A stretch of 64,000 nucleotides of DNA from Curtobacterium sp. TC1 (lineage in GTDB: Bacteria; Actinomycetota; Actinomycetes; Actinomycetales; Microbacteriaceae). Shown piece after piece: positions 1 through 64,000 of this stretch. Numbering within the stretch: the stretch's first letter is position 1; the number at the start of each line of letters is the position of its first letter. Position numbers and translations under genes: made by a program. The DNA is taken from the NCBI RefSeq assembly GCF_019844075.1, contig NZ_CP081964.1, positions 1,736,001-1,800,000 of the forward strand. The letters run 5' to 3'. The notes under the pieces are model-generated. The model saw nothing but the letters and a program-made list of their open reading frames with translations, ran no database searches and was not told the origin of the DNA.

Positions 1-266
1 ATGCCGCACGCGACGTAGGCGATCGCCACGGTGATGTGGAAGTTCAGCGCGACCCGGGTGTGCTCGCGGATGAAGCCGCCGCGGTCCCGGAGCACCAGGT
101 ACGCCACGAGCGGGGCGACGAAGCTGAAGAAGATCCCGCCGATGTGCGTGAGCGTTGCCCAGAGGCGCTGGTCCTCCGGGCTCATCGGCTGCGGCGGGGT
201 GTACCCGCTCGGGTACTGGGGTCCGTTCGGGTTCTGCGGGCCACCGGGCTGCTGTCCGTAGGTCAT
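1..266 (-). CDS. DUF4870-like membrane protein (5' part, runs off the left edge)
   Basis: The minus-strand frame opens at ATG 266 and is still open at base 1. The start MTYGQQPGGPQNPNGPQYPS is a Gly/Pro/Gln-rich cytoplasmic tail. It is followed by a segment with W-A-x-L-T-H-I-G-G and F-I-R-E-H, the pattern of small DUF4870 membrane proteins, whose function is unknown. Only about 88 residues are visible, covering the first hydrophobic segment and the start of the next. A TACGCT box (278-273 on the minus strand) lies 6 nt before the ATG, so the mRNA is probably leaderless. It is divergent from hrcA. The family call is by recognition of motifs only. Confidence 0.7.
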   Translation of the reverse strand, partial: MTYGQQPGGPQNPNGPQYPSGYTPPQPMSPEDQRLWATLTHIGGIFFSFVAPLVAYLVLRDRGGFIREHTRVALNFHITVAIAYVACG

Positions 267-354
267 GCCGGAAGCGTATCGGGGGTGCAGTCACGCGGGC
301 GTAGGATCAGCAGTCGACACGTCCGAGTGCCAGATCGACCAGGAAGGAGCGCTC

Positions 355-1377
355 GTGGTCAGTGAACGCAGCCTCGAGGTCCTGAAGGCGATCGTGCGCG
401 ACTACGTGGCGTCCCGCGAACCGGTCGGCTCGAAGACGATCGTCGAGCGACACGCCTTCGGTGTCAGTGCCGCCACGATCCGCAACGACATGGCCCTGCT
501 CGAGGACGAGCAGCTCATCGTCGCCCCGCACACCTCGTCCGGTCGTGTGCCGACCGACAAGGGCTACCGCCTCTTCGTCGACCACCTGGCCGCGGCCCGG
601 CCGCTGACGAGCGCCCAGCGGCACGCCATCGAGACCTTCCTCGGCGCCCCGAACGACCTCGACGAGGTCCTCGGCCGCACCGTGCGCCTGCTCAGCCAGC
701 TCACGAACCAGGTCGCCCTGGTGCAGTACCCGTCGATGGTGCGCGCCCGGGTGCAGCACGTCGAACTCGTGCGACTCGGCGACGCCCGGCTGATGGTGGT
801 GCTCATCACCGACACCGCCCGGGTCGAGCAGCGCGTCGTCGAGACCGACGTCGCGCTCGACGAGCCGCTGCTGACCGAACTCCGCACCGTGCTGAACGGT
901 GCGGCCGTGGGGCTCCTGCTGCAGGACGTGCCCACCGCGCTCCGTGCGGTGCCGCAACAGCTCCGCCCCGAGGCCCAGACGCTCGGCGGGGTCGTCGTGG
1001 CGACCCTCATCGAGCAGGTCGCGGCGAACCGACAGGACCGCCTGCTGATGGCCGGCGCCGCGAACCTGGCGAAGAGCGAGCAGGACTTCTCCGGCGGCCT
1101 CTTCCCGGTGCTCGAAGCGATCGAGGAACAAGTCACCCTGCTCCGCTTGTTCGGGGAGATGCAGGTGGACGACATCGCGGTGGCGGCCAGCATCGGTGTC
1201 GAGAACGCCGAGTACGGACTCGACGCCACGAGCATCGTCGCCGGCGGGTACCTCGCCGGTGGCGGCGAGGTGGCACGCCTGGGCGTCCTCGGACCGACCC
1301 GGATGGACTACGGCACGAACATGGCGGCCGTCCGGGCCGTCGCACGGTACCTGTCCAAGCTCCTGGGCGAACACTGA
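355..1377 (+). CDS. hrcA: Heat-inducible transcription repressor HrcA
   Basis: 340 aa, normal length for HrcA, which represses chaperone genes by binding CIRCE operators. Residues 1-78 form the winged-helix DNA-binding part, with [15 protein letters not shown] in the recognition region and [12 protein letters not shown] in the wing. The remainder is the GAF-like dimerisation/inducer domain. The GTG at 355 was chosen over upstream in-frame starts because AGGAAGGAG (341-349) is well placed and family homology begins there. dnaJ follows 49 nt downstream, the usual actinobacterial hrcA-dnaJ arrangement. No CIRCE inverted repeat is visible here, so its targets are presumably groES/groEL elsewhere. 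Confidence 0.96.
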
Positions 1378-1426
1378 TCGACTGCAACACCGACCGACCG
1401 ACCGAACACAACCGACTGAGGGATAC

Positions 1427-2542
1427 GTGGCAGACCACTACGACGTCCTCGGCGTCCAGCGAGACGCCTCCGATGCCGACATCAAGAAGGCCTACCGCCG
1501 CCTGGCGCGTGAGCTCCACCCGGACGTGAACCCGGCCCCCGAGGCCGCCGAGCGGTTCAAGGACGTCACGCACGCGTACGACGTCCTGAGCGACCCCGAG
1601 CAGCGGCGCCGGTACGACGCCGGGCCACAGGCCGACAGCCCCTTCGGTGGCGGCGCCGGCGGGTTCAGCGACATCTTCGACGCCTTCTTCGGCGGCGGCG
1701 GTGGCGGCGGTGGCCGGGGCAGCGGTCCGCGCAGCCGTGCCGAGCGGGGGCAGGACGCCCTGCTCCGCATCGACGTCGACCTCGACGAGGTCGTCTTCGG
1801 GACCCACAAGGACGTCGAGGTCGACACCGCCGTCCTCTGCGAGACCTGTCACGGATCGTGCTGCGCACCGGGCACGAGCCCGCGCACCTGCGACATCTGC
1901 GGCGGCTCCGGCAGCATCCAGCGCCAGGTCCGCTCGCTCCTGGGCAACGTCGTGACGAGCGCCCCGTGCGGCACCTGCCGCGGGTACGGCACCGTCATCC
2001 CGAGCCCCTGCCCGACCTGCCAGGGTCAGGGCCGCGTCCGTGCCCGTCGCACGGTTCCGGTCGACGTCCCGGCCGGCGTCGACTCGGGCCTGCGCCTGCA
2101 GATGCCCGGCCAGGGCGAGGTCGGCCCCGCCGGCGGCCCCTCCGGCGACCTGTACCTGGAGATCCGGGTGCGGCACGACGACGTCTTCAGCCGCGACGGC
2201 GACGACCTGCTCGCCACGCTCGAGGTCGCGATGACCGACGCCGTGCTCGGCACCACCACGACGATCGACGGACTCGACGGGCCCGTCGAGCTCGAGATCC
2301 GTCCCGGGGTGCAGAGCGCCGACGTCCTGGTCATCAAGGACCGCGGCATCACGAAGCTGCGCGGGAGCGGCCGCGGCGACCTCCGGGTCGGCGTGCAGGT
2401 CGTCACCCCGACGAAGCTGTCGCACAAGGAGCGGCAGCTGGTCGAGCAGCTCGCGAAGTCGCACAAGGCCTCGGCGCCGCAGCTCGCCCGGTTCCAGCAG
2501 GGCATGTTCGGCAAGCTCCGCGACCGCTTCTTCAACTTCTGA
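1427..2542 (+). CDS. dnaJ: Molecular chaperone DnaJ (DnaJ2 type)
   Basis: 371 aa co-chaperone that stimulates DnaK ATPase. J domain residues 1-66 with HPD at 31-33, then a Gly-rich linker around FGGGGGGGG, then the zinc-binding region with four CxxCxG repeats, then the C-terminal substrate-binding domains. The first zinc repeat reads CETCHGSC, so its last Gly is replaced by Cys; the other three look normal. GTG 1427 is preceded by GAGGG. Its stop overlaps the ATG of rsmE by one base (TGATG), implying translational coupling. Location after hrcA indicates the hrcA-linked second DnaJ of actinobacteria rather than the dnaK-operon copy. Confidence 0.95.
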
Positions 2543-3279
2543 TGGCATCGCTCTACGTCGTGGAGTCGCTCGACGGGGTCGCCGTCGGTGGCTCCGTGAC
2601 GCTCGACGGGGCAGAGGGGCGGCACGCCGTGACCGTCTCGCGCGTGCGGGTCGGCGAGACGCTGCGGCTCTCGGACGGACGGGGGACCGTCGTGTCCGGT
2701 GCGGTGGACTCCGTCGACCGCGATTCGCTGGTGTTGTCCGTCGCGTCGCTGTCCGTCGATCCGCTGCCGGTCCCGTCGCTGACGCTCGTGCAGGCCCTGG
2801 CCAAGGGCGGCCGCGACGAGATGGCGGTGCAGGCGTCGACGGAGATCGGCGTGGACCGGATCGTGCCGTGGTCGGCCGCGCGCAGTGTCTCCCGGTGGGA
2901 AGGCCCGAAGGTCGAGAAGGGCCGATCGCGCTGGACGTCCATCGCACACGAGGCCGCGAAGCAGGCGATCCGGTCGCGGGTGCCCGAGGTCGGGCCGCTC
3001 GTCACGACGGCGCAGCTCGTGCCCGCGCTCGGTGCCGGTGCCGCGGTGCTCGTGCTCGACCCCACCGCGACCGTGCGGCTCGCGACCTGGGAACCGCCGG
3101 CGGACCTCGACGAGATCGCACTCGTGGTGGGGCCGGAGGGCGGTATCGACGGCTCCGAGCTCGACCGGCTCGAGGCCGCGGGAGCGATCAGGGTCCGGCT
3201 CGGCGACAGCGTGCTGCGGACCTCGACCGCCGGTCCCGCGGCACTCGCGATCCTGCAGGCCGGACTCGGTCGCTGGTGA
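2542..3279 (+). CDS. rsmE: 16S rRNA (uracil-1498-N3)-methyltransferase RsmE
   Basis: 245 aa SPOUT-class methyltransferase that methylates U1498 of 16S rRNA with S-adenosylmethionine. N-terminal PUA-like region (EGRHAVTVSRVRVGE), then the SPOUT fold with LVVGPEGGIDGSELDRL and LGDSVLRTSTAGPAALAIL forming the trefoil-knot SAM site. Length is typical. Start ATG 2542 overlaps the dnaJ stop by one base, so it is cotranscribed with hrcA-dnaJ. The HIT gene begins 40 nt downstream with its own promoter-like box. Confidence 0.95.
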   Translation: MASLYVVESLDGVAVGGSVTLDGAEGRHAVTVSRVRVGETLRLSDGRGTVVSGAVDSVDRDSLVLSVASLSVDPLPVPSLTLVQALAKGGRDEMAVQASTEIGVDRIVPWSAARSVSRWEGPKVEKGRSRWTSIAHEAAKQAIRSRVPEVGPLVTTAQLVPALGAGAAVLVLDPTATVRLATWEPPADLDEIALVVGPEGGIDGSELDRLEAAGAIRVRLGDSVLRTSTAGPAALAILQAGLGRW

Positions 3280-3319
3280 GGGAAGGCCCGAGGTCGGTCC
3301 CGCGTTCTACGATGGAGTC

Positions 3320-3673
3320 ATGAGCACCAGCACGCCCAGCGTCTTCAGCAAGATCATCGCGCGCGAGATCCCGGCGACCGTCGTCGCCGAGGACGACCGT
3401 GTGATCGCGATCGAGGACATCGCCCCGAAGGCACCCGTCCACGTGCTGGTCATCCCCAAGACCGAGCAGTACGCGGACGTCGCCCAGCTCGCGGCCGGTG
3501 ACCCCGACCTCCTCGCCCACCTGGTCGCCACCGCGCAGCGCATCGCCGACGAGCGCGCCGGCGGCCAGTTCCGTCTCGTCTTCAACACCGGCGAAGCCGC
3601 CGGTCAGACCGTGTTCCACGTGCACGCGCACGTACTCGCAGGTGAACTGCAGGAAGGCACCCTTGCCGGCTAA
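3320..3673 (+). CDS. hinT: HIT family nucleotide-binding protein (HinT-like)
   Basis: 117 aa histidine-triad hydrolase of the HinT branch, which cleaves nucleoside phosphoramidates such as adenosine 5'-monophosphoramidate. The triad HVHAHVL starts at residue 100; the N-terminal FSKIIAREIPA is also typical of HinT. TACGAT at 3308-3313 sits 6 nt before the ATG, suggesting a leaderless transcript internal to the operon. The stop overlaps the phoH start by 11 nt, so the two are coupled. Physiological substrate in this organism is not deducible. Confidence 0.93.
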   Translation: MSTSTPSVFSKIIAREIPATVVAEDDRVIAIEDIAPKAPVHVLVIPKTEQYADVAQLAAGDPDLLAHLVATAQRIADERAGGQFRLVFNTGEAAGQTVFHVHAHVLAGELQEGTLAG

Positions 3674-4805
3674 CGAACCAGCACAGCCCACCACCGACGA
3701 CGACCAGGTCGTCTCCGTCGCCCTCCAGGTCGACGGCATCGCCATGGTCCAGCTGCTCGGTCCCCAGGACCGGCTCCTGAAGACCGTCGAACGGCAGTAC
3801 CCGGGCGTCAAGGTCGTCGTCCGCGGCAACGAGGTCACGCTCACCGGACCCGAGCGCGAGGTCGCGCGGGCGAAGGCGCTCGTCGACGAACTCGTCGGCC
3901 TGGTCAAGCGCGGGCAGGACATCGGCCCCTCGGACATCCCGATGTCGGCGCGCATCCTCGACGACGACCGCAAGCCGTCCGACACCTTCGGCACGCCGAT
4001 CGTGTCGAGCCGCGGCAAGTCCGTCCGGCCGAAGACCGACGGGCAGCGCGCGTACGTCGACGCCATCGACGAACACACCATCACGTTCGGGATCGGTCCC
4101 GCCGGCACCGGCAAGACCTACCTGGCGATGGCGAAGGCGGTGCAGGCCCTGCAGCGGCGCGAGGTCACCCGGATCATCCTGACCCGTCCAGCGGTCGAGG
4201 CCGGCGAGCGGCTCGGGTTCCTGCCGGGCACGCTCACCGACAAGATCGACCCGTACCTGCGGCCGCTCTACGACGCCCTGAACGAGATGATGGACCCCGA
4301 GCTGGTCCCGAAGCTGCTCGCTGCGGGCACGGTCGAGGTCGCGCCGCTCGCGTACATGCGCGGCCGGACGCTCAACGACTCGTTCGTCGTCCTCGACGAG
4401 GCGCAGAACACGACCCCCGAGCAGATGAAGATGTTCCTGACCCGTCTCGGGTTCGGCTCGAAGATGGTCGTCACGGGGGACATCACCCAGGTCGACCTGC
4501 CGGGCAACGTGTCCGGGCTCCGGCTCGTGACGCGCATCCTCGAGACGGTCGAGGACATCCACTTCGCCCGGCTCGGCAGCGAGGACGTCGTGCGGCACAC
4601 GCTCGTCGGCCGCATCGTCGACGCCTACACCGTCTACGACGAGGAACGCCTCGCCGAGCAGGCCGGTCATCGTCCCGGTGGCCGCGGCACCGCGCCGGTC
4701 GGCAACCCCGACGGCGCCAACCGTGCCGAGCGCCGGGGGCGGCCGCCGCAGGACCGTCAGCGACCCCCGTACCCCCAGAACGACGCCCGAGGAGGCAACC
4801 GGTGA
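3663..4805 (+). CDS. phoH: PhoH-like ATPase
   Basis: 380 aa P-loop ATPase of the PhoH family, linked to RNA metabolism and usually next to ybeY. KH-like N-terminal region (residues 1-90), Walker [12 protein letters not shown] near residue 145, Walker [16 protein letters not shown]. The last ~50 residues are a Pro/Arg/Gly-rich low-complexity tail. TTG 3663 was chosen as start because AGGAAGG (3650-3656) precedes it and the KH-like homology starts shortly after; it lies inside the end of hinT. Stop overlaps the ybeY GTG by 4 nt. Role with YbeY in rRNA processing is inferred from gene context. Confidence 0.92.
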
Positions 4806-5263
4806 GCATCGAGCTCAACAACGAGTCCGGGGTCGAGGTGGACGAGGCAGCGATCCAGCGCCTCGCCGCCTTCGCCCTCGATGCGATGCACGTGCACGCG
4901 GACGCCGAACTCGCCATCGTCCTGGTCGACGAGGGCGCGATGGAGCAGCTGCACGTGCGGTGGATGGACGAGCCCGGCCCGACCGACGTCCTGAGCTTCC
5001 CGATGGACGAACTCCGACCGGGTACCGAGGACGACCCCACGCCCGCCGGACTGCTCGGCGACATCGTGCTCTGCCCGCAGGTGGCCGAGGAACAGGCGAA
5101 GACCGCCGGGCACTCGAGCACCGACGAGATGCTGCTGCTCACCTGCCACGGCATCCTGCACCTGCTCGGGTTCGACCACGCCGAGCCGGACGAGAAGGCC
5201 GAGATGTTCGGGCTGCAGGGCGAGATCCTGACGGCCTTCGCGGCCCAGCGCCGGGGTCGGTAG
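4802..5263 (+). CDS. ybeY: Endoribonuclease YbeY (16S rRNA maturation)
   Basis: 153 aa metal-dependent endoribonuclease acting in 16S rRNA 3' maturation and ribosome quality control. The zinc-binding signature [11 protein letters not shown] occupies residues 116-126, with the three His expected for metal binding. DVLSFPMD (the conserved substrate-region motif) precedes it. GTG start overlaps the phoH stop by 4 nt; the next gene starts 3 nt after its stop, so phoH-ybeY-corC-era is one tightly coupled unit. Confidence 0.96.
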
Positions 5264-5266
5264 CCG

Positions 5267-6586
5267 ATGCTCGTCGTCGTCGGCCTGCTCGCGGTGGCGC
5301 TGGGGCTCGTCGTGCTCGGCGGACTCCTCGCCGCGAGCGACGCCGCACTCTCCGTGGTGTCCCGTGCCGACCTCGACGAGATCGCCCGCGGCAACAAGCG
5401 GCGTCGCGCGCTCGAGGCGATCGCGGACGACGTCGGTGCGCACGTCAACGCGCTCAACTTCTTCCGGGTCCTCGCCGAGACCGCCGCGGCCGTGCTCGTC
5501 ACGATCGCCCTGGTGCGGGCGTTCGACAGCTGGTGGGTGGCGCTCATCGTCTCCGCCGCCATCATGACGGCCGTGTCCTTCGTGCTCGTCGGGTCGAGTC
5601 CGCGCAGCGTCGGACGGGCGCACGCCGAGCGACTGCTGGCGTCCACCGGCGGGCTGGTCCGTGCCGTCCGGATCGTGCTCGGTCCGCTCGCCGGTCTGCT
5701 CGTCCGCATCGGCGACCGCGTGACCCCGGGCCGTGGCCGGAGTGCCTCGACGGTGTCGAGCGAAGAGCAACTGCTGTCCCTCGTCGACGAGGCCACCGAG
5801 AGCAACGTGCTCGAGGACGAGGACCGCGAGCTCATCCACTCGGTCTTCGAGTTCAGCGACACCCTCGTGCGCGAGGTGATGGTGCCGCGCACCGACATGC
5901 TGACCGTCGACGGCTCGGACACGCTCGCCGCCGGCATGGAGCAGTTCCTGGCTGCCGGGGTGTCCCGCATGCCCGTCACCGGCAAGGACAGCGACGACGT
6001 GCTCGGTGTGCTGTACCTGCGCGACGTGTCGCGGGCGCTGTACGAGCGTCCGGGGTCCGGCAGCGAGCGGGTCACGCGCCTGCTGCGTCCGGCCGAGTTC
6101 GTGCCGGAGTCGAAGGCCGCCGACGACACCCTGCGGCACATGCAGGTCGCGAAGAACCACCTGGTCCTGGTCGTCGACGAGTACGGCGGCGTCGCCGGTC
6201 TCGTCACGATGGAGGACCTCATCGAGGAACTCGTCGGGGACATCTCCGACGAGTACGACCGCGCGGTGGTCGACCGGGTCGAGGTCGAGCCCGGCATCTG
6301 GCGGATCTCCGCCCGGCTGCCCGTCGACGAGCTCGGCGACCTGTTCGGGATCGAGCTCGACGACGACGACGTCGACACCGCGGGCGGCCTGCTCACCAAG
6401 GAGCTCGGCCACCTGGCGATCTCCGGCGACACCGTCACGGTGTCCGGCGTCGTCCTGACGGCCGACCGGGTCGAGGGCAAGCGCCGCCACCTCATCACCG
6501 TGCTCGCCGAGCGCACCGATGCCCTCGCGGGTGTCGAGGACGCCTTCGACGACGCCACCACCACGACGGGAACCACGCACGCATGA
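5267..6586 (+). CDS. CorC/HlyC family CBS-domain membrane protein
   Basis: 439 aa. Order: a hydrophobic DUF21-type (CNNM) N-terminal domain with several membrane segments (residues ~1-140), a paired CBS region including REVMVPRTDMLTVD and the segment around VVDEYGGVAGLVTMEDLIEE, and a C-terminal CorC_HlyC domain. The family is implicated in divalent cation (Mg/Co) efflux or tolerance; the substrate cannot be read from sequence. It sits between ybeY and era as in most actinobacteria. Its stop overlaps the era start by 4 nt (ATGA). Confidence 0.92.
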   Translation: MLVVVGLLAVALGLVVLGGLLAASDAALSVVSRADLDEIARGNKRRRALEAIADDVGAHVNALNFFRVLAETAAAVLVTIALVRAFDSWWVALIVSAAIMTAVSFVLVGSSPRSVGRAHAERLLASTGGLVRAVRIVLGPLAGLLVRIGDRVTPGRGRSASTVSSEEQLLSLVDEATESNVLEDEDRELIHSVFEFSDTLVREVMVPRTDMLTVDGSDTLAAGMEQFLAAGVSRMPVTGKDSDDVLGVLYLRDVSRALYERPGSGSERVTRLLRPAEFVPESKAADDTLRHMQVAKNHLVLVVDEYGGVAGLVTMEDLIEELVGDISDEYDRAVVDRVEVEPGIWRISARLPVDELGDLFGIELDDDDVDTAGGLLTKELGHLAISGDTVTVSGVVLTADRVEGKRRHLITVLAERTDALAGVEDAFDDATTTTGTTHA

Positions 6587-7521
6587 CCGACTCCGACTCC
6601 ACCCCCACCGCCTCGGGCACGCCGTACCGTGCGGGCTTCGTCTCGTTCGTCGGGCGCCCGAACGTCGGCAAGTCGACGTTGACGAACGCGCTGGTGGGCC
6701 AGAAGGTCGCGATCACCTCGTCGAAGCCGCAGACCACCCGGCGTGCGATCCGCGGCATCGTGCACCGTCCCGACGGCCAGGTCATCATCGTCGACACCCC
6801 GGGCGTGCACCGTCCGCGCACCCTGCTCGGCGAGCGGCTCAACGACCTCGTGCAGTCCACGCTCGGCGACGTCGACGTCATCGGGTTCTGCGTCCCCGCC
6901 AACGAGCCGATCGGCCCGGGCGACCGCTTCATCAACGACACCCTCGACCAGTACCCGCGGGCCAAGAAGGTCGCGATCGTCACGAAGATCGACCGCACCT
7001 CGAAGGACAAGGTCGGGGAGCAGCTGCTGGCCGTCTCGAGGCTCCGTGACTGGGACTCGATCATCCCGACGTCGGGCACGAAGGGCCTGCAGCTCGAGGA
7101 CCTCCTCGGCGAGATCACCTCGCTGCTGCCGGAGTCGCCCCAGCTCTACGACTCGTCCGCCGTGACCGAGGAGACCGACGAGGAACGCATCAGCGAACTC
7201 ATCCGCGAAGCCGCGCTCGAGGGCGTCCGCGACGAACTGCCGCACTCGCTCGCGGTCGTGATCGAGGACATCGTCGAGCCCGACGAGGACGACGACGCCG
7301 ACGGTCCGCTGCGCATCTTCGCGAACCTGTTCGTCGAGCGCGACAGCCAGAAGGCGATCGTCATCGGCCACAAGGGCGAGCGCCTGAAGGACGTCGGCTC
7401 CCGTGCCCGCGTCGAGATCGAGTCGCTGCTCGGCGGTCGGCACGTGTACCTCAACATCCGCGTGAAGGTCGCCAAGGAGTGGCAACGTGACCCGAAGCAG
7501 CTCGGACGCCTCGGGTTCTGA
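6583..7521 (+). CDS. era: GTPase Era
   Basis: 312 aa ribosome-assembly GTPase that binds the 3' end of 16S rRNA. G1 is GRPNVGKST, G2 KPQTTRR, G3 DTPGVH, G4 TKID; the C-terminal KH domain carries VIGHKGERLKDVGSRAR. Length is typical. ATG 6583 overlaps the corC stop. It ends the ribosome-maturation operon; the next gene has its own leaderless-type promoter. Confidence 0.97.
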   Translation: MTDSDSTPTASGTPYRAGFVSFVGRPNVGKSTLTNALVGQKVAITSSKPQTTRRAIRGIVHRPDGQVIIVDTPGVHRPRTLLGERLNDLVQSTLGDVDVIGFCVPANEPIGPGDRFINDTLDQYPRAKKVAIVTKIDRTSKDKVGEQLLAVSRLRDWDSIIPTSGTKGLQLEDLLGEITSLLPESPQLYDSSAVTEETDEERISELIREAALEGVRDELPHSLAVVIEDIVEPDEDDDADGPLRIFANLFVERDSQKAIVIGHKGERLKDVGSRARVEIESLLGGRHVYLNIRVKVAKEWQRDPKQLGRLGF

Positions 7522-7588
7522 GGTCCTGGCGCCGGGTGTCATCCACGCGAGGGACGCGCCGGTGACCCGAGCGCCGTACCGTGGACGC

Positions 7589-8851
7589 GTGTTCCGTCCC
7601 ATGCTGCGCGCGCAGGTCATCACCGACGTCGTCATCGCCGTCGTGCTCGGCTCGCTCGTGCTGATCACCTCGGCCCGGGGGATGGACACCCCGCTCGCGG
7701 TCGTCACCGTCGTCGGCATGACCGCCGCGCTGGCGCTCCGACGGCTGTCACCGGGACTCGCCCTGGCGGTCGCGTGGGTGTTCGCGGTCTTCGAGATGGT
7801 GACGGGCCAGATGCCCGACCTGTCGAACGTGTTCATCGCGGCGGTGCTCTACACCACGAGTGCCTACGGCAGCCGACGGGTCCGGCTGGCGGGACTCGTC
7901 TCCGCCATCGTCGGGTCCGTCACCGCGGCGCTCTACATCGGCGTCGACGACTACCGGAACCGCCTGACGATCGAGACCGCCTCGACCCCGTTCCAGGAGT
8001 CGCTGCAGGTCACGGTCTCGTACTTCGCCGTCGTCCTGCTCCTCCTGCTGCTGCCGTGGTTGGCGGGCCTCGTCCTGCGCACCCGCCGGTCGGCGAGCAT
8101 GAGCCGCGAGGCCCAGCTGCTCGCCGAGCGCGACGCCGCCCGCGCCGACCGCGCCGTCGCCGTCGAACAGGAACGTGTGCGGATCGCCCGCGACATGCAC
8201 GACATCGTCGCGCACTCGCTCGCGGTCGTCATCGCCCAGGCGGACGGCGCCCGCTACGCGCTGAAGGCCGACCCCGCCGTCGCCGACCAGGCGCTCGGCA
8301 CCATCTCGACGACCGCCCGCCGTGCGCTCGGCGACGTCCGCGAGCTCCTGGGTGCGCTGCGGCACGAGCAGGGGACCGTTCCGACACCCGAGATCGACGA
8401 CATCGACCGGCTCATCGGCGAGATGCGGCAGGTCGGCCTCGACGTCCGGGTCGAGCGCGAGGGCGACCCTGCCGGTCTCCCCACCACGACGCAGCTCGCG
8501 GTGTACCGGATCGTCCAGGAGAGCCTGACGAACGCGTACAAGCACGGTGAACCGGGGACCCCGGTGCACGCATCGCTGACCTACCGACCGGACACCGTCG
8601 AGATCGCGGTCGTGAACCGCCGCGCGGACGACGGCACGCGGGGTCCCGGCACCGGACACGGCCTCGTCGGGATGCGCGAGCGTGCGACCATGACCGGCGG
8701 CACGATGACCGCAGGGGTTCGCGGACCGGACTTCGAGGTCTCGGTCCGGATGCCCGCGGTCCCCGCCAGCGGACAGATGCCCCGCGGCCGTGTCACCCCG
8801 ATCGCCGGCCCGACCGCCAGCCCGACCGAGCAGGAGCGCACCGCCCGATGA
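7589..8851 (+). CDS. Two-component sensor histidine kinase (HisKA_3/NarL-type)
   Basis: 420 aa. About four to five N-terminal membrane helices (residues ~1-165), a short coiled segment, the dimerisation/phosphoacceptor box RIARDMHDIVAHSLAV with His204 in the MHD motif, and a C-terminal HATPase domain (NAYKHGEPG as N-box, GHGLVGMRERA as G-box). GTG 7589 is preceded by TACCGT (7577-7582) with 6 nt spacing, so a leaderless start is likely; ATG 7601 is an alternative. Overlaps the response regulator by 4 nt. The ABC exporter downstream suggests the pair regulates it, as in DesKR/LiaSR-like modules; the signal is unknown. Confidence 0.9.
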   Translation: MFRPMLRAQVITDVVIAVVLGSLVLITSARGMDTPLAVVTVVGMTAALALRRLSPGLALAVAWVFAVFEMVTGQMPDLSNVFIAAVLYTTSAYGSRRVRLAGLVSAIVGSVTAALYIGVDDYRNRLTIETASTPFQESLQVTVSYFAVVLLLLLLPWLAGLVLRTRRSASMSREAQLLAERDAARADRAVAVEQERVRIARDMHDIVAHSLAVVIAQADGARYALKADPAVADQALGTISTTARRALGDVRELLGALRHEQGTVPTPEIDDIDRLIGEMRQVGLDVRVEREGDPAGLPTTTQLAVYRIVQESLTNAYKHGEPGTPVHASLTYRPDTVEIAVVNRRADDGTRGPGTGHGLVGMRERATMTGGTMTAGVRGPDFEVSVRMPAVPASGQMPRGRVTPIAGPTASPTEQERTAR

Positions 8852-9537
8852 CCACCACCCCGCCGGCCGACGGCCGGATCCGCGTCGCCCTCGTCGACGA
8901 CCAGGCACTCTTCCGCACGGGCATCCGGATGCTCATCGGCTCCCAACCCGACCTGCAGTTCGTCGGCGAGGCGGGCGACGGCGCCGAGGGCGTCGAGCTC
9001 GTCCGCCGCGCCCGCCCGGACGTCGTCCTGATGGACGTCCGCATGCCCGTGATGGACGGCATCACGGCGACCTCGCACATCGTCGAGCAGGCCGGGACCG
9101 ACGGCGCCAAGGTGCTCGTCCTGACCACGTTCGACTTCGACGAGGCCGCGGCGAAGGCCATCCGCGCCGGGGCGAGCGGCTTCGTGCTGAAGGACGCCGA
9201 CCCGGAGTTCCTGCTCGCCGCCGTGCGGACCGTGCACGCCGGCACCGCGGTCTTCGCGGCCTCGGCGACGCGGGAGCTCCTGCGTCGGTACGACGACTCG
9301 GTCGAGCAGGCCGCGACCGTGCCGGCGACGTTCGACGACCTGACACCGCGTGAGCGCGAGATCTTCGACCTGGCGGCCCGCGGCTTCAGCAACAGCGAGA
9401 TCGCGCAGCACGAGTACGTCAGCGAGGCGACCGTGAAGACCCACATCTCGCGGGTCCTGACGAAGCTCGGACTCCGCGACCGCGTGCGCCTCGTCGTGTT
9501 CGCCCACGAGCACGGACTGGTGGGCAAGGCCGACTGA
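8848..9537 (+). CDS. NarL/LuxR-type response regulator
   Basis: 229 aa. Receiver domain with the acidic pair in VALVDDQALF, phosphoacceptor Asp63 in LMDVRMPVMDG, and the Lys of GFVLKDA. C-terminal LuxR helix-turn-helix with LTPREREIFDLAARGFSN and SEATVKTHISRVLTKLGL. Start overlaps the kinase stop by 4 nt, so the two are cotranscribed. An 18-bp perfect palindrome begins 6 nt after its stop, a candidate operator for this regulator upstream of the ABC genes (inference). Confidence 0.93.
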   Translation: MTTTPPADGRIRVALVDDQALFRTGIRMLIGSQPDLQFVGEAGDGAEGVELVRRARPDVVLMDVRMPVMDGITATSHIVEQAGTDGAKVLVLTTFDFDEAAAKAIRAGASGFVLKDADPEFLLAAVRTVHAGTAVFAASATRELLRRYDDSVEQAATVPATFDDLTPREREIFDLAARGFSNSEIAQHEYVSEATVKTHISRVLTKLGLRDRVRLVVFAHEHGLVGKAD

Positions 9538-9542
9538 CGGAC

Positions 9543-9560
9543 GTCATCCGATCGGATGAC
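9543..9560. promoter_or_regulatory. 18-bp perfect palindrome between response regulator and ABC genes
   Basis: GTCATCCGATCGGATGAC is fully self-complementary. It lies just after the response-regulator stop and about 90 bp before the ABC ATPase start. With no spacer loop it is a poor terminator and a better candidate operator for a dimeric LuxR-type regulator. Confidence 0.5.
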
Positions 9561-9648
9561 CCGTCCACAGGAAGTCGAGCCGAGCGGTGCATCCACAGGA
9601 GCCGCCCGACGGACGCGGGCCGGGCCTCCCGGCCGTCATCGTTGGTGC

Positions 9649-10401
9649 ATGACCACCAGCCACGCTCCGATCATCCGACTCGACCACGTGTCCAAGCACT
9701 ACGGCGACGCCGCGCGCCGGGTCACAGCGCTCGACGACGTCAGCGTCGACATCGGCGCGGGGGAGTTCACCGCCGTGATGGGGCCGTCCGGGTCCGGCAA
9801 GTCGACCCTCATGCACGTTGCCGCCGGCCTCGACGCGGTGTCCGCCGGCCGCATCCAGATCGACGGCGTCGACATCACCGGGCTCGGCGACAAGGACCTG
9901 ACCGAGCTCCGTCGCCGCCGGCTCGGGTTCGTGTTCCAGTCGTTCAACCTGGTACCGACGCTCGACGTCAGCGAGAACATCCGGCTGCCGTTCCTGCTCG
10001 GCGGGCACAAGCCGTCGAAGGACGAGAGCGCGTGGATCGACCGGTTGGTCGACCAGCTCGGACTCGGCAACCGGCTGTCGCACCGGCCGCACCAGCTGTC
10101 GGGTGGGCAGCAGCAGCGCGTCGCCATCGCCCGGGCGCTCGCCTCGCGGCCGGCAGTCGTCGTCGCCGACGAGCCGACCGGTGCCCTCGACTCGCGCACC
10201 GGCCGTGACGTCCTCGCGATCCTGCGCGGCGCCGTGCAGGAGTGGGGTCAGAGCGTCGTCATGGTGACCCACGACCCCGTCGCCGCCGCCAACGCCGACC
10301 GGATCCTGTTCCTCGCCGACGGCCGGGTCGTCGCCGACCGCCCGGCGATGGACGCCGGCGCGATCTCCACCACGATGCTGGGGATGGAGGCGGCAGCGTG
10401 A
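9649..10401 (+). CDS. ABC transporter ATP-binding protein (MacB/LolD type)
   Basis: 250 aa ATPase. Walker [10 protein letters not shown] from residue 45, Q-loop in [11 protein letters not shown], signature LSGGQQQR, Walker [13 protein letters not shown], and the switch His in [16 protein letters not shown] and DEPTGALD are typical of the MacB/FtsE/LolD branch that works with FtsX-type permeases. Start ATG 9649; a CATCGT box ends 6 nt upstream and there is no clear ribosome-binding site. Overlaps the permease start by 4 nt. Probably an antimicrobial-peptide or lipid-type exporter controlled by the upstream two-component system (inference). Confidence 0.92.
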
Positions 10402-11798
10402 ACGGCGTCCGCTCCTTCGCCCCGACCGTGCTGGTCGCGGCGCTCGGCACGACGTTCGGCTCAGCACTCGTCATCGCCCCGGGCATCGTGACCGAGGCGC
10501 TCGGCGCCGTCGGGCTCGCCGACCTCGGGCCGGTCAAAGCGATCCTGTCCGTCGTCGGTTGGCTGTTCCTCGGGATCGCGCTGTACGTCGGCGCGATCGT
10601 CACCGCCAACACCTGCGCGACCCTCATCGCCGGGCAGACCCGGATCATCGCGCTGCAGCGTCTCGTCGGTGCCACGGGTGCGACCCTCCGTGCCCGGATC
10701 ACCCGGACCGGCCTGGTCGTCGGGGTACTCGGCGGGCTGATCGGCGCCGTCGTCGGCACCGGACTGTCCGCGGTGTTCGTCGTCGTCCTGCGCGGCAACG
10801 GCTTCCTGCCCGACACCGACTACACGCTCCTGCCGTGGGAACTCGTGCTGCCGGTCGTCGCGGTCGTCCTGGCGACCTGGGGAGCCTTCGCCGCGGGCTC
10901 CCGCCGGGTGCTGACCGTCACCCCGCTCGAGGCGCTGTCGTCGAGCGTCGAACCGAGCCACGACGACGTCCGCTCCGGCACCGCCCGCAAGGTCTGGGCC
11001 ATCGTGCTCATGGCCGGCGGCGCGGCGCTCATGCTCATCGGGCTCGCGGTCAGCGCGGGCTCGCCCATCGCGGTGCTGCCGGCGGCACTCGGCGGGTTCG
11101 TGTCCTTCGCGGGCGTCGCGGTCGGGGCGACGATCGTGATGCCGCCCGTCCTGCAGCTCATCGGCCGCATCGGCTCGCACGACCCCGTCGTCCTGCTCGC
11201 CGGCCGCAACGCCATGCGTGCGCCGGGTCGGTCCTCGCGGGCGACGATCGGGCTCGTGATCGGCGTCACCCTGCTCGTCACCTTCGCGGTCGCGCTCGGC
11301 ATCATGCAGCACGTGCTCGAGGCCCAGCTCGAGGACCTGGGGCAGGGCCAGATGACGACCGAGATGGTGCAGGCGCAGCGCGACTTCTTCGTGCAGCTGA
11401 ACGCCGTCGTCAGTGTCATCGTCGGGTTCTCCGCCGTGATCGCCGCCGTCGGGGTCGTGAACGCGCTCGCACTCGGGGTCCTGCAGCGTCGCCGTGAGCT
11501 CGGGCTGCTGCGGGTCCTCGGACTCACCGGGGCGCAGGTCCGCCGGATGATCGTGACCGAGGCCGTGCAGATGGTCGTCGCGGCCGTCGTCTCCGGGCTC
11601 GTGCTCGGCACCTTCTATGGCTGGGTCGGCGGGCAGACGCTGCTCGGATCGCTGGGCACCCCGGTCACGCCCGTGCTGCCGCCGCTCACCATCGGGATCG
11701 TCGTCGTCGGGGCGCTCGTGCTCGCGGTCGTCGCGACGATCGCGCCGGTGCGGCGCGCGATGCGCGTCCCCCCGACCGAAGCGCTCGCGGTCGACTGA
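10398..11798 (+). CDS. FtsX-type ABC transporter permease
   Basis: 466 aa membrane protein. N-terminal half carries about four helices with a GATGATLRARI-type cytoplasmic segment; after a linker, the C-terminal FtsX/MacB domain has further helices and the LRVLGLTGAQVRRM coupling segment ending in a conserved P-P-T-E-A-L. At 466 aa it is a compact single permease rather than the ~800-aa double version. GTG 10398 overlaps the ATPase stop by 4 nt. A long palindrome follows its stop as terminator. Confidence 0.88.
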   Translation: MNGVRSFAPTVLVAALGTTFGSALVIAPGIVTEALGAVGLADLGPVKAILSVVGWLFLGIALYVGAIVTANTCATLIAGQTRIIALQRLVGATGATLRARITRTGLVVGVLGGLIGAVVGTGLSAVFVVVLRGNGFLPDTDYTLLPWELVLPVVAVVLATWGAFAAGSRRVLTVTPLEALSSSVEPSHDDVRSGTARKVWAIVLMAGGAALMLIGLAVSAGSPIAVLPAALGGFVSFAGVAVGATIVMPPVLQLIGRIGSHDPVVLLAGRNAMRAPGRSSRATIGLVIGVTLLVTFAVALGIMQHVLEAQLEDLGQGQMTTEMVQAQRDFFVQLNAVVSVIVGFSAVIAAVGVVNALALGVLQRRRELGLLRVLGLTGAQVRRMIVTEAVQMVVAAVVSGLVLGTFYGWVGGQTLLGSLGTPVTPVLPPLTIGIVVVGALVLAVVATIAPVRRAMRVPPTEALAVD

Positions 11799-11824
11799 CG
11801 AGCGGCCGTGGTCGGGCCACGCGG

Positions 11825-11868
11825 CGGACGGGAGGCACGGTGCCAGCTGGCACCGTGCCTCCGGTCCG
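11825..11868. terminator. Strong stem-loop terminator after the ABC permease
   Basis: The core 11831-11862 is a perfect 32-bp palindrome with half-site GGAGGCACGGTGCCAG. After one mismatch the pairing extends by CGGAC/GTCCG. It starts 32 nt past the permease stop. There is no T-tract, as is common for GC-rich actinobacterial terminators. Confidence 0.7.
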
Positions 11869-11893
11869 TCGTCCCGTGCCTCCGCCGCCCCGG

Positions 11894-11984
11894 CCGCTCC
11901 CGCCACGCCGCCCCGCCACGCCGCTCCCGCCACGCCGCCCCGCCACGCCGCTCCCGCCACGCCGCTCGCGCCACGCCGCTCGCG
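11894..11984. repeat. Tandem C-rich repeat
   Basis: Two full 27-nt units (11894-11920, 11921-11947) built from CCGCTCCCGCCACG and CCGCCCCGCCACG halves, then further half-units with C-to-G changes. Noncoding. It directly abuts repeat element A at 11987. Copy number is likely to vary between strains. Confidence 0.75.
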
Positions 11985-11986
11985 TT

Positions 11987-12049
11987 CGCCGAGGTTCCAC
12001 GATCTTGGACTCCGGACGGCCGCCGGCGACGGTTCGTGGAACCTCGGCG
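11987..12049. repeat. Short GCCGAGGTTCC inverted-repeat element (copy A)
   Basis: Perfect 14-bp arms CGCCGAGGTTCCAC (11987-12000) and its complement (12036-12049), separated by 35 nt of GC-rich sequence. The same ends recur at four other intergenic places in the window, so this is one member of a dispersed family. Confidence 0.75.
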
Positions 12050-12071
12050 TCCGGCCGACGGCATGTCGTGA

Positions 12072-14018
<1,947 letters not shown>

Positions 14019-14059
14019 CACGCGCGGTACTTCCCCCGTCACGCGCGATGGCACGTCGG

Positions 14060-14102
14060 ATCGGGCGTACCTGGGCGTTTCTTTCGACCAGGTACGCCCG
14101 AT
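14060..14102 (+). terminator. Terminator of leuA
   Basis: Perfect 15-bp stem: ATCGGGCGTACCTGG (14060-14074) and its complement (14088-14102) around a 13-nt loop that contains TTTCTTT. It lies 41 nt past the leuA stop and before recO. Confidence 0.7.
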
Positions 14103-14137
14103 TCCGCCGAGTACGCCCCGCGCCCGCGCACGACCCG

Positions 14138-14179
14138 CCCCGCGCGTGCCCAGCCCCGCGCGTGCCCAGCCCCGCGCGG
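14138..14179. repeat. 16-nt tandem repeat before recO
   Basis: CCCCGCGCGTGCCCAG occurs twice back to back (14138-14153, 14154-14169), followed by a partial third copy. Noncoding, ending 33 nt before the recO start. Function unknown. Confidence 0.65.
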
Positions 14180-14212
14180 CGCGGTGTCGGCGGGGCGGGG
14201 GATACTGGGGGC

Positions 14213-15091
14213 ATGCCGCTGTACCGGGACGAGTGCGTCGTGTTGCGCACCCACAAGCTCGGTGAAGCCGACCGCATCGTCACCATGCTCAGTCGGCAGC
14301 ACGGCAAGATCCGAGCGGTGGCCAAGGGCGTGCGGCGGACCGCGTCGAAGTTCGGTAGCCGCCTCGAGCCGTTCATGGTCGTCGACGCCCAGTTCTACGA
14401 GGGGCGCTCGCTCGACATCGTCACGCAGGCTGAGTCGCTCGGCGCCTACGGTGCGCAGATCGTCGCCGACTACGGCGCGTACACGGCTGCCAGCGCGATG
14501 GTCGAGACCGCCGACCGCCTGAGCGAGGCCGACGCCGGCCTGCAGCAGTACCTGTTGCTCGTCGGTGCGCTGCGGTCGTTGTCCCGCGGTGAGCACCACT
14601 CCAGCGCCACGCTCGACTCCTACCTGCTCCGCGCGATGAGCATCGCAGGGTGGGCGCCCTCGTTCGGCGACTGTGCGGTCACCGGGGAGCCCGGGCCGCA
14701 CTCGGCCTTCGTCGTGCAGCTCGGCGGCGTGGTCGCCGATCGCGCTGCGCCTCCCGGCACGCCGCGGCTCGACCCGGCGACCCTCGGGGTACTCGGCTCG
14801 CTGCTCGCCGGCGACTGGGCGAGCGTCGACGCCACCGACGAGCGCACGCGGTCACGCGCCTCCGGCGTGGTCGCGGCCTACGCCCAGTGGCACCTGGAAC
14901 GATCGCTCCGGTCCCTGCCGCACGTCGACCGGTCGGAGCATCCGCTGCCGGTGCCGCTGACCCACGACGGGCCCGAGGCGACGGCCCGTGCGGTCGCCTC
15001 CACCCCGGCGCCCTCCACCCCGGCGCCCTCCGTCCCGGACCCCGCCGACCCCGACCTCGATCCCGCCGCCGAAGGAACCCCCACCGCATGA
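14213..15091 (+). CDS. recO: DNA repair protein RecO
   Basis: 292 aa recombination mediator of the RecFOR pathway. N-terminal OB fold ([20 protein letters not shown], then [18 protein letters not shown]), then the helical RecO C domain. The zinc-ribbon region reads [13 protein letters not shown] followed by GGVVADR, so only one of the four expected Cys remains. The last ~30 residues are a Pro/Ala-rich tail with STPAP repeats. GATACT at 14201-14206 lies 6 nt before the ATG. The stop overlaps uppS by 4 nt. Confidence 0.93.
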
Positions 15092-15885
15092 GCCCCCGCC
15101 GCCCCGACGACGCCGAGCCGTTCCGCCCGATCGACTGGACGGGCCAGACGCCCCCGGCGATCCCGGCCCGGTTCGTGCCGGACCACGTGGCCATCGTGAT
15201 GGACGGCAACGGCCGGTGGGCGAACGGCCGAGGGCTCACCCGGATCGAGGGGCACAAGGCGGGTGAGGCCTCGCTGCTGGACGTCGTCGCCGGCGGCATC
15301 CAGATCGGCGTCAAGCACATCTCGGCGTACGCGTTCTCGACCGAGAACTGGAAGCGGTCCCCGGAAGAGGTCCGGTTCCTGATGGGCTTCAACCGCGACG
15401 TCATCCGCCGACGGCGCGACCAGCTCAACGAGTGGGGCGTCAAGGTGCGGTGGGCCGGTCGGCGTCCGCGGTTGTGGCGGAGCGTCATCGACGAACTCGA
15501 CCGCGCCGAGCAGATGACCGCCGGCAACGACGTGCTGACCCTGACGATGTGCGTCAACTACGGCGGCCGGAACGAGATCGTCGACGCCGTGCGGGGGATG
15601 GCCGAAGAGGTCGCCGCCGGACGCCTCAAGCCGAGCCAGGTCACCGAGAAGGCCCTGGCGAAGCGGCTGTACGTGCCCGAGATGCCCGACGTCGACCTGT
15701 TCCTCCGCAGTTCAGGGGAGCAGCGCACGAGCAACTTCCTGCTCTGGCAGTCGGCGTACGCCGAGATGGTGTTCCTCGACCGCCTGTGGCCGGACTTCCG
15801 CCGCACCGACCTGTGGGGTGCGATCGAGGAGTACGCACGCCGCGACCGGCGCTACGGCGGCGCGGTCGACGCCCCGACGGCGTAG
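15088..15885 (+). CDS. uppS: Isoprenyl (undecaprenyl-type) diphosphate synthase
   Basis: 265 aa cis-prenyltransferase making the polyprenyl diphosphate carrier for cell-wall synthesis. [13 protein letters not shown] holds the catalytic Asp, [10 protein letters not shown] the second conserved block, and [19 protein letters not shown] the C-terminal substrate-binding block. Translationally coupled to recO (ATGA overlap), the standard actinobacterial recO-uppS pair. Product chain length (decaprenyl or undecaprenyl) cannot be told. Confidence 0.94.
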
Positions 15886-15934
15886 CCCCAGCCGAGCCCA
15901 GCCCAGCCCGACCCGGGCCGCGCAGCCCGGCTCC

Positions 15935-16909
15935 TCAGCCCGGCAGCGGCCCGTCGAGCAGGTGCGCCGCCGACCGCACGGCGTCCAGGGCGGCCAGCAC
16001 GCTGGGGACGCGCTCGGCCCCGCGCGCCACGACGACCTCGACGCGTCGAGCCAGGTCGTCGTCGACGGGATCGACCCGGACCTCGGCGGGGATCACCGTC
16101 GTGGCGAGTGCCAGCCGGGGCAGCAACGCCACCCCGAGTCCGGCGGCGACGAGCCCCACGACCGCCGCCGCGTTGTCGGTCTCGAGCACGATGTCCGGCG
16201 TGAACCCGGCGGTGGCGCACGAGGCGAGGAGGTGCCCCCGGCACCGCGGGCAGCCGCCGATCCAGCGGGCATCGCGGTGTGCCGCCAGGTCCACGGCAGC
16301 TGGGCCGGCGGGGCGGACGGACCCCGGGCCTCCCGGTCGGCCTGCCCCGACCGGCGTCACCAGCGCGAGCGGGTCGCGCCCCAGCGCCCGGGTGACGAGC
16401 CCGGGGTCCGGGGTGGCTCCGACCTCGTCGCCGACGTAGGTGAACGTGAGGGCGACGTCGACCTCGCCGCTCCGCAGCAGGTCGTGTGCTTCGGGCGGTT
16501 CGACCTCCACGTAGGAGGTCGTCACGCCGGGAGCCGTCGCCGCCAGCCGTGCGAGCACGGCGGGCACGAGGGCGGAGGAAGCGCTCGGGAACCCGGCGAG
16601 GCGCACCCGACCGCGGGACAGGCCCCCGACGGCGTCGAGGTCCTCGCGCGCGGCGGTCAGTGCTGCCTGCACGTGCAGGGCGTGGTCCGCGAGCACCCGG
16701 CCGGCGTCCGTCAGCGTCGCACCGCGCCCGCCGCGACCGTCCTGCCCGGACCGCAGCACCAGGGTGTGCCCGAGTCGCCGCTCGGCCCGGGCGAGCAATT
16801 GGCTGACCGCCGGCTGGCTCGACCCGAGCGCTGCGGCGGCACGGGTGATCGACCCGCCGTCGGCCACGGCGCGCAGCACCCGGAGCAACTGGGGATCGAT
16901 CTCGTCCAT
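15935..16909 (-). CDS. LysR family transcriptional regulator
   Basis: 324 aa. N-terminal winged HTH: LLRVLRAVADGGSITRAAAA followed by the recognition helix in SQPAVSQLLARAERRLG; the rest is the periplasmic-binding-like effector domain. Divergent from the aminotransferase at 16980 with a 70-bp gap, the classical LysR/target arrangement, so that gene is the likely target (inference). ATG 16909 is preferred; GTG 16912 is directly adjacent. A GGGCCTCC motif lies within the gene at 16324-16336. Confidence 0.9.
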   Translation of the reverse strand: MDEIDPQLLRVLRAVADGGSITRAAAALGSSQPAVSQLLARAERRLGHTLVLRSGQDGRGGRGATLTDAGRVLADHALHVQAALTAAREDLDAVGGLSRGRVRLAGFPSASSALVPAVLARLAATAPGVTTSYVEVEPPEAHDLLRSGEVDVALTFTYVGDEVGATPDPGLVTRALGRDPLALVTPVGAGRPGGPGSVRPAGPAAVDLAAHRDARWIGGCPRCRGHLLASCATAGFTPDIVLETDNAAAVVGLVAAGLGVALLPRLALATTVIPAEVRVDPVDDDLARRVEVVVARGAERVPSVLAALDAVRSAAHLLDGPLPG

Positions 16910-16979
16910 CACGTGATGTTATCGGTGGCACAACGAACCGGCACTGGTGTGATGGGGAGCGAGCCGGGACGCTGTCCGC

Positions 16980-18035
16980 ATGGACTCCTTCCCCGCCGGC
17001 CGCGGCTACCTCGCGGCGTGCACCGCCGGTCTGCCGACCCACGGCACCCTCGCGGCCCAGCGCGCCGACCTCGACGCGTGGTCCCGCGCCGAGACGTCGC
17101 CGGCCCGCTACGGGGCACTGGTCGAACAGGGACGCTCGCTCTTCGCGGAGCTCGTCGGGGTCCCGGCGTCCCGCGTCGCGACCGGCTCGCAGACATCGGT
17201 GATGGCCGCGGTCGTCGCCGACGCGCTGCCGGACGGTGCCGAGGTGGTCGTCCCCGACGGCGACTTCAGCTCGGTCGTGTTCCCGTTCCTCGCCCAGGTA
17301 CACCGCGGCGTCCGGGTCCGGAGCGTCCCGCTCGACCGGCTCGCCGCGTCCGTCGGGCCCGACACGGCCCTCGTCGCGTGGTCCGCGGTGCAGTCCGCCA
17401 CGGGCGCGGTCACCGACCCCGACCCGGTCGTGGCTGCGGCCCGCCGCGTCGGCGCCCTGACCCTGTGCGACCTCACGCAGGCCGCCGGGGTCCTGCCCGT
17501 CGACGCGGCGCCGTTCGACGTGACGCTCACGCACGCCTACAAGTGGCTCTGCGCGCCGCGCGGCGTCGCCTTCATGACACTCTCCGACACCGCCCTCGGC
17601 CGGCTCCGCCCCGTGCAGGCCGGCTGGTACGCGGGGGAGGACGTGTGGTCGTCGTGCTACGGACCCGTGATGCACCTGGCCGACGACGCCCGTCGCTTCG
17701 ACGTCTCGCCGGCCTGGCAGGCGTGGCCCGGTGCCGTGGCCGCGCTCGAGCACGCGGTCGCGCTCGACCAGCAGGCGGTCTGGAGGCACGCCACCGGTCT
17801 CGCAGATCGGCTGTGCGACGCCCTCGGGTCGCCTCGGCAGGGCGACGGGCAGGCGATCGTCACGTTCGCGGACGCCGACGGGTCGGCCCTCCGTGCCCTC
17901 ACCGCCGCGGGGCTCACCGCCTCCGGACGTGCCGGGCGACTGCGGATCGCGTTCCACCTGTGGAACGACGAGGCGGACGTGACCGACGTCGTGGCCGCGC
18001 TGGGCGGGGTGGGGCCGGGCGCGTCGGGAAGGTGA
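16980..18035 (+). CDS. PLP-dependent class V aminotransferase / cysteine-desulfurase-like protein
   Basis: 351 aa, fold-type I PLP enzyme. Key features: TGSQTSVMAAVVADALP phosphate-binding region, LTLCDLTQAAGVLPVD (cofactor Asp and Gln), and the Schiff-base Lys188 in THAYKWLCAPRGVA. Best match by pattern is the isopenicillin-N-epimerase / kynureninase-like branch, so it could be a lyase or desulfurase as easily as an aminotransferase. Sits opposite a LysR regulator, suggesting substrate-induced expression. Substrate unknown. Confidence 0.85.
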   Translation: MDSFPAGRGYLAACTAGLPTHGTLAAQRADLDAWSRAETSPARYGALVEQGRSLFAELVGVPASRVATGSQTSVMAAVVADALPDGAEVVVPDGDFSSVVFPFLAQVHRGVRVRSVPLDRLAASVGPDTALVAWSAVQSATGAVTDPDPVVAAARRVGALTLCDLTQAAGVLPVDAAPFDVTLTHAYKWLCAPRGVAFMTLSDTALGRLRPVQAGWYAGEDVWSSCYGPVMHLADDARRFDVSPAWQAWPGAVAALEHAVALDQQAVWRHATGLADRLCDALGSPRQGDGQAIVTFADADGSALRALTAAGLTASGRAGRLRIAFHLWNDEADVTDVVAALGGVGPGASGR

Positions 18036-18142
18036 GCGCGGACGGCGGACGCGGGGCGGGCCTCCCGGCCGACGAACGCCGGTAGTCTTGCCCGGACCGT
18101 TTCCGCACCGAGCACCCAGCTCGGCGACCTCTGGAGCACCCT

Positions 18143-19528
18143 TTGGCACAGCCCTCCCGTCTCGACAGCGTCATCGCCCTGGCCAAGCGCCGCGGCTTCG
18201 TCTTCCAGTCGGGTGAGATCTACGGAGGCTCCCGCTCCGCGTGGGACTACGGGCCCCTCGGTGTGGAGCTCAAGGAGAACATCAAGCGCCAGTGGTGGCA
18301 GCGGTTCGTCCGCGGCCGCGGGGACATGGTCGGCCTGGACTCGGCCGTCATCCTGCCCCGCAAGGTGTGGGAGGCCTCCGGCCACGTCGCGACCTTCACC
18401 GACCCGCTGGTCGAGTGCCTGCACTGCCACCACCGGTTCCGTGCGGACCACCTGACCGAGGCGTTCGTGGCGAAGAAGGGCCGCGACCCCGAGGGCGGCA
18501 TGGCCGAGATCGCCTGCCCGAACTGCGGTACCCGCGGCGAGTGGACCGAGCCCCGCGAGTTCTCCGGCATGCTCAAGACCTACCTCGGCCCGGTCGAGTC
18601 GGAGGAGGGCCTGAACTTCTTGCGCCCCGAGACCGCGCAGGGCATCTTCGTCGACTTCGCGCAGGTCGTCACGACCAGCCGCATGAAGCCCCCGTTCGGC
18701 ATCGGCCAGGTCGGCAAGGCGTTCCGCAACGAGATCACGCCCGGCAACTTCATCTTCCGCACCCGCGAGTTCGAGCAGATGGAGATCGAGTACTTCGTGC
18801 CGCCGGCCGAGGCGGGCGAGCACTACGAGCAGTGGATCGCCGACTCCGTCGCGTTCTACACCGACCTCGGCATCGACCCGGAGAACCTCCGGCGCTTCGA
18901 CGTGCCGGACGGCGAGCGGGCGCACTACTCGGACGCCACCGCCGACATCGAGTACCGCTTCGGCTTCACCGGTTCGGAGTGGGGCGAGCTCATGGGCGTC
19001 GCGAACCGCACCGACTTCGACCTCAACAACCACATCGAGTCGTCCGGCCAAGACCTGCGCTTCTTCGACCAGGCCGCCAACGAGAAGTACGTGCCGTACG
19101 TCATCGAGCCGTCGTTCGGCCTGACCCGTGCGCTCATGGCGTTCCTGCTCGACTCGTACCACGAGGACGAAGCCCCGAACGCGAAGGGCGGCGTCGACAA
19201 GCGCACCGTGCTGCGCCTCGACCCGCGCCTGGCGCCCGTCAAGGCCGCGGTGCTGCCGCTGTCGCGCAACGAGCAGCTCTCGCCCGTCGCCCGTGGCCTG
19301 GCAGACGACCTGCGCAAGAACTGGAACGTGGACTTCGACGACGCCGGCGCGATCGGCCGCCGCTACCGTCGCCACGACGAGATCGGCACGCCGTTCTGCA
19401 TCACGGTCGACTTCGACACGCTCGAGGACAAGGCCGTGACCGTGCGCGAGCGCGACACGATGGCGCAGGAGCGGGTGGCGTTGGACCAGCTGCAGGGCTA
19501 CCTGGCGCAGCGCTTGCTCGGCGCGTAG
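18143..19528 (+). CDS. glyS: Glycyl-tRNA synthetase (alpha2 type)
   Basis: 461 aa class II synthetase of the single-chain homodimeric type. Motif 1 region [19 protein letters not shown]; two CxxC pairs (CLHCHH and CPNCG) in the insertion; motif 2 in [20 protein letters not shown]; motif 3 in [15 protein letters not shown]-terminal anticodon-binding domain from about residue 350. Start is TTG 18143 after CTGGAG; the protein begins [19 protein letters not shown] as in relatives. A GGGCCTCC motif sits at 18058 upstream. Confidence 0.96.
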
Positions 19529-19581
19529 GGGTTCGCCGCCAAGGGTGGGAATGCGCGCGCACGCCGTGCGTTGGTGTCAGC

Positions 19582-20316
19582 ATGAACGACTCCGTGAAGG
19601 TCGATGTCTGGTCGGACATCGCCTGCCCCTGGTGCTACATCGGCAAGCGCAAGTTCGAGGCCGGCGTGGCCGCCTTCGGCGCCTCGTCGGACTCCCTGCC
19701 GGTCGAGGTCGAGTACCACTCCTTCGAGCTGAGCCCCGACACCCCCGTCGACTTCGAGGGCACCGAGGCCGAGTTCCTGTCGAACCACAAGGGCATGCCC
19801 GTCGAGCAGGCGCAGCAGATGCTCGACCAGGTCACCGGCATCGCCGCGAGCGTCGGGCTCGACTACGACTTCGAGGCGATGCACCACACCAACACGGTGA
19901 AGGCGCACCAGGTCATCCACCTCGCCAAGCAGCACGGCAAGCAGCTCGACATGGTCGAGCGCCTGTTCACCGCCTACTTCGAACGCGGTGAACACGTCGG
20001 CGACGAGGCGACGCTGGCGGACCTGGCCGCCGAGATCGGGCTCGACCGCGACGAGGTCCTCGCGACGCTCCGCGACGACGCACAGCTCGCCGCCGTCCGC
20101 GCCGACCAGGCCCAGGCGCAGGCCTTCGGCATCAACGGCGTTCCCTTCTTCGTCATCGACGGCAAGTACGGGGTCTCCGGCGCGCAGGACCCGGCCGCGT
20201 TCGAGCAGGTGCTGACGCAGGTCGTCGCGCTGCGCGGGACGACTCCGGACGAGGTCGCCTCGGCGACCGAACGCGCTGCGGACGACGCGAGCGCCGACGT
20301 GGCGGCGACCCGATGA
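19582..20316 (+). CDS. DsbA family oxidoreductase (FrnE-like)
   Basis: 244 aa thioredoxin-fold protein. Active site CPWC at residues 15-18 in WSDIACPWCYIGKRKFE; the cis-Pro region is FGINGVPFFVIDGKYGVSGAQ. No signal peptide, so cytoplasmic, unlike periplasmic DsbA; this matches the FrnE/2-hydroxychromene-isomerase-like branch linked to disulfide stress. The C-terminus adds an Ala/Glu-rich tail. Stop overlaps the next small gene by 4 nt. Confidence 0.9.
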   Translation: MNDSVKVDVWSDIACPWCYIGKRKFEAGVAAFGASSDSLPVEVEYHSFELSPDTPVDFEGTEAEFLSNHKGMPVEQAQQMLDQVTGIAASVGLDYDFEAMHHTNTVKAHQVIHLAKQHGKQLDMVERLFTAYFERGEHVGDEATLADLAAEIGLDRDEVLATLRDDAQLAAVRADQAQAQAFGINGVPFFVIDGKYGVSGAQDPAAFEQVLTQVVALRGTTPDEVASATERAADDASADVAATR

Positions 20317-20531
20317 CGGACATGACCATCAGCGACCAGGGCGCGGTGCGCCTCCAGGCCGTGACGTCCGTGCCGTCCGTGCCGGACGCGCTCACCGGCC
20401 TGGAGGCGCGCCCCACCCTGCTGACGCTCGTCACGCCCGGCGGGGCGCCGGTCTGCGAAGGCGATGCGTGCCTGATCGACGCCGGCTCGTTCGCCGGCGC
20501 CGAGGGTGACTGGTCCGAGGTGCCGGACTGA
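20313..20531 (+). CDS. Small protein of unknown function
   Basis: 72 aa, acidic, no membrane segment or signal peptide. Contains PVCEGDACLID, i.e. two Cys separated by four residues, which could be redox- or metal-active next to the DsbA-like gene. Its ATG overlaps the upstream stop (ATGA), evidence for real translation; an in-frame ATG at 20322 is an alternative. A hairpin at its end acts as terminator. I do not recognise a family. Confidence 0.6.
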   Translation: MTDMTISDQGAVRLQAVTSVPSVPDALTGLEARPTLLTLVTPGGAPVCEGDACLIDAGSFAGAEGDWSEVPD

Positions 20532-20545
20532 CCGCTCGGTCAGTC
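20526..20545 (+). terminator. Short hairpin at the end of the small gene
   Basis: GACTGACC (20526-20533), loop GCTC, GGTCAGTC (20538-20545): perfect 8-bp stem overlapping the stop codon at 20529-20531. Confidence 0.45.
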
Positions 20546-20576
20546 GCGCGTCGCGCGCTGCTGGTCCCGCGCCCCG

Positions 20577-20620
20577 GTGCGGTCGTCGCGCCCCGACTCT
20601 GCGGGGCGCGACGACCGCAC
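20577..20620. terminator. Bidirectional terminator between convergent genes
   Basis: Perfect 19-bp stem: GTGCGGTCGTCGCGCCCCG (20577-20595), loop ACTCTG, and its complement (20602-20620). It lies between the plus-strand small gene and the minus-strand YbaK gene, so it can serve both. Short CGCGTCGCGC repeats flank it on both sides. Confidence 0.75.
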
Positions 20621-20665
20621 GGGGGCGCAATCCGTCGGTCGCGCGTCGCGCTGCTGCCGACGCGA

Positions 20666-21151
20666 TCAGTCGCGCTGCGGTTCCTCGTCGGTGATGTCGG
20701 CGACCGTCGCACCGTACGCGGCGACGAGGTCGTCGGCGTCGACGAAGGCGCTCGCTCCGTGGCGACCGGCGCCGAGGGCGACCCGTCGACCGACGATCCG
20801 TTCGTCGGCGTAGACGGGCAGGGCACCGGTCGCTCCGATGGGGGTGATGGTGCCGCGTTCGTAGCCGGACGCCTGGAGCGCGGTCGCCGCGTCGGGCATC
20901 GAGAGCTTGTTCACGCCGACCACGGTGCGGAGCTTCTTCCACGCGATGCTCCGACCGCCCGGCACGAGCGCGAGCAGGAAGCCGCCGTCGTGGCGCTTCA
21001 CGACGAGCGTCTTGACGATGTCGCCGGGATCGATGCCGAGCAGCTCGGCGGCCTGCTGCAGGGAGTCCGCAGCGGGGCGTTCGACGACCTCGACCGTGAG
21101 GCCGCGGGCCGCTGCGTCGGTGTCGAACCGGGTGCTGGCGTCGATCGTCAT
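20666..21151 (-). CDS. YbaK/EbsC family Cys-tRNA(Pro) deacylase-like protein
   Basis: 161 aa of the YbaK/ProX editing-domain superfamily, which hydrolyses misacylated tRNAs in trans. Conserved features: VKTLVVKRHDGGFLLALVPG with Lys47 in the expected substrate-site position, VNKLSMPDA, and IGATGALPVYADERI. ATG 21151 was chosen because TAGCGT lies 7 nt upstream on the minus strand (leaderless pattern). Divergent from dus. Exact tRNA specificity is not determinable. Confidence 0.9.
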   Translation of the reverse strand: MTIDASTRFDTDAAARGLTVEVVERPAADSLQQAAELLGIDPGDIVKTLVVKRHDGGFLLALVPGGRSIAWKKLRTVVGVNKLSMPDAATALQASGYERGTITPIGATGALPVYADERIVGRRVALGAGRHGASAFVDADDLVAAYGATVADITDEEPQRD

Positions 21152-21198
21152 GTGGAGAACGCTACCGCCGGGCACCGACGTGGGAGGATGGAGCAGGT

Positions 21199-22353
21199 AT
21201 GACGATCACACAAGCCCCAGCACGCCCTCTGCGCATCGGCCCGATCGAGGTCGACGTGCCGGTCGTGCTCGCGCCGATGGCGGGCATCACGAACATGGCG
21301 TACCGCCGGCTCTGCCGCGAGTACGGCGCCGGTCTCTACGTGTGCGAGATGATCACCTCGCGCGCGCTGGTCGAACGCACCCCCGTGTCGATGCAGCTCA
21401 TCCAGCACCACGAGTCCGAGACCCCGCGGTCGATCCAGCTGTACGGCGTCGAGCCGAACACCGTGGCCGAGGCGGCATCGATCCTGGTGGGCGAGGACCG
21501 CGCCGACCACATCGACCTGAACTTCGGCTGCCCGGTGCCCAAGGTCACGCGCAAGGGCGGCGGCGCGGCACTGCCCTGGAAGCTCGAGCTGTTCCGCGAA
21601 CTCGTCACGAAGACCGTCCGCGCGGCGGGCGACGTGCCCGTCACCGTGAAGATGCGCAAGGGCATCGACGAGGACCACCTCACCTACCTGGACGCCGCAC
21701 GCATCGCGCGGGACGCCGGCGTCGCCGCGGTCTCGCTGCACGCGCGCACGGCGAACGAGCACTACTCCGGTCACGCCGACTGGTCCGCGATCGCGACGCT
21801 GAAGGAAGCCGTCACGGACATCCCGATCCTCGGCAACGGGGACATCTGGTCCGCGGCCGACGCGCTGCGGATGGTCGACGAGACCGGCGCCGACGGCGTC
21901 GTCGTCGGGCGCGGGTGCCTCGGGCGTCCGTGGCTGTTCGGCGACCTGGCAGCGGCGTTCCGCGGCGAGGGGCTGCGGTACATGCCGTCGCTCGGCGAGG
22001 TCGCGGACGGCTTCCGCCGGCACGCCGAACTGCTCGTCGAGTTCTTCGGGTCCGAAGAGCACGGCTGCCGCGACGTCCGCAAGCACGTGGCCTGGTACTT
22101 CAAGGGGTACCCGATCGGCAGCGACGTGCGGTCCGGCCTCGCGATGGCGTCGAGCCTGCAGGAGATCGACGACCTGCTCGGGCAGCTCGACCACGACGCG
22201 CCGTACCCCGGGGCCGACGCCGAGGGGCCCCGCGGCCGCTCCGGCAACCCGAAGCGCACCGCCCTGCCCGACCGCTGGCTCGAGTCCCGCGACGTCGACA
22301 GCGAGTTCCGCAAGGTCCTCGCCGCCGCCGAGCTGCACCACAGCGGCGGATGA
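21199..22353 (+). CDS. dus: tRNA-dihydrouridine synthase (DusB-like)
   Basis: 384 aa FMN enzyme that reduces uridines in tRNA D-loops. TIM barrel starts VLAPMAGITNMAYRRL; catalytic Cys111 in LNFGCPVPKV; FMN phosphate binding in ILGNGDIW and VVVGRGCLGRPWLFGDL. The C-terminal ~130 residues form the helical tRNA-binding domain. Start ATG 21199 follows GGAGCAGG. Stop overlaps the dgt ATG by 4 nt. Confidence 0.94.
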   Translation: MTITQAPARPLRIGPIEVDVPVVLAPMAGITNMAYRRLCREYGAGLYVCEMITSRALVERTPVSMQLIQHHESETPRSIQLYGVEPNTVAEAASILVGEDRADHIDLNFGCPVPKVTRKGGGAALPWKLELFRELVTKTVRAAGDVPVTVKMRKGIDEDHLTYLDAARIARDAGVAAVSLHARTANEHYSGHADWSAIATLKEAVTDIPILGNGDIWSAADALRMVDETGADGVVVGRGCLGRPWLFGDLAAAFRGEGLRYMPSLGEVADGFRRHAELLVEFFGSEEHGCRDVRKHVAWYFKGYPIGSDVRSGLAMASSLQEIDDLLGQLDHDAPYPGADAEGPRGRSGNPKRTALPDRWLESRDVDSEFRKVLAAAELHHSGG

Positions 22354-23663
22354 GCGCCACCGCCTCGTACGGTCCGGCCGACGCCGAGCGCTGGCTGCCG
22401 GAAGAGCACGGCAACCGCAGGTCGGACTTCGCCCGCGACCGCGCACGGCTGCTGCACTCGAGCGCGCTCCGACGCCTCGCCGCCAAGACCCAGGTGCTCA
22501 GCCCGACGACCGGACTCGACTTCGCCCGGAACCGCCTGACGCACTCGCTCGAGGTGGCGCAGGTCGGTCGTGAACTCGCGGACTCGCTCGGCCTCGACCC
22601 CGACGTCGTGGACACCGCGTGCCTGGCGCACGACATCGGCCACCCGCCGTTCGGTCACAACGGCGAGACCGCCGTCAACGCCTGGGCCGCCGGCATCGGT
22701 GGCTTCGAGGGCAACGCGCAGACGCTGCGGCTGCTCACCCGGCTCGAACCGAAGGTCTACGGGCTGCGGCCGGGCGCCGACGCCGGCGCTGCCGGGGGCG
22801 GGGACCGTCCGTTCGGGCTGAACCTGACCCGGGCCTCGCTCGACGCCAGCTGCAAGTACCCGTGGCCAGCGGCGCAGGGCGTCTCCGAGTCGTCATCGGG
22901 CCGGACCAAGTTCGGCTTCTACGACGACGACCACGATGCCTTCGAGTGGCTCCGCGCCGGGGCGCCCCGGCGCCAGCGGTGCATCGAGGCGCAGGTCATG
23001 GACCTGTCGGACGACATCGCCTACTCGGTGCACGACTTCGAGGACGCCGTCGTCGCCGGGTTCATCGACGTCGCGGCCCTCGGTGACCGCGTCGGCGAGA
23101 ACGACATCGTCACCGCGATGCACGCGTGGGTGGGCGACGACCTGAGCCGCGAGGAACTACTCGAGGCGTTCGACCGCCTCCGGGCGCTGCCGCTCTGGAT
23201 GACCTCGTACGACGGCTCCCGCCGCGACGCGGCGCACCTCAAGAACCTGACCTCGCAGCTGATCGGACGCTTCGCGCGGACGGCGACGGCCGCGACACGC
23301 GAGTCCTACGCCTCCGGGTCCCTCGTCCGGTTCGCGGCCTCGGTCGTGACACCGCCCGAGATCATCGGGGAGATCGCGGTGCTCAAGGGCATCGTCGCGG
23401 CGTTCGTGATGACCCAGGGCGACCGGCAGCCCGTGTACGAGGACCAGCGGCGGATCCTGACGGAGCTGCTCGATGCCCTGGCCGCGTCCGGGCCGTCGGA
23501 CCTCGAACCCGGCTTCGCGGCCGACTGGCGTGCGGCGACCGACGACGACGGACGACTCCGTGCCGTGGTCGACCAGGTCGCCAGGTTGACGGACCAGGGC
23601 GCGATCGCCTGGCACCGGCGGTTGGTGGTCGGCGAGCGGGAAGCGGTCCACATCCCGGTGTGA
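22350..23663 (+). CDS. dgt: Deoxyguanosinetriphosphate triphosphohydrolase-like protein
   Basis: 437 aa HD-domain dNTPase that removes triphosphate from dGTP. The metal site is spread over RNRLTHSLEVAQVGRELAD (His), ACLAHDIGHPPFGHNGE (HD pair), and DDIAYSVHDFEDAV (Asp). Length fits the dNTPase type 2 subfamily. Overlaps dus by 4 nt and precedes dnaG, the common actinobacterial dus-dgt-dnaG order. The last codons and stop are part of a 37-bp tandem duplication that continues downstream. Confidence 0.94.
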   Translation: MSATASYGPADAERWLPEEHGNRRSDFARDRARLLHSSALRRLAAKTQVLSPTTGLDFARNRLTHSLEVAQVGRELADSLGLDPDVVDTACLAHDIGHPPFGHNGETAVNAWAAGIGGFEGNAQTLRLLTRLEPKVYGLRPGADAGAAGGGDRPFGLNLTRASLDASCKYPWPAAQGVSESSSGRTKFGFYDDDHDAFEWLRAGAPRRQRCIEAQVMDLSDDIAYSVHDFEDAVVAGFIDVAALGDRVGENDIVTAMHAWVGDDLSREELLEAFDRLRALPLWMTSYDGSRRDAAHLKNLTSQLIGRFARTATAATRESYASGSLVRFAASVVTPPEIIGEIAVLKGIVAAFVMTQGDRQPVYEDQRRILTELLDALAASGPSDLEPGFAADWRAATDDDGRLRAVVDQVARLTDQGAIAWHRRLVVGEREAVHIPV

Positions 23664-23732
23664 GCGGGGGCGTCGGTGGCTCGTCCACGTCCCGGTGTGA
23701 GCGGGGGCGTCGGTGGCTCGTCCACATCTCGG
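23648..23732. repeat. 37-bp tandem duplication of the dgt 3' end
   Basis: Two near-identical 37-nt units (23648-23684 and 23685-23721, one base different) plus 11 nt of a third. The first unit contains the last codons and stop of dgt (His-Ile-Pro-Val-stop); the second repeats them outside the gene. The dnaG promoter box follows at 23765. Confidence 0.85.
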
Positions 23733-23776
23733 GGCCGCGGTCGGCCGAGGTCGGTGCCACGAACTAGGATCAGAGG

Positions 23777-25690
23777 GTGGCTGGCAGGATCGCGCGGAAC
23801 GACATCGACGAGGTCCGCTCGCGTGTCAACATCGCCGACGTCGTCGGCGACTACGTCACGCTGAAGAACGCGGGCGTCGGCTCGATGAAGGGGCTCTGCC
23901 CCTTCCATGACGAACGCTCCCCGTCGTTCCACGTCCGGCCCCAGGTGGGCCGGTACCACTGCTTCGGCTGCGGTGAGGACGGCGACGTCTTCAGCTTCAT
24001 CATGGCGCAGGACCACACCACCTTCGCCGAGGCCGTCGAGCGCATGGCCGCGAAGATCGGCTTCACCCTGCACTACGAAGAGGGCGACGGGCCGCGCACC
24101 GACTACAACACCCGCGCCCGGTTGATCGCCGCCAACGAAGCCGCGCTCGAGTACTACACGGCGCAGCTCACCACCGCCGCGGCCGACCCCGCACGGCGGT
24201 TCCTGGGGGAGCGCGGGTTCGACCCCTCGGCGGCGCAGCACTTCGGTGTCGGCTTCGCGCCGAAGTCGTACGACATGCTCAAGGACCACCTGCGCGGTCG
24301 GGGCTTCACCCTCGAGGAACTCACCTCGGCCGGGCTCGTCAGCCAGGGCGACCGGTCGCCGTACGACCGGTTCCGCGGGCGCCTGATGTGGCCCATCCGC
24401 GACGTCACCGGGGCGACGATCGGGTTCGGTGCCCGGCGCCTGCTCGACGACGACAAGGGCCCGAAGTACCTCAACACGCCCGAGACCCCGATCTACCACA
24501 AGAGCCAGGTGCTCTACGGGCTCGACCTGGCCCGCCGCGACATCTCGAAGCAGAAGCAGGTCGTGATCGTCGAGGGCTACACCGACGTCATGGCCTGCCA
24601 CGTCGCCGGCATCACCACCGCGGTCGCCACGTGCGGCACCTCGTTCGGCGTCGACCACATCAAGGTGCTGCGCCCGATGCTCGGCGACCTGGCCGGGGCC
24701 GACCCGAACGCCAACGGCGAGGTCGTCTTCACGTTCGACCCGGACGAGGCCGGGCAGCGAGCCGCCTCTCGCGCCTTCGCCGAGGAGCAGCGGTTCGCCG
24801 CGCAGACCTTCGTCGCCGTGGCGCCCGGCGGCCTCGACCCGTGCGATCTCCGCCTCGCCCGCGGTGACGACGCCATCCGCCGCCTCATCACCAACAAGCG
24901 TCCGATGTTCGAGTTCATGATCCGCCGCACGTTGGAGGGCCACGACCTCGAGACGGTCGAGGGTCGCGTCGGTGCACTCCGCGCAGCCGCCCCCGTGCTC
25001 GCCGGCATCCGCGACCGATCGCTCACCCAGGGCTACGTCCGTGAGCTCGCCGGGTGGCTCGGGATGGACATGCCCGAGGTCCGCCGAGCGGTCGAGACCG
25101 CGCGTCGGCGCGCGGGGTCGACGGACGATCGGTCAGGAGGCCCGGGGCGCGACGGTCGCGCCGGTCACGCCACCGACGGGGCCGGTGTGGTCGAGGAGCC
25201 CGTCGCCGGGATCCGCTCGCTACCGAACGACCCGATCAGCCGCATGGAGCGCGACGCCGTGATGGCGATGGTGCAGCAGCCGACCTCCGTCGGGGCGCCG
25301 TTGCTCGGGCTCGCCGCGTCCGCAACGTTCTCGGCACCGATGCTCGCCGTCGTGCGGGACGCGGTGGTCGCCAACGTCGACGTCATCGGGGCGGGGGACT
25401 GGCTCGACCGGTTGCTCGCCGACGTGCCGACGCCGCTGCGCACCCTGACGCACGAACTGGCCCTCGCGCCGATCCCCGCGCGGAACGCCGAGGACCTCGC
25501 CGCGTACTGCCGGAGCATCGTCGTCGCCCTGGTCGAGCGGGACCTGCTCGCCCGCAAGGCCTCGCTGCTCGGACAGCTGCAGCGCGCGGACCCGCACGAG
25601 CAAGCCGAGCGTCGCGCCGAGATCCAGCGGCAGCTCGTGGACATCGACGCGCAGCGGATGCGGTTGCGCGCCGACGCCGAGGCGTCCTAG
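23777..25690 (+). CDS. dnaG: DNA primase DnaG
   Basis: 637 aa replication primase. N-terminal CHC2 zinc finger: CPFHDERSPSF then YHCFGCGEDGD; the RNA-polymerase domain with Toprim motifs VIVEGYTDVMACH and VVFTFDPDEAGQ; the C-terminal helicase-binding domain after a Gly/Arg-rich linker around residues 440-480. TAGGAT (23765-23770) lies 6 nt before GTG 23777, so translation is probably leaderless. The linker DNA contains a GGAGGCCC motif (25134-25147). Function is certain; the exact start is slightly less so. Confidence 0.96.
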   Translation: MAGRIARNDIDEVRSRVNIADVVGDYVTLKNAGVGSMKGLCPFHDERSPSFHVRPQVGRYHCFGCGEDGDVFSFIMAQDHTTFAEAVERMAAKIGFTLHYEEGDGPRTDYNTRARLIAANEAALEYYTAQLTTAAADPARRFLGERGFDPSAAQHFGVGFAPKSYDMLKDHLRGRGFTLEELTSAGLVSQGDRSPYDRFRGRLMWPIRDVTGATIGFGARRLLDDDKGPKYLNTPETPIYHKSQVLYGLDLARRDISKQKQVVIVEGYTDVMACHVAGITTAVATCGTSFGVDHIKVLRPMLGDLAGADPNANGEVVFTFDPDEAGQRAASRAFAEEQRFAAQTFVAVAPGGLDPCDLRLARGDDAIRRLITNKRPMFEFMIRRTLEGHDLETVEGRVGALRAAAPVLAGIRDRSLTQGYVRELAGWLGMDMPEVRRAVETARRRAGSTDDRSGGPGRDGRAGHATDGAGVVEEPVAGIRSLPNDPISRMERDAVMAMVQQPTSVGAPLLGLAASATFSAPMLAVVRDAVVANVDVIGAGDWLDRLLADVPTPLRTLTHELALAPIPARNAEDLAAYCRSIVVALVERDLLARKASLLGQLQRADPHEQAERRAEIQRQLVDIDAQRMRLRADAEAS

Positions 25691-25760
25691 CCCCCGAGCC
25701 GCCCGCCCGAGCCCGCCAGAGCGCCTGGGTGTCCGGGTGCCCGACCGTGTGCGGTTCGTC

Positions 25761-25819
25761 CAGGTTCCGAAATCTGCACATCTGGCCGCACTCGAGCGGC
25801 CGTTTGTGGAACCTCGGCG
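25761..25819. repeat. GCCGAGGTTCC-family element, short copy B
   Basis: Ends are CAGGTTCC (25761-25768, degenerate) and GGAACCTCGGCG (25808-25819). Inside is GGCCGC-ACTCGA-GCGGCC (25784-25801), a perfect inner stem. Read on the minus strand it starts GCCGAGGTTCCACAAA and ends AGATTTCGGAACCT, matching the ends of the longer copies. Confidence 0.7.
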
Positions 25820-25931
25820 GGCACGATTGCCGAGGCGACGTGACCGCACGACGTGACTGAGGCCGTGCGGCGCGACCACGTCGGCGAGGTGACGGCCGCT
25901 GCGGAGGTGTGACGGGCCTCCCGGTCGGCAT

Positions 25932-26022
25932 GCCGAGGTTCCACAACACGCCGCGTGCGCTCCGCCGAGGTTCCGATGCCGGGCCGAACGAGCGTCGAGA
26001 TGCCGAGATTTCGGAACCTCGG
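25932..26022 (+). repeat. GCCGAGGTTCC-family element, 91-bp copy C
   Basis: GCCGAGGTTCC occurs at 25932 and again directly at 25964, and inverted as GGAACCTCGGC at 26013-26023. The right end contains GAGATGCCGAGATTTCGG, identical to copy D on the other strand. Aligns along its whole length with copies D and E. Confidence 0.8.
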
Positions 26023-26126
26023 CTGCCGGAGGCGGCGCTCGGGCGGCGCGTTGCACGGCGCAACTTTCGTGTGCGGCGCGCCGGGTCGATGCGCACGAAT
26101 GATGCATCACGCGACGGGTGCGTGCA

Positions 26127-26140
26127 TTACAGCGGTGTAA
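26127..26140 (+). promoter_or_regulatory. Inverted repeat upstream of the oligopeptide ABC operon
   Basis: TTACA-GCGG-TGTAA, 127 bp before the substrate-binding protein start and just upstream of the probable promoter (GATACC at about 26179). Candidate operator; no regulator is identifiable. Confidence 0.4.
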
Positions 26141-26266
26141 ACAAATCGCTCCCGGTTCGATCTGTTCCGTGACAGGGTGATACCAATGAGCGTTCCTGGC
26201 CGGGCACACAGACGTTCCACCCGCCGGTCAGGACACTTGCACCCATCTTCAAGAGAGGCATCGAAC

Positions 26267-27898
26267 ATGGCATCCGTGTTCAAGAAGCACACAGCCACGT
26301 GGGGCAGGCGCGGCATCGCGCTCGGCGCCGGAGCAGCAGCGACGGCGCTGGTGCTGACCGGCTGCGCGAGCAGCAGCGTGAGCGACACCGAGCTGAACGG
26401 CCTGAGCATCGGGACGACGGACAAGGTCACGTCCCTCGACCCGGCCGGTTCCTACGACAACGGCTCCTTCGCCGTGCAGAACCAGGTCTTCCCGTTCCTG
26501 ATGAACACGCCCGTCGGCAGCCCGGACGTCGAGCCGGACATCGCGACGAAGGCGGAGTTCACGGACCCGACCACGTACGAGGTCACCCTCAAGGACGGCC
26601 TCGAGTTCGCGAACGGCAACAAGCTCACCTCGAGCGACGTGAAGTTCTCGTTCGACCGCGAGCTCAAGATCAACAACGAGAACGGTCCGCAGTCGCTGCT
26701 GGCCAACCTCAGGAGCATCGACACCCCGGACGACACGACCGTGGTGTTCCACCTCGACCACGCCGACCAGACCTGGCCGCAGGTGCTCTCGAGCCCCGCC
26801 GGTCCGATCGTCGACGAGGACGTCTTCAGCCCGACGGAGCTCACCAGCGCCGCCGACATCGTCAAGGGCAAGGCGTTCGCCGGGCAGTACCAGATCAGCT
26901 CCTACAAGGAGAACCAGCTGGTCCAGTACAAGACGAACCCGAAGTACGACGGCCTGCTCGGCAAGGCGAAGACCGACGAGGTGACGGCCAACTACTTCAC
27001 GAAGGAGACCGACCTCAAGCTCGCCGTGCAGAAGGGCGACGTCGACGTGGCGTACCGCTCGCTGACGCCGACCGACATCTCGGACCTGCGCAAGGACGAC
27101 GACCTCAAGGTCACCGACGGCCCCGGCGGCGAGATCCGCTACGTGGTCTTCAACTTCAAGACGCAGCCGTTCGGCACCGGTCAGGACGACGCCGACGAGG
27201 CGAAGGCCCTCGCCGTGCGCCAGGCCGCCGCTGACGTGGTCGACCGCGCCGCCCTGGCGAAGGAGGTCTACAACGACACCTTCACGCCGCTGTACTCGAT
27301 GGTGCCGGACGGCCTCACCGGTGCGGTCCAGCCGTTCAAGGACATGTACGGCGACGGCGACGGCGGCCCCGACGTCGACAAGGCGAAGAAGACCCTCGCC
27401 GACGCCGGTGTCTCCGGCAAGGTGCAGCTCGACATCCAGTACGCGCCCGACCACTACGGTTCGGCCTCGGACGACGAGTACGCGCTGCTCAAGACGCAGC
27501 TCGAGGACTCGGGGCTGTTCACCGTCAACATCCAGTCGACGGTCTACACGACCTACGCGCAGGAGCGCACGAAGGACGCGTACCCGGAGTACCAGCTCGG
27601 TTGGTTCCCGGACTTCTCCGACGCCGACAACTACCTGTCGCCGTTCTTCACCAAGGAGAACTTCGTCCAGAACCACTACGACGACTCGGTCATCCAGGAC
27701 CTCATCGCGAAGGAGCAGGCGGAGTCCGACCCCGACAAGCGTGCCGACCTGATCGAGCAGGCCCAGGAGCGCGAGGCATCGCAGATCTCGACGCTGCCCC
27801 TGCTGCAGGGCAAGTCCGTCGCCGTCGCCGGCAAGGACGTCAAGGGCCTGACCCTCGACGCCTCGTTCAAGTTCCGGTACGCCACCCTCAGCAAGTAG
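26267..27898 (+). CDS. Peptide/dipeptide-type ABC transporter substrate-binding lipoprotein
   Basis: 543 aa SBP_bac_5 family protein that captures oligopeptides (or nickel/sugars in some relatives) outside the membrane. Signal peptide residues 1-32 with lipobox LTGC. Typical blocks: GTTDKVTSLDPAGSYDNGS, LTSSDVKFSFDRELK, and the C-terminal QLGWFPDFSDADNYLSPFF. ATG 26267 was chosen over the upstream in-frame ATG 26186 because AGAGAGG lies just before it and the signal peptide starts there. First gene of the transport operon; a 20-bp hairpin separates it from the permeases. Confidence 0.93.
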   Translation: MASVFKKHTATWGRRGIALGAGAAATALVLTGCASSSVSDTELNGLSIGTTDKVTSLDPAGSYDNGSFAVQNQVFPFLMNTPVGSPDVEPDIATKAEFTDPTTYEVTLKDGLEFANGNKLTSSDVKFSFDRELKINNENGPQSLLANLRSIDTPDDTTVVFHLDHADQTWPQVLSSPAGPIVDEDVFSPTELTSAADIVKGKAFAGQYQISSYKENQLVQYKTNPKYDGLLGKAKTDEVTANYFTKETDLKLAVQKGDVDVAYRSLTPTDISDLRKDDDLKVTDGPGGEIRYVVFNFKTQPFGTGQDDADEAKALAVRQAAADVVDRAALAKEVYNDTFTPLYSMVPDGLTGAVQPFKDMYGDGDGGPDVDKAKKTLADAGVSGKVQLDIQYAPDHYGSASDDEYALLKTQLEDSGLFTVNIQSTVYTTYAQERTKDAYPEYQLGWFPDFSDADNYLSPFFTKENFVQNHYDDSVIQDLIAKEQAESDPDKRADLIEQAQEREASQISTLPLLQGKSVAVAGKDVKGLTLDASFKFRYATLSK

Positions 27899-27911
27899 CA
27901 CCACGCCCCTC

Positions 27912-27956
27912 GCGCAGGCCGCGGGCGTTCCCACGAGGAACGCCCGCGGCCTGCGC
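27912..27956 (+). terminator. 20-bp perfect hairpin between binding protein and permeases
   Basis: GCGCAGGCCGCGGGCGTTCC (27912-27931), loop CACGA, perfect complement (27937-27956). Placed 13 nt after the binding-protein stop and before the permease. Likely a partial terminator / RNA stabiliser giving more binding protein than membrane components, a common design in ABC operons. Confidence 0.75.
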
Positions 27957-27981
27957 ACCGGCATGAAAGGCACCCCTCCCC

Positions 27982-29091
27982 GTGACCCTGAGCACCCCTG
28001 AGGCGACCCAGGACGTGAACGGCACCGATCCGACCAAGCCACAGGCACAACGCCGTGCCAAGAGCAGTGGCGGCGGACTCGGCCGGTACATCCTCGTCAG
28101 GTTCCTCCTCATCATCCCGACCGTCTTCATCCTGGTGACGCTCGTCTTCTTCCTGATGCGCGTCATCGGCAACCCGATCACCGCGTCGGTCGGCGGCCGG
28201 CTCACGCCGACGCAGCTGCAGGAACGCCTGCACGCCGCCGGGTACGACCGTCCCGTGCTCGTGCAGTACTTCGAGTACCTCGGCAACATCCTGCGTGGTG
28301 ACTTCGGCAACGCGTCGACGGACAACCGGCCGATCACCGAGATCATCCTGCAGTACGGCGGCGCGACCGCCGAGCTGGTGTTCTACGCCCTCGTCGTCGC
28401 ACTCGTGCTCGGCATCCCGCTCGGCATGCTGGCCGCGTACACGCGCGACAAGTGGCCCGACGTGCTGCTCCGTGCCCTCGCGATCCTGACCTACGCGACC
28501 CCGGTCTTCTTCGGCGGTCTGCTGCTCAAGCTCGTCTTCTCGGTGTGGCTCGGCTGGCTGCCCCTCGGCGACCGCGCATCGACCCGAGTGGAGCTCATCC
28601 TCGACGGCATCCCCGGCGCAAGCGGCATCTACATCATCGATGCGCTGCGGACCGGCAACGCGGCGGTCATCGGCGACGTCCTGCAGCATGCCGTCCTGCC
28701 GGCGCTGACCCTCGGACTGCTGACCGCCGGCATCTTCCTGCGCCTGGTGCGCGCGAACATGATCGGGTCGCTCGGCTCCGAGTACGTCGACGCGGCGCGC
28801 TCCCGCGGTGTCCGCGAGTCGCGGCTCGTCCGGACCCATGCATTCCGCCCCGCGCTCGTGCCGATCATCACCGTGATGGGCCTGCAGATCGCGATGCTGC
28901 TGGGCGGCTCCGTCCTGACCGAGACCACCTTCGGGTGGCGCGGCCTGGGCTTCGAGCTGAACCAGTACCTGTCGGCCCGTGACTTCGTCGCCGTGCAGGG
29001 CATCGTCGCGATGCTGGCGGTGATCGTCGCGGTGACCAACTTCATCGTCGACGTCGTCGCCGCCCTGATCGACCCGAGAGTGAGGTTCTGA
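27982..29091 (+). CDS. ABC transporter permease (DppB/OppB type)
   Basis: 369 aa inner-membrane permease with about six helices. Typical of the family: a first helix and RVIGNPI loop, a long extracytoplasmic segment, and the EAA loop segment EYVDAARSRGVRESRLVRTHAFRPAL that docks to the ATPase. The N-terminal ~35 residues are a polar Ala/Gln/Lys-rich extension. GTG 27982 follows GAAAGG. The second permease starts 2 nt after the stop. Confidence 0.92.
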   Translation: MTLSTPEATQDVNGTDPTKPQAQRRAKSSGGGLGRYILVRFLLIIPTVFILVTLVFFLMRVIGNPITASVGGRLTPTQLQERLHAAGYDRPVLVQYFEYLGNILRGDFGNASTDNRPITEIILQYGGATAELVFYALVVALVLGIPLGMLAAYTRDKWPDVLLRALAILTYATPVFFGGLLLKLVFSVWLGWLPLGDRASTRVELILDGIPGASGIYIIDALRTGNAAVIGDVLQHAVLPALTLGLLTAGIFLRLVRANMIGSLGSEYVDAARSRGVRESRLVRTHAFRPALVPIITVMGLQIAMLLGGSVLTETTFGWRGLGFELNQYLSARDFVAVQGIVAMLAVIVAVTNFIVDVVAALIDPRVRF

Positions 29092-29093
29092 CG

Positions 29094-30098
29094 ATGGCCG
29101 ACACCACCCTCGTCGACCGCCACGAGCCGCTCTGGAAGCGGCTGCCCGTGGTGGTCCAGCTCCGCAAGAGCACCGGCTGGCAGCGCGCCATGCTCATCGT
29201 CGGCGTGGTCATCTGCGCCCTGTACCTGCTCGTCGCGGTGTTCGCGCCGCTCCTGGCCCCGTACGGCTTCGGCCAGCTGCAGGGCGCGGACGGCGAGAGC
29301 TTCCCGCGCACCGGCGCTCCGAGCGCCGAGCACATCTGGGGTACCACCGTCGGCGGGTTCGACGTGTTCAGCCGGGTCGTCTACGGCGCCCGCACCGCGG
29401 TCCTCGTCGTGATCGTCGCGGTCGTCGTGTCGATCATCGTCGGCGTCCTGCTCGGCCTGGTCTCCGGTTACCTGGGTGGCTGGCTCGACCGGGTCCTGGT
29501 CGTGGTCGCCGACGCGATCTACGCCTTCCCCTCGCTGCTGCTCGCGATCGTCGTGTCGATCGTGATCTCCGGCGGCAACTCGAGCTACTCGGGCGGCATC
29601 ATCGCGGCGGCGATCTCGATCACCGTCGTCTACGTGCCGCAGTACTTCCGGGTGGTCCGTGCCGAGGCCGTGCGCCTGAAGAACGACGCGTTCGTCGAGT
29701 CGGCGCGCGTGATGGGCACGAACCCGTGGCGCATCATGATCCGGCACGTGCTGCGGAACTCGACGCGGTCCCTGCCGCTCATCCTGACGCTGAACGCCAG
29801 CGACGCGATCCTGACCCTGGCCGGCCTCGGCTTCCTCGGGTTCGGCATCGGTCCGACGTCCGGCGCCGAGTGGGGCTACGACCTCAGCCGCGCGCTGTCC
29901 GACGTCGCGAGCGGCGTCTGGTGGACCGGCGTCTACCCGGGTGTCGCGATCGTGGTGCTCGTCCTCGGGGTGACGTTCATCGGCGAGAGCCTCAACGACA
30001 TCTCCGACCCCCGTCTGCGTGCGCGCCGACGGCTGAAGCAGCTGGTGTCCACGCGCGACGCGCGCAACACGGCCACCGCGGATGGAGCGGGCGCATGA
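29094..30098 (+). CDS. ABC transporter permease (DppC/OppC type)
   Basis: 334 aa. N-terminal cytoplasmic stretch then about six helices; the EAA loop reads FVESARVMGTNPWRIMIRHV, and the C-terminal FIGESLNDISDPRLRAR is the usual DppC ending. Overlaps the ATPase start by 4 nt. Forms the translocation pore with the preceding permease. Confidence 0.92.
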   Translation: MADTTLVDRHEPLWKRLPVVVQLRKSTGWQRAMLIVGVVICALYLLVAVFAPLLAPYGFGQLQGADGESFPRTGAPSAEHIWGTTVGGFDVFSRVVYGARTAVLVVIVAVVVSIIVGVLLGLVSGYLGGWLDRVLVVVADAIYAFPSLLLAIVVSIVISGGNSSYSGGIIAAAISITVVYVPQYFRVVRAEAVRLKNDAFVESARVMGTNPWRIMIRHVLRNSTRSLPLILTLNASDAILTLAGLGFLGFGIGPTSGAEWGYDLSRALSDVASGVWWTGVYPGVAIVVLVLGVTFIGESLNDISDPRLRARRRLKQLVSTRDARNTATADGAGA

Positions 30099-31771
30099 CG
30101 ACCGACACCGAGAACGCACCCGTCGTCGTCGTCGACGACCTGACCGTCACCTTCGCCACCGACGGCGGCGCCGTCGACGCGGTCAAGGGCGTCAGCCTCG
30201 ACGTTCGTCCCGGCGAGGTCCTCGCCCTGGTCGGCGAGTCCGGCTCCGGCAAGTCCGTCACCGCTCGCGCGATGCTCCGGTTGATGCCGGAGACGGCGAC
30301 GCTCGGCGGCGCGGTGCTGCTCGACGGCACCGACGTGGTGAGCGTGGGCGCGCAGAAGCTCCGCGGCCTGCGGGGGACCGCCGGGGCGATGGTCTTCCAG
30401 GAGCCGTCGACCGCCCTCAACCCGGTGTTCACCGTCGGGTGGCAGATCGCCGAGGGGCTCCGCGCCCACGGCGGGATGTCGAAGAAGGAGGCACGGGCGA
30501 AGGCGATCGACTACCTCGGTCGCGTCGGCATCCCCGACCCCGAGACCCGCGTCGACCACTACCCGCACCAGTTCTCCGGTGGGCAGAAGCAGCGTGTGGT
30601 CATCGCGAGTGCGCTCGCGCTCGAGCCGAGCGTCATCATCGCCGACGAGCCGACCACGGCGCTCGACGTGACGGTGCAGGCCGAGATCCTCGACCTGCTC
30701 CGCCGGTGCCGCGACGAGTTCGGCACGGCGATCGTGATCATCACCCACAACATGGGCGTGGTGGCCGACCTCGCCGACCGCGTCGCCGTGATGTACCAGG
30801 GCGAGATCGTGGAGGAGGCGTCGGCGACGGACCTCTTCGCGCGGCCGCAGGCCGACTACACGAAGCGGCTCCTCGCCGCGGTGCCCCGGCTCGAGGCGTC
30901 GACGGGGACTGCCCGCCGTGCCGCGATCACCGAGGACGTCACCCCGCTGGTCGAGGCGAAGGGGCTCGAGATCGAGTACCCGGGCCGCCTCGGTTCGCCC
31001 GCGTTCAAGGCCGTGAAGGGCGTCGACCTGGCGATCCGTCCCGGCGAGGTCCTCGGGCTGGTGGGCGAGTCCGGTTCCGGCAAGACCACGATCGGGCGCG
31101 CGATGGCCGGCCTGACGAAGGTCACCGGCGGGTCCCTGAAGGTCCTCGGTGCGGAGATGCTCGGCTACCGCGAGCGGGACTTCAAGCACCTGCGGAAGGA
31201 CATCGGGTTCGTGTTCCAGGACCCGGCGACCTCGTTCAACCCGCTGCTCACGATCGCCGAGTGCGTCGCCGAGCCGCTGGTCGTCCACAAGGAGGTGTCG
31301 AGCCCCCGTGCGGCCCGCCAGCGCGTCGACGAGCTCCTCGAGGCGGTCCAGCTGCCGAAGGCGTACGGCGACCGCTATCCGCACGAGCTCTCCGGCGGCC
31401 AGCGTCAGCGCGCTTCGCTCGCCCGGTCGCTCGCGCTCCGGCCGAAGCTGCTCATCGCCGACGAGCCGACGAGCGCGCTCGACGTGTCGGTGCAGGCGCG
31501 CGTGCTGGAGCTCTTCCTCGAGCTCCAGCAGGACCTGGGCTTCGCGTCGCTGTTCATCAGCCACGACCTGGCGGTCGTGGGCGCGCTGTCCGACCGGATC
31601 GCCGTGCTCTACCGCGGGGACCTGGTCGAGGTGGGGACGACGGCGCAGGTCCTCGGCGCCCCGCAGCACCCGTACACGCAGCGCCTGCTGGCGTCGCTCC
31701 CGGTGCCGGACCCTGCGGAGCAGGCCGAGCGACGGCGTACGCTGGAGCAACTGGAGAACGCCGGGTCCTGA
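30095..31771 (+). CDS. Fused dual ATPase of the oligopeptide-type ABC transporter (DppD-DppF)
   Basis: 558 aa with two complete ATPase domains in one chain. Domain 1 (residues ~5-265): Walker A GESGSGKSVT, signature FSGGQKQR, Walker B VIIADEPTTALD, and the oligopeptide-type C-terminal PQADYTKRLLAAVP. Domain 2 (~285-545): GESGSGKTTIG, LSGGQRQR, LLIADEPTSALD, and PQHPYTQRLLASLPVP. So one polypeptide supplies both nucleotide-binding domains. Overlaps the upstream permease by 4 nt. A 25-bp hairpin follows its stop. Confidence 0.94.
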   Translation: MTTDTENAPVVVVDDLTVTFATDGGAVDAVKGVSLDVRPGEVLALVGESGSGKSVTARAMLRLMPETATLGGAVLLDGTDVVSVGAQKLRGLRGTAGAMVFQEPSTALNPVFTVGWQIAEGLRAHGGMSKKEARAKAIDYLGRVGIPDPETRVDHYPHQFSGGQKQRVVIASALALEPSVIIADEPTTALDVTVQAEILDLLRRCRDEFGTAIVIITHNMGVVADLADRVAVMYQGEIVEEASATDLFARPQADYTKRLLAAVPRLEASTGTARRAAITEDVTPLVEAKGLEIEYPGRLGSPAFKAVKGVDLAIRPGEVLGLVGESGSGKTTIGRAMAGLTKVTGGSLKVLGAEMLGYRERDFKHLRKDIGFVFQDPATSFNPLLTIAECVAEPLVVHKEVSSPRAARQRVDELLEAVQLPKAYGDRYPHELSGGQRQRASLARSLALRPKLLIADEPTSALDVSVQARVLELFLELQQDLGFASLFISHDLAVVGALSDRIAVLYRGDLVEVGTTAQVLGAPQHPYTQRLLASLPVPDPAEQAERRRTLEQLENAGS

Positions 31772-31782
31772 CCCGACGTGAC

Positions 31783-31835
31783 CCGCCCAGGAGGCCCGAC
31801 CTGCGTCGTCGACGCAGGTCGGGCCTCCTGGGCGG
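31783..31835 (+). terminator. 25-bp perfect hairpin within the oligopeptide locus
   Basis: Arms 31783-31807 and 31811-31835 are perfectly complementary with a GTC loop. The arms contain CAGGAGGCCCGACC and GGTCGGGCCTCCTG. It starts 11 nt after the dual-ATPase stop and precedes the orphan ATPase. Very stable; acts as a terminator or processing site. Confidence 0.8.
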
Positions 31836-31919
31836 TCGCCTCCACAGCTGTACGCACGACGGTCCTGCCAGCGCGGTCCGTCGCGAACCGCCGCCAGGGG
31901 GCGGCGTGGAAGGGGACCC

Positions 31920-32849
31920 ATGATCGCGGTCAACGGACCGGCGGTCGTCGCGGACGACGTGTCGATCGAGTACCGGGGCGGACGGGGGTCCGAGTCGATC
32001 CGAGCGGTCGACGGGGTCAGCCTGACCGTGCGGCAGGGCGAGATCCTCGCGCTGCTCGGTGAGTCGGGGTCCGGCAAGTCGACCTTCGCCGCCGCGATCG
32101 CGGGCCAGCTCGGGTCGCACGGCGAGGGCGACGGTGCGCTCCGTCGCCACATCGTCGGAGGCGAACTCACCGTCCTCGGCCAGAAGACCCGCGGTCTGCG
32201 CGGCTCGTCACGGAAGCTCGAGCGGTTGAGCGGACGCATCGGCTACCTGCCGCAGGACGGCGCCGACCGGCTCAGCCCGGACCTCACCGTCGGCGAGGCC
32301 ATCGCCGAACCGATCTACCAGCGCGACCGCCGCTTCGACCGCAAGGAAGCGGGCCTGATCGTCGCCCGACTGGTCGACGCCGTGCACCTGCCGCTCGGCG
32401 TGATGCGCCTGAACACGTGGGAGCTGTCCAGCGGGCAGCGGCAGCGCGTCGCCCTGGCGCGGGCCCTCGTGCTCGAACCCCAGCTCCTGGTCGCCGACGA
32501 GCCCGCCCGCGGTGTCGACGTGCTCGTGCGCCAGTCGGTGCTCGAGGCACTGGCGACCCTGCAGCGCAACCGGCAGTTCTCCGCCGTCGTGGTGTCCAGC
32601 GACCTGCGCGAAGCGGGTGCTCTGGCGGACCGCGTCGCCGTGATGGCCGACGCCCGGCTGGTCGGCCTCGGCACCTTCGACGAGGTCCTCGACAACCCCG
32701 TCGACCCTTACGTGAAGACCCTGGCCGCGACCGCGGCCCGCGGCGTCAAGCGACGTCCGGCACCCACCGCCCCGCGCCGCTCGACGGCGCCGCGCCGACC
32801 GGTCGCCGCCGGCACCGGCCTCCGCACGGACCGACAGGAGAACCCGTGA
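31920..32849 (+). CDS. Orphan ABC transporter ATP-binding protein
   Basis: 309 aa, single ATPase domain of the oligopeptide type. Walker A GESGSGKSTF, Walker B LLVADEPARGVDV. The signature is LSSGQRQR (second Gly replaced by Ser) and the switch region lacks a clear His (VVVSSDLREAGALAD), so activity may be altered. The C-terminal 35 residues are a Pro/Arg-rich tail. No permease is adjacent: it sits after a strong hairpin and overlaps the dehydrogenase start by 4 nt. It could work with the preceding permeases or be regulatory; this is inference. Confidence 0.8.
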   Translation: MIAVNGPAVVADDVSIEYRGGRGSESIRAVDGVSLTVRQGEILALLGESGSGKSTFAAAIAGQLGSHGEGDGALRRHIVGGELTVLGQKTRGLRGSSRKLERLSGRIGYLPQDGADRLSPDLTVGEAIAEPIYQRDRRFDRKEAGLIVARLVDAVHLPLGVMRLNTWELSSGQRQRVALARALVLEPQLLVADEPARGVDVLVRQSVLEALATLQRNRQFSAVVVSSDLREAGALADRVAVMADARLVGLGTFDEVLDNPVDPYVKTLAATAARGVKRRPAPTAPRRSTAPRRPVAAGTGLRTDRQENP

Positions 32850-33847
32850 GCACCGCCACCCGAGGCCACCGCGCCGTCGTCCCGACCTCCGGCGCACCGT
32901 TGCCGATCGACGCGCCGCAGTCCGGTCCCGTCGCCGTGCTGCCGGAACCGACCGACCTGCACGTCACCGCGGTGACCGAGGCCGGCGGGACCGTCGCGCC
33001 ACTCGACGCCCAGACCCGCGGGCTCGTCTGGCTGGACCCCCGCGACCCGTCCGGGCTCGCCGACGCGCTCGACGCCGCTCCGGGTGTCGGCTGGGTGCAG
33101 TTGCCCTTCGCCGGGGTCGACGCCTTCGCGCACCTCATCCAGGAGCACGGGGACCGCGTGCTCTTCACCTCGGCGAAGGGCGCGTACGCCGAACCCGTCG
33201 CCGAGCACGCCCTGGCGCTGACCCTCGGGACGCTGCGGGTGCTGCCGAAGCGTGCCCGTGCGTCCTCGTGGGTCACCGAGCCCGAGGGTGTGTCGCTGTA
33301 CGGCCGCAACGTCGTCGTCATCGGTGCGGGCGGGATCGCGCTCGAGTACATCCGCCTGCTCGCCCCGTTCGACGTCGACGTCACCGTGGTGCGTCGCTCG
33401 GCCGACACGGTGGACGGCGCCTCCCGCACCGTCACGACCGACCAGCTCGACGCGGTCCTGCCCGACGCCGACGTCGTGATGATCGCCGCCGCCATGACCT
33501 CGGGCACCGCGAAGCTGTTCGGCGCGCGGCAGTTCGCGATCATGAAGCCGTCCGCCCGGCTCGTGAACATCGCCCGCGGGGGACTCGTCGATACCGACGC
33601 CCTGGTCGACGCCCTGCGAACGGGTGCGATCGCCGGCGCGGGGCTCGACGTCACCGACCCCGAGCCGCTGCCCGACGGCCACCCGCTGTGGTCCGAGCCC
33701 GGCGCGGTCATCACGCCGCACCAGGCGGACACCCCGGAGATGGTCGCGCCGCTGCTCGCCGAGCGTGTGCGGCTCAACACCACGGCGTTCCTCGACGGCA
33801 GCGGCGAGGGGTTCGTCGGCGTCGTCGATCCGGTTGCCGGGTACTGA
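32846..33847 (+). CDS. D-isomer-specific 2-hydroxyacid dehydrogenase family protein
   Basis: 333 aa NAD(P)-dependent oxidoreductase. Rossmann segment GRNVVVIGAGGIALEYIRLL; catalytic Arg in LVNIARGGLVDTDAL; Glu in DVTDPEPLPDGHPLW; His in VITPHQADTPEM. Family members reduce 2-oxoacids or oxidise D-2-hydroxyacids. GTG 32846 follows GACAGGAG and overlaps the ATPase stop (GTGA). Its linkage to a peptide-type transporter hints at metabolism of an imported compound; substrate unknown. Confidence 0.9.
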   Translation: MSTATRGHRAVVPTSGAPLPIDAPQSGPVAVLPEPTDLHVTAVTEAGGTVAPLDAQTRGLVWLDPRDPSGLADALDAAPGVGWVQLPFAGVDAFAHLIQEHGDRVLFTSAKGAYAEPVAEHALALTLGTLRVLPKRARASSWVTEPEGVSLYGRNVVVIGAGGIALEYIRLLAPFDVDVTVVRRSADTVDGASRTVTTDQLDAVLPDADVVMIAAAMTSGTAKLFGARQFAIMKPSARLVNIARGGLVDTDALVDALRTGAIAGAGLDVTDPEPLPDGHPLWSEPGAVITPHQADTPEMVAPLLAERVRLNTTAFLDGSGEGFVGVVDPVAGY

Positions 33848-33973
33848 GGAACAGCGCTGCACCGGGGTGCGCGTCGCGGCGCGCCCGGGCGGCGTGTCCG
33901 ATGCGGTGAGTGGCCCCGCGGTGCTGCTATGCTGTTACCCGTTGTTCGCACGACATTCGCCAGCGGACAGTGA

Positions 33974-34046
33974 TCCTCGATAGCTCAATTGGCAGAGCAG
34001 CCGGCTGTTAACCGGCAGGTTGTTGGTTCGAGTCCAACTCGGGGAG
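33974..34046 (+). tRNA. tRNA-Asn (GTT)
   Basis: 73 nt cloverleaf. Acceptor TCCTCGA pairs with TCGGGGA (one G-T pair), discriminator G. Anticodon stem GCCGG/CCGGC around CTGTTAA gives anticodon GTT. T-arm has TTCGAGT. CCA is not encoded. A rho-independent type terminator follows at once. Confidence 0.96.
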
Positions 34047-34051
34047 CGTCT

Positions 34052-34090
34052 GGCCCGGATCCTCACGGATCCGGGCCGTTTGCGTTTCCG
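34052..34090 (+). terminator. Terminator of tRNA-Asn
   Basis: GGCCCGGATCC (34052-34062), loop TCAC, GGATCCGGGCC (34067-34077), followed by the T-rich GTTTGCGTTT: a classical intrinsic terminator, one of the few in this window with a T-tract. Confidence 0.85.
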
Positions 34091-34146
34091 GGGCGTTTGT
34101 GTTCCAGGGGCGGTGCCCACGGCCGCCCGTCGCGCGGGCGCGTCGG

Positions 34147-35577
34147 TCAGGACGCGGGGGTGTCCGGCTCGATGCGGAGCGTGCCGTCACGGTTGTTGTC
34201 GTCGATCGTGCCGGTCTTGGTCACGTAGACGTCGAGGTAGTCGAGCCGGAAGTGGTCGAGCTGGTCGGCGTACTCGGACAGGAACTCCGTGACCTGGTGC
34301 GGCATGGCGCGGCGGTCGTCGTGCCCGACGACGATCGCGTCGAAGGGTCCGTACTGCGGCTTCTGCGTGCCACGCTCGGGCAGGTAGATCCGCCAGGTGT
34401 TCGCGCTGAACCGTGCGAACAGCACGCCCTCGGAGTCCTTGCCGCGCACCTGGAGCGCGTCGGAGAGCAGTGCGATGCCGCTCGGACGGGACTGCGCCAC
34501 CGCGACGCCGAGTCGTACCGCCGGCACGAGCAACGACGCCACGAGCACCGTGGCCACGATGCGACCGACGGGCGGGCGCACCGCGGCCAGCCGGGCGTAC
34601 CCGATCGCCGCGAGCGCGACGATGAGTGGCATCCACGCGTCGTAGTAGTAGGGGAGCGAGACGTTCGCGACGATGACGTAGAAGACGAGGAAGACGCCGA
34701 GCGCGATGCCGAGGAACGCGACGAGCCGGTCCGGCCGGATCGCGAACGCGCAGACGACGCCGACGAGCAGCACCGAGAGCAGCAACCAGCCGGTGCCGGC
34801 CGCCAGGAACGCGAAGTTCGCCCACCACGGGGCCGCGGGGTAGATCGTGCCGAGGATCGTCGTCGGGTGTCCGTGCGCGTTCTGCTGCGCCTGGAACTTC
34901 AGCATGTGCCCGATGGCGGTGAACAGCCCCACCGGAAGGTACAGCAGCACGAAGACGACCACGAACGCGCCGCCGCCGAACAGCGCACCGACGCCCAGGT
35001 CGCGCCAGCGCCGGAACAGCAGCGGCAACGCGCCGATCGCGAGCACGAGCACCGCGGTCGAGACCTTCGACGTCACCGACATCGCGAGCAGCGCACCCGC
35101 GGCCGCGATCCACCAGCGGTTGCCGGTGCGCATCCAGGTCCAGGCGGCCGCGAGCGAGGCGACCGCGAAGAAGACCATCAGGGGCTCGAGCATCGCGAAG
35201 CGGTCGATCCGCGCGCCGATGACCGAGCCGGCCTCGGCCCAGCTCGCGCCGGACCCGCGCGGCGTCAGCCACCACGCGCCGGCGGCGAGGAGCCCCGTCC
35301 AGAAGCCGACCTCGCGCCGCAACCAGACGAGCAGGACCACGCCGGTGCCGAGCATCGCGGCCGCGGCGACCAGGCGGGGCCCGAGCGGTCCCTGCCCGAC
35401 GACGAGCTGCGCGATGCCGTACAGGTACTTCGCCGTCGGCGGGTGCTCGAGGTTGAGCGAGAAGTTGCCGTGCACGGAGGCCCAGCTCGCCCGCAGGTAG
35501 ACGAACTCGTCGTTGACGATGGTCGGGCGGCCGAGGTGCCAGACGGCGACGAACAGGGCAGCCGCGGCGACGACCAC
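34147..35577 (-). CDS. Membrane glycosyltransferase (ArnT/PMT-like, GT-C fold)
   Basis: About 476 aa with roughly ten or more membrane helices. The first external loop contains IVNDEFVYLRASWA, the acidic pair expected of GT-C transferases of the ArnT/protein-mannosyltransferase type, which use polyprenyl-phosphate sugars. A C-terminal soluble part follows (YLPERGTQKPQYGPFDAIVV). The GTG at 35577 is the first canonical start, but it truncates the first helix: the frame stays open upstream (HSRPVRVAAL), so the true start may be a non-canonical codon or lie further upstream. Acceptor and sugar unknown. Confidence 0.8.
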   Translation of the reverse strand: MVVAAAALFVAVWHLGRPTIVNDEFVYLRASWASVHGNFSLNLEHPPTAKYLYGIAQLVVGQGPLGPRLVAAAAMLGTGVVLLVWLRREVGFWTGLLAAGAWWLTPRGSGASWAEAGSVIGARIDRFAMLEPLMVFFAVASLAAAWTWMRTGNRWWIAAAGALLAMSVTSKVSTAVLVLAIGALPLLFRRWRDLGVGALFGGGAFVVVFVLLYLPVGLFTAIGHMLKFQAQQNAHGHPTTILGTIYPAAPWWANFAFLAAGTGWLLLSVLLVGVVCAFAIRPDRLVAFLGIALGVFLVFYVIVANVSLPYYYDAWMPLIVALAAIGYARLAAVRPPVGRIVATVLVASLLVPAVRLGVAVAQSRPSGIALLSDALQVRGKDSEGVLFARFSANTWRIYLPERGTQKPQYGPFDAIVVGHDDRRAMPHQVTEFLSEYADQLDHFRLDYLDVYVTKTGTIDDNNRDGTLRIEPDTPAS

Positions 35578-35706
35578 GAGGGCGGCGACGCGGACGGGGC
35601 GGGAGTGCAGGCGGGGGATGAGGACCTCCAGGGCGGGGCGTGCCCGACCATCATCGCAGGAGCGGCCGTGCGGGTCCTGCCGGGCAGTTGCTGTTAGCGT
35701 TCACAG

Positions 35707-36195
35707 GTGCACCGATCCCGTCCGCCCCGCGCCGCGCTCCTCGGCGTGCTGCTCGCGGTCGTGGTCGCGCCGGTGCTGGTCGGGTGCAGCGGTGCCGGAC
35801 CGGACACCGATTCGTCCGAGGAACCCACGAGTTCGGAGACCGGGCTCGGGTCGGGTGCCTCGCCGGTCGTGTTCGCGTTCGTGTGCGACGACGGCGACCC
35901 CGAGACCTACACGACGTACTCCGCGGTGTGGGAGGACGAACGGACCTCGTGCACCGCGAAGCGGCTCACGGGCTCGGTGCCGTCGGCGCAGCAGCAGGCC
36001 GCGGTCGACGCGGCCCGCGGTGACGCGACGCTCGTCGAGCTCGCGAGCACGTGCGCCGTGACCGGGACGGACCCGTGGACGTCGGCCGTGGCCGACGACG
36101 GCGCCGCGCACGTCGCCGCAGGGCTCCTGCAGTACTGCCCCGGGCACCCGGAGACCGACCACCTGCGCGACGCGCTGTCGACGTACCGGAGCTGA
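35707..36195 (+). CDS. Predicted lipoprotein of unknown function
   Basis: 162 aa. Signal peptide with lipobox LVGC at residues ~24-27, then a Ser/Thr/Glu/Gly-rich linker, then a small domain with four Cys (VCDDG, SCTAK, TCAVT, YCPGH) that could form two disulfides outside the cell. TAGCGT at 35695-35700 lies 6 nt before GTG 35707, indicating a leaderless transcript. No family recognised. Divergent from the membrane glycosyltransferase, convergent with def. Confidence 0.8.
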   Translation: MHRSRPPRAALLGVLLAVVVAPVLVGCSGAGPDTDSSEEPTSSETGLGSGASPVVFAFVCDDGDPETYTTYSAVWEDERTSCTAKRLTGSVPSAQQQAAVDAARGDATLVELASTCAVTGTDPWTSAVADDGAAHVAAGLLQYCPGHPETDHLRDALSTYRS

Positions 36196-36212
36196 GCCGG
36201 GCCTCCTGGCCG

Positions 36213-36788
36213 TCAGCCCTCGGGGTGGTCGCGACCCGGCAGCCACGACTGGCCGGGGCCGCCCCAGCTGTTCTTGCGGATCGCCTTGGCGACCTGCTTG
36301 CCGTAGGGGTGCACCAGGCGGTCGGCGTAGAGCCAGCCGTCCAGGTGGTCGTACTCGTGCTGGAAGACACGCGCGAGCCAGCCGTCGGCGCGGACCTCGA
36401 ACGGTTCGCCGTGCTCGTCGAACGCGCGGAGCAGCGCGCTGCCGGAGCGTCGGAGCGGGAAGCGCTCGCCCGGCACGGACAGGCAGCCCTCGGACTCGTC
36501 GTCCTCGTCGAGCTCGTCGACCGACTCGGGGACCGGCGGGCTGATCCACAGGACGGGGTTCACGGCGGCACCACGGTGCAGCACCTCGTCGTCGTCGGTG
36601 TACGAGTACACGAACAGGCGCTTGCCGACGCCGACCTGGGGTCCGGCCAGCCCGACGCCCGGGGCGAGGTCCATGGTCTCGAACATGTCGGCGACGAGCG
36701 AACGGAGGTCGTCATCGAACTCGGTGACCTCGGCTGCACGCTCGTGCAGGACGGGTTCGCCGGTGATGCGGATCGGGAGAACGGCCAT
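36213..36788 (-). CDS. def: Peptide deformylase
   Basis: 191 aa metalloenzyme removing N-formyl from new proteins. All three motifs are present: GVGLAGPQVGV, EGCLSVPG (metal Cys) and QHEYDHLDG (two metal His and catalytic Glu). The acidic insertion PESVDELDEDDESEG before motif 2 is typical of actinobacterial enzymes. TAACCT on the minus strand (36800-36795) lies 6 nt before the ATG, so leaderless. Divergent from the DMT gene with only 39 bp between start codons. Confidence 0.96.
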   Translation of the reverse strand: MAVLPIRITGEPVLHERAAEVTEFDDDLRSLVADMFETMDLAPGVGLAGPQVGVGKRLFVYSYTDDDEVLHRGAAVNPVLWISPPVPESVDELDEDDESEGCLSVPGERFPLRRSGSALLRAFDEHGEPFEVRADGWLARVFQHEYDHLDGWLYADRLVHPYGKQVAKAIRKNSWGGPGQSWLPGRDHPEG

Positions 36789-36827
36789 TCACCCAGGTTA
36801 TCCGGCGCGGAACGGTAGCCTCGACGC

Positions 36828-37742
36828 GTGACGACGGACCTCCAGCTGCCGGACGCAGTGAGCAACCTCACGCCGTTCCAGGCGCTCATGATCCCGGTCG
36901 CGCTGATCGGAGCGGTGTTCCTGTCCCTCGGTGCGCAGTTCCAGAGTCGCGGCGTGCAGCGGGTCGAGGCACGGCTCGGCCGGCAGTCGAAGGGGCTGAG
37001 CGTCCGGCACGTGGTCGGCCTGCTCTCGAGCGGCTCCTGGGTGCTCGGCACGCTGATGCTCGGCATCGCGGTCGTCCTGCAGCTGGTGAGCATCACCTTC
37101 GCGCCCCTGATCGTGGTGCAGCCCCTCGGCGCCGTCGCGCTCGTGATCACGACGTGGTTCTCGTCCCGCGCGTCGGGCGTGCCGCTGGGCCGTCGCGCGC
37201 GGCGCGCGGTGTGGACCTGCATCATCGGTGTCGCGATCTTCGTCGGCATCGCGGCCTTCGTCGGGCACGAGAGCGCCATCACCCGCCAGCAGCTCGTGAC
37301 CGTCCTGGTGATCCTGGCCGTGGTGCTCGTCCTGGTGCTCGTGTCGTTCCGGCTCGTGGCCAAGCACAAGAGCGCGCTCTACTACATCGTCGGCGCCGGC
37401 GTCCTGTACGGCTTCGTGGCGACGTTGGCGAAGGTCGTGCTGAACCGGTTCGTGAACGGCACGTTCGACTGGTTGACGGTGCTCGCGATCGTCGGGGTGG
37501 TCGTGGCGGCATCGCTCGGCGGGTACTTCGTGCAGAACGCGTACTCGAGCGGCTCGGCCGACCTGGTGATCGCGGGGTTGACGGTCATCGACCCGATCGT
37601 CGCGGTCGGGATCGGCGTCATCGTCCTCGACGAGGCGTCCGGGGCACCGTGGGGTGCGGTCGCCGGGTTCGTGGTCGCGGCCGGCATCGCCATCACCGGG
37701 GTGTTCCTGCTCGCCAAGCACCACCCGCAGACCCGCGCTTGA
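36828..37742 (+). CDS. DMT-superfamily membrane transporter
   Basis: 304 aa, about nine to ten hydrophobic helices, pattern of the DMT/EamA-like superfamily (closest to the NIPA/DUF-type uncharacterised actinobacterial members). TFAPLIVVQPLGAVALVITTWF and the duplicated GLTVIDPIVAVGIGVIVLDE reflect the internal repeat of the fold. TAGCCT (36816-36821) is 6 nt before GTG 36828: leaderless. Substrate unknown. Confidence 0.85.
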   Translation: MTTDLQLPDAVSNLTPFQALMIPVALIGAVFLSLGAQFQSRGVQRVEARLGRQSKGLSVRHVVGLLSSGSWVLGTLMLGIAVVLQLVSITFAPLIVVQPLGAVALVITTWFSSRASGVPLGRRARRAVWTCIIGVAIFVGIAAFVGHESAITRQQLVTVLVILAVVLVLVLVSFRLVAKHKSALYYIVGAGVLYGFVATLAKVVLNRFVNGTFDWLTVLAIVGVVVAASLGGYFVQNAYSSGSADLVIAGLTVIDPIVAVGIGVIVLDEASGAPWGAVAGFVVAAGIAITGVFLLAKHHPQTRA

Positions 37743-37887
37743 CCACGGTCGCACCGCGGCGCGGCGGCGACGACCCGGTCACCCCGGGGGACCACGGGGT
37801 CCTCCGCGCGGCTGACGCGGCAGCGGAACCAGGTGCGGTACCGTCGCAGTCCGACCAGCAATCGCCCACGAGAGGACGACGCCCGCC

Positions 37888-39099
37888 GTGTCAGGAGACG
37901 TCACCACCGCCACCGCCGAACCGACGGGTGCGACGGGCGGGCACCGACCGTTGCGCGTCCTGATCGCCGCGGACACCTTCCCGCCGGACGTCAACGGCGC
38001 CGCCACCTTCGCCGAGCAGCTCGCCGTCGGCCTGGCCGAGCGCGGGCACGAGGTCCACGTCGTCGCCCCGGCGTCGAGCCGCCAGTACGGCACCTTCGAC
38101 GAAGAGCACCAGGGCGTGACCCTCGTCGTGCACCGCCTGAAGTCGTACAAGTGGCCCCTGCACGCCTGGCTCCGCTTCGTGTGGCCGTGGAGCGTCAGGA
38201 AGTGGACCGGCCCGATCCTCGACGCCGTCAAGCCGGACGTCCTGCACATCCAGTCCCACGTCGTCATCGGCCGCGGCATCGTCCCCGAGGCGAACGCGCG
38301 CGGCATCCGGGTCGTCGCGACGAACCACTTCATGCCGGAGAACCTGCTCGAGTACACCCCGTTCGGCAAGTGGACGCTGCCGCTCGCGCTGAAGATCGCG
38401 TGGAGCGACGCCGCGAAGACCTACCGGCTCGCGGACACCATCACGACGCCGACCAACCTGGCCGCCGACTACCTGCGGAAGGCCATCGCCGGGCAGCGCG
38501 TGCTCGCCATCTCGTGCGGTATCGACGCGTCCCGCTACGTCGCACGCGAGGGTCGACCGGCGAACAACGACATCGTGTTCGTCGGCCGGGTCGCGCCGGA
38601 GAAGAACCTCGACGTCCTGGTCCGCGCCGTAGCCCTGCTGCCCGGTTCGCTGGCGGCGACCCTGACGATCGTCGGCGACGGTGAGATGATCCCGAAGCTC
38701 ACCGCCCTGGCGAAGGAGCTCGGGCTCGAGGACCGCGTCCGGTTCCTCGGGTTCGTGTCGGACGAGGCCAAGCGCACCGCCCTGACGAACGGCACCGTGT
38801 TCGCGATGCCCTCGACCGCCGAGCTGCAGAGCATCTCCTCGCTCGAGGCGATGGCGTCCGGACTGCCGGTCGTCGCCGCGGACTCGATGGCGTTGCCCCA
38901 CCTGATCGACGGCAACGGGTACCTGTTCGTCCCGGGCGACGAGCACGACCTCGCCGCCAAGCTCGAGGCCGTGCTCACGGCCCCCGAAGCGGAGTACACG
39001 GCGATGCGGCAGCGCAGTACGGCCATGATCGAGGCACACGACATCAACCGCACGCTCTCGACGTTCGAGGCGCTGTATCGTGGGGAACCGGTGGCCTGA
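37888..39099 (+). CDS. GT4-family glycosyltransferase
   Basis: 403 aa GT-B fold. N-terminal DTFPPDVNGAATFAEQLAVG acceptor-domain start, central IVFVGRVAPEKNLDVLVRAV (start of the donor domain) and the donor-binding ELQSISSLEAMASGLPVVA with the E-x7-E arrangement. Resembles PimB-like/mannosyltransferase proteins of actinobacteria; acceptor not determinable. GTG 37888 follows GAGAGGA; TACCGT at about 37838 is a likely -10. Confidence 0.9.
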   Translation: MSGDVTTATAEPTGATGGHRPLRVLIAADTFPPDVNGAATFAEQLAVGLAERGHEVHVVAPASSRQYGTFDEEHQGVTLVVHRLKSYKWPLHAWLRFVWPWSVRKWTGPILDAVKPDVLHIQSHVVIGRGIVPEANARGIRVVATNHFMPENLLEYTPFGKWTLPLALKIAWSDAAKTYRLADTITTPTNLAADYLRKAIAGQRVLAISCGIDASRYVAREGRPANNDIVFVGRVAPEKNLDVLVRAVALLPGSLAATLTIVGDGEMIPKLTALAKELGLEDRVRFLGFVSDEAKRTALTNGTVFAMPSTAELQSISSLEAMASGLPVVAADSMALPHLIDGNGYLFVPGDEHDLAAKLEAVLTAPEAEYTAMRQRSTAMIEAHDINRTLSTFEALYRGEPVA

Positions 39100-39109
39100 G
39101 GGTCGTCGA

Positions 39110-39184
39110 GGGGCGGTAGCCAAGCTGGTCAAGGCAGTCGGCTCATAACCGAACGATTCGCGGGTTCAAGTCCCGCCCGCCCTA
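39110..39184 (+). tRNA. tRNA with CAT anticodon (Met elongator, or Ile2 if modified)
   Basis: 75 nt. Acceptor GGGGCGG pairs with CCGCCCT (one G-T pair), discriminator A. Anticodon loop CTCATAA gives CAT. T-arm GCGGG-TTCAAGT-CCCGC. It lacks the initiator-tRNA features (three G-C pairs at the anticodon stem base with a 1-72 mismatch), so it is elongator Met or a lysidine-dependent Ile tRNA; sequence alone does not settle this. CCA is not encoded. Confidence 0.92.
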
Positions 39185-39185
39185 C

Positions 39186-40319
39186 GTGCACCTGCCGAGA
39201 AAGCGCGACACACCGCAGCAAGAGGACCACAGCCCGACGCCCAACGTGACGTTCGAGGTGACCCGTGGTGGCACCGGCGTACGCGTCAACGCGTTCCGCA
39301 TCGGGTTCATGGGTGCCATCGGTGTGCTCGTCGCGCTGCTCGCCGGCACCATCATCGGCGAGCTCAGCACCGTCCTCGTCTACATCGGGGTCGCCTTGTT
39401 CCTCGCGCTGGGCATCGACCCGCTGGTGTCGTTCCTCGAGCGGATCATCCCGCGGTGGGCGGCGATCACGATCGTCGTGGTGGGCGTCCTCGGGGTGTTC
39501 GCCGCCGTCGTGTTCGCGGTCGTCCCGATCCTGGTCGAGCAGGCGACGAACCTGATCCAGAACTTCCCCGAGGTCGTCGACGACATCTCGAAGCAGCAGT
39601 GGGTGCAGGACCTGTCGAAGCAGTTCGCCGGGTCGTTCGACATCGACCACGCCCTCGAGTCCGTGCAGTCGTTCGTCGAGAACCCGGGCAACCTGCTGAG
39701 CGTCGGCGGCGGGATCCTGGCGGTCGGCAGCGGCATCCTGTCCGGGCTCACCGGCGTCCTCATCGTCCTCATCCTGATGCTCTACTTCCTCGCGTCGATG
39801 CGGGGGATGAAGCGTGCGGCGTACCGGTTCGTGCCGGCGTCCCGCCGTGAGAACTTCATCGACGTCAGCGAGCAGATCACCCAGGCGGTCGGTCGGTACG
39901 TCGTCGGACAGGTGTCGCAAGCGCTCATCAACGGCATCCTGAGCCTGGTGTTCCTGCTCATCATCGGTGCGCCGCTGCCGGTGCTGCTGGCGTCGTTCGC
40001 GTTCCTCGGGTCGCTCATCCCGCTCGTCGGCACCCTCGGCGCCGCGGTCGTGATCTCGCTGCTCTGCCTGTTCGCGTCGCCCGCGACCGCCCTCGCCGCG
40101 GCGATCTACTACCTCGTCTACATGCAGGTCGAGGCGTACCTCATCTCGCCGCGCATCATGTCGCGGGCCGTGCAGGTGCCCGGTGCCCTCGTGGTCATCG
40201 CCGCGGTGGCCGGCGGCACGATCGGCGGCGTGCTCGGTGCCCTGGTCGCCCTGCCCGTCGCCGCGTCGGTCATCATCATCGTGCAGAAGGTCATCTACCC
40301 GCGTCAGGAGCTGGCGTGA
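39186..40319 (+). CDS. AI-2E family transporter
   Basis: 377 aa with a cluster of helices at the N-terminus, a central soluble loop (QATNLIQNFPEVVDDISKQQ) and four to five C-terminal helices including ALINGILSLVFLLIIGAPLP, the AI-2E/TqsA-like pattern. Members export or exchange small molecules or ions. The first in-frame start, GTG 39186, is 1 nt after the tRNA gene end, with no ribosome-binding site possible outside the tRNA; GTG 39246 or 39258 are alternatives. Stop overlaps the next gene by 4 nt. Confidence 0.87.
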   Translation: MHLPRKRDTPQQEDHSPTPNVTFEVTRGGTGVRVNAFRIGFMGAIGVLVALLAGTIIGELSTVLVYIGVALFLALGIDPLVSFLERIIPRWAAITIVVVGVLGVFAAVVFAVVPILVEQATNLIQNFPEVVDDISKQQWVQDLSKQFAGSFDIDHALESVQSFVENPGNLLSVGGGILAVGSGILSGLTGVLIVLILMLYFLASMRGMKRAAYRFVPASRRENFIDVSEQITQAVGRYVVGQVSQALINGILSLVFLLIIGAPLPVLLASFAFLGSLIPLVGTLGAAVVISLLCLFASPATALAAAIYYLVYMQVEAYLISPRIMSRAVQVPGALVVIAAVAGGTIGGVLGALVALPVAASVIIIVQKVIYPRQELA

Positions 40320-41140
40320 CCGACGCCGCCTTCGCCGCCCACGTCGCCGAACGCGATCGCTGGGCGCGCGGCCCCCGTGGCCCGCTCGCGCTCGTGAACG
40401 CCCAGCGCGTCGACCACCCGCAGCCGGTGTGGCCGGTGCCGGGCACCTGGGCGCCGACGGCCGGCGGCCTCACCGTGACGGCTGCGGCCGCCGACGGCGT
40501 CGTCGTGGACGACGTGCCGGTCGACGGTACCGTCCTCGTCGCCGGTGACACCGCCGTGGTGCCGTCCGTCGTCGTGTTCCCCGACGGCTTCGCGGGCACC
40601 GTGTCCGGTTCGACGCTGCGCGTCTGGGACCCGGCGGCGGAGCCGATCCAGCGGTTCGCGCGGATCGCCCGGTTCGACCGGTCCGACGACTGGGTGCGGT
40701 CCGGCACGTACGTCCCGCTGGGGGATGGTCCCGGTGGCGACCGGGAGGCCCGTGGCAGCGTCCTCGACGCCGCCGGCGACGCCCTGCCGGTCGCCGGGCA
40801 CATCGAGACGGCCGTCGGTGGCACCACGGTCCGGTTCGTCGCGGTCCGGTCGGCAGCGTTCCGGGGTGCTCCCCGGCTGCAGCTCATCGTGCAGGACGCC
40901 ACGAGCGCCCTGCCCGAGGACGACCCCGGCAGCACGTACTCGATGGGCCGGTTCCTGTACCTCGACGACCCCGGTGCTGCCGGCCAGGTCGCGCTCGACT
41001 GGAACCTGCTGGTGCTGCCGCCGTGCGCGTTCTCGTACCAGTTCGCCTGCCCGATCCCGCCCGAGGACAACCGCGTCCCCGTGCCGATCACGGCGGGGGA
41101 GCGGCACCCCGTCGACGCCGCGGGCACCGTCCTGCACTGA
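40316..41140 (+). CDS. DUF1684 domain protein
   Basis: 274 aa soluble protein. The C-terminal half shows the DUF1684 hallmarks: GSTYSMGRFLYLDD, then LDWNLLVLPPCAFSYQFACP and PPEDNRVPVPI. Function of this widespread family is not established. N-terminal FAAHVAERDRWARGPRGPLAL is also characteristic. Translationally coupled to the AI-2E gene (ATGA overlap). Contains a GGAGGCCC motif in its DNA (40739-40753). Confidence 0.85.
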   Translation: MTDAAFAAHVAERDRWARGPRGPLALVNAQRVDHPQPVWPVPGTWAPTAGGLTVTAAAADGVVVDDVPVDGTVLVAGDTAVVPSVVVFPDGFAGTVSGSTLRVWDPAAEPIQRFARIARFDRSDDWVRSGTYVPLGDGPGGDREARGSVLDAAGDALPVAGHIETAVGGTTVRFVAVRSAAFRGAPRLQLIVQDATSALPEDDPGSTYSMGRFLYLDDPGAAGQVALDWNLLVLPPCAFSYQFACPIPPEDNRVPVPITAGERHPVDAAGTVLH

Positions 41141-41164
41141 ACCGGATCGCACCCGGCGAGGTCC

Positions 41165-41194
41165 TTGCCGTTCCCAGCCGGAACGCTGCATAAT
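41165..41194 (+). promoter_or_regulatory. Sigma-70-type promoter of the DUF3145 gene
   Basis: TTGCCG (41165-41170), 18-bp spacer, CATAAT (41189-41194). One of the best housekeeping-type promoters in the window. The gene start GTG 41311 is ~110 nt downstream, leaving a long 5' leader; AGGAACC at 41302 could be its ribosome-binding site. Confidence 0.6.
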
Positions 41195-41310
41195 GGGCGT
41201 GTCCTGTCCGGACATCACAATCGCATACCGAATGGTTCCGTGGCTCGCAGCCGCTCGGATCCTCCGCACCAGGTCGATGGGGAAGTCGCACCTGACGTAT
41301 CGGAGGAACC

Positions 41311-41811
41311 GTGAACGGAACGACGACAGGAGTGCTCTACGTGCACTCCTCACCCCGCGCGCTCTGCCCGCACGTCGAATGGGCAGCAGGTCGCGCGATG
41401 AACCGCGCCGTGAACTTCTCGTGGCTCGACCAGCCGGCACAGGACGGTGCACGTCGGACCGAGTTCACGTGGACCGGTGCGGTGGGTGCCGGTGCGGCGA
41501 TCGCCTCCGCGATGCGCGGCTGGGAGCACCTGCGCTACGAGGTCACCGAGGAACCGACGACCGAGTCCGACGGCGGCCGCTGGATGCACACCCCCGACCT
41601 CGGGGTGTTCTACGCGCAGACCGACGTCACGGGCAACATGGTCATCCCCGAGGACCGCGTCCGCTACGCCATGGAGGTCGCGGGCAGCAACGCGCTCGAA
41701 CTCCACCGCGAGCTCCGACTCGCCCTGGGCCAGGCGTGGGACGACGAGCTCGAGCCCTTCCGCCACGCGGCCGAGGGCAACCCCGTCGTCTGGCTGCACC
41801 GCGTCGGCTGA
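41311..41811 (+). CDS. DUF3145 family protein
   Basis: 166 aa conserved actinobacterial protein without assigned function. Recognisable by TTGVLYVHSSPRALCPHVEW, the AAIASAMRGWEHLRYEVTEE block and WMHTPDLGVFYAQTD. Gene lies convergent to the FAS-II operon, as often seen in this order, but a link to lipid synthesis is only by position. GTG start preceded by a long untranslated leader. Confidence 0.9.
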   Translation: MNGTTTGVLYVHSSPRALCPHVEWAAGRAMNRAVNFSWLDQPAQDGARRTEFTWTGAVGAGAAIASAMRGWEHLRYEVTEEPTTESDGGRWMHTPDLGVFYAQTDVTGNMVIPEDRVRYAMEVAGSNALELHRELRLALGQAWDDELEPFRHAAEGNPVVWLHRVG

Positions 41812-41864
41812 CGGATACACGGCCCCGCGGGCCGGGCCCTGGACAGCGCCACCGGACGACGGAA

Positions 41865-41890
41865 GCCCGCCCCGACGACGCGGGACGGGC
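41865..41890. terminator. Bidirectional terminator between DUF3145 gene and fabF
   Basis: GCCCGCCCCG (41865-41874), loop ACGACG, CGGGACGGGC (41881-41890): 10-bp stem with one mismatch, between two convergent genes; the right arm runs into a GGGCCTCC motif. Confidence 0.6.
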
Positions 41891-41911
41891 CTCCTGGCAG
41901 GGTGCGACGGA

Positions 41912-43156
41912 TCAGACGCTGCGGAACGCGACCACGGCGTTGTGGCCGCCGAAGCCGAACGAGTTGCTCACCGCGAGCAGGTCGCCGTCGGGCAGCGCAC
42001 GCGGCTCGCGCGCGACGTCCATGACGATCTCCGGGTCCTGGTCGTGCAGGTTGATCGTGGGCGGTGCGACGCGGTTGTGCAGGGCGAGGACCGTGAACGC
42101 GGCCTCGATCGCGCCGGCACCGCCGAGCAGGTGACCCGTCGACGCCTTGGTCGCCGACACGACGATGTCGTCGAGGTGGTCGCCGAAGACGCGACGCATC
42201 GCGTGGTACTCGGCGACGTCACCGACCGGCGTCGAGGTGGCGTGCGCGTTGACGTGCACAACGTCCTCGCGGCTGGCGCCGGCGTGGTCGAGCGCCTGCA
42301 GCACCGCACGGGCGGCCGCGCTGCCCTCGGGGTCCGGTGCCGTGATGTGGAACGCGTCCGAGGTGATGCCGGCTCCGGCGACCTCGGCGTAGATCGTCGC
42401 CCCGCGGGCCTCGGCGTGCTCCTTCGACTCGAGGATGAGCGCCGCTGCGCCGTCACCGAGCACGAAGCCGTCACGCGTGACGTCGTACGGACGCGACGCG
42501 GTCTCGGGGGAGTCGTTGCGGCGGGACAGGGCCTGCATCGCCGCGAACGCCGCCAGGGGCAGCGGGTGCAGGGCGGCCTCGGCGCCACCGGTGATGACGA
42601 TGTCGGCGTCCCCGTCGGCGACGTGGCGGTAGGCCTCGGCCAGCGACTCGGTCGACGAGGCGCAGGCCGACAGGTAGGTGCGGGCGCCGCCACGGGCGCC
42701 GAACTCCATCTCGATGGCCGCGGCCGGGCCGTTCGCCATGAGCATCGGGACCGTCATCGGCAGGACCCGACGCGGGCCCTTCTCGCGCAGGGTGTCCCAG
42801 GCGTCGAGCAGGGTGTTCACGCCGCCGATGCCGGTCGCCCAGTCGACGATGAGGCGCTCGGGGACGACGGACTCGGCGTCGATGCCGGCGTCGGCCCACG
42901 CCTCACGCGCCGCGACGAGCGACAGCTGCGAGGACGGGTCCAGGCGCTTCGACTCGGGGCGGGTGAGCTGGTCGGTGAGGAACCGGCGCGCCTGGCCGGC
43001 GAACTCCACGGGGAGCTCGAGCTCGGCGTAGCGCGGGTCCTCGATGCGGGTGATGCCGGACTTGCCGGCGAGCAGCGCGTCCCACGTTTCCGGGGCAGTC
43101 GCGGCGAGGGGTGAGATCGCACCGATCCCGGTGACGACGACGGTCTTCTTGGTCAT
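41912..43156 (-). CDS. fabF: 3-oxoacyl-[ACP] synthase II (FabF)
   Basis: 414 aa condensing enzyme of FAS-II elongation. Catalytic Cys in LSACASSTESLAEAY, His residues in VNAHATSTPVGD and STGHLLGGAG, and the C-terminal SNSFGFGGHNAVV. Last gene of the minus-strand cluster fabD-fabH-acpP-fabF. Separated from acpP by 83 nt that contain a hairpin, so its level may be set below that of acpP. Confidence 0.97.
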   Translation of the reverse strand: MTKKTVVVTGIGAISPLAATAPETWDALLAGKSGITRIEDPRYAELELPVEFAGQARRFLTDQLTRPESKRLDPSSQLSLVAAREAWADAGIDAESVVPERLIVDWATGIGGVNTLLDAWDTLREKGPRRVLPMTVPMLMANGPAAAIEMEFGARGGARTYLSACASSTESLAEAYRHVADGDADIVITGGAEAALHPLPLAAFAAMQALSRRNDSPETASRPYDVTRDGFVLGDGAAALILESKEHAEARGATIYAEVAGAGITSDAFHITAPDPEGSAAARAVLQALDHAGASREDVVHVNAHATSTPVGDVAEYHAMRRVFGDHLDDIVVSATKASTGHLLGGAGAIEAAFTVLALHNRVAPPTINLHDQDPEIVMDVAREPRALPDGDLLAVSNSFGFGGHNAVVAFRSV

Positions 43157-43187
43157 GGAACGACGGTTCTTTCGTTGGGGAACAAGA

Positions 43188-43228
43188 TGAGCGCCGCGGC
43201 CGACGGTGACCGCTGGCCGCGGCGCTCA
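43188..43228 (-). terminator. Intercistronic hairpin between acpP and fabF
   Basis: TGAGCGCCGCGGCC (43188-43201) and its perfect complement (43215-43228), 13-nt loop, 12 nt past the acpP stop in the direction of transcription. Probable attenuator or mRNA-end stabiliser favouring high acpP expression. Confidence 0.65.
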
Positions 43229-43239
43229 GGAAGCTCGTG

Positions 43240-43488
43240 TCAGGCCTGGGCCTTGACGATGTAGTCGACCGCGTTGCCCACGGTCTTGAGGTTCTTGACC
43301 TCTTCGTCCGGGATCTTCACGTCGAACTTCTCCTCGGCGTTGACCACGATGGTCATCATCGAGATGGAGTCGATGTCGAGGTCGTCCGTGAAGGACTTGT
43401 CGGCGGCGACGGTGTCGGTGGCGATACCGGTCTCGTCGTTGATCAGCTCGGCCAGGCCGGCGAGGACTTCTTCGTTGGACAGGGCCAT
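43240..43488 (-). CDS. acpP: Acyl carrier protein AcpP
   Basis: 82 aa acidic carrier of FAS-II. Phosphopantetheine Ser in DDLDIDSISMMTIV. This is the housekeeping ACP; it differs strongly from the second carrier protein at 55.2-55.5 kb (GLSSHATV). ATG 43488 follows a purine-rich AAGGAGAAA ribosome-binding site, unusually strong for this window, in keeping with high expression. Confidence 0.97.
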   Translation of the reverse strand: MALSNEEVLAGLAELINDETGIATDTVAADKSFTDDLDIDSISMMTIVVNAEEKFDVKIPDEEVKNLKTVGNAVDYIVKAQA

Positions 43489-43599
43489 GAGTTTCTCCTT
43501 GAGGGGGTGTCGTTTGACCGTGGACCAGCCTAGGGCACGCAGCGTGCTCGCGCCCGGAGGCTGGTCGGGGTGGTCGCGCGGGTGCGCGGCCGGGTGGGT

Positions 43600-44604
43600 T
43601 CAGGGGAGCACGACGACCTGCGCGCCGAACACGAGTCCGGCACCGAAGCCGATCTGCAGGGCGAGCCCGCCGGACAGCTCGGGGTGTTCCTCGAGCAGGC
43701 GGTGCGTGGCGAGCGGGATGCTCGCGGCCGAGGTGTTGCCGGTGGTGGTGATGTCGCGGGCGATCGTGACGGACTCGGGCAGGCCGAGCTGCTTCGCGAA
43801 CTCGTCGATGATGCGGATGTTGGCCTGGTGCGGCACGAACGCGGCGAGGTCCTCGGGCCGCACGCCGGCGGTCTCGAGGGCTTCGCGGGCGACCTTGACC
43901 ATCTCCCACACGGCCCAGCGGAAGACCGTCTGGCCCGCCTGGCGCATGGTCGGGCGGGGTGCGCCGGCCTCCCACTCGTTGTAGGTCGCCGTCATGCCGA
44001 TGGCGTCCCACTTGGAGCCGTCGGAACCCCAGACGGTGGGGGCGATGCCGGGGAAGTCGCTCGGGCCGACGACGGCCGCACCGGCGCCGTCACCGAGCAG
44101 GAACGAGATCGAACGGTCGGTCGGGTCGACCACGTCGCTGAGCTTCTCGGCCCCGACGACCAGGACGTGGTCGGCGAGTCCGGACTTGATGAACGAGTCC
44201 GCCTGGGCGATGCCGTAGGCGTACCCGGCGCAGGCGGCGCTGATGTCGTACGCGGCCGCGGGGGTGGCGCCGATCCGCTCGGCGAGCAGCGACGCCATCG
44301 ACGGCGTCGCGACGGTGTGCGTCACGGTGCTGACCAGGACGACGCCGATCTGCGACGGCTCGATGCCGGCCTTCTCGATCGCCTCGCGCGCGGCGGTCTC
44401 GGCGAGGTCGACGGCCTCGACGTCCTTGCCGGCGCGCTTGCGGGTGATGATCCCGGTGCGCTGGCGGATCCACTCGTCGGACGAGTCGATCGGGCCGACG
44501 AGGTCGTCGTTCGGCACGACGTTCTCGCCGCGGGCGGCGCCGAACGCCAGGATGCGGGTGAACTCGTGGCCGCGGCGCTGGGAGAGTGCGGGGCGTTCGG
44601 TCAT
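43600..44604 (-). CDS. fabH: 3-oxoacyl-[ACP] synthase III (FabH)
   Basis: 334 aa initiating condensing enzyme of FAS-II. Catalytic Cys in DISAACAGYAYGIAQ, His in FVPHQANIRIID, Asn in GNTSAASIPLA. In actinobacteria FabH usually prefers branched acyl-CoA primers (known of the family, not shown here). ATG 44604 overlaps the fabD stop by 4 nt. Confidence 0.96.
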   Translation of the reverse strand: MTERPALSQRRGHEFTRILAFGAARGENVVPNDDLVGPIDSSDEWIRQRTGIITRKRAGKDVEAVDLAETAAREAIEKAGIEPSQIGVVLVSTVTHTVATPSMASLLAERIGATPAAAYDISAACAGYAYGIAQADSFIKSGLADHVLVVGAEKLSDVVDPTDRSISFLLGDGAGAAVVGPSDFPGIAPTVWGSDGSKWDAIGMTATYNEWEAGAPRPTMRQAGQTVFRWAVWEMVKVAREALETAGVRPEDLAAFVPHQANIRIIDEFAKQLGLPESVTIARDITTTGNTSAASIPLATHRLLEEHPELSGGLALQIGFGAGLVFGAQVVVLP

Positions 44605-45542
44605 GCGGATGCGTCTGCTTCCTGGCCCGCGCGCTGCAGCAGGTCGATCGCTGCGGGCAGGTCCTCGGGGGTCTTGATGGCGACGGACGGCGTGCCGCGC
44701 AGGCCGCGCTTCGCCAGGCCGACGAGGGCACCGGCCGGTGCGAGCTCGATGATGCCGGTCACCCCGGCGGCGGCGAAGGACTCCATCACCGCGTCCCAGT
44801 GCACGGGGTTCGCGATCTGCTGGACCATCAGGTCGACGAACCGGCGGCCGTCGTCGACCCGGGAACCGTCGGCGTTCGTCCAGATCGGCAGGGTCGGTTC
44901 CTGCACCGTGGCCGCAGCGGCGACCGGGGCGACCCGCTCGACGGCGGGGGCCATGTACCGGGTGTGGAACGCACCGGCGACCGCGAGCGGGATCACGCGG
45001 GCCTTGGCGGGCGGGTCGGCGACGAGCGCGGCGATGGCGTCGGCGGCGCCGGCGACGACGGTCTGGCCGCCACCGTTGTGGTTCGCGGGGACGAGTCCGT
45101 GCTGCTGCAGTGCGGCCGCGACGGCCTCGGCGTCGCCACCCAGGACGGCGGCCATCGAGGTCGGCTCGAGCGCAGCGGCGTCCGCCATGGCCCGGCCACG
45201 CTCGGCGACCAGCGCGACGGCGTCGGTCGGTTCGAGGATCCCGGCGACCGCGGCGGCGGTGAACTCGCCGACCGAGTGTCCGGCGACCCCGCCGACCAGC
45301 GCACGGCGGCCGTCGGCGAACAGGGCGTCGGCGGTCACGAGACCGGCGGCGACGATGAGCGGCTGTGCGAGCGCGGTGTCCTTGATGGTGTCGGCGTCCG
45401 ACGTGGTGCCGTGCGCGGCGAGGTCCACCCCGATCGACTCGGACCACTGCCCGACACGTTCACGAACGGCGGCGTCCTCGAGCCAGGGGGCGAGGAAGCC
45501 GGGGGTCTGGGAGCCCTGTCCGGGCGCGACGACGACGATCAC
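44601..45542 (-). CDS. fabD: Malonyl-CoA:ACP transacylase (FabD)
   Basis: 313 aa. GQGSQTPGFL near the N-terminus, active-site Ser in AGHSVGEFTAAAVAG, and QEPTLPIWTNADG plus QIANPVHWDAVM towards the C-terminus. GTG 45542 was chosen as start because the mature family N-terminus VIVVVAPGQGSQ begins there and ACAGGA precedes it; an in-frame extension to 45593 has no homology. First biosynthetic gene of the cluster, behind the PucR-type regulator. Confidence 0.95.
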   Translation of the reverse strand: MIVVVAPGQGSQTPGFLAPWLEDAAVRERVGQWSESIGVDLAAHGTTSDADTIKDTALAQPLIVAAGLVTADALFADGRRALVGGVAGHSVGEFTAAAVAGILEPTDAVALVAERGRAMADAAALEPTSMAAVLGGDAEAVAAALQQHGLVPANHNGGGQTVVAGAADAIAALVADPPAKARVIPLAVAGAFHTRYMAPAVERVAPVAAAATVQEPTLPIWTNADGSRVDDGRRFVDLMVQQIANPVHWDAVMESFAAAGVTGIIELAPAGALVGLAKRGLRGTPSVAIKTPEDLPAAIDLLQRAGQEADASA

Positions 45543-45620
45543 CGGACAATCCTGTCGCTCATGCACCGCGGGGCCCGTGTGGGCTTCCCACACGAAACCC
45601 CGCGTGACATTGTCGGTTCC

Positions 45621-46865
45621 CTACCGGCGCGGGGTGATCCGGCGACGACCCGTGGCCGATTCCGACATGGCGCCGAGGATCAGGGCGGACTGCACGATCA
45701 GGGCGTCCCGCGCGTGCGTGGCGTCCCACCCGATGATGTCCGCGACGCGGCGCAGGCGGTAGCGGACGGTGTTCGGGTGCACGAAGAGCTCGCGCGCCGT
45801 GGCCTCGAGCGACCGCCCGGTGTCCAGGTAGCACCACAGGGTCTGCAGGAGTTCGGTGGACTGGTCCTTCAACGGCACGTAGATGCGCTGCACCAGGGCG
45901 GACCGGGCGAGCGGATCGCCGGCCAGGGCGCGCTCGGGGAGCAGGTCGTCGGCCAGTGCCGGACGCGGCACGCCCCGCCAGGCGCGTGCGACGGCGAACC
46001 CGGCGAGGGCCGCCTTCGCACTGGTGGAGGCGTCGACGACCCCGGGGACCTCGTTGCCGAGGACCAGGTGGCCCTCGCCGAACAGCGGTTCGAGCGCCTG
46101 CGCGATGGCGGTGAACGACACCGGGTCCTCGCCCTCGGGCACGTCGTCCCGCGGGGTGGAGCGGCCGATCACCACGACGAGCCGAGAGCCCTGCACCCCG
46201 ACGAGCACGTCGGCGTCCATGTGGCGGGCGGTGCGGCGCACCTGGTCGACCTCGAGCTGCTTCGGCGCCGTGCCGACGAGCACCGCCACTTCGCCGTGTC
46301 CGTGCCAGCCGAGGGCCGCGATCCGGGACGGGAGCTCGTCGTCGTACTCGCCCGACAGGATCGAGTCCACCACGAGCGCCTCGAGTCGGGCGTCCCACAG
46401 CCCGCGGGCCTCGGCGGCGCGGGCGTAGACGTCCGCCGCCGCGAAGGCGATGTCACGCGAGTACTTGAGGATCGCCTCCTGCAGCATCTCGTCGTCGGCG
46501 GCGCGTTCCTCGACCACGGTGACGACCACGCGGATGAGCTGCAGGGTCTGCTGCAGGCTCACCGAGCGCAGGAGTTCACGCGGAGCCGACCCGAAGACGT
46601 CCGCCGCGGCGATCCACGGCGTCGACGCAGTGCCCTCGAGCCAGCTGATGAACGAGGTGATGCCCGCCTGGGCGACGAGCCCGACGGCCGAACGGCGCCC
46701 CGGTGGCATCTCGCTGTACCAGGGGAGGGTGTCCTCGAGCCGCTTGATGGTGGCGGTGGAGAGTTCCCCGGACACCTGACGGAGCCAGGAGAGCGCCCGC
46801 TCGCGCGCACTCTCCTGGCTCTGGGTCTTGGACAGGCCCTCGGTGTCCGGTCGGACTGGCGTCAC
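45621..46865 (-). CDS. fasR: PucR-type transcriptional regulator of fatty acid synthesis (FasR-like)
   Basis: 414 aa. C-terminal PucR HTH: LQTLWCYLDTGRSLEATARE and HPNTVRYRLRRVADIIGWD; the central region is a GGDEF-like/regulatory part (LVGVQGSRLVVVIGR). Its place between aceE and fabD matches the FasR regulator known in Streptomyces, which activates the fab operon. Gap to fabD is 78 nt, to aceE 7 nt, so it may be partly cotranscribed with aceE. Confidence 0.88.
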   Translation of the reverse strand: MTPVRPDTEGLSKTQSQESARERALSWLRQVSGELSTATIKRLEDTLPWYSEMPPGRRSAVGLVAQAGITSFISWLEGTASTPWIAAADVFGSAPRELLRSVSLQQTLQLIRVVVTVVEERAADDEMLQEAILKYSRDIAFAAADVYARAAEARGLWDARLEALVVDSILSGEYDDELPSRIAALGWHGHGEVAVLVGTAPKQLEVDQVRRTARHMDADVLVGVQGSRLVVVIGRSTPRDDVPEGEDPVSFTAIAQALEPLFGEGHLVLGNEVPGVVDASTSAKAALAGFAVARAWRGVPRPALADDLLPERALAGDPLARSALVQRIYVPLKDQSTELLQTLWCYLDTGRSLEATARELFVHPNTVRYRLRRVADIIGWDATHARDALIVQSALILGAMSESATGRRRITPRR

Positions 46866-46872
46866 CGGCTGA

Positions 46873-49617
46873 TCAGCTCTCGCCGCCCGCGCTGCCCGTG
46901 GTGCCGGCGGTCACGTCGTGCAGGCGGTACTTGTCGATCGCCTGCTGGACGAGTGCGCCGTCGACCTTGCCCTGGCGAGCGAGCTGCTGCAGCGTCCGCA
47001 CGACGACCGAGGGGCCGTCGATGTGGAAGAAGCGGCGCGCGGCCGGACGGGTGTCCGAGAAGCCGAAGCCGTCGGCGCCGAGCGTGGCGTAGTCGGTCGG
47101 CACGAACGGACGGATCTGCTCCTGCACCTGGTGCATGAAGTCGCTGACCGCGACGACCGGCCCCTCGGTGGCGAGCAGGCGCTCGGTGACGTAGGGCGTG
47201 CGCGGCGACTCGTTCGGGTTGAGGAACGCGTGCTGCTCCGCGTCGAGACCGTCGCGGTACAGCTCACCCCAGCTCGTGACGCTCCAGACGTCGGCGGAGA
47301 CGCCCCAGTCCTCGGCGAGGAGCTGCTGCGCCTCGAGGATCCACGGCACCGCCACGCCGGACGCGAGCAGCTGGGCCTTCGGGCCGTCGTGCTCACTCGG
47401 CTTGAGCAGGTACATGCCCTTGACGATCCCGTCGACGTCGACGCCCTCGGGCTCCGCCGGCTGGACGATCGGCTCGTTGTAGACCGTCAGGTAGTACATG
47501 ACGTTCGGGTCGCTGTGCTTGGGCGAGCCGTCCTCGTTCGTGCCGTACATCCGGTCGAGGCCGGCCTGCACGATGTGCCCGATCTCGTACCCGTACGCGG
47601 GGTCGTAGGACACCACGGCCGGGTTCGTCGTCGCGAGGAGCAGCGAGTGGCCGTCGGCGTGCTGCAGGCCCTCACCCGTCAGGGTCGTGCGACCGGCGGT
47701 GGCGCCGATCATGAAGCCGCGGGCCATCTGGTCGCCCGCCGCCCAGATCGCGTCGCCGGTGCGCTGGAACCCGAACATCGAGTAGAAGACGTAGACCGGG
47801 ATGAGCGGCTCGCCCTGCGTCGAGTACGAGGTGCCGACCGCGGTGAACGCCGCCAGGGCGCCCGCCTCGTTGATGCCGACGTGGATGATCTGGCCCTGCG
47901 GGCTCTCCTTGTAGGCCAGCAGGAGCTCCCGGTCGACCGACGTGTAGTGCTGGCCGTTCGGGTTGTAGATCTTCGCCGACGGGAAGTACGCGTCCATGCC
48001 GAACGTGCGCGCTTCGTCCGGGATGATCGGGACGACGCGGTCGCCGAAGTCCGGGGAGCGGAGCAGGTCCTTCAGCAGTCGGGCGAACGCCATCGTGGTG
48101 GCGATCTCCTGCTTGCCGGAGCCCTTCTTCACGACCTGGTACTTCGAGTCCTCGGGCAGGGTGATCGAGGTGTACTTCGTGCGACGCTCCGGCACGTAGC
48201 CGCCGAGCGCCTGACGACGCTCGTGCATGTACTGGATCGCCTCGTCGTCGTTGCCCGGGTGGTAGTACGGCGGCGTGTAGGGGTTCTCCTCGAGCTGCGC
48301 GTCCGTGACCGGGATGCGCATCTCGTCGCGGAACTGCTTGAGGTTGTCGAGCGTGAGCTTCTTCATCTGGTGGGTCGCGTTGCGCCCCTCGAAGCTCGGG
48401 CCGAGGCCGTAGCCCTTGACCGTCTTCGCCAGGATGACCGTCGGCTGGCCCTTGTGCTCGGTCGCGGCCTTGAACGCGGCGTAGACCTTGCGGTAGTCGT
48501 GGCCACCGCGCTTGAGGTTCCAGACCTGGTCGTCGCTGTACCCCTCGATGAGCTCGAGCGCCTTCGGGTCGCGCCCGAAGAAGTTCTCGCGGACGTACGC
48601 GCCGTTCTCGGCCTTGTACGTCTGGTAGTCGCCGTCCGGCGTCTGGTTCATCAGGTTGAGCAGCGCGCCTTCGGTGTCGCGGGCGAGCAGGTCGTCCCAC
48701 TCACGCCCCCAGACGACCTTGATGACGTTCCAGCCCGCGCCGCGGAAGAACGCCTCGAGCTCCTGGATGATCTTGCCGTTGCCGCGCACCGGACCGTCGA
48801 GCCGCTGCAGGTTGCAGTTGATGACGAAGTTCAGGTTGTCGAGACCGTCGTTCGCGGCGACCTGGAGCTGTCCGCGCGACTCGACCTCGTCCATCTCGCC
48901 GTCGCCGAGGAAGGCCCAGACCTGCTGGTCGGAGGCGTCCTTGATGCCGCGGTTGGTCAGGTACTTGGCCTGCTGCGCCTGGTAGATCGCGTTGATCGGG
49001 CCGATGCCCATCGACACGGTCGGGAACTGCCAGAAGTGCGGCATGAGGCGCGGGTGCGGGTACGACGACAGGCCGCCGCCGGCGTGGGACTTCTCCTGAC
49101 GGAACCCGTCGAGCTGGTCCTCGCCGAGACGCCCTTCCATGTAGGCGCGGGCGTACATGCCGGGGGAGGCGTGGCCCTGGAAGAAGACCTGGTCGCCGCC
49201 GGACGCGTGGTCCTGCGCACGGAAGAAGTGGTTGTAGCCCACCTCGTACAGCGCGGCACTCGACGCGTACGTCGAGATGTGGCCGCCGACGCTGATGCCC
49301 GGACGCTGCGCGCGGTGCACCGTGATGGCCGCGTTCCAGCGGATCCACCGGCGGTACCGGCGCTCCAGCTCCTCGTCGCCGGGGAACTCGGGTTCGTTCT
49401 CCGGCGCGATGGTGTTCACGTAGTCCGTCGTCGGGACCATCGGCACACCGAGGTGCAGTTCCTTGGACCGCTTGAGCAGGCTCAGCATGATCTCGCGACC
49501 GCGCTGGTGTCCGTGGGTCTGGACCAATCCGTCGAGGGACTCACGCCATTCGGCGGTCTCCTGCGGGTCCTGGTCGTTCGCCCCGGTGCTGTACGGGTCC
49601 TGGTCGTTCACCGTCAC
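46873..49617 (-). CDS. aceE: Pyruvate dehydrogenase E1 component, homodimeric (AceE)
   Basis: 914 aa TPP-dependent decarboxylase of the pyruvate dehydrogenase complex. TPP-binding region [16 protein letters not shown] through [30 protein letters not shown] near residue 120; C-terminal transketolase domains. Two starts compete: GTG 49617 (MTVNDQDPY) and GTG 49611 (MNDQDPY). The N-terminus contains the sequence NDQDP twice within 18 residues. A TAGAGT box on the minus strand near 49702 is a candidate -10. Confidence 0.95.
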
Positions 49618-49859
49618 CCTTGACCTCGTTCGTTCTCGTGGTGGTGGACATGGTGGCTCCGGTGGTCGGGTCGCGACCGGATGGGGCCCCGTCCACTCTA
49701 GGCCCCAGCACCGACTCGGATGCTGATGGTGCCGTGCAGGTGGACGGGTGCTTGCTTTCGCGTGTCGTCGGCGTAGCATGGCCGATCGTGCACACGCGAC
49801 CCGCGTGCGTACGGACCCGACGGGCACACCCCACACCCGAGGAAGAAGCACACGTACCG
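49618..49859. other. Divergent promoter region aceE / peroxiredoxin
   Basis: 242 bp without a gene. Minus side: TAGAGT near 49702-49697 for aceE. Plus side: the promoter at 49752-49779. Between them I see no clear palindrome. Confidence 0.6.
49752..49779 (+). promoter_or_regulatory. Promoter of the peroxiredoxin gene
   Basis: TTGCTT (49752-49757), 16-bp spacer, TAGCAT (49774-49779), about 80 nt before the start codon; GAGGAAGAA at 49839-49847 is the ribosome-binding site. Confidence 0.55.
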
Positions 49860-50348
49860 ATGGCACTCGAGATCGGCTCTCTCGCGCCGGACTTCGAGCT
49901 CCCGAACCAGTTCGGTGAGCACGTCCGACTCAGCGACTTCCGCGGCAACCGCCCGGTCGCACTCGTCTTCTTCCCGCTGGCGTTCTCGTCGAACTGCACG
50001 AACGAGCTCTGCGCCCTGCAGGACAACGTCGCGATGTTCCAGGACCAGCGCGTCGAGCTCATCGGCATCTCGGTCGACTCCAAGGCGACGCTCCGCTCGT
50101 TCGCCGAGCTCAACGGGTACGACTTCGAGCTCCTCGCCGACTTCTGGCCGCACGGCGCGGTCTCGAAGGAGTACGGCGTCTTCCTCGAGCACAAGGGCTT
50201 CGCCACCCGCGCGACCTTCGTGATCGACGTGCAGGGCCGCATCAAGGCCTCGATCATCACCGAGCCCGGCCTGCAGCGCGACGTCGCGGAGTACAAGGCA
50301 GCCCTCGACCGGCTCGCCGCCTGCGCCGCACCCGTCCCGGTCGGCTAG
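49860..50348 (+). CDS. Peroxiredoxin (AhpE-like)
   Basis: 162 aa thioredoxin-fold peroxidase. Peroxidatic Cys46 in [13 protein letters not shown]; Cys51 nearby may be the resolving Cys or an ancillary thiol. Thr/Ser and Arg of the active site lie in SSNC and [13 protein letters not shown]. Pattern fits the actinobacterial AhpE branch reducing hydroperoxides and peroxynitrite with mycothiol/mycoredoxin-type reductants (family knowledge). ATG 49860 has a good ribosome-binding site. Confidence 0.92.
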
Positions 50349-50401
50349 CGTTCCGAACCCCTCCTGCGACGCATCCGCGTCGACAGCGGACAGGAGGCAC
50401 G

Positions 50402-51328
50402 GTGCACGCCATCGACACGGACGCACGTGACCGTGTGGTCACCACCGAGGCCTACGCCCCGTACCCGGTGTCGCCCACGCCCGCCACGTGGCACCTCCGG
50501 CGCACCGAGGTCCCGACGCCCGCCGGACCCGTCGTGGTGCACCACCGGCCCGGCCCCGACCCGCTCCTGCTGCTGCACGGCGTCGCGGGATCCTGGTCGA
50601 CCTGGACCCCGCTGCTGACCGCTGCCGACGGCGTCCGCGACCGGGGACTCGTGCTCGTCGACCTGCCGGGGTGGGGATCGTCGCCGGCACCGGCACACCC
50701 GTTCGACCTCGACGACGTCACCGGGTCGCTGACCACGGTGCTGGACGCGCTCGGGATCGCGACGGTGGACGTCCTCGGGCACTCGATGGGCGCCTTCGTC
50801 GGGATGCACCTCGCGGTCGTGGCGCCCCTGCGCGTGCGGTCGGTGGCCCTGGTGTCCGGCACGACCGTCGCGACGGCGGACGCCGCACGGCACCCCGTCC
50901 GGGCGCTCCGGACGCTGCCGGCGTTCACCCTGCTGCGTGCGGGGTTGTCGATCACCGGTGAGGCCGCGCGGCCGGTGCTCCGCGCGTTGTCCCGTGTCGG
51001 GCTGCTGCCGCTGCTCGCCGCGCCGGTGTTCACGCACGTGCGACGCCTCGACCGGAGCGTGCTCGACGCCTTCGTCCAGGAGCTCCGACCGACCCGGTTC
51101 ACGGACGCGGCACGGACCGCGGCCGGCTACGACCTCGGTCGCTGGCGGGGGATCGCCTGCCCGGTCACCGCGATCGCCGGGCGCGACGACGTGTTCGCGC
51201 GCGCCTCGGACCTCGAGGCCGTGCGGGAGCTCGTGCCGCAGCTCCGCACGGTGCTGCTCGACGACTGCGGGCACTTCGCCCACGTCGAGCACCCGGACGC
51301 CGTCGCGCGCGAGCTCGGGCTCACCTGA
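50402..51328 (+). CDS. Alpha/beta hydrolase
   Basis: 308 aa. Oxyanion region LLLLHGVAGSWSTW, nucleophile elbow GHSMG (Ser), acid in AIAGRDDVFA, catalytic His in DCGHFAHVEHP. The N-terminal ~45 residues precede the fold. GTG 50402 follows ACAGGAGGCAC. Substrate cannot be inferred. Only an intergenic repeat region separates it from the convergent carrier-protein operon; same-pathway membership is not supported. Confidence 0.9.
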   Translation: MHAIDTDARDRVVTTEAYAPYPVSPTPATWHLRRTEVPTPAGPVVVHHRPGPDPLLLLHGVAGSWSTWTPLLTAADGVRDRGLVLVDLPGWGSSPAPAHPFDLDDVTGSLTTVLDALGIATVDVLGHSMGAFVGMHLAVVAPLRVRSVALVSGTTVATADAARHPVRALRTLPAFTLLRAGLSITGEAARPVLRALSRVGLLPLLAAPVFTHVRRLDRSVLDAFVQELRPTRFTDAARTAAGYDLGRWRGIACPVTAIAGRDDVFARASDLEAVRELVPQLRTVLLDDCGHFAHVEHPDAVARELGLT

Positions 51329-51384
51329 CCGCGTCCGGCGCCGCTGTGCTCGATCCGTGCGTGCCCCCGCGCGACAAAGCGGCT

Positions 51385-51481
51385 GTCGTACGACATCGAC
51401 TATGTCGTCCCCGCGTGGCCGCGACAGTTGCGGCCGCGCGGCTACGACGCTCTCGATGTCGCACGACGTCGAGGATGTCGT
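51385..51481. repeat. Pair of 24-bp direct repeats at the end of the carrier-protein operon
   Basis: 51385-51408 and 51458-51481 match at 20 of 24 positions, of the form GTCGYACGACRTCGA..ATGTCGT. The second copy is part of a stem, CTCGATGTCG / CGACGTCGAG (51452-51473, one mismatch), which could serve as terminator for the operon whose last stop is at 51502. Confidence 0.65.
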
Positions 51482-51501
51482 TCGGAGTCGGGACGCGCGG
51501 A

Positions 51502-53088
51502 TCAGGCGGGGACGGGGAACGTCGCCGCGACGCGCGAACGCACCTCGGCGCGGACGGCTCGGCGCATCACGGGGGAGAACAGCGAGTGGTCGCCGTCCTC
51601 GACCCGCACGATCGACACCGAGCCGCGCCGGCCGACCCCGCCGTAGCGGCGCAGGGCCTTCTGGCCACCGAGCCGGTCGAACAGGTCGGCGTCGTCCGGA
51701 GCGGCGATCACGACGACGTCGGTGCCGTGCTCCACCAGCGGTCGGACGTGCTCGACGACGCCGCCGACGCGGTCCCGCCGGGCGATCCACTCCCGCAGGG
51801 CCTTCGGCACGACGGCGTTGTACCGCCGGCGAACCCACAGGCGACCGGGCGAGGGGGCGTCGATCGCCCGCACGGCGTCCTCGTAGCTGCCGGGGGCCGC
51901 CGGCTGCCGGCGGTAGTCGTTCGGGCTGATCTCGACGACCAGGCGGGGTGCCTCGTCGACGGACCGACCGGCGAGCCAGGCGCCGGCGCACATCCCGACG
52001 AGCACCAGGCGGTCCGACGGGGTGCCGAGGCCGGCGACGACGGCGGACTGGTCCTCGACCCACTCCTGGGCGAAGAGGAAGCTGCGTTCGTCGTCGCGCA
52101 CGGTGGAGCTCTCACCGGTGGCCCGGCGGTCGACCCGGACGACGCGGGCACCGTCACGGGCGAGCGCCCGGGCGAGGTCGACCTGGTAGTCGGTGGCACC
52201 GACCCGGTGCTCGGCGGCACCGTTGTGCAGGACCACCAGGGGCGCGTCGTGGTGCTGTGCGGACGAGACGGTCTCGACGGCGAACAGTTCGTCCGGACCG
52301 AGGCGGACGATGCGCTCGGACACCCGCCCGTCGACGTCCAGGACCTCGTCGAGCACGGGTGGCACGACCGGTCCCGACGCCGCAGGCGCCCAGGCGTCGA
52401 GCCAGGCGACGGCGGTGTCCACGGCGGCTCCCGGGATCCGCGCGTGGATGCTCGTGCCGTCGAGCAGCTCGGCACTGCCGGGCACCTCGACGGTCTCGAC
52501 GGGCCCGAGGGTCTTCGGGGCACGGGTCTCCGGTCGCACGAGCGCCACGGTCGGACCGGTGCGCGGCGCGAACGCCAGGGCGGAGAGCGCTGCCGCCTCG
52601 TCCGGTTCGACCTCGATGCCGATCAGGCTCTCGACGCCGTCCACGAACCGCTCGGTGCCGATGGTGATGGTCGCCAGCGCGCGCTGCCGGCGGAGCCAGC
52701 CGCGGCCCGAGGCCGGGGCGTCCCAGACGAGCAGGGCGTCGGTCTCCTCGGCGGCGGTCGCGGCGACGAGGGCGGCCGAGGCGAGTCCGACGAACGCGAC
52801 GTGCCGGACCCCGGACGTGCGGAGCACGGCGGCCGCGTGGCGCGCGGACCGGACCTGCGCGTCGGGGTCGGTGTCGGGTGCGCCGTCACCACGTCCGGAC
52901 GGGTCGTAGCGCACCGAGGCGATGCCACGGGCCTCCAGGCGGTCTGCGAGCAGGCGGAGCGTGCGGTAGGCGATGACGCCCTCCTGCCCGAGCGGCGGGC
53001 AGATGACGACCCCGGCCCGCGCAGCGGGCGGCAGCTGCACGGCGGCGCGGACGGCCGGCGAACCGGACCACCCGTGCAGCGTCGTCAC
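51502..53088 (-). CDS. Tandem alpha/beta hydrolase (two hydrolase-like domains)
   Basis: 528 aa with two hydrolase-like halves. Half 1 (~15-230): VVICPPLGQEGVIAYRTLRL, SVRYDPSGRGDGA, nucleophile elbow GLASA (Ser104). Half 2 (~250-528): APLVVLHNGAAEHRVGATDY, VVRVDRRATGES, elbow GMCAG with Cys367 in place of Ser, candidate acid in VIAAPDDADLF, and His in EDGDHSLFSP. Each half resembles surface-polysaccharide-associated serine hydrolases. Start overlaps the ligase stop by 4 nt: last gene of the carrier-protein operon, hence a likely thioesterase or acyltransferase for product release (inference). Confidence 0.8.
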   Translation of the reverse strand: MTTLHGWSGSPAVRAAVQLPPAARAGVVICPPLGQEGVIAYRTLRLLADRLEARGIASVRYDPSGRGDGAPDTDPDAQVRSARHAAAVLRTSGVRHVAFVGLASAALVAATAAEETDALLVWDAPASGRGWLRRQRALATITIGTERFVDGVESLIGIEVEPDEAAALSALAFAPRTGPTVALVRPETRAPKTLGPVETVEVPGSAELLDGTSIHARIPGAAVDTAVAWLDAWAPAASGPVVPPVLDEVLDVDGRVSERIVRLGPDELFAVETVSSAQHHDAPLVVLHNGAAEHRVGATDYQVDLARALARDGARVVRVDRRATGESSTVRDDERSFLFAQEWVEDQSAVVAGLGTPSDRLVLVGMCAGAWLAGRSVDEAPRLVVEISPNDYRRQPAAPGSYEDAVRAIDAPSPGRLWVRRRYNAVVPKALREWIARRDRVGGVVEHVRPLVEHGTDVVVIAAPDDADLFDRLGGQKALRRYGGVGRRGSVSIVRVEDGDHSLFSPVMRRAVRAEVRSRVAATFPVPA

Positions 53089-54038
53089 AGCGCGAGCGCC
53101 GCGCGGACCGGCGCCGGCCAGGCGTCGACGTCCGTGCCGTGTGCGGCGAACAGGGCGATGGTGATGCGCTCCAGTCCGAAGGCGATGCAGGCGCTGTGGG
53201 CGACCTCGCCGTCGGCGGTGCGGAGACCGAACGAGGTGCCGAAGTGGTCCTCGTGCAGGTTCGCCGAGCTGATCGCCGTGGTCGGGTGGTCGTCGCCGTA
53301 GACGGGCGTGACGAACTCGAACTTCAGCGCCTGCTCGACCTGGTTGCGGGCGAGCATCTGCCCGACGCGACCGAAGAAGGGGTCATTGGCGGGGACCACG
53401 TCGATCTCGAGCCCGAACGACTCGAGCAGCTCGCGCATCACCGGGATCCGGCCGTCGCGGTGCTGCTGGGCCGACGCCGGCGTGCCGATGTGCACGAACT
53501 CGTGCATGTGGAAGGCCTGCAGGCGCATCGGGTCGAGCGACGGCTCGCGGCGGAACGAGTCGCCGACGATGTCGAAGAACCGGCCCTCCTGCGGGATCGT
53601 GTCGCCGACCAGGCCGTACACCGGGTGGCAGACCGCGGGGGTGAGCATGAGGTCGGCGGGCTCGAGGAAGCCCTCCCACCGCTCACCGCGCTCGCGGGCG
53701 GCGAGCAGTGCCCGGTGCGTGCGGTCGTCGCCGGTGAAGCCGGAGATCGACGCGGCGAGGTCCGGGAACGACGCGATGTAGTCGGTGCGCTCGAACGCGG
53801 CGAGCGGCTCGACCGGCGGGAACCGCAGCACCTCGGCGTCGAGGTCCTGCTGGCTGCGGACGGCCGCGGCGTCGACGGCCGTGTACACGCGCTCGAACAC
53901 GCCGGTCCGGCCGTACAGCCCGGGGGAGCCGAGGTCGATGAGCACGCGGTCGGCGAGCAGGCGGGCGCGGAGGGCGGCCCGCGCGGCGTCGAGGTCCGGC
54001 GCGGTGGTCGTGCTGGTGGTGGGGTCCGTGATGGTCAC
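53085..54038 (-). CDS. Amino acid:[carrier protein] ligase (class II aaRS-like)
   Basis: 317 aa, a free-standing class II synthetase core without tRNA-binding domain. Motif 2 region SFRREPSLDPMRLQAFHM followed by HEFVHIGTP; motif 3 in ACIAFGLERITIALF. Putative zinc ligands Cys137 (TPAVCHP), Glu180 (HMHEF) and Cys284 (HSACIAF) have nearly the spacing known for the Bradyrhizobium ligase Bll0957, an atypical-SerRS homologue that loads small amino acids onto a carrier protein instead of tRNA. The adjacent carrier-protein gene confirms this reading. Amino acid specificity is not deducible, though glycine or alanine are used by studied relatives. Confidence 0.88.
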   Translation of the reverse strand: MTITDPTTSTTTAPDLDAARAALRARLLADRVLIDLGSPGLYGRTGVFERVYTAVDAAAVRSQQDLDAEVLRFPPVEPLAAFERTDYIASFPDLAASISGFTGDDRTHRALLAARERGERWEGFLEPADLMLTPAVCHPVYGLVGDTIPQEGRFFDIVGDSFRREPSLDPMRLQAFHMHEFVHIGTPASAQQHRDGRIPVMRELLESFGLEIDVVPANDPFFGRVGQMLARNQVEQALKFEFVTPVYGDDHPTTAISSANLHEDHFGTSFGLRTADGEVAHSACIAFGLERITIALFAAHGTDVDAWPAPVRAALAL

Positions 54039-55210
54039 AGGATCACTCCCGTCATGAGGGCCAGGTCGGCGTCGTTCTTGAGGAGACGGTCGTTGCTCAC
54101 CATGACGGCGGCACCGTGGGCGTCTCGGAGGTGTCGGGCGATGCTCATCGGGCCGGAGGCCGCGTACCCCGCGATCCCGACGATGCGGAGCGCCTTCGTG
54201 ACGATGTCGGTGACGCGCTCGGACGCACCGATCTTGAGGGCGTTCGCGGCGAGGGCGTAGGCGCTCGAGGCGAGCACCTCGGGGTCGTCGGCCGCAGCGT
54301 CGAACCGCTCCGCGGCGTGCCGGACCGAGTCGGCGAGGGCCTGCAGGTCGACCAGGAGCTCGGCGAGCCGGAGCGCTCCGGGCGGGGTCGTCCCGATCGC
54401 GGCACGCGCCTGCTCGCGGACCGCGGTCCGGGCGCGCTCGCTCGCCGAGGCGGCGATGCCGAGCCAGACCGAGGCCCAGAGCACGTGCGAGACCGGCAGG
54501 ACCGTCTGCGCCGAGATCGCCGCGTAGTCGTCGCGGAACACCCGGTCGACGGTGGTCTCGGTGTCGAGGATCCAGCCGTTGCTGCAGGTCCCACGCAGCC
54601 CCATCGTGTCCCAGGTCGAGGTCTGCGAGAGCACCATCGAGTCGGTCCGGCAGATGAGCAGGCGCTGGTCGGAGGCCGGGGCGTCTGGGTCGCGGCGGGC
54701 GGTGACGAACACCGCGTCGGCCTCGGTCGCGTACGAGATCACCGGCGCGTCCTTGCGCAGGCGGATGCGGCCGTCGTCGGTGGCCTCGATCGAGCAGGTC
54801 GAACGGCGGGCGTCGCCGCCGACCCCGCGCTCCGTCGTGGCCGAGGCGACGAGCGCGCCGTCCCGGACCGCGGCGATCGTGTCGAGCACGCCGGCACCGT
54901 CGCCGCCGTGCCGCCAGAGCGCCATGACCTGGCCCTGGTGCATCGCGAAGACCATGCCGGTGGCGGCGCAGGCCCGGCCGAGCTCGGTGGCGATCGCCGA
55001 GAGTTCGGACACGGACGCGCCCTCGCCACCGTGCTCCGTGGGGACCGCGGCGGCGAGCAGACCGTACTCGCGCATGGCCGCGATGGCCTCGCGCGGCGGG
55101 CGGGCGTCGCGGTCGACCTCGTCCGCGAACTGGGCGGCGACCGCGGCCACGGCGGCGGCGCGCTCGGCGAAGCGGTCGACGATCGGTGTCGTCGGCAGGG
55201 TCAGGGTCAC
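54035..55210 (-). CDS. Acyl-CoA-dehydrogenase-like flavoprotein acting on a carrier-bound substrate
   Basis: 391 aa. Acyl-CoA dehydrogenase fold: helical N-domain (AIAAMREYGLLAAAVPTEHGG), FAD-binding middle domain (ASATTERGVGGDARR, LSQTSTWDTMGLRGTCSNGW), helical C-domain with IVGIAGYAASGPMSIARHLRD. The canonical glutamate after the terminal RD block is not visible (VMVSND instead), so the substrate is probably not a normal fatty acyl-CoA. Coupled by 4-nt overlaps to the carrier protein and the ligase. By analogy to PltE/RedW, which oxidise prolyl-S-carrier protein, it may desaturate the loaded aminoacyl group (inference). Confidence 0.85.
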   Translation of the reverse strand: MTLTLPTTPIVDRFAERAAAVAAVAAQFADEVDRDARPPREAIAAMREYGLLAAAVPTEHGGEGASVSELSAIATELGRACAATGMVFAMHQGQVMALWRHGGDGAGVLDTIAAVRDGALVASATTERGVGGDARRSTCSIEATDDGRIRLRKDAPVISYATEADAVFVTARRDPDAPASDQRLLICRTDSMVLSQTSTWDTMGLRGTCSNGWILDTETTVDRVFRDDYAAISAQTVLPVSHVLWASVWLGIAASASERARTAVREQARAAIGTTPPGALRLAELLVDLQALADSVRHAAERFDAAADDPEVLASSAYALAANALKIGASERVTDIVTKALRIVGIAGYAASGPMSIARHLRDAHGAAVMVSNDRLLKNDADLALMTGVIL

Positions 55211-55494
55211 GAGGCGAGCTCCGCAGCGGCGACGATCGACTCGACGGTGGCGAAGGTGGAGCGGTTCAGGACCGAGTCGGGGAACTCGACGTCGAGCTCG
55301 GACTCGACCGCGAGCATGACGTTCACGGTGGCGTGCGACGACAGCCCGAGTGCGTACAGGTCGGCGATCGAGGCGACGTCCTGTGCGTCCACGGTCAGGC
55401 GCCCGTGGTCGGCGAGTGCGCGGCGCACGGCCTGTTCGATCGTGGGGTCGAGCAGCGTCGCGGTCGTGCTCGAGTGCTGTGGTTCCTGGTCCAT
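55207..55494 (-). CDS. Dedicated acyl/aminoacyl carrier protein
   Basis: 95 aa four-helix carrier. The attachment site DLYALGLSSHATVNVM gives Ser53 as the phosphopantetheine Ser. The GLSSHATV context differs from the housekeeping AcpP (IDSISMM) and resembles carriers paired with amino acid:carrier-protein ligases. ATG 55494 has a TATGGT box 7 nt upstream (leaderless). First gene of a four-gene operon; stop overlaps the flavoprotein GTG by 4 nt. Confidence 0.9.
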   Translation of the reverse strand: MDQEPQHSSTTATLLDPTIEQAVRRALADHGRLTVDAQDVASIADLYALGLSSHATVNVMLAVESELDVEFPDSVLNRSTFATVESIVAAAELAS

Positions 55495-55501
55495 GCTGGC
55501 A

Positions 55502-55507
55502 ACCATA
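55502..55507 (-). promoter_or_regulatory. -10 box of the carrier-protein operon
   Basis: TATGGT on the minus strand, 7 nt before the carrier-protein ATG, with GTTTCC at the -35 position (55530-55525). The -35 lies inside a repeated GCGGTTTCCCG motif. Confidence 0.6.
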
Positions 55508-55522
55508 AGGAGAACCGGGCCT

Positions 55523-55556
55523 CGGGAAACCGCCGTGCGGGTGCGGGAAACCGCAC
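55523..55556 (-). promoter_or_regulatory. Repeated operator-like motif at the -35 of the carrier-protein operon
   Basis: CGGGAAACCGC occurs at 55523-55533 and 55544-55554, exactly 21 bp (two helical turns) apart. The distal copy is also a perfect inverted repeat GTGCGG-GAAA-CCGCAC (55541-55556). The arrangement suggests a regulator binding on one face of the helix; no regulator gene is adjacent. Confidence 0.5.
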
Positions 55557-55566
55557 GCGATCCGCA

Positions 55567-55590
55567 CCGCCTGTGCCGCGGCACAGGCGG
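55567..55590. terminator. 24-bp palindrome terminating the phosphopantetheinyl transferase gene
   Basis: Perfect palindrome with half-site CCGCCTGTGCCG, 6 nt past the stop of the transferase gene. It separates that gene from the carrier-protein operon promoter, so the two are likely separate transcripts. Confidence 0.65.
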
Positions 55591-55595
55591 GGACG

Positions 55596-55973
55596 TCAGC
55601 GGTCGGAGAGCGCCACCGCCGTGGCGACGGCCAGACCCCGTTCGTGCGCGAGGGACACCGCGATCGCGCCGCACCCGATCGCATCGGCCAGGGCAGCGGC
55701 GGTCCCGGTCAGCTCCACCGTCGGCGCGCCGTGGTCGTCGAGGACGATCGCCACCTCGCGCAGCGGGATCGCCTGGTCCGGTGCGGGGCGGAGGAGCTTC
55801 ACCACGGCCTCCTTGCCCGCGAACCGGGCGGCCAGGCGCTCCGGGTCGTCGCCCGCGTCGGTGCGCTCCCGGACGGTGAAGAGCCGGTCCAGGTACCGCT
55901 CGCCGTGCGCCGAGATGCCCGCCACCACGTCCTCGACCGCGGCGAGGTCGGTCCCGGTCCGGATCGTGCTCAT
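55596..55973 (-). CDS. AcpS-type 4'-phosphopantetheinyl transferase
   Basis: 125 aa, length of AcpS. Metal-binding GTDLAAVEDV near the N-terminus and FAGKEAVVKLL (Lys-Glu for Mg and CoA binding) near residue 52; C-terminal AISLAHE-like segment (AVSLAHERGLAVA). It converts apo- to holo-carrier proteins by transferring the CoA arm. TAGCCT lies 6 nt before ATG 55973 (leaderless). Position beside a non-FAS carrier protein suggests a dedicated role, but it may also be the cell's only AcpS. Confidence 0.9.
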   Translation of the reverse strand: MSTIRTGTDLAAVEDVVAGISAHGERYLDRLFTVRERTDAGDDPERLAARFAGKEAVVKLLRPAPDQAIPLREVAIVLDDHGAPTVELTGTAAALADAIGCGAIAVSLAHERGLAVATAVALSDR

Positions 55974-56041
55974 GGCTGCAGGCTACGCAGGTCGCGGCGG
56001 CACCGCATGCCCGCAGCGGCATGGGCGTCGGGGGCGGTTCG

Positions 56042-56047
56042 TATGAT
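56042..56047 (+). promoter_or_regulatory. -10 box of the nitroreductase/adenylating-enzyme pair
   Basis: TATGAT, 30 nt before the start; AGGGGG (56066-56071) follows as ribosome-binding site 5 nt before ATG 56077. Divergent from the transferase gene in a 103-bp region. Confidence 0.5.
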
Positions 56048-56076
56048 CGGTGCGAGAGACCACCGAGGGGGAACCG

Positions 56077-57126
56077 ATGGCATCACCGTGGACCGGCATC
56101 ATCGAGGACGCGCGACACTACCCGTCGCCGCACAACTCGCAACCGATCGTCGTGCGCGTCGAGGACGACCGCACCGCGACCGTCTTCTACGACCTGCGGC
56201 GGGGGTTGCCGGCGGAGTCGTTCGGCATCCCGTTCGGGCACGTCTGCGCCGGGGTGTTCCTGGCCGGGCTCGAGGTCGTGGCCCGAGCGCACGGCTTCGC
56301 CGTGCAGGAGCGGCTCGACCACGCCGAGATGGACTTCGGCCGGCTCGACGCCGGCGACTCCGGGGCGGCGGACGACCACCTGCACCGGTTGGGCACGGTG
56401 CGCCTGCGTCCGCGGGCGGTCACCGCCGACGACCGGGAGGCCCTGGCCGTCTTCCTGGCACGGCGCACCTCGCGCAGGCCCTACGACGCGACCCTGGTGG
56501 ACGACGCCGCCGTGGACGCCGCGTCCGCCATCGCGTCGGCCGCCGGGCAGCGGTTCCGCACCACGTCCGACCGGCCGACCGTCGACGAGATCGTCCGGGT
56601 CAACCAGGAGACCCTGTTCGACGACCTGCAGCACGACGCCGTGCACGACGAGATCCTGCACTGGCTGCGGTTCTCGAAGCGGCAGGCGGTGACCACCGGC
56701 GACGGGCTGTCGGCGGAGACGATGCTCATGCCCGGACCGGTCCTGCGGTTCGCGATGGAGCACCGTGGGCTGTGGGAGGCACCCGGTGTCGGCGCGGTCT
56801 TCAAGCGGGTGTACCTGTCGACGATGCGCGGGGTCCGGCAGCTCGGGTGGCTCGAGGGGCCCTTCCGCACGCCGGCCGACTACGTCGAGGCCGGCCGGGT
56901 GTTCATGCGGATCTGGCTCGAGTTCAGCACGCGGGGGATCGCCCTGCACCCGTTCGGCACCGTGATCACGAACCCACGGTCGCACGCCGCCTTCGTCGCA
57001 CGTGCCGGCGTCGACGAGTCCGACGGCCGGATGGCCTGGATGCTGTTCCGCTTCGGACACAGCGATCCACCGCCCCTGGCGCACCGCAGACCGGCGGCCG
57101 CCATGACGCTCGGGGGTGCACGGTGA
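56077..57126 (+). CDS. Nitroreductase-family (Acg-like) flavin protein
   Basis: 349 aa. N-terminal ARHYPSPHNSQPIVVRV matches the SP.HN.QP flavin-site motif of nitroreductase-like proteins; RRTSRRPYDATLVDD is the second conserved block of the Acg/TM-nitroreductase branch, and IALHPFGTVITNP the third. Likely FMN-dependent oxidoreductase. ATG 56077 was chosen for its strong ribosome-binding site over an upstream ATG 56050. Overlaps the adenylating enzyme by 4 nt. Probable tailoring enzyme of the adjacent carrier-protein pathway (inference). Confidence 0.8.
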   Translation: MASPWTGIIEDARHYPSPHNSQPIVVRVEDDRTATVFYDLRRGLPAESFGIPFGHVCAGVFLAGLEVVARAHGFAVQERLDHAEMDFGRLDAGDSGAADDHLHRLGTVRLRPRAVTADDREALAVFLARRTSRRPYDATLVDDAAVDAASAIASAAGQRFRTTSDRPTVDEIVRVNQETLFDDLQHDAVHDEILHWLRFSKRQAVTTGDGLSAETMLMPGPVLRFAMEHRGLWEAPGVGAVFKRVYLSTMRGVRQLGWLEGPFRTPADYVEAGRVFMRIWLEFSTRGIALHPFGTVITNPRSHAAFVARAGVDESDGRMAWMLFRFGHSDPPPLAHRRPAAAMTLGGAR

Positions 57127-58706
57127 AGCGCGCGGCGGTCTTCACCGTCGTGTGGGTCGTCGAGACCTTCGTGGCGCTGTTCATGCCCCGCGTCGGCACC
57201 CACAAGCTCCTGCTCACGCCGGGCATCGAGCCGCTCCGCTGGACCCTCGGACGCTGGCGTGCCTGGCGGACCGTGGAGCGGGCTGCGAAGCGGGTACCCG
57301 CCTACGGGGCGTTCCTGGCGGAGGCGGGACGGGCCTCCCGTCCGTTCCGTCTCGACACGCGTGGCGGGATCGCCGCGGCGATCTCGGGCCTGCCCGAGAT
57401 GGACAAGGACTCCTACGTCAAGCGGTGGAGCATCCCCGAACGCTGCGTCGACGGGCGGCTGCCACGGCGCGGCGTGGTCGTCGACGAGTCGAGCGGGTCG
57501 AGCGGCACGCCGACCAGCTGGGTCCGCGGTCCCGACGAACGGCAGGCCACCCGGCAACTGCTGCAGCTCGGGTTCTCGCGCACCGCGAAGGACCTGCCGA
57601 AGCAGCCGTTCGTGCTCAACGCCTTCTCGCTCGGGGCGTGGGCCACGGGCATGAACGTGACCGCGTCGCTCACCGAGTCGTCGATGATCAAGTCGATCGG
57701 GCCGGACCGCGACAAGATCGTGCAGACGATGCGCGAGTTCGGCACCGACTTCACCTACATCATCTGCAGCTACCCGCCGTTCCTGAAGGCGCTGTTCGAG
57801 GACGACCGGCTCGACTGGAGCGAGTACACGATCGTCGCGGCGTTCGGTGGCGAGGGCATCAGCGAGAACATGCGCGCCCACATCGAGCAGTACGCGCAGG
57901 CCGTCCTCGGTTCCTACGGGGCGAGCGACCTCGAGATCAACCTCGGCATCGAGACGCCGTTCAGCGTGCAGCTGCGCCGGGCGATCGCAGCCTCATCCGA
58001 GCTGTCCGCAGCGCTGACGAAGCAGGCCGAGTACGGCGTGCTGCCGATGGTGTTCCAGTTCAACCCGTTCGGGTACCTGATCGAGACGAACGACCTCGGC
58101 GAACTCGTCGTCACCATCACCCGGTCCGAGAACATCAGTCCACGGATCCGGTACAACATCCACGACCGCGGGCACGTCGTGCGGATGCGGTCGCTGCGCC
58201 GGACGCTGCGCGCACACGGCTTCGACGAGCTCGCTGACGCCGCCGAGCTCGACCTGCCCTTGCTGTTCCACTACGGCCGCTCCGACCTGTCCGTCGACTA
58301 CAACGGTGCGGTCGTCGCGCCCGACGTCGTGCGCGACGTGGTCTACGACGACCCCGAGCTGCTCGAGGCCGTCGAGAACCACCGGCTGATCAGCTACGAG
58401 GACGACCGGGGCGACCGACAACTGCACATCGCGTTCCAGCTCGCTGCGGGCGCCGGGTCCTTCGACTCGGACGCGGCGCGCCCTGCGGTCATCGCCGAGC
58501 TGCGGCGGTTGAACAAGGACTTCTCGAACGCGATCCGGACGGCGCCGCCCGGCACCCTGCCCACGGTGGCGTTCTACCCGTACCGGACGGGGCCGTTCCG
58601 CGAGGACGGCAAGAAGCTCAAGAACGAGTACGTCTGGCAGCTGCCCGCCGGCTCGGTGGACCAGTGGGAGCTCGACCTGGCATGGGTCGCGCCGCAGGAG
58701 GCCTGA
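57123..58706 (+). CDS. PaaK/CapK-like adenylate-forming enzyme
   Basis: 527 aa of the phenylacetate-CoA-ligase-like branch of the ANL superfamily. ATP-binding loop SSGSSGTPTSW from residue 123; AAFGGEGISENMRAHIEQ and LGSYGASDLEINLG follow as the usual A4/A5-like blocks; RIRYNIHDRGHVV is the A7/A8 region; GKKLKNEYVWQLP near the C-terminus supplies a candidate catalytic Lys. N-terminal 20 residues are hydrophobic and may associate with the membrane. GTG 57123 overlaps the nitroreductase stop. It would activate a carboxylic acid, possibly for coupling to the carrier-bound amino acid; acceptor unknown. Its DNA contains a GACGGGCCTCCCGTCC motif (57328-57343). Confidence 0.82.
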   Translation: MKRAAVFTVVWVVETFVALFMPRVGTHKLLLTPGIEPLRWTLGRWRAWRTVERAAKRVPAYGAFLAEAGRASRPFRLDTRGGIAAAISGLPEMDKDSYVKRWSIPERCVDGRLPRRGVVVDESSGSSGTPTSWVRGPDERQATRQLLQLGFSRTAKDLPKQPFVLNAFSLGAWATGMNVTASLTESSMIKSIGPDRDKIVQTMREFGTDFTYIICSYPPFLKALFEDDRLDWSEYTIVAAFGGEGISENMRAHIEQYAQAVLGSYGASDLEINLGIETPFSVQLRRAIAASSELSAALTKQAEYGVLPMVFQFNPFGYLIETNDLGELVVTITRSENISPRIRYNIHDRGHVVRMRSLRRTLRAHGFDELADAAELDLPLLFHYGRSDLSVDYNGAVVAPDVVRDVVYDDPELLEAVENHRLISYEDDRGDRQLHIAFQLAAGAGSFDSDAARPAVIAELRRLNKDFSNAIRTAPPGTLPTVAFYPYRTGPFREDGKKLKNEYVWQLPAGSVDQWELDLAWVAPQEA

Positions 58707-58739
58707 GCGGGCACGCCGCGCGGGGCGGGCCGGTGCTCG

Positions 58740-59291
58740 CTAGCCGTACTGCGGTGGCCAGTCGAAGGGGGCGGGCAGGTGCGGGACCTCGCCGATCGTC
58801 GTCACGATGAGGACGACCTCGCGCCGGTTCGTCAGCTCGATCGAACGCGGGTTCCCGATCCGGCGGTGGCCGTCCACCCACACGGTGAGCTCGCCACGCA
58901 GGCCCCCGACGTGCTCCGGACCGAGCGAGACACCCCACTCGTCGAAGAACTGCCCGAGCGTGAAGGTCTGCTCGGTGGGGGACTCGACGTGCACGATGCC
59001 CGAGGTGTCGTGCGTGTGGATCTCGGCGGCGAACTTCCCCCGGTCCGAGTGCCCGATGTTCGCCGGGACCGTCACCGGGGTGTCGCCGTCCAGGATCGTC
59101 AGGTGGGTGTGGACGTGCTCGGCGAGCCGCTCGCCCCACACGTTCCGCAGCCCCGCCGCGTCGGCACGGGCGGACAGGTCGGTCGGCCGTGGCCAGGGCG
59201 GAGCGTCGCGCGACGTCTCCGCCCCCGGCGCGGCACAGCCCGACAGCAGCAGGAGTGCGGCCACCGCGACCGCGACGACGCGGGTCCTCAC
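58740..59291 (-). CDS. Predicted lipoprotein with HxH / HTHDxSG motifs
   Basis: 183 aa. Signal peptide with lipobox LSGC near residue 19. The mature part has EHVHTHLTILDGD, EIHTHDTSGIVHVESP and FTLGQFFDEWGVSL, a pattern seen in a widespread family of exported proteins of unknown function; the clustered His suggest metal binding (inference). GTG 59291 overlaps the aldo/keto reductase stop by 4 nt. Converges on the adenylating-enzyme gene. Confidence 0.8.
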   Translation of the reverse strand: MRTRVVAVAVAALLLLSGCAAPGAETSRDAPPWPRPTDLSARADAAGLRNVWGERLAEHVHTHLTILDGDTPVTVPANIGHSDRGKFAAEIHTHDTSGIVHVESPTEQTFTLGQFFDEWGVSLGPEHVGGLRGELTVWVDGHRRIGNPRSIELTNRREVVLIVTTIGEVPHLPAPFDWPPQYG

Positions 59292-60268
59292 CAGCGGTCG
59301 TGGACCGTGGCGCGGAACCACGTGTCGTACAGGTCGCGGACCGTGGCGTCCAGGCCGTCGATCTCCGGCAGATCGCCGGCCGCCGCGTTCGACCGGGCCT
59401 GCTCCGGGTTGCGGGCGCCGGGGATCGCCGCGGTGACGCCGTCCTGCGCGACGACCCACGCCAGCGCCGCCTGCGGCACGGAGACGGCGTCGGGCAGGGA
59501 TGCCGCGAAGGTCTGCGCCGCGCGCACGCCGTCGTCGTAGTCCACACCGCTGAACGTCTCGCCCTGGTCGAAGGCCTCGCCGTGCCGGTTGTAGTTGCGG
59601 TGGTCACCCTCGGCGAACGACGTCTCCGTCGTGTACTTGCCGGACAGCAACCCCGAGGCCAACGGGACGCGCGCGAGGATGCCGACCCCTGCCTCCCGGG
59701 CTGCCGGCAGCACGCGGTCCAGCGGCTTGAGCCGGAACGCGTTGAGGATGATCTGGACACTCGCGACGCCGGGCCGGGCGATCGCGGCCAACGCCTGGTC
59801 GGCCGTCTCGACACTGACGCCGTAGGCGGCGACCGAGCCGTCCGCGACCAGCGCGTCGAGGGCGTCGTACACGGCGTCGTCGCCGATGACCTCGGACGGC
59901 GGGCAGTGCAGCTGCACCAGGTCGAGCGTGTCCTGCCGCAGGTTCGTGCGCGAGCGGTCCACCCACTCGCGGAAGTTCGCCGCCACGTAGTTCGACGGGA
60001 CCTGCTCGGCGCGGCGGCCCATCTTCGTCGTGACCGTCAGCGGCACGTCGGGGTTCGTCGCACGCCACGCACCGATGAGCTGCTCGCTGCGACCGTCGCC
60101 GTACACGTCGGCGGTGTCGAAGAGCGTGACACCGGACTCGACCGAGGCGTCCATCACGGCGTTCGCGTCCGCGTCGCTCACCGGACCCCAGTCACCGCCG
60201 AACTGCCACGTGCCGAGACCGATGGGGGAGACTTCGCGGCCGGTACGGCCGAGGGTGCGACTCTGCAT
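59288..60268 (-). CDS. Aldo/keto reductase
   Basis: 326 aa NADPH-dependent TIM-barrel reductase. Catalytic Asp and Tyr in LFDTADVYGDGRSEQLIG, Lys in TVTTKMGRR, His in LVQLHCPPSEV; C-terminal AIPGARNPEQARSNAAAGDL binds the cofactor phosphate. TACGAT lies 7 nt before ATG 60268 (leaderless). Substrate unknown. Confidence 0.94.
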   Translation of the reverse strand: MQSRTLGRTGREVSPIGLGTWQFGGDWGPVSDADANAVMDASVESGVTLFDTADVYGDGRSEQLIGAWRATNPDVPLTVTTKMGRRAEQVPSNYVAANFREWVDRSRTNLRQDTLDLVQLHCPPSEVIGDDAVYDALDALVADGSVAAYGVSVETADQALAAIARPGVASVQIILNAFRLKPLDRVLPAAREAGVGILARVPLASGLLSGKYTTETSFAEGDHRNYNRHGEAFDQGETFSGVDYDDGVRAAQTFAASLPDAVSVPQAALAWVVAQDGVTAAIPGARNPEQARSNAAAGDLPEIDGLDATVRDLYDTWFRATVHDRW

Positions 60269-60290
60269 GGCGCCGATCGTAGTCAGCGGG

Positions 60291-60340
60291 TTCGCGCGGT
60301 CGTTCAGCCGATGGTTTCGCGCGGTCGTTCAGCCGATGGT
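60291..60340. repeat. 25-bp tandem duplication of a gene 3' end
   Basis: Two identical 25-nt units (60291-60315, 60316-60340). The copy at 60316-60340 contains the last codons and stop of the minus-strand membrane-protein gene (stop at 60329); the other copy lies just beyond the gene end. Confidence 0.85.
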
Positions 60341-60856
60341 CGAGACCCCGCGGCGGAGCAGCGCACGGGCTGCCCGAGCGCGGGGGATGACCCAGACGGC
60401 CGCCCACAGGACCATGCCGGCCCAGAGCAGGATCAACATCGTCGTGATGAGGGCATCGTGCTGGTCGCGCATCGACCACGTCATCGCGATCCACAGCGTG
60501 CCGAGGACGACCTTGCCCCAGCCAGCGCCCTCGCGGTCGGCCTGCGCCTGGACCAGCGGGATCCACAGCTCGGCGGGTACTCCGACCGGGATCCGGCCCT
60601 CGGCGATCCAGTCGCGGACGAGGACCGAGCGCTCGTACCCGCCCTCGGCGCGCCAGGCGCGCAGCTGCAGGTACACGGCGATGGCCGCACCCGCCACCGC
60701 GGACGGGATGCCGACGGAGACCAGGACGGTGGTGGTCGCCTCGGTCCACGACGACAACACGAGCATGACGAGGACGACCGCGAACGCGGCACCCGTCACC
60801 CCGGAGCCGAGGAGCCGCAGCCGCCCGGATTCGTCGAGGACATCGGCACCGTTCAC
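60329..60856 (-). CDS. Small membrane protein of unknown function
   Basis: 175 aa. About four hydrophobic segments: two near the N-terminus (VTGAAFAVVLVMLVLSS, VLVSVGIPSAVAGAAIAVYL) and two near the C-terminus. A cytoplasmic loop reads EGRIPVGVPAELWIPLV. TACCCT lies 7 nt before GTG 60856, hence probably leaderless. No family recognised. Its last codons are tandemly duplicated downstream. Confidence 0.75.
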   Translation of the reverse strand: MNGADVLDESGRLRLLGSGVTGAAFAVVLVMLVLSSWTEATTTVLVSVGIPSAVAGAAIAVYLQLRAWRAEGGYERSVLVRDWIAEGRIPVGVPAELWIPLVQAQADREGAGWGKVVLGTLWIAMTWSMRDQHDALITTMLILLWAGMVLWAAVWVIPRARAARALLRRGVSTIG

Positions 60857-60916
60857 GAGGGAGAGGGTACGCGCCGTTGCTGCCCGCCCGTCGTCCGTCC
60901 GTCGGTCCGTGCTGCC

Positions 60917-61007
60917 CCGAGGTTCCGAAATCTCGGCATCTCGGGCCGCTGTTCGGCCGGGATCGGCACCTCGGTGATCATCGCGCGGCATGTCCTGAAA
61001 CCTCACC
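60917..61007 (-). repeat. GCCGAGGTTCC-family element, 91-bp copy D
   Basis: On the minus strand it aligns end to end with copy C: degenerate left end GTGAGGTTT, middle ACCGAGGTGCC, and right end GAGATGCCGAGATTTCGG plus AACCTCGG, identical to copy C over about 26 nt. Lies upstream of the DUF559-type gene. Confidence 0.75.
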
Positions 61008-61106
61008 GCGTCCGTCGGGTTCGGACTGGAGGCCCGTCCCGCGTCGTTCTCCACAGATGCGTCCGACCGTGGCCGGGCCCGGCACCTCGTGCGCGATGCT
61101 CTCGTC

Positions 61107-62006
61107 ATGGGGAACCGAGCACGCGTCGACCAATCGCCGAATCCGTTCCCGGTGCGAGAGGCGCTGGCGGCCGGAGTGAGCCCATCACGGCTGACCCGCC
61201 GCGACCTCAGGGCTCCGGTCCACGGCGTCCGAGTCCGAGCAGACGTCCCCGTGACGGTCGTGGAAGCGATCGCCGTCGTCCTCCGGAGTGACCAGTTCGT
61301 CAGCCACACCACGGCCGCTCGGCTCTGGGGCGCGCCGCTCCCGTCGCGGCTCGACGACGAACTCGTGCACGTGACGTCGATCGGGACCGCGCCGATCATG
61401 CGTCGTCCGCAGGTCGTCCCGCACCGGCTTCGGATCGAGGGCTTCCGGCCGGAACGCGTCCGCGGCATCCCTGTCAGCCCGCCAGCGCGCGCGTGGTTCG
61501 AATCCGCGTCACTGCTCACCGTCGTCGAACTCGTCGTCCTGGGGGACTATCTCGTCGGTCCGAGCGGGCTCGCCACCATCGACGGACTGGCGGCCGCGAT
61601 CGTCGCCGGGAGTCGCTCCGCACGACGAGCGCGAGCCGCACTCGACAGGGTGCGGACCGGAGTCGAGTCGCCGATGGAGACCCGACTCCGGCTCGGCGTG
61701 GTCGATGCGGGGTTCCCGGAGCCCGAGGTGAACGTCGACGTCGTGGACGACCACGGTTCCTTCCTCGGCCGAGCAGACCTCGCCTGGCCGGCGCTCCGGA
61801 TCGCCCTCGAGTACGACGGTGACCACCACCGTGACCGCCGGACCTTCCAGCACGATCAACGCCGGGCGAACGGCTTCGCGGTGAACGGCTGGATCGTCAT
61901 CCACGCAACATCCGCCGACACCGGGCGTCCGGCAGTGTTGTTCGAGCGACTGCGACAGGCCTTCGTCCAGCGCCAGGTCGAGGGTCGGGCTCGCCGCGCG
62001 GCCTGA
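61107..62006 (+). CDS. DUF559/Vsr-like putative endonuclease with N-terminal DNA-binding region
   Basis: 299 aa. N-terminal ~70 residues (PVREALAAGVSPSRLTRRDL, FVSHTTAARLWGAPLP) resemble AbiEi-like transcriptional regulator heads. C-terminal part is a PD-(D/E)XK-type fold as in DUF559/Vsr proteins: SPMETRLRLGVVDAGFPEPE, GRADLAWPALRIALEYDGDHH with candidate acidic metal ligands, then RRTFQHDQRRANGF. Members are frequent in Microbacteriaceae but unstudied. ATG 61107 is one choice; GTG 61089 another. Flanked on both sides by 91-bp repeat elements (copies D and E). Confidence 0.75.
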   Translation: MGNRARVDQSPNPFPVREALAAGVSPSRLTRRDLRAPVHGVRVRADVPVTVVEAIAVVLRSDQFVSHTTAARLWGAPLPSRLDDELVHVTSIGTAPIMRRPQVVPHRLRIEGFRPERVRGIPVSPPARAWFESASLLTVVELVVLGDYLVGPSGLATIDGLAAAIVAGSRSARRARAALDRVRTGVESPMETRLRLGVVDAGFPEPEVNVDVVDDHGSFLGRADLAWPALRIALEYDGDHHRDRRTFQHDQRRANGFAVNGWIVIHATSADTGRPAVLFERLRQAFVQRQVEGRARRAA

Positions 62007-62046
62007 CGCGGCTCCGAAGCGGCCCGATGCCGGGCTGACTCGCTGC

Positions 62047-62137
62047 GCCGAGGTTCCACAACTCGCCGTGCGTTCGTCGCCGAGGTTCCACAGCGGCGTG
62101 CTCGGGGCCACGAGATGCCAAGATTTCGGAACCTCGG
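62047..62137 (+). repeat. GCCGAGGTTCC-family element, 91-bp copy E
   Basis: GCCGAGGTTCC at 62047 and again at 62079, inverted GGAACCTCGG at 62128-62137, and GAGATGCCAAGATTTCGG near the right end. Same length and layout as copy C. Starts 40 nt after the DUF559-type gene and precedes the convergent membrane-protein gene. Confidence 0.8.
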
Positions 62138-62173
62138 GGGACGGGCGGAAGTGGCCGACGGGCTCGGCGGGGG

Positions 62174-63031
62174 TCAGCTGTGGGCCAGGAGCCAGCACAT
62201 GCCGGCGGCGGCGAAGGCCATCGCCCAGCTCACCAGGCTGCCGATCAGGAAGTACTCCGCCTGGTAGCCGGTCGTCTCGCGCCGGATCTCGGGGAACCGG
62301 ACGATGCCCTTGGCCGCGATCAGCGCAGCGACCACCGGGAAGGCCCCCGCCACCGCGAACCCGGCCAGCAGCAGTCGTTCGATCGGGCCGATCAGGCGAC
62401 CGCCCTTGAGGCGCACCGTGCTGTCCGCGGGCTGTTCGTCGTCGGGGTCGGAGCGTCGGCGTCGCCCGAACCGGCGGCGGAGGTCGTCGGCCTCGGCGCC
62501 CGTGACGGCTCCGCGCTGGAGTCCCGGCGGGAGTGCCTGGGCGACGACCACGTTCGCGGAGTCGACGAGGAACAGCGCCGAGCCGACTCCGCCCACGACG
62601 GCGGCGAGCGGAACGGCGTCGACGAACGCCAGGCCCGAGCCGTCGTGCCAGTCGACCACGAAGCCCGTGCCGTCGGGCAGCGGCCCCCAGAGCAGCAACA
62701 CGGCCACGGCGACGGCGAGCAGGACCGCGGGCCAGGACCCCGACCGTCGCAGCAGCCCCTGGGCCGCCGGTTCACCACGGTCGCCGTCCGCGGTCCCGCC
62801 ACCGGCTCGGACCGGCGCGGTCGTGGCGATCCACGCCGCCGCGAGCACCACCGTGACGAGGACGCTCCACACGGGGACACCCAGACCGAGCCAGGCCACG
62901 GCGGACACCCCGGCCCACAGCACGACGACCGCGATGGTGGTCAACGTACGCGGTCGGTGCGTGTCAGTACCGGTGCGTGCCCGGACGACGTCGCCCAGCC
63001 CGATGAGTGCGAGGAGGATCCCGGCGAGCAT
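62174..63031 (-). CDS. Membrane protein paired with SatD (DUF3307-like C-terminus)
   Basis: 285 aa, about seven to eight hydrophobic segments. The C-terminal IERLLLAGFAVAGAFPVVAA, AAKGIVRFPEIR and QAEYFLIGSLVSW resemble the C-terminal part of DUF3307 proteins that are usually encoded beside satD. ATG 63031 overlaps the satD stop by 4 nt. Function unknown; together with SatD the pair is conserved across many bacteria. Confidence 0.72.
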   Translation of the reverse strand: MLAGILLALIGLGDVVRARTGTDTHRPRTLTTIAVVVLWAGVSAVAWLGLGVPVWSVLVTVVLAAAWIATTAPVRAGGGTADGDRGEPAAQGLLRRSGSWPAVLLAVAVAVLLLWGPLPDGTGFVVDWHDGSGLAFVDAVPLAAVVGGVGSALFLVDSANVVVAQALPPGLQRGAVTGAEADDLRRRFGRRRRSDPDDEQPADSTVRLKGGRLIGPIERLLLAGFAVAGAFPVVAALIAAKGIVRFPEIRRETTGYQAEYFLIGSLVSWAMAFAAAGMCWLLAHS

Positions 63032-63675
63032 CAGCGTTCCTGTCCCGCGAGGACCCGGAGACCCTCGACGATCGCGGCCACGCCCGACTTCTGCACCGAC
63101 TGGGAGACCGCTGACGGCGTGATGCCCTCGGCCGCGGCGATCTGCGCCTGGGTCCGGCCCTGGACGAGTCCGAGCGCGATGCGTCGGGCCCGTGGTGTCA
63201 GGCGGGCCACGACGTGGTCGCGGCTGAGGAAGTAGGCGTTCACGAGTCGCTCCTCGGTGCCGTGGCGGTCGTCGGACGCGTGGAACCACGACCGGAGGAA
63301 GGACGTCCGGCCGTCTTCGCGGCGGTGCGTCTCGTTGATGGCGTCGCGGGCGGACCACCACGCCGGGCCGTCCTGGAGCGGGCCGCTCGTACCGGAGCCG
63401 ACGGTCCGCACGGTCCCGCGCCCCATCCCGAGTCGGACCTGCACCGTCGGCGGCAGCGCGAGCATCGCGGCGGTGCTGGCGACGAGCGCGTCGGTGAGCG
63501 TTGCGTAGATCACCTGGAACTCGTCGCCGACGGTCGCGTGCACCGGGTCCACCGGGGTGACGTCGGTCGTCTCGCGGAACGCCCGCTCGACGTCGCGCTG
63601 TGCGGCGGGGCGGTCGTCGAGCGTGCGGGAGTCGACGAGATCGAGGATCACGGCGTAGATGGGCTCGTCCGACAT
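63031..63675 (-). CDS. SatD family protein with C-terminal HTH
   Basis: 214 aa. N-terminal part: YAVILDLVDSRTLDDR, VGDEFQVIYATLTDALV, VRLGMGRGTVRT, LQDGPAWWSARDAI, the SatD-family blocks. C-terminal ~60 residues form a helix-turn-helix (LTPRARRIALGLVQGRTQAQ, GITPSAVSQSVQKSG), so it may regulate its own operon. The name comes from the sat genes of Streptococcus mutans (acid tolerance); molecular role is unknown. TACACT lies 6 nt before ATG 63675 (leaderless). Confidence 0.85.
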   Translation of the reverse strand: MSDEPIYAVILDLVDSRTLDDRPAAQRDVERAFRETTDVTPVDPVHATVGDEFQVIYATLTDALVASTAAMLALPPTVQVRLGMGRGTVRTVGSGTSGPLQDGPAWWSARDAINETHRREDGRTSFLRSWFHASDDRHGTEERLVNAYFLSRDHVVARLTPRARRIALGLVQGRTQAQIAAAEGITPSAVSQSVQKSGVAAIVEGLRVLAGQER

Positions 63676-63681
63676 GGGTTA

Positions 63682-63687
63682 AGTGTA
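63682..63687 (-). promoter_or_regulatory. -10 box of the satD pair, overlapping an inverted repeat
   Basis: TACACT on the minus strand, 6 nt before the ATG. It lies within TAAG-CCGTACA-CTTA, a short inverted repeat that could be an autoregulatory operator. Confidence 0.45.
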
Positions 63688-63772
63688 CGGCTTACTATCG
63701 GCGAAATGAAGCCGAGCGCTGAACTAGCTCGCGACCGGGCTGTCCAGCGCAACGATACGGGGGATCGACCTC

Positions 63773-63778
63773 TAGGAT
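63773..63778 (+). promoter_or_regulatory. -10 box of tRNA-Val
   Basis: TAGGAT ends 8 nt before the mature tRNA 5' end, leaving almost no leader to remove. Confidence 0.5.
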
Positions 63779-63786
63779 CGAGTCGC

Positions 63787-63859
63787 GGGCTCTTAGCTCA
63801 GTTGGTAGAGCACTTCGTTTACACCGAAGTGGTCGGCGGTTCGAGCCCGCCAGAGCCCA
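63787..63859 (+). tRNA. tRNA-Val (TAC)
   Basis: 73 nt. Acceptor GGGCTCT pairs with AGAGCCC, discriminator A. Anticodon stem CTTCG/CGAAG around TTTACAC gives anticodon TAC. D-arm AGCTCAGTTGGTAGAGC; T-arm GGCGG-TTCGAGC-CCGCC. CCA is not encoded. Confidence 0.96.
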
Positions 63860-63886
63860 CCGCAGACGCGATCACGGGGGAGTCCG

Positions 63887-64000
63887 ATGAACGGCCGACG
63901 ACACGAACCGGTCCGACAGCACTCGGTTGACTTCCTGCCGGGAACGAGTGGGAACCCGGTCGCGCCGTTCCAGCGCGACCACCAGCCCGGACAGGGTCCC
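63887..64000 (+). CDS. Start of an unidentified protein (runs off the right edge)
   Basis: Open frame from ATG 63887 to the window end, 38 codons, beginning MNGRRHEPVRQHSVDFLPG. ACGGGGGAG (63874-63882) is a well-placed ribosome-binding site. It begins 27 nt after tRNA-Val. Too short to assign; codon use is compatible with coding. Confidence 0.5.
   Translation, partial: MNGRRHEPVRQHSVDFLPGTSGNPVAPFQRDHQPGQGP

Follow-up and report, generated by a model that had tools for sequence, protein, structure and literature searches.

A note added in proof published in 2010 described a gene neighbourhood in which a SerRS-like ligase, a carrier protein and a flavoprotein occur together, and predicted that it serves the tagging of cell-surface sugars with amino acids (PMC2922099). 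The neighbourhood also includes Atu2574, a conserved uncharacterized protein (PMC2922099), and a predicted amide ligase which, by our own identification from the gene order, we equate with DUF1839. With respect to the oxidation of carrier-bound amino acids, passages of PMC10849742 indicate that the characterized proline dehydrogenases retain a catalytic Glu, and that ChmG (chalkophomycin), an acyl-CoA-dehydrogenase-like (ACAD) flavoprotein with Met at this position, is implicated as the N-oxygenase of a carrier-bound amino acid.

We analyzed a window of 64,000 nucleotides from Curtobacterium sp. TC1, in which an earlier note had recognized seven neighbouring genes as one candidate biosynthetic system. 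All seven were confirmed at or near the coordinates given there, but they form two modules: an operon of five genes, encoding a phosphopantetheinyl transferase (PPTase), a carrier protein, an ACAD-like flavoprotein, a tRNA-synthetase-derived ligase and a tandem alpha/beta hydrolase, and an Acg-PaaK pair. The features are as follows.

51502..53088, minus strand: tandem alpha/beta hydrolase, 528 aa, weak TIGR03100/TIGR03101 matches; candidate acyl/aminoacyl transferase or thioesterase
53085..54038, minus strand: amino acid--[acyl-carrier-protein] ligase, class II aaRS-like, 317 aa (NF005479; PDB 4h2w/3mey)
54035..55210, minus strand: acyl-CoA-dehydrogenase-superfamily flavoprotein, 391 aa; its GTG start overlaps the stop codon of the carrier gene
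55207..55494, minus strand: carrier protein, 95 aa (NF005480 and PP-binding)
55530..55556, minus strand: GTGCGGNTTNNCGCANCCGCACGGCGG, a conserved promoter/operator-like element that precedes the carrier gene
55596..55973, minus strand: AcpS-type PPTase, 125 aa (PF01648, TIGR00556), first gene of the operon
56050 or 56077..57126, plus strand: Acg-like FMN oxidoreductase, below the NF047509 cut-off; a neighbour judged to lie outside the system
57123..58706, plus strand: PaaK-like adenylating enzyme, weak NCBIfam PaaK match, SSGSSGTPT loop; a neighbour judged to lie outside the system

The 4-nt overlaps claimed for the minus-strand operon are present at three junctions (carrier/flavoprotein, flavoprotein/ligase and ligase/hydrolase), and a further one joins the Acg and PaaK genes. 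A longer mechanical open reading frame reaching 55684 was rejected as the flavoprotein gene in favour of the frame with the GTG start (54035-55210). The PPTase and carrier genes are separated by 101 nt, where the promoter-like element lies. A regular expression for the first half of this element matches 33 of 34 sequences, and 0.01 matches of the element are expected in the window; a search of the whole genome allowing up to 3 mismatches returned a single, exact match, as many as the reversed control pattern gave. Hairpins are also found between the two genes, differing from locus to locus.

Of 36 Microbacteriaceae loci, 35 have the five genes in this order; in the exception (L003), the contig ends before the PPTase gene. 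At 40-65% flavoprotein identity, the same order was found in 10 of 13 regions from the family; among these 13, no hydrolase was detected in L095, L101 is of the DUF1839 type, L103 is rearranged and L104 duplicates L032. Because the gene order is conserved in relatives, the operon is more than a chance arrangement. In 7 relatives, the PPTase and carrier protein are encoded by one open frame, and both domains were found in all six of these that were scanned; such fusions confirm the PPTase as a member of the operon.

The individual operon proteins were identified as the earlier note had claimed, with the exception of the flavoprotein subtype. Profile searches placed the ligase above the curated cut-off of NF005479 (384.8 vs 357 bits) and the carrier protein above that of NF005480 (87.3 vs 72 bits). 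Cys137, Glu165 and Cys284 of the ligase occupy the Zn-ligand positions, the Cys/Glu/Cys set of the aminoacylation core that we take to be the Zn-binding residues, and these positions are kept in all 35 aligned sequences with partner genes (that of the window included) as well as in all 15 without. Both results agree with the proposed Bll0957-type amino acid:carrier-protein ligase, for which glycine or alanine is the most likely predicted amino acid. Ser53 of the carrier protein (codon 55338-55336) is presumed to be the phosphopantetheine site. The PPTase matched PF01648 with 42.7 bits and TIGR00556 with 56.6 bits (cut-off 45.35); two further PF01648 matches occur in the genome.

The flavoprotein had been proposed to be of the PltE/RedW type, an identity we rejected on the basis of the defining residue. 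Ser241 and Val371 occupy the two classical catalytic Glu positions, and none of 40 relatives has Glu at either one, Ser/Ala/Thr/Arg and Ile/Val being found instead (the positions were assigned by routes other than a direct alignment to RedW); the score against the RedW model NF045652 is 39.6 bits for a cut-off of 650. His242 and His91 are invariant among the 40 relatives. The best profile match is the nitrososynthase DnmZ, with 23-24% identity to the DnmZ/KijD3 structures, and the first Foldseek hit of the structural model (mean pLDDT 91.3) is a monooxygenase, although fold searches with this model favour neither dehydrogenase nor oxygenase. The missing Glu reduces the question to a simple choice between oxygenation and dehydrogenation on the carrier, and we consider N-oxygenation more likely than dehydrogenation of the PltE/RedW type. 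An alternative for this one step, overlapping our preferred explanation, is that dehydrogenation of a glycyl or alanyl thioester, with His242, Asp374 or some other group acting as base, gives an imine or enamine. We regard this as possible but doubtful, given the absence of Glu from both positions, its retention in the proline dehydrogenases covered by the cited passages (PMC10849742), and the nature of the best profile and Foldseek matches.

The tandem hydrolase carries Cys367 (codon 51990-51988) and His501 in its second domain, whereas the first domain has a degenerate nucleophile elbow, GLASA, with Ala103. Among 18 relatives, the second-domain nucleophile is Cys in 17 and the His is present in all. 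Both halves match exosortase-A models weakly and under the cut-offs (56.4 vs 168.45 bits for TIGR03100, 37.7 vs 202.75 bits for TIGR03101).

Gene contexts point to surface glycans in several lineages, but the window's own clade is not among them. In two Curtobacterium genomes (L097 and L105), the operon occupies the same site, with PDH E1 and peroxiredoxin genes as neighbours, and runs on into genes for a GT4, a double GT4 and an EPS glycosylphosphotransferase, that of L097 matching TIGR03025 with 384.4 bits (cut-off 295.55). Surface-glycan genes also accompany the module in L094, L099, L102, L103 and a Tsukamurella plasmid (L041). DUF1839 was found in 11 of 299 sampled genomes, all 11 of which have the ligase, and a GH2 glycosidase follows the module in loci of this type; PF08893 (DUF1839) gave no match in the genome of the window, in a search in which no control genome gave a match either, but the model does match the 11 genomes mentioned. 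Some loci are flanked by genes that are apparently unrelated, e.g. those for an Lhr helicase (L047), PheS/PheT (L093) and a PAS-GGDEF-EAL protein (L070).

The same contexts bear on the possibility that the module, without Acg-PaaK, makes a diffusible small molecule, such as an N-oxygenated or dehydro-amino acid freed by the hydrolase; apart from the omission of the pair, this is the reading of the earlier note. A carrier protein, an adenylating enzyme and an ACAD together follow the logic of the pyrrole and N-hydroxypyrrole pathways, as outlined in passages of PMC10849742. Glycosyltransferase or other glycan genes beside the ligase were found in none of the 35 loci of the window's own clade, and the Frigoribacterium operon is headed by ABC/FtsX genes; close counterparts of the latter were not found beside Curtobacterium operons, and weak matches in L021 and L026 lie away from the operon. 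Nevertheless, we consider a small molecule rather unlikely: several lineages have glycan genes next to the module, two of these cases being at the same site in Curtobacterium, GH2 lies beside the DUF1839-type relatives, and the presence of the operon ligase in 50 of 66 genomes of the genus was judged high for a specialized metabolite.

The Acg-PaaK pair was judged to be a separate, optional neighbour of the operon. Both assignments are remote (114.5 bits for a cut-off of 199 with NF047509; 24 vs 700 bits with a haloarchaeal PaaK model), neither protein matched a Pfam family, and the PaaK-like protein, when its structure was predicted from the single sequence, reached a mean pLDDT of 32.8, so that the model was set aside. 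The pair is present in 12 of the 36 Microbacteriaceae loci, and four genomes have it at the same site without the operon. Full-length PaaK occurs in 23 of the 66 genus genomes, 4 of them lacking the ligase, and no association with the ligase was detected over the 66 (19/50 with ligase, 4/16 without; Fisher p = 0.39). A single seven-gene pathway was rejected on these grounds, and activation of a second acid by PaaK, which it included, is unsupported because the pair is separate and optional. Adjacency and divergent orientation speak for one system, as does the distance of ~4-5 kb between the PaaK and ligase starts in 18 of the 19 genomes with both (the exception, G1005, has the two on separate contigs), but we consider it highly improbable.

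Our preferred, still tentative explanation is a five-gene aminoacyl-carrier module that loads glycine or alanine, oxidizes it on the carrier and uses the hydrolase to transfer it to an acceptor, most likely a surface glycan. It is based on the observed gene set, order and conservation, the PPTase-carrier fusions, the active-site residues and the glycan context in relatives, and it agrees with the independent prediction of 2010. The dedicated PPTase would arm the carrier at Ser53, and the class II ligase would adenylate the small amino acid, glycine or alanine being the likeliest, before attaching it as a thioester. The flavoprotein would then oxidize the aminoacyl group, more probably by N-oxygenation than by PltE/RedW-type dehydrogenation. 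Finally, the Cys-His site of the second hydrolase domain may take the modified group off the carrier and transfer it to an acceptor, perhaps a cell-surface glycan or the lipid-linked precursor of one, at an amino or a hydroxyl group. Acg-PaaK would have no part in this pathway. The amino acid, oxidation chemistry, transfer step and acceptor are our predictions. A more specific version, in which glycine or alanine is N-oxygenated on the carrier (to an N-hydroxy, oxime or nitroso group) and installed on a surface glycan by a Cys hydrolase that replaces the papain-like DUF1839, seems unlikely as a whole. If true, it would amount to a Dlt-like decoration with an oxidized amino acid, of which we know of no described example.

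Among the closest known systems is the 2010 SerRS-like ligase neighbourhood (PMC2922099), which shares the ligase, carrier protein and redox flavoprotein as well as the predicted logic of handing a modified aminoacyl group to a surface sugar. Its predicted amide ligase (equated with DUF1839) and glycosidase are absent from the operon of the window, which has a Cys alpha/beta hydrolase, also found in some DUF1839 loci. The claim in the earlier note that no pathway with this set was described is therefore only partly correct: the ligase/carrier/flavoprotein neighbourhood had been reported, whereas our search of open-licence papers, which yielded the 2010 note and reviews, found no description of a product. 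The ligase resembles the Bll0957-type enzymes (NF005479; PDB 3mey, 4h2w) in its family score, its Zn-ligand residues and its vicinal NF005480 carrier, but differs in setting, with a dedicated PPTase and a Cys-type tandem hydrolase and without DUF1839. Like the N-oxygenases ChmG, KijD3 and DnmZ, the flavoprotein has an ACAD fold without the catalytic Glu, and the substrate of ChmG, according to the cited passages, is a carrier-bound amino acid; however, identity to DnmZ/KijD3 is low, as given above, and the likeness to ChmG is drawn without direct sequence comparison. The hydrolase recalls exosortase-A-associated hydrolases 1 and 2, both halves giving weak matches, but here the two halves are fused in one protein and score below the cut-offs. 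By inference, Dlt D-alanylation is similar in that a small carrier protein bears an amino acid destined for a surface polymer; in contrast, the ligase of the window is class II aaRS-like instead of a DltA-type member of the AMP-binding superfamily, a flavoprotein step is added, and no DltB-type (MBOAT) family was found among the genes scanned.

In summary, the DUF1839-free variant of the operon, its glycan-linked relatives, the flavoprotein lacking Glu at both classical positions, the Cys nucleophile in the second hydrolase domain and the promoter-like element are new. With five genes for the candidate steps, the variant is compact, and because its relatives tie the operon to polysaccharide genes, the proposal made in 2010, that surface sugars are tagged with amino acids, can now be tested.

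The genome that contains the window (4.16 Mb) has its nearest named relatives in Curtobacterium, with a top ligase match of 97%. All seven genes described in the earlier note are present in the sequence, and they are listed here with the elements found between them.

51502-53088, minus strand: tandem alpha/beta hydrolase
53085-54038, minus strand: ligase (NF005479, 384.8 bits, above the 357-bit cut-off)
54035-55210, minus strand: ACAD-like flavoprotein
55207-55494, minus strand: carrier protein (NF005480, 87.3 bits, above the 72-bit cut-off)
upstream of 55494, minus strand: -10-like box, TTATGGTTGC, near the carrier ATG
55530-55556, minus strand: promoter/operator-like element, GTGCGGNTTNNCGCANCCGCACGGCGG, upstream of the carrier gene and strongly conserved
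55567-55590: perfect 24-bp GC-rich palindrome, just past the PPTase stop
55596-55973, minus strand: AcpS-type PPTase
56050 or 56077-57126, plus strand: Acg-like oxidoreductase (remote profile match)
57123-58706, plus strand: PaaK-like enzyme (very weak profile match)

Overlaps of 4 nt connect the carrier, flavoprotein, ligase, and hydrolase genes, and the Acg-like and PaaK-like genes overlap to the same extent. The ligase, whose family we take to be Gly/Ala-specific, matched solved Bll0957 structures (E about 1e-75). The genome holds one match to this family and, beyond the operon PPTase, two further matches to PF01648.

Related loci numbered 37, of which 36 were left after setting aside L037, a proteobacterial contig with the ligase alone. 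Of these, 35 share the order PPTase-carrier-flavoprotein-ligase-hydrolase, the sole exception being L003, whose contig stops short of the PPTase; Acg plus PaaK was found in 12 (L003 and L029 were too short to judge). Among 66 genus genomes, 50 have the ligase (48 above the cut-off, and G993 and G998 in pieces) and 23 a full-length PaaK, not counting G1024 with its short, weak match. Both are present in 19 genomes, PaaK only in 4, the ligase only in 31, and neither in 12, i.e. no association (Fisher p = 0.39). The earlier note had treated all seven genes as one linked system, and the close spacing of ligase and PaaK, with starts about 4-5 kb apart in 18 of the 19 genomes having both (in the nineteenth, G1005, they lie on different contigs), is in its favor. 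Nevertheless, the co-occurrence check speaks against this reading, and in the four genomes with PaaK and no ligase (L087-L090) the Acg-PaaK pair occupies the same site, with abH1, peroxiredoxin, and PDH E1 as neighbors, and no gene of the operon was detected there. The five-gene operon is therefore a discrete, exchangeable block and Acg-PaaK an independent neighbor: five genes, not seven. In place of the operon, these four loci carry other, mutually similar DNA between abH1 and Acg. The stretch from L089, the one translated, contains an open frame in which inspection by eye shows an SHGCVR motif like that of L,D-transpeptidases.

The PPTase belongs to the carrier module. Its place in the system, also claimed earlier, was borne out by seven loci (L094-L098, L100, and L105) in which PPTase and carrier form a single open frame, an unusual self-arming carrier. 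Among 55 loci with both genes (some of them duplicates), 7 have the fusion and 42 have separate genes pointing the same way; in 4 the two are divergent, in 1 the carrier comes first, and in 1 they lie far apart. In each of the six fusions scanned, the NF005480 carrier domain scored 92-104 bits against 72 and was preceded by a PPTase domain that exceeded the TIGR00556 cut-off.

Ahead of the carrier gene, GTGCGGNTTNNCGCANCCGCACGGCGG is followed by TTATNGTTGC, immediately before the ATG. For the first half of the element, 33/34 sequences fit a regular expression, the second half being less constant; the element is plainly absent from the Frigoribacterium locus L032 in the alignment. Allowing up to 3 mismatches, a search of the genome gave one match, exact, at the carrier site. 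A reversed control pattern likewise gave one, and the evidence therefore lies in the exactness rather than the number of matches. From the proximity of the -10-like box to the ATG, we infer that the carrier transcript may be leaderless. The palindrome is a possible terminator; at the same place L002 has a hairpin with a 28-bp arm, and other loci have shorter ones.

Both halves of the hydrolase weakly match exosortase-A hydrolases. In 18 relatives, the nucleophile elbow of the second domain carries Cys (17) or Ser (1) and its His is always present; the nucleophile position of the first domain is occupied by Gly (7), Arg (5), Ala (5), or Thr (1). The G-M/L-C-A/S-G elbow occurs in 35/36 of the Curtobacterium/Frigoribacterium set, the exception again being L003, whose contig ends within the hydrolase gene. 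Cys-type alpha/beta hydrolases often function as acyltransferases.

The carrier-flavoprotein-ligase trio spans Proteobacteria and Actinobacteria. DUF1839 and a GH2 glycosidase often come next, and a tandem hydrolase sometimes does. The ligase family was found in 7/296 genomes of the window's phylum (3 above cut-off) and 10/396 of its order (1 above cut-off), own genome included in both, and, in the phylum to which the proteobacterial locus belongs, in 37/299 (21 above cut-off). Judged by genome handles, the same 299 genomes contained DUF1839 in 11, all with the ligase above cut-off (Fisher p about 1e-14), and ten with such a ligase and no DUF1839. Twelve distant ligase-like proteins (L051-L054, L059-L061, and L080-L084) form a separate deep clade (100/99) that retains the Cys/Glu/Cys residues, and no partner family exceeded the search thresholds at their loci. 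The proteobacterial L072 (9003-13307) may show another context: after the ligase come an Abhydrolase_3 protein, an open frame of 85 aa, an AMP-binding enzyme, and a short-chain dehydrogenase.

When 398 genomes of the family were searched with the flavoprotein, 20 had a match with an E-value of 1e-60 or lower. We fetched 13 regions, from 12 of these (leaving out eight close Curtobacterium) plus G1026; one, L104, duplicates L032 from Frigoribacterium. All five genes stand in the same order in ten of the 13; no hydrolase was detected in the L095 region, L101 is a DUF1839-type locus, and L103 is rearranged. The operon occupies the same site, next to PDH E1 and peroxiredoxin, in two Curtobacterium genomes (L097 and L105). 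There it runs on into genes for a GT4 glycosyltransferase, a double GT4 protein, and an exopolysaccharide polyprenyl glycosylphosphotransferase (384.4 vs 295.55 bits in L097, by similarity in L105); related genes occur in L094, L099, and L102. L103 (1432-12988) adds a WsaF-like glycosyltransferase, an ABC transporter, an ATP-grasp protein, an acyltransferase, and an EctB-like diaminobutyrate aminotransferase; this version possibly uses a different amino acid. On a Tsukamurella plasmid (L041), ligase, carrier, and PPTase lie amid glycosyltransferase and exopolysaccharide genes, with no flavoprotein in the stretch shown. In Frigoribacterium (L085/L104), the PPTase comes after genes for two ABC ATPases and an FtsX permease; the overlaps are short, an arrangement suggesting that the operon also encodes an exporter.

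Counting glycosyltransferase or glycosylphosphotransferase matches up to 8 kb from the ligase, we found them in 7/11 other Microbacteriaceae five-gene loci (L094, L097, L102, and L103 having supplied queries, L105 nearly repeating L097, and L098 counted on a weak match of 54 bits), 6/19 DUF1839-type loci, and one of two further loci (L041, itself a query source; none in L047). None were seen in the window's clade (0/35, some contigs being shorter than 8 kb), Frigoribacterium (0/1), proteobacterial flavoprotein-ligase loci without DUF1839 (0/9), or distant ligase-like loci (0/15). The glycan context is genuine in several lineages; it was not observed in the clade of the window.

In the mechanism we propose, the PPTase would arm the operon's carrier, as gene order and fusions support, and the ligase would load it, a step well supported by family membership. 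The flavoprotein likely oxidizes the carrier-bound group, the type of oxidation being uncertain, and the Cys-hydrolase could plausibly serve as transferase. Gene context in relatives and a 2010 prediction support a surface glycan as acceptor; the window's own neighborhood lends this no support. The main rival, that the product is diffusible instead, appears rather unlikely; the whole chain from arming to a surface-glycan acceptor is held tentatively, at a little under an even chance.

The open-licence literature yielded no product of the system. The ligases' Gly/Ala specificity is tabulated in PMC9437257, a passage of which describes the role of carrier aminoacylation as unknown. PMC10318531 assigns DUF1839 to the papain-like fold and suggests a cell-wall role in glycan processing. 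From gene order, we infer that Atu2574 belongs to DUF1839. In 2010, a note added in proof (PMC2922099) linked the SerRS-like ligase to a carrier and a 'Rossmann fold monooxygenase/dehydrogenase', as well as to a glycosidase, liposaccharide genes, and a conserved protein of uncharacterized function, with Atu2574 as an example. It predicted the attachment of an amino acid, altered 'probably via monoxygenation', to an amino group of a cell-surface sugar.
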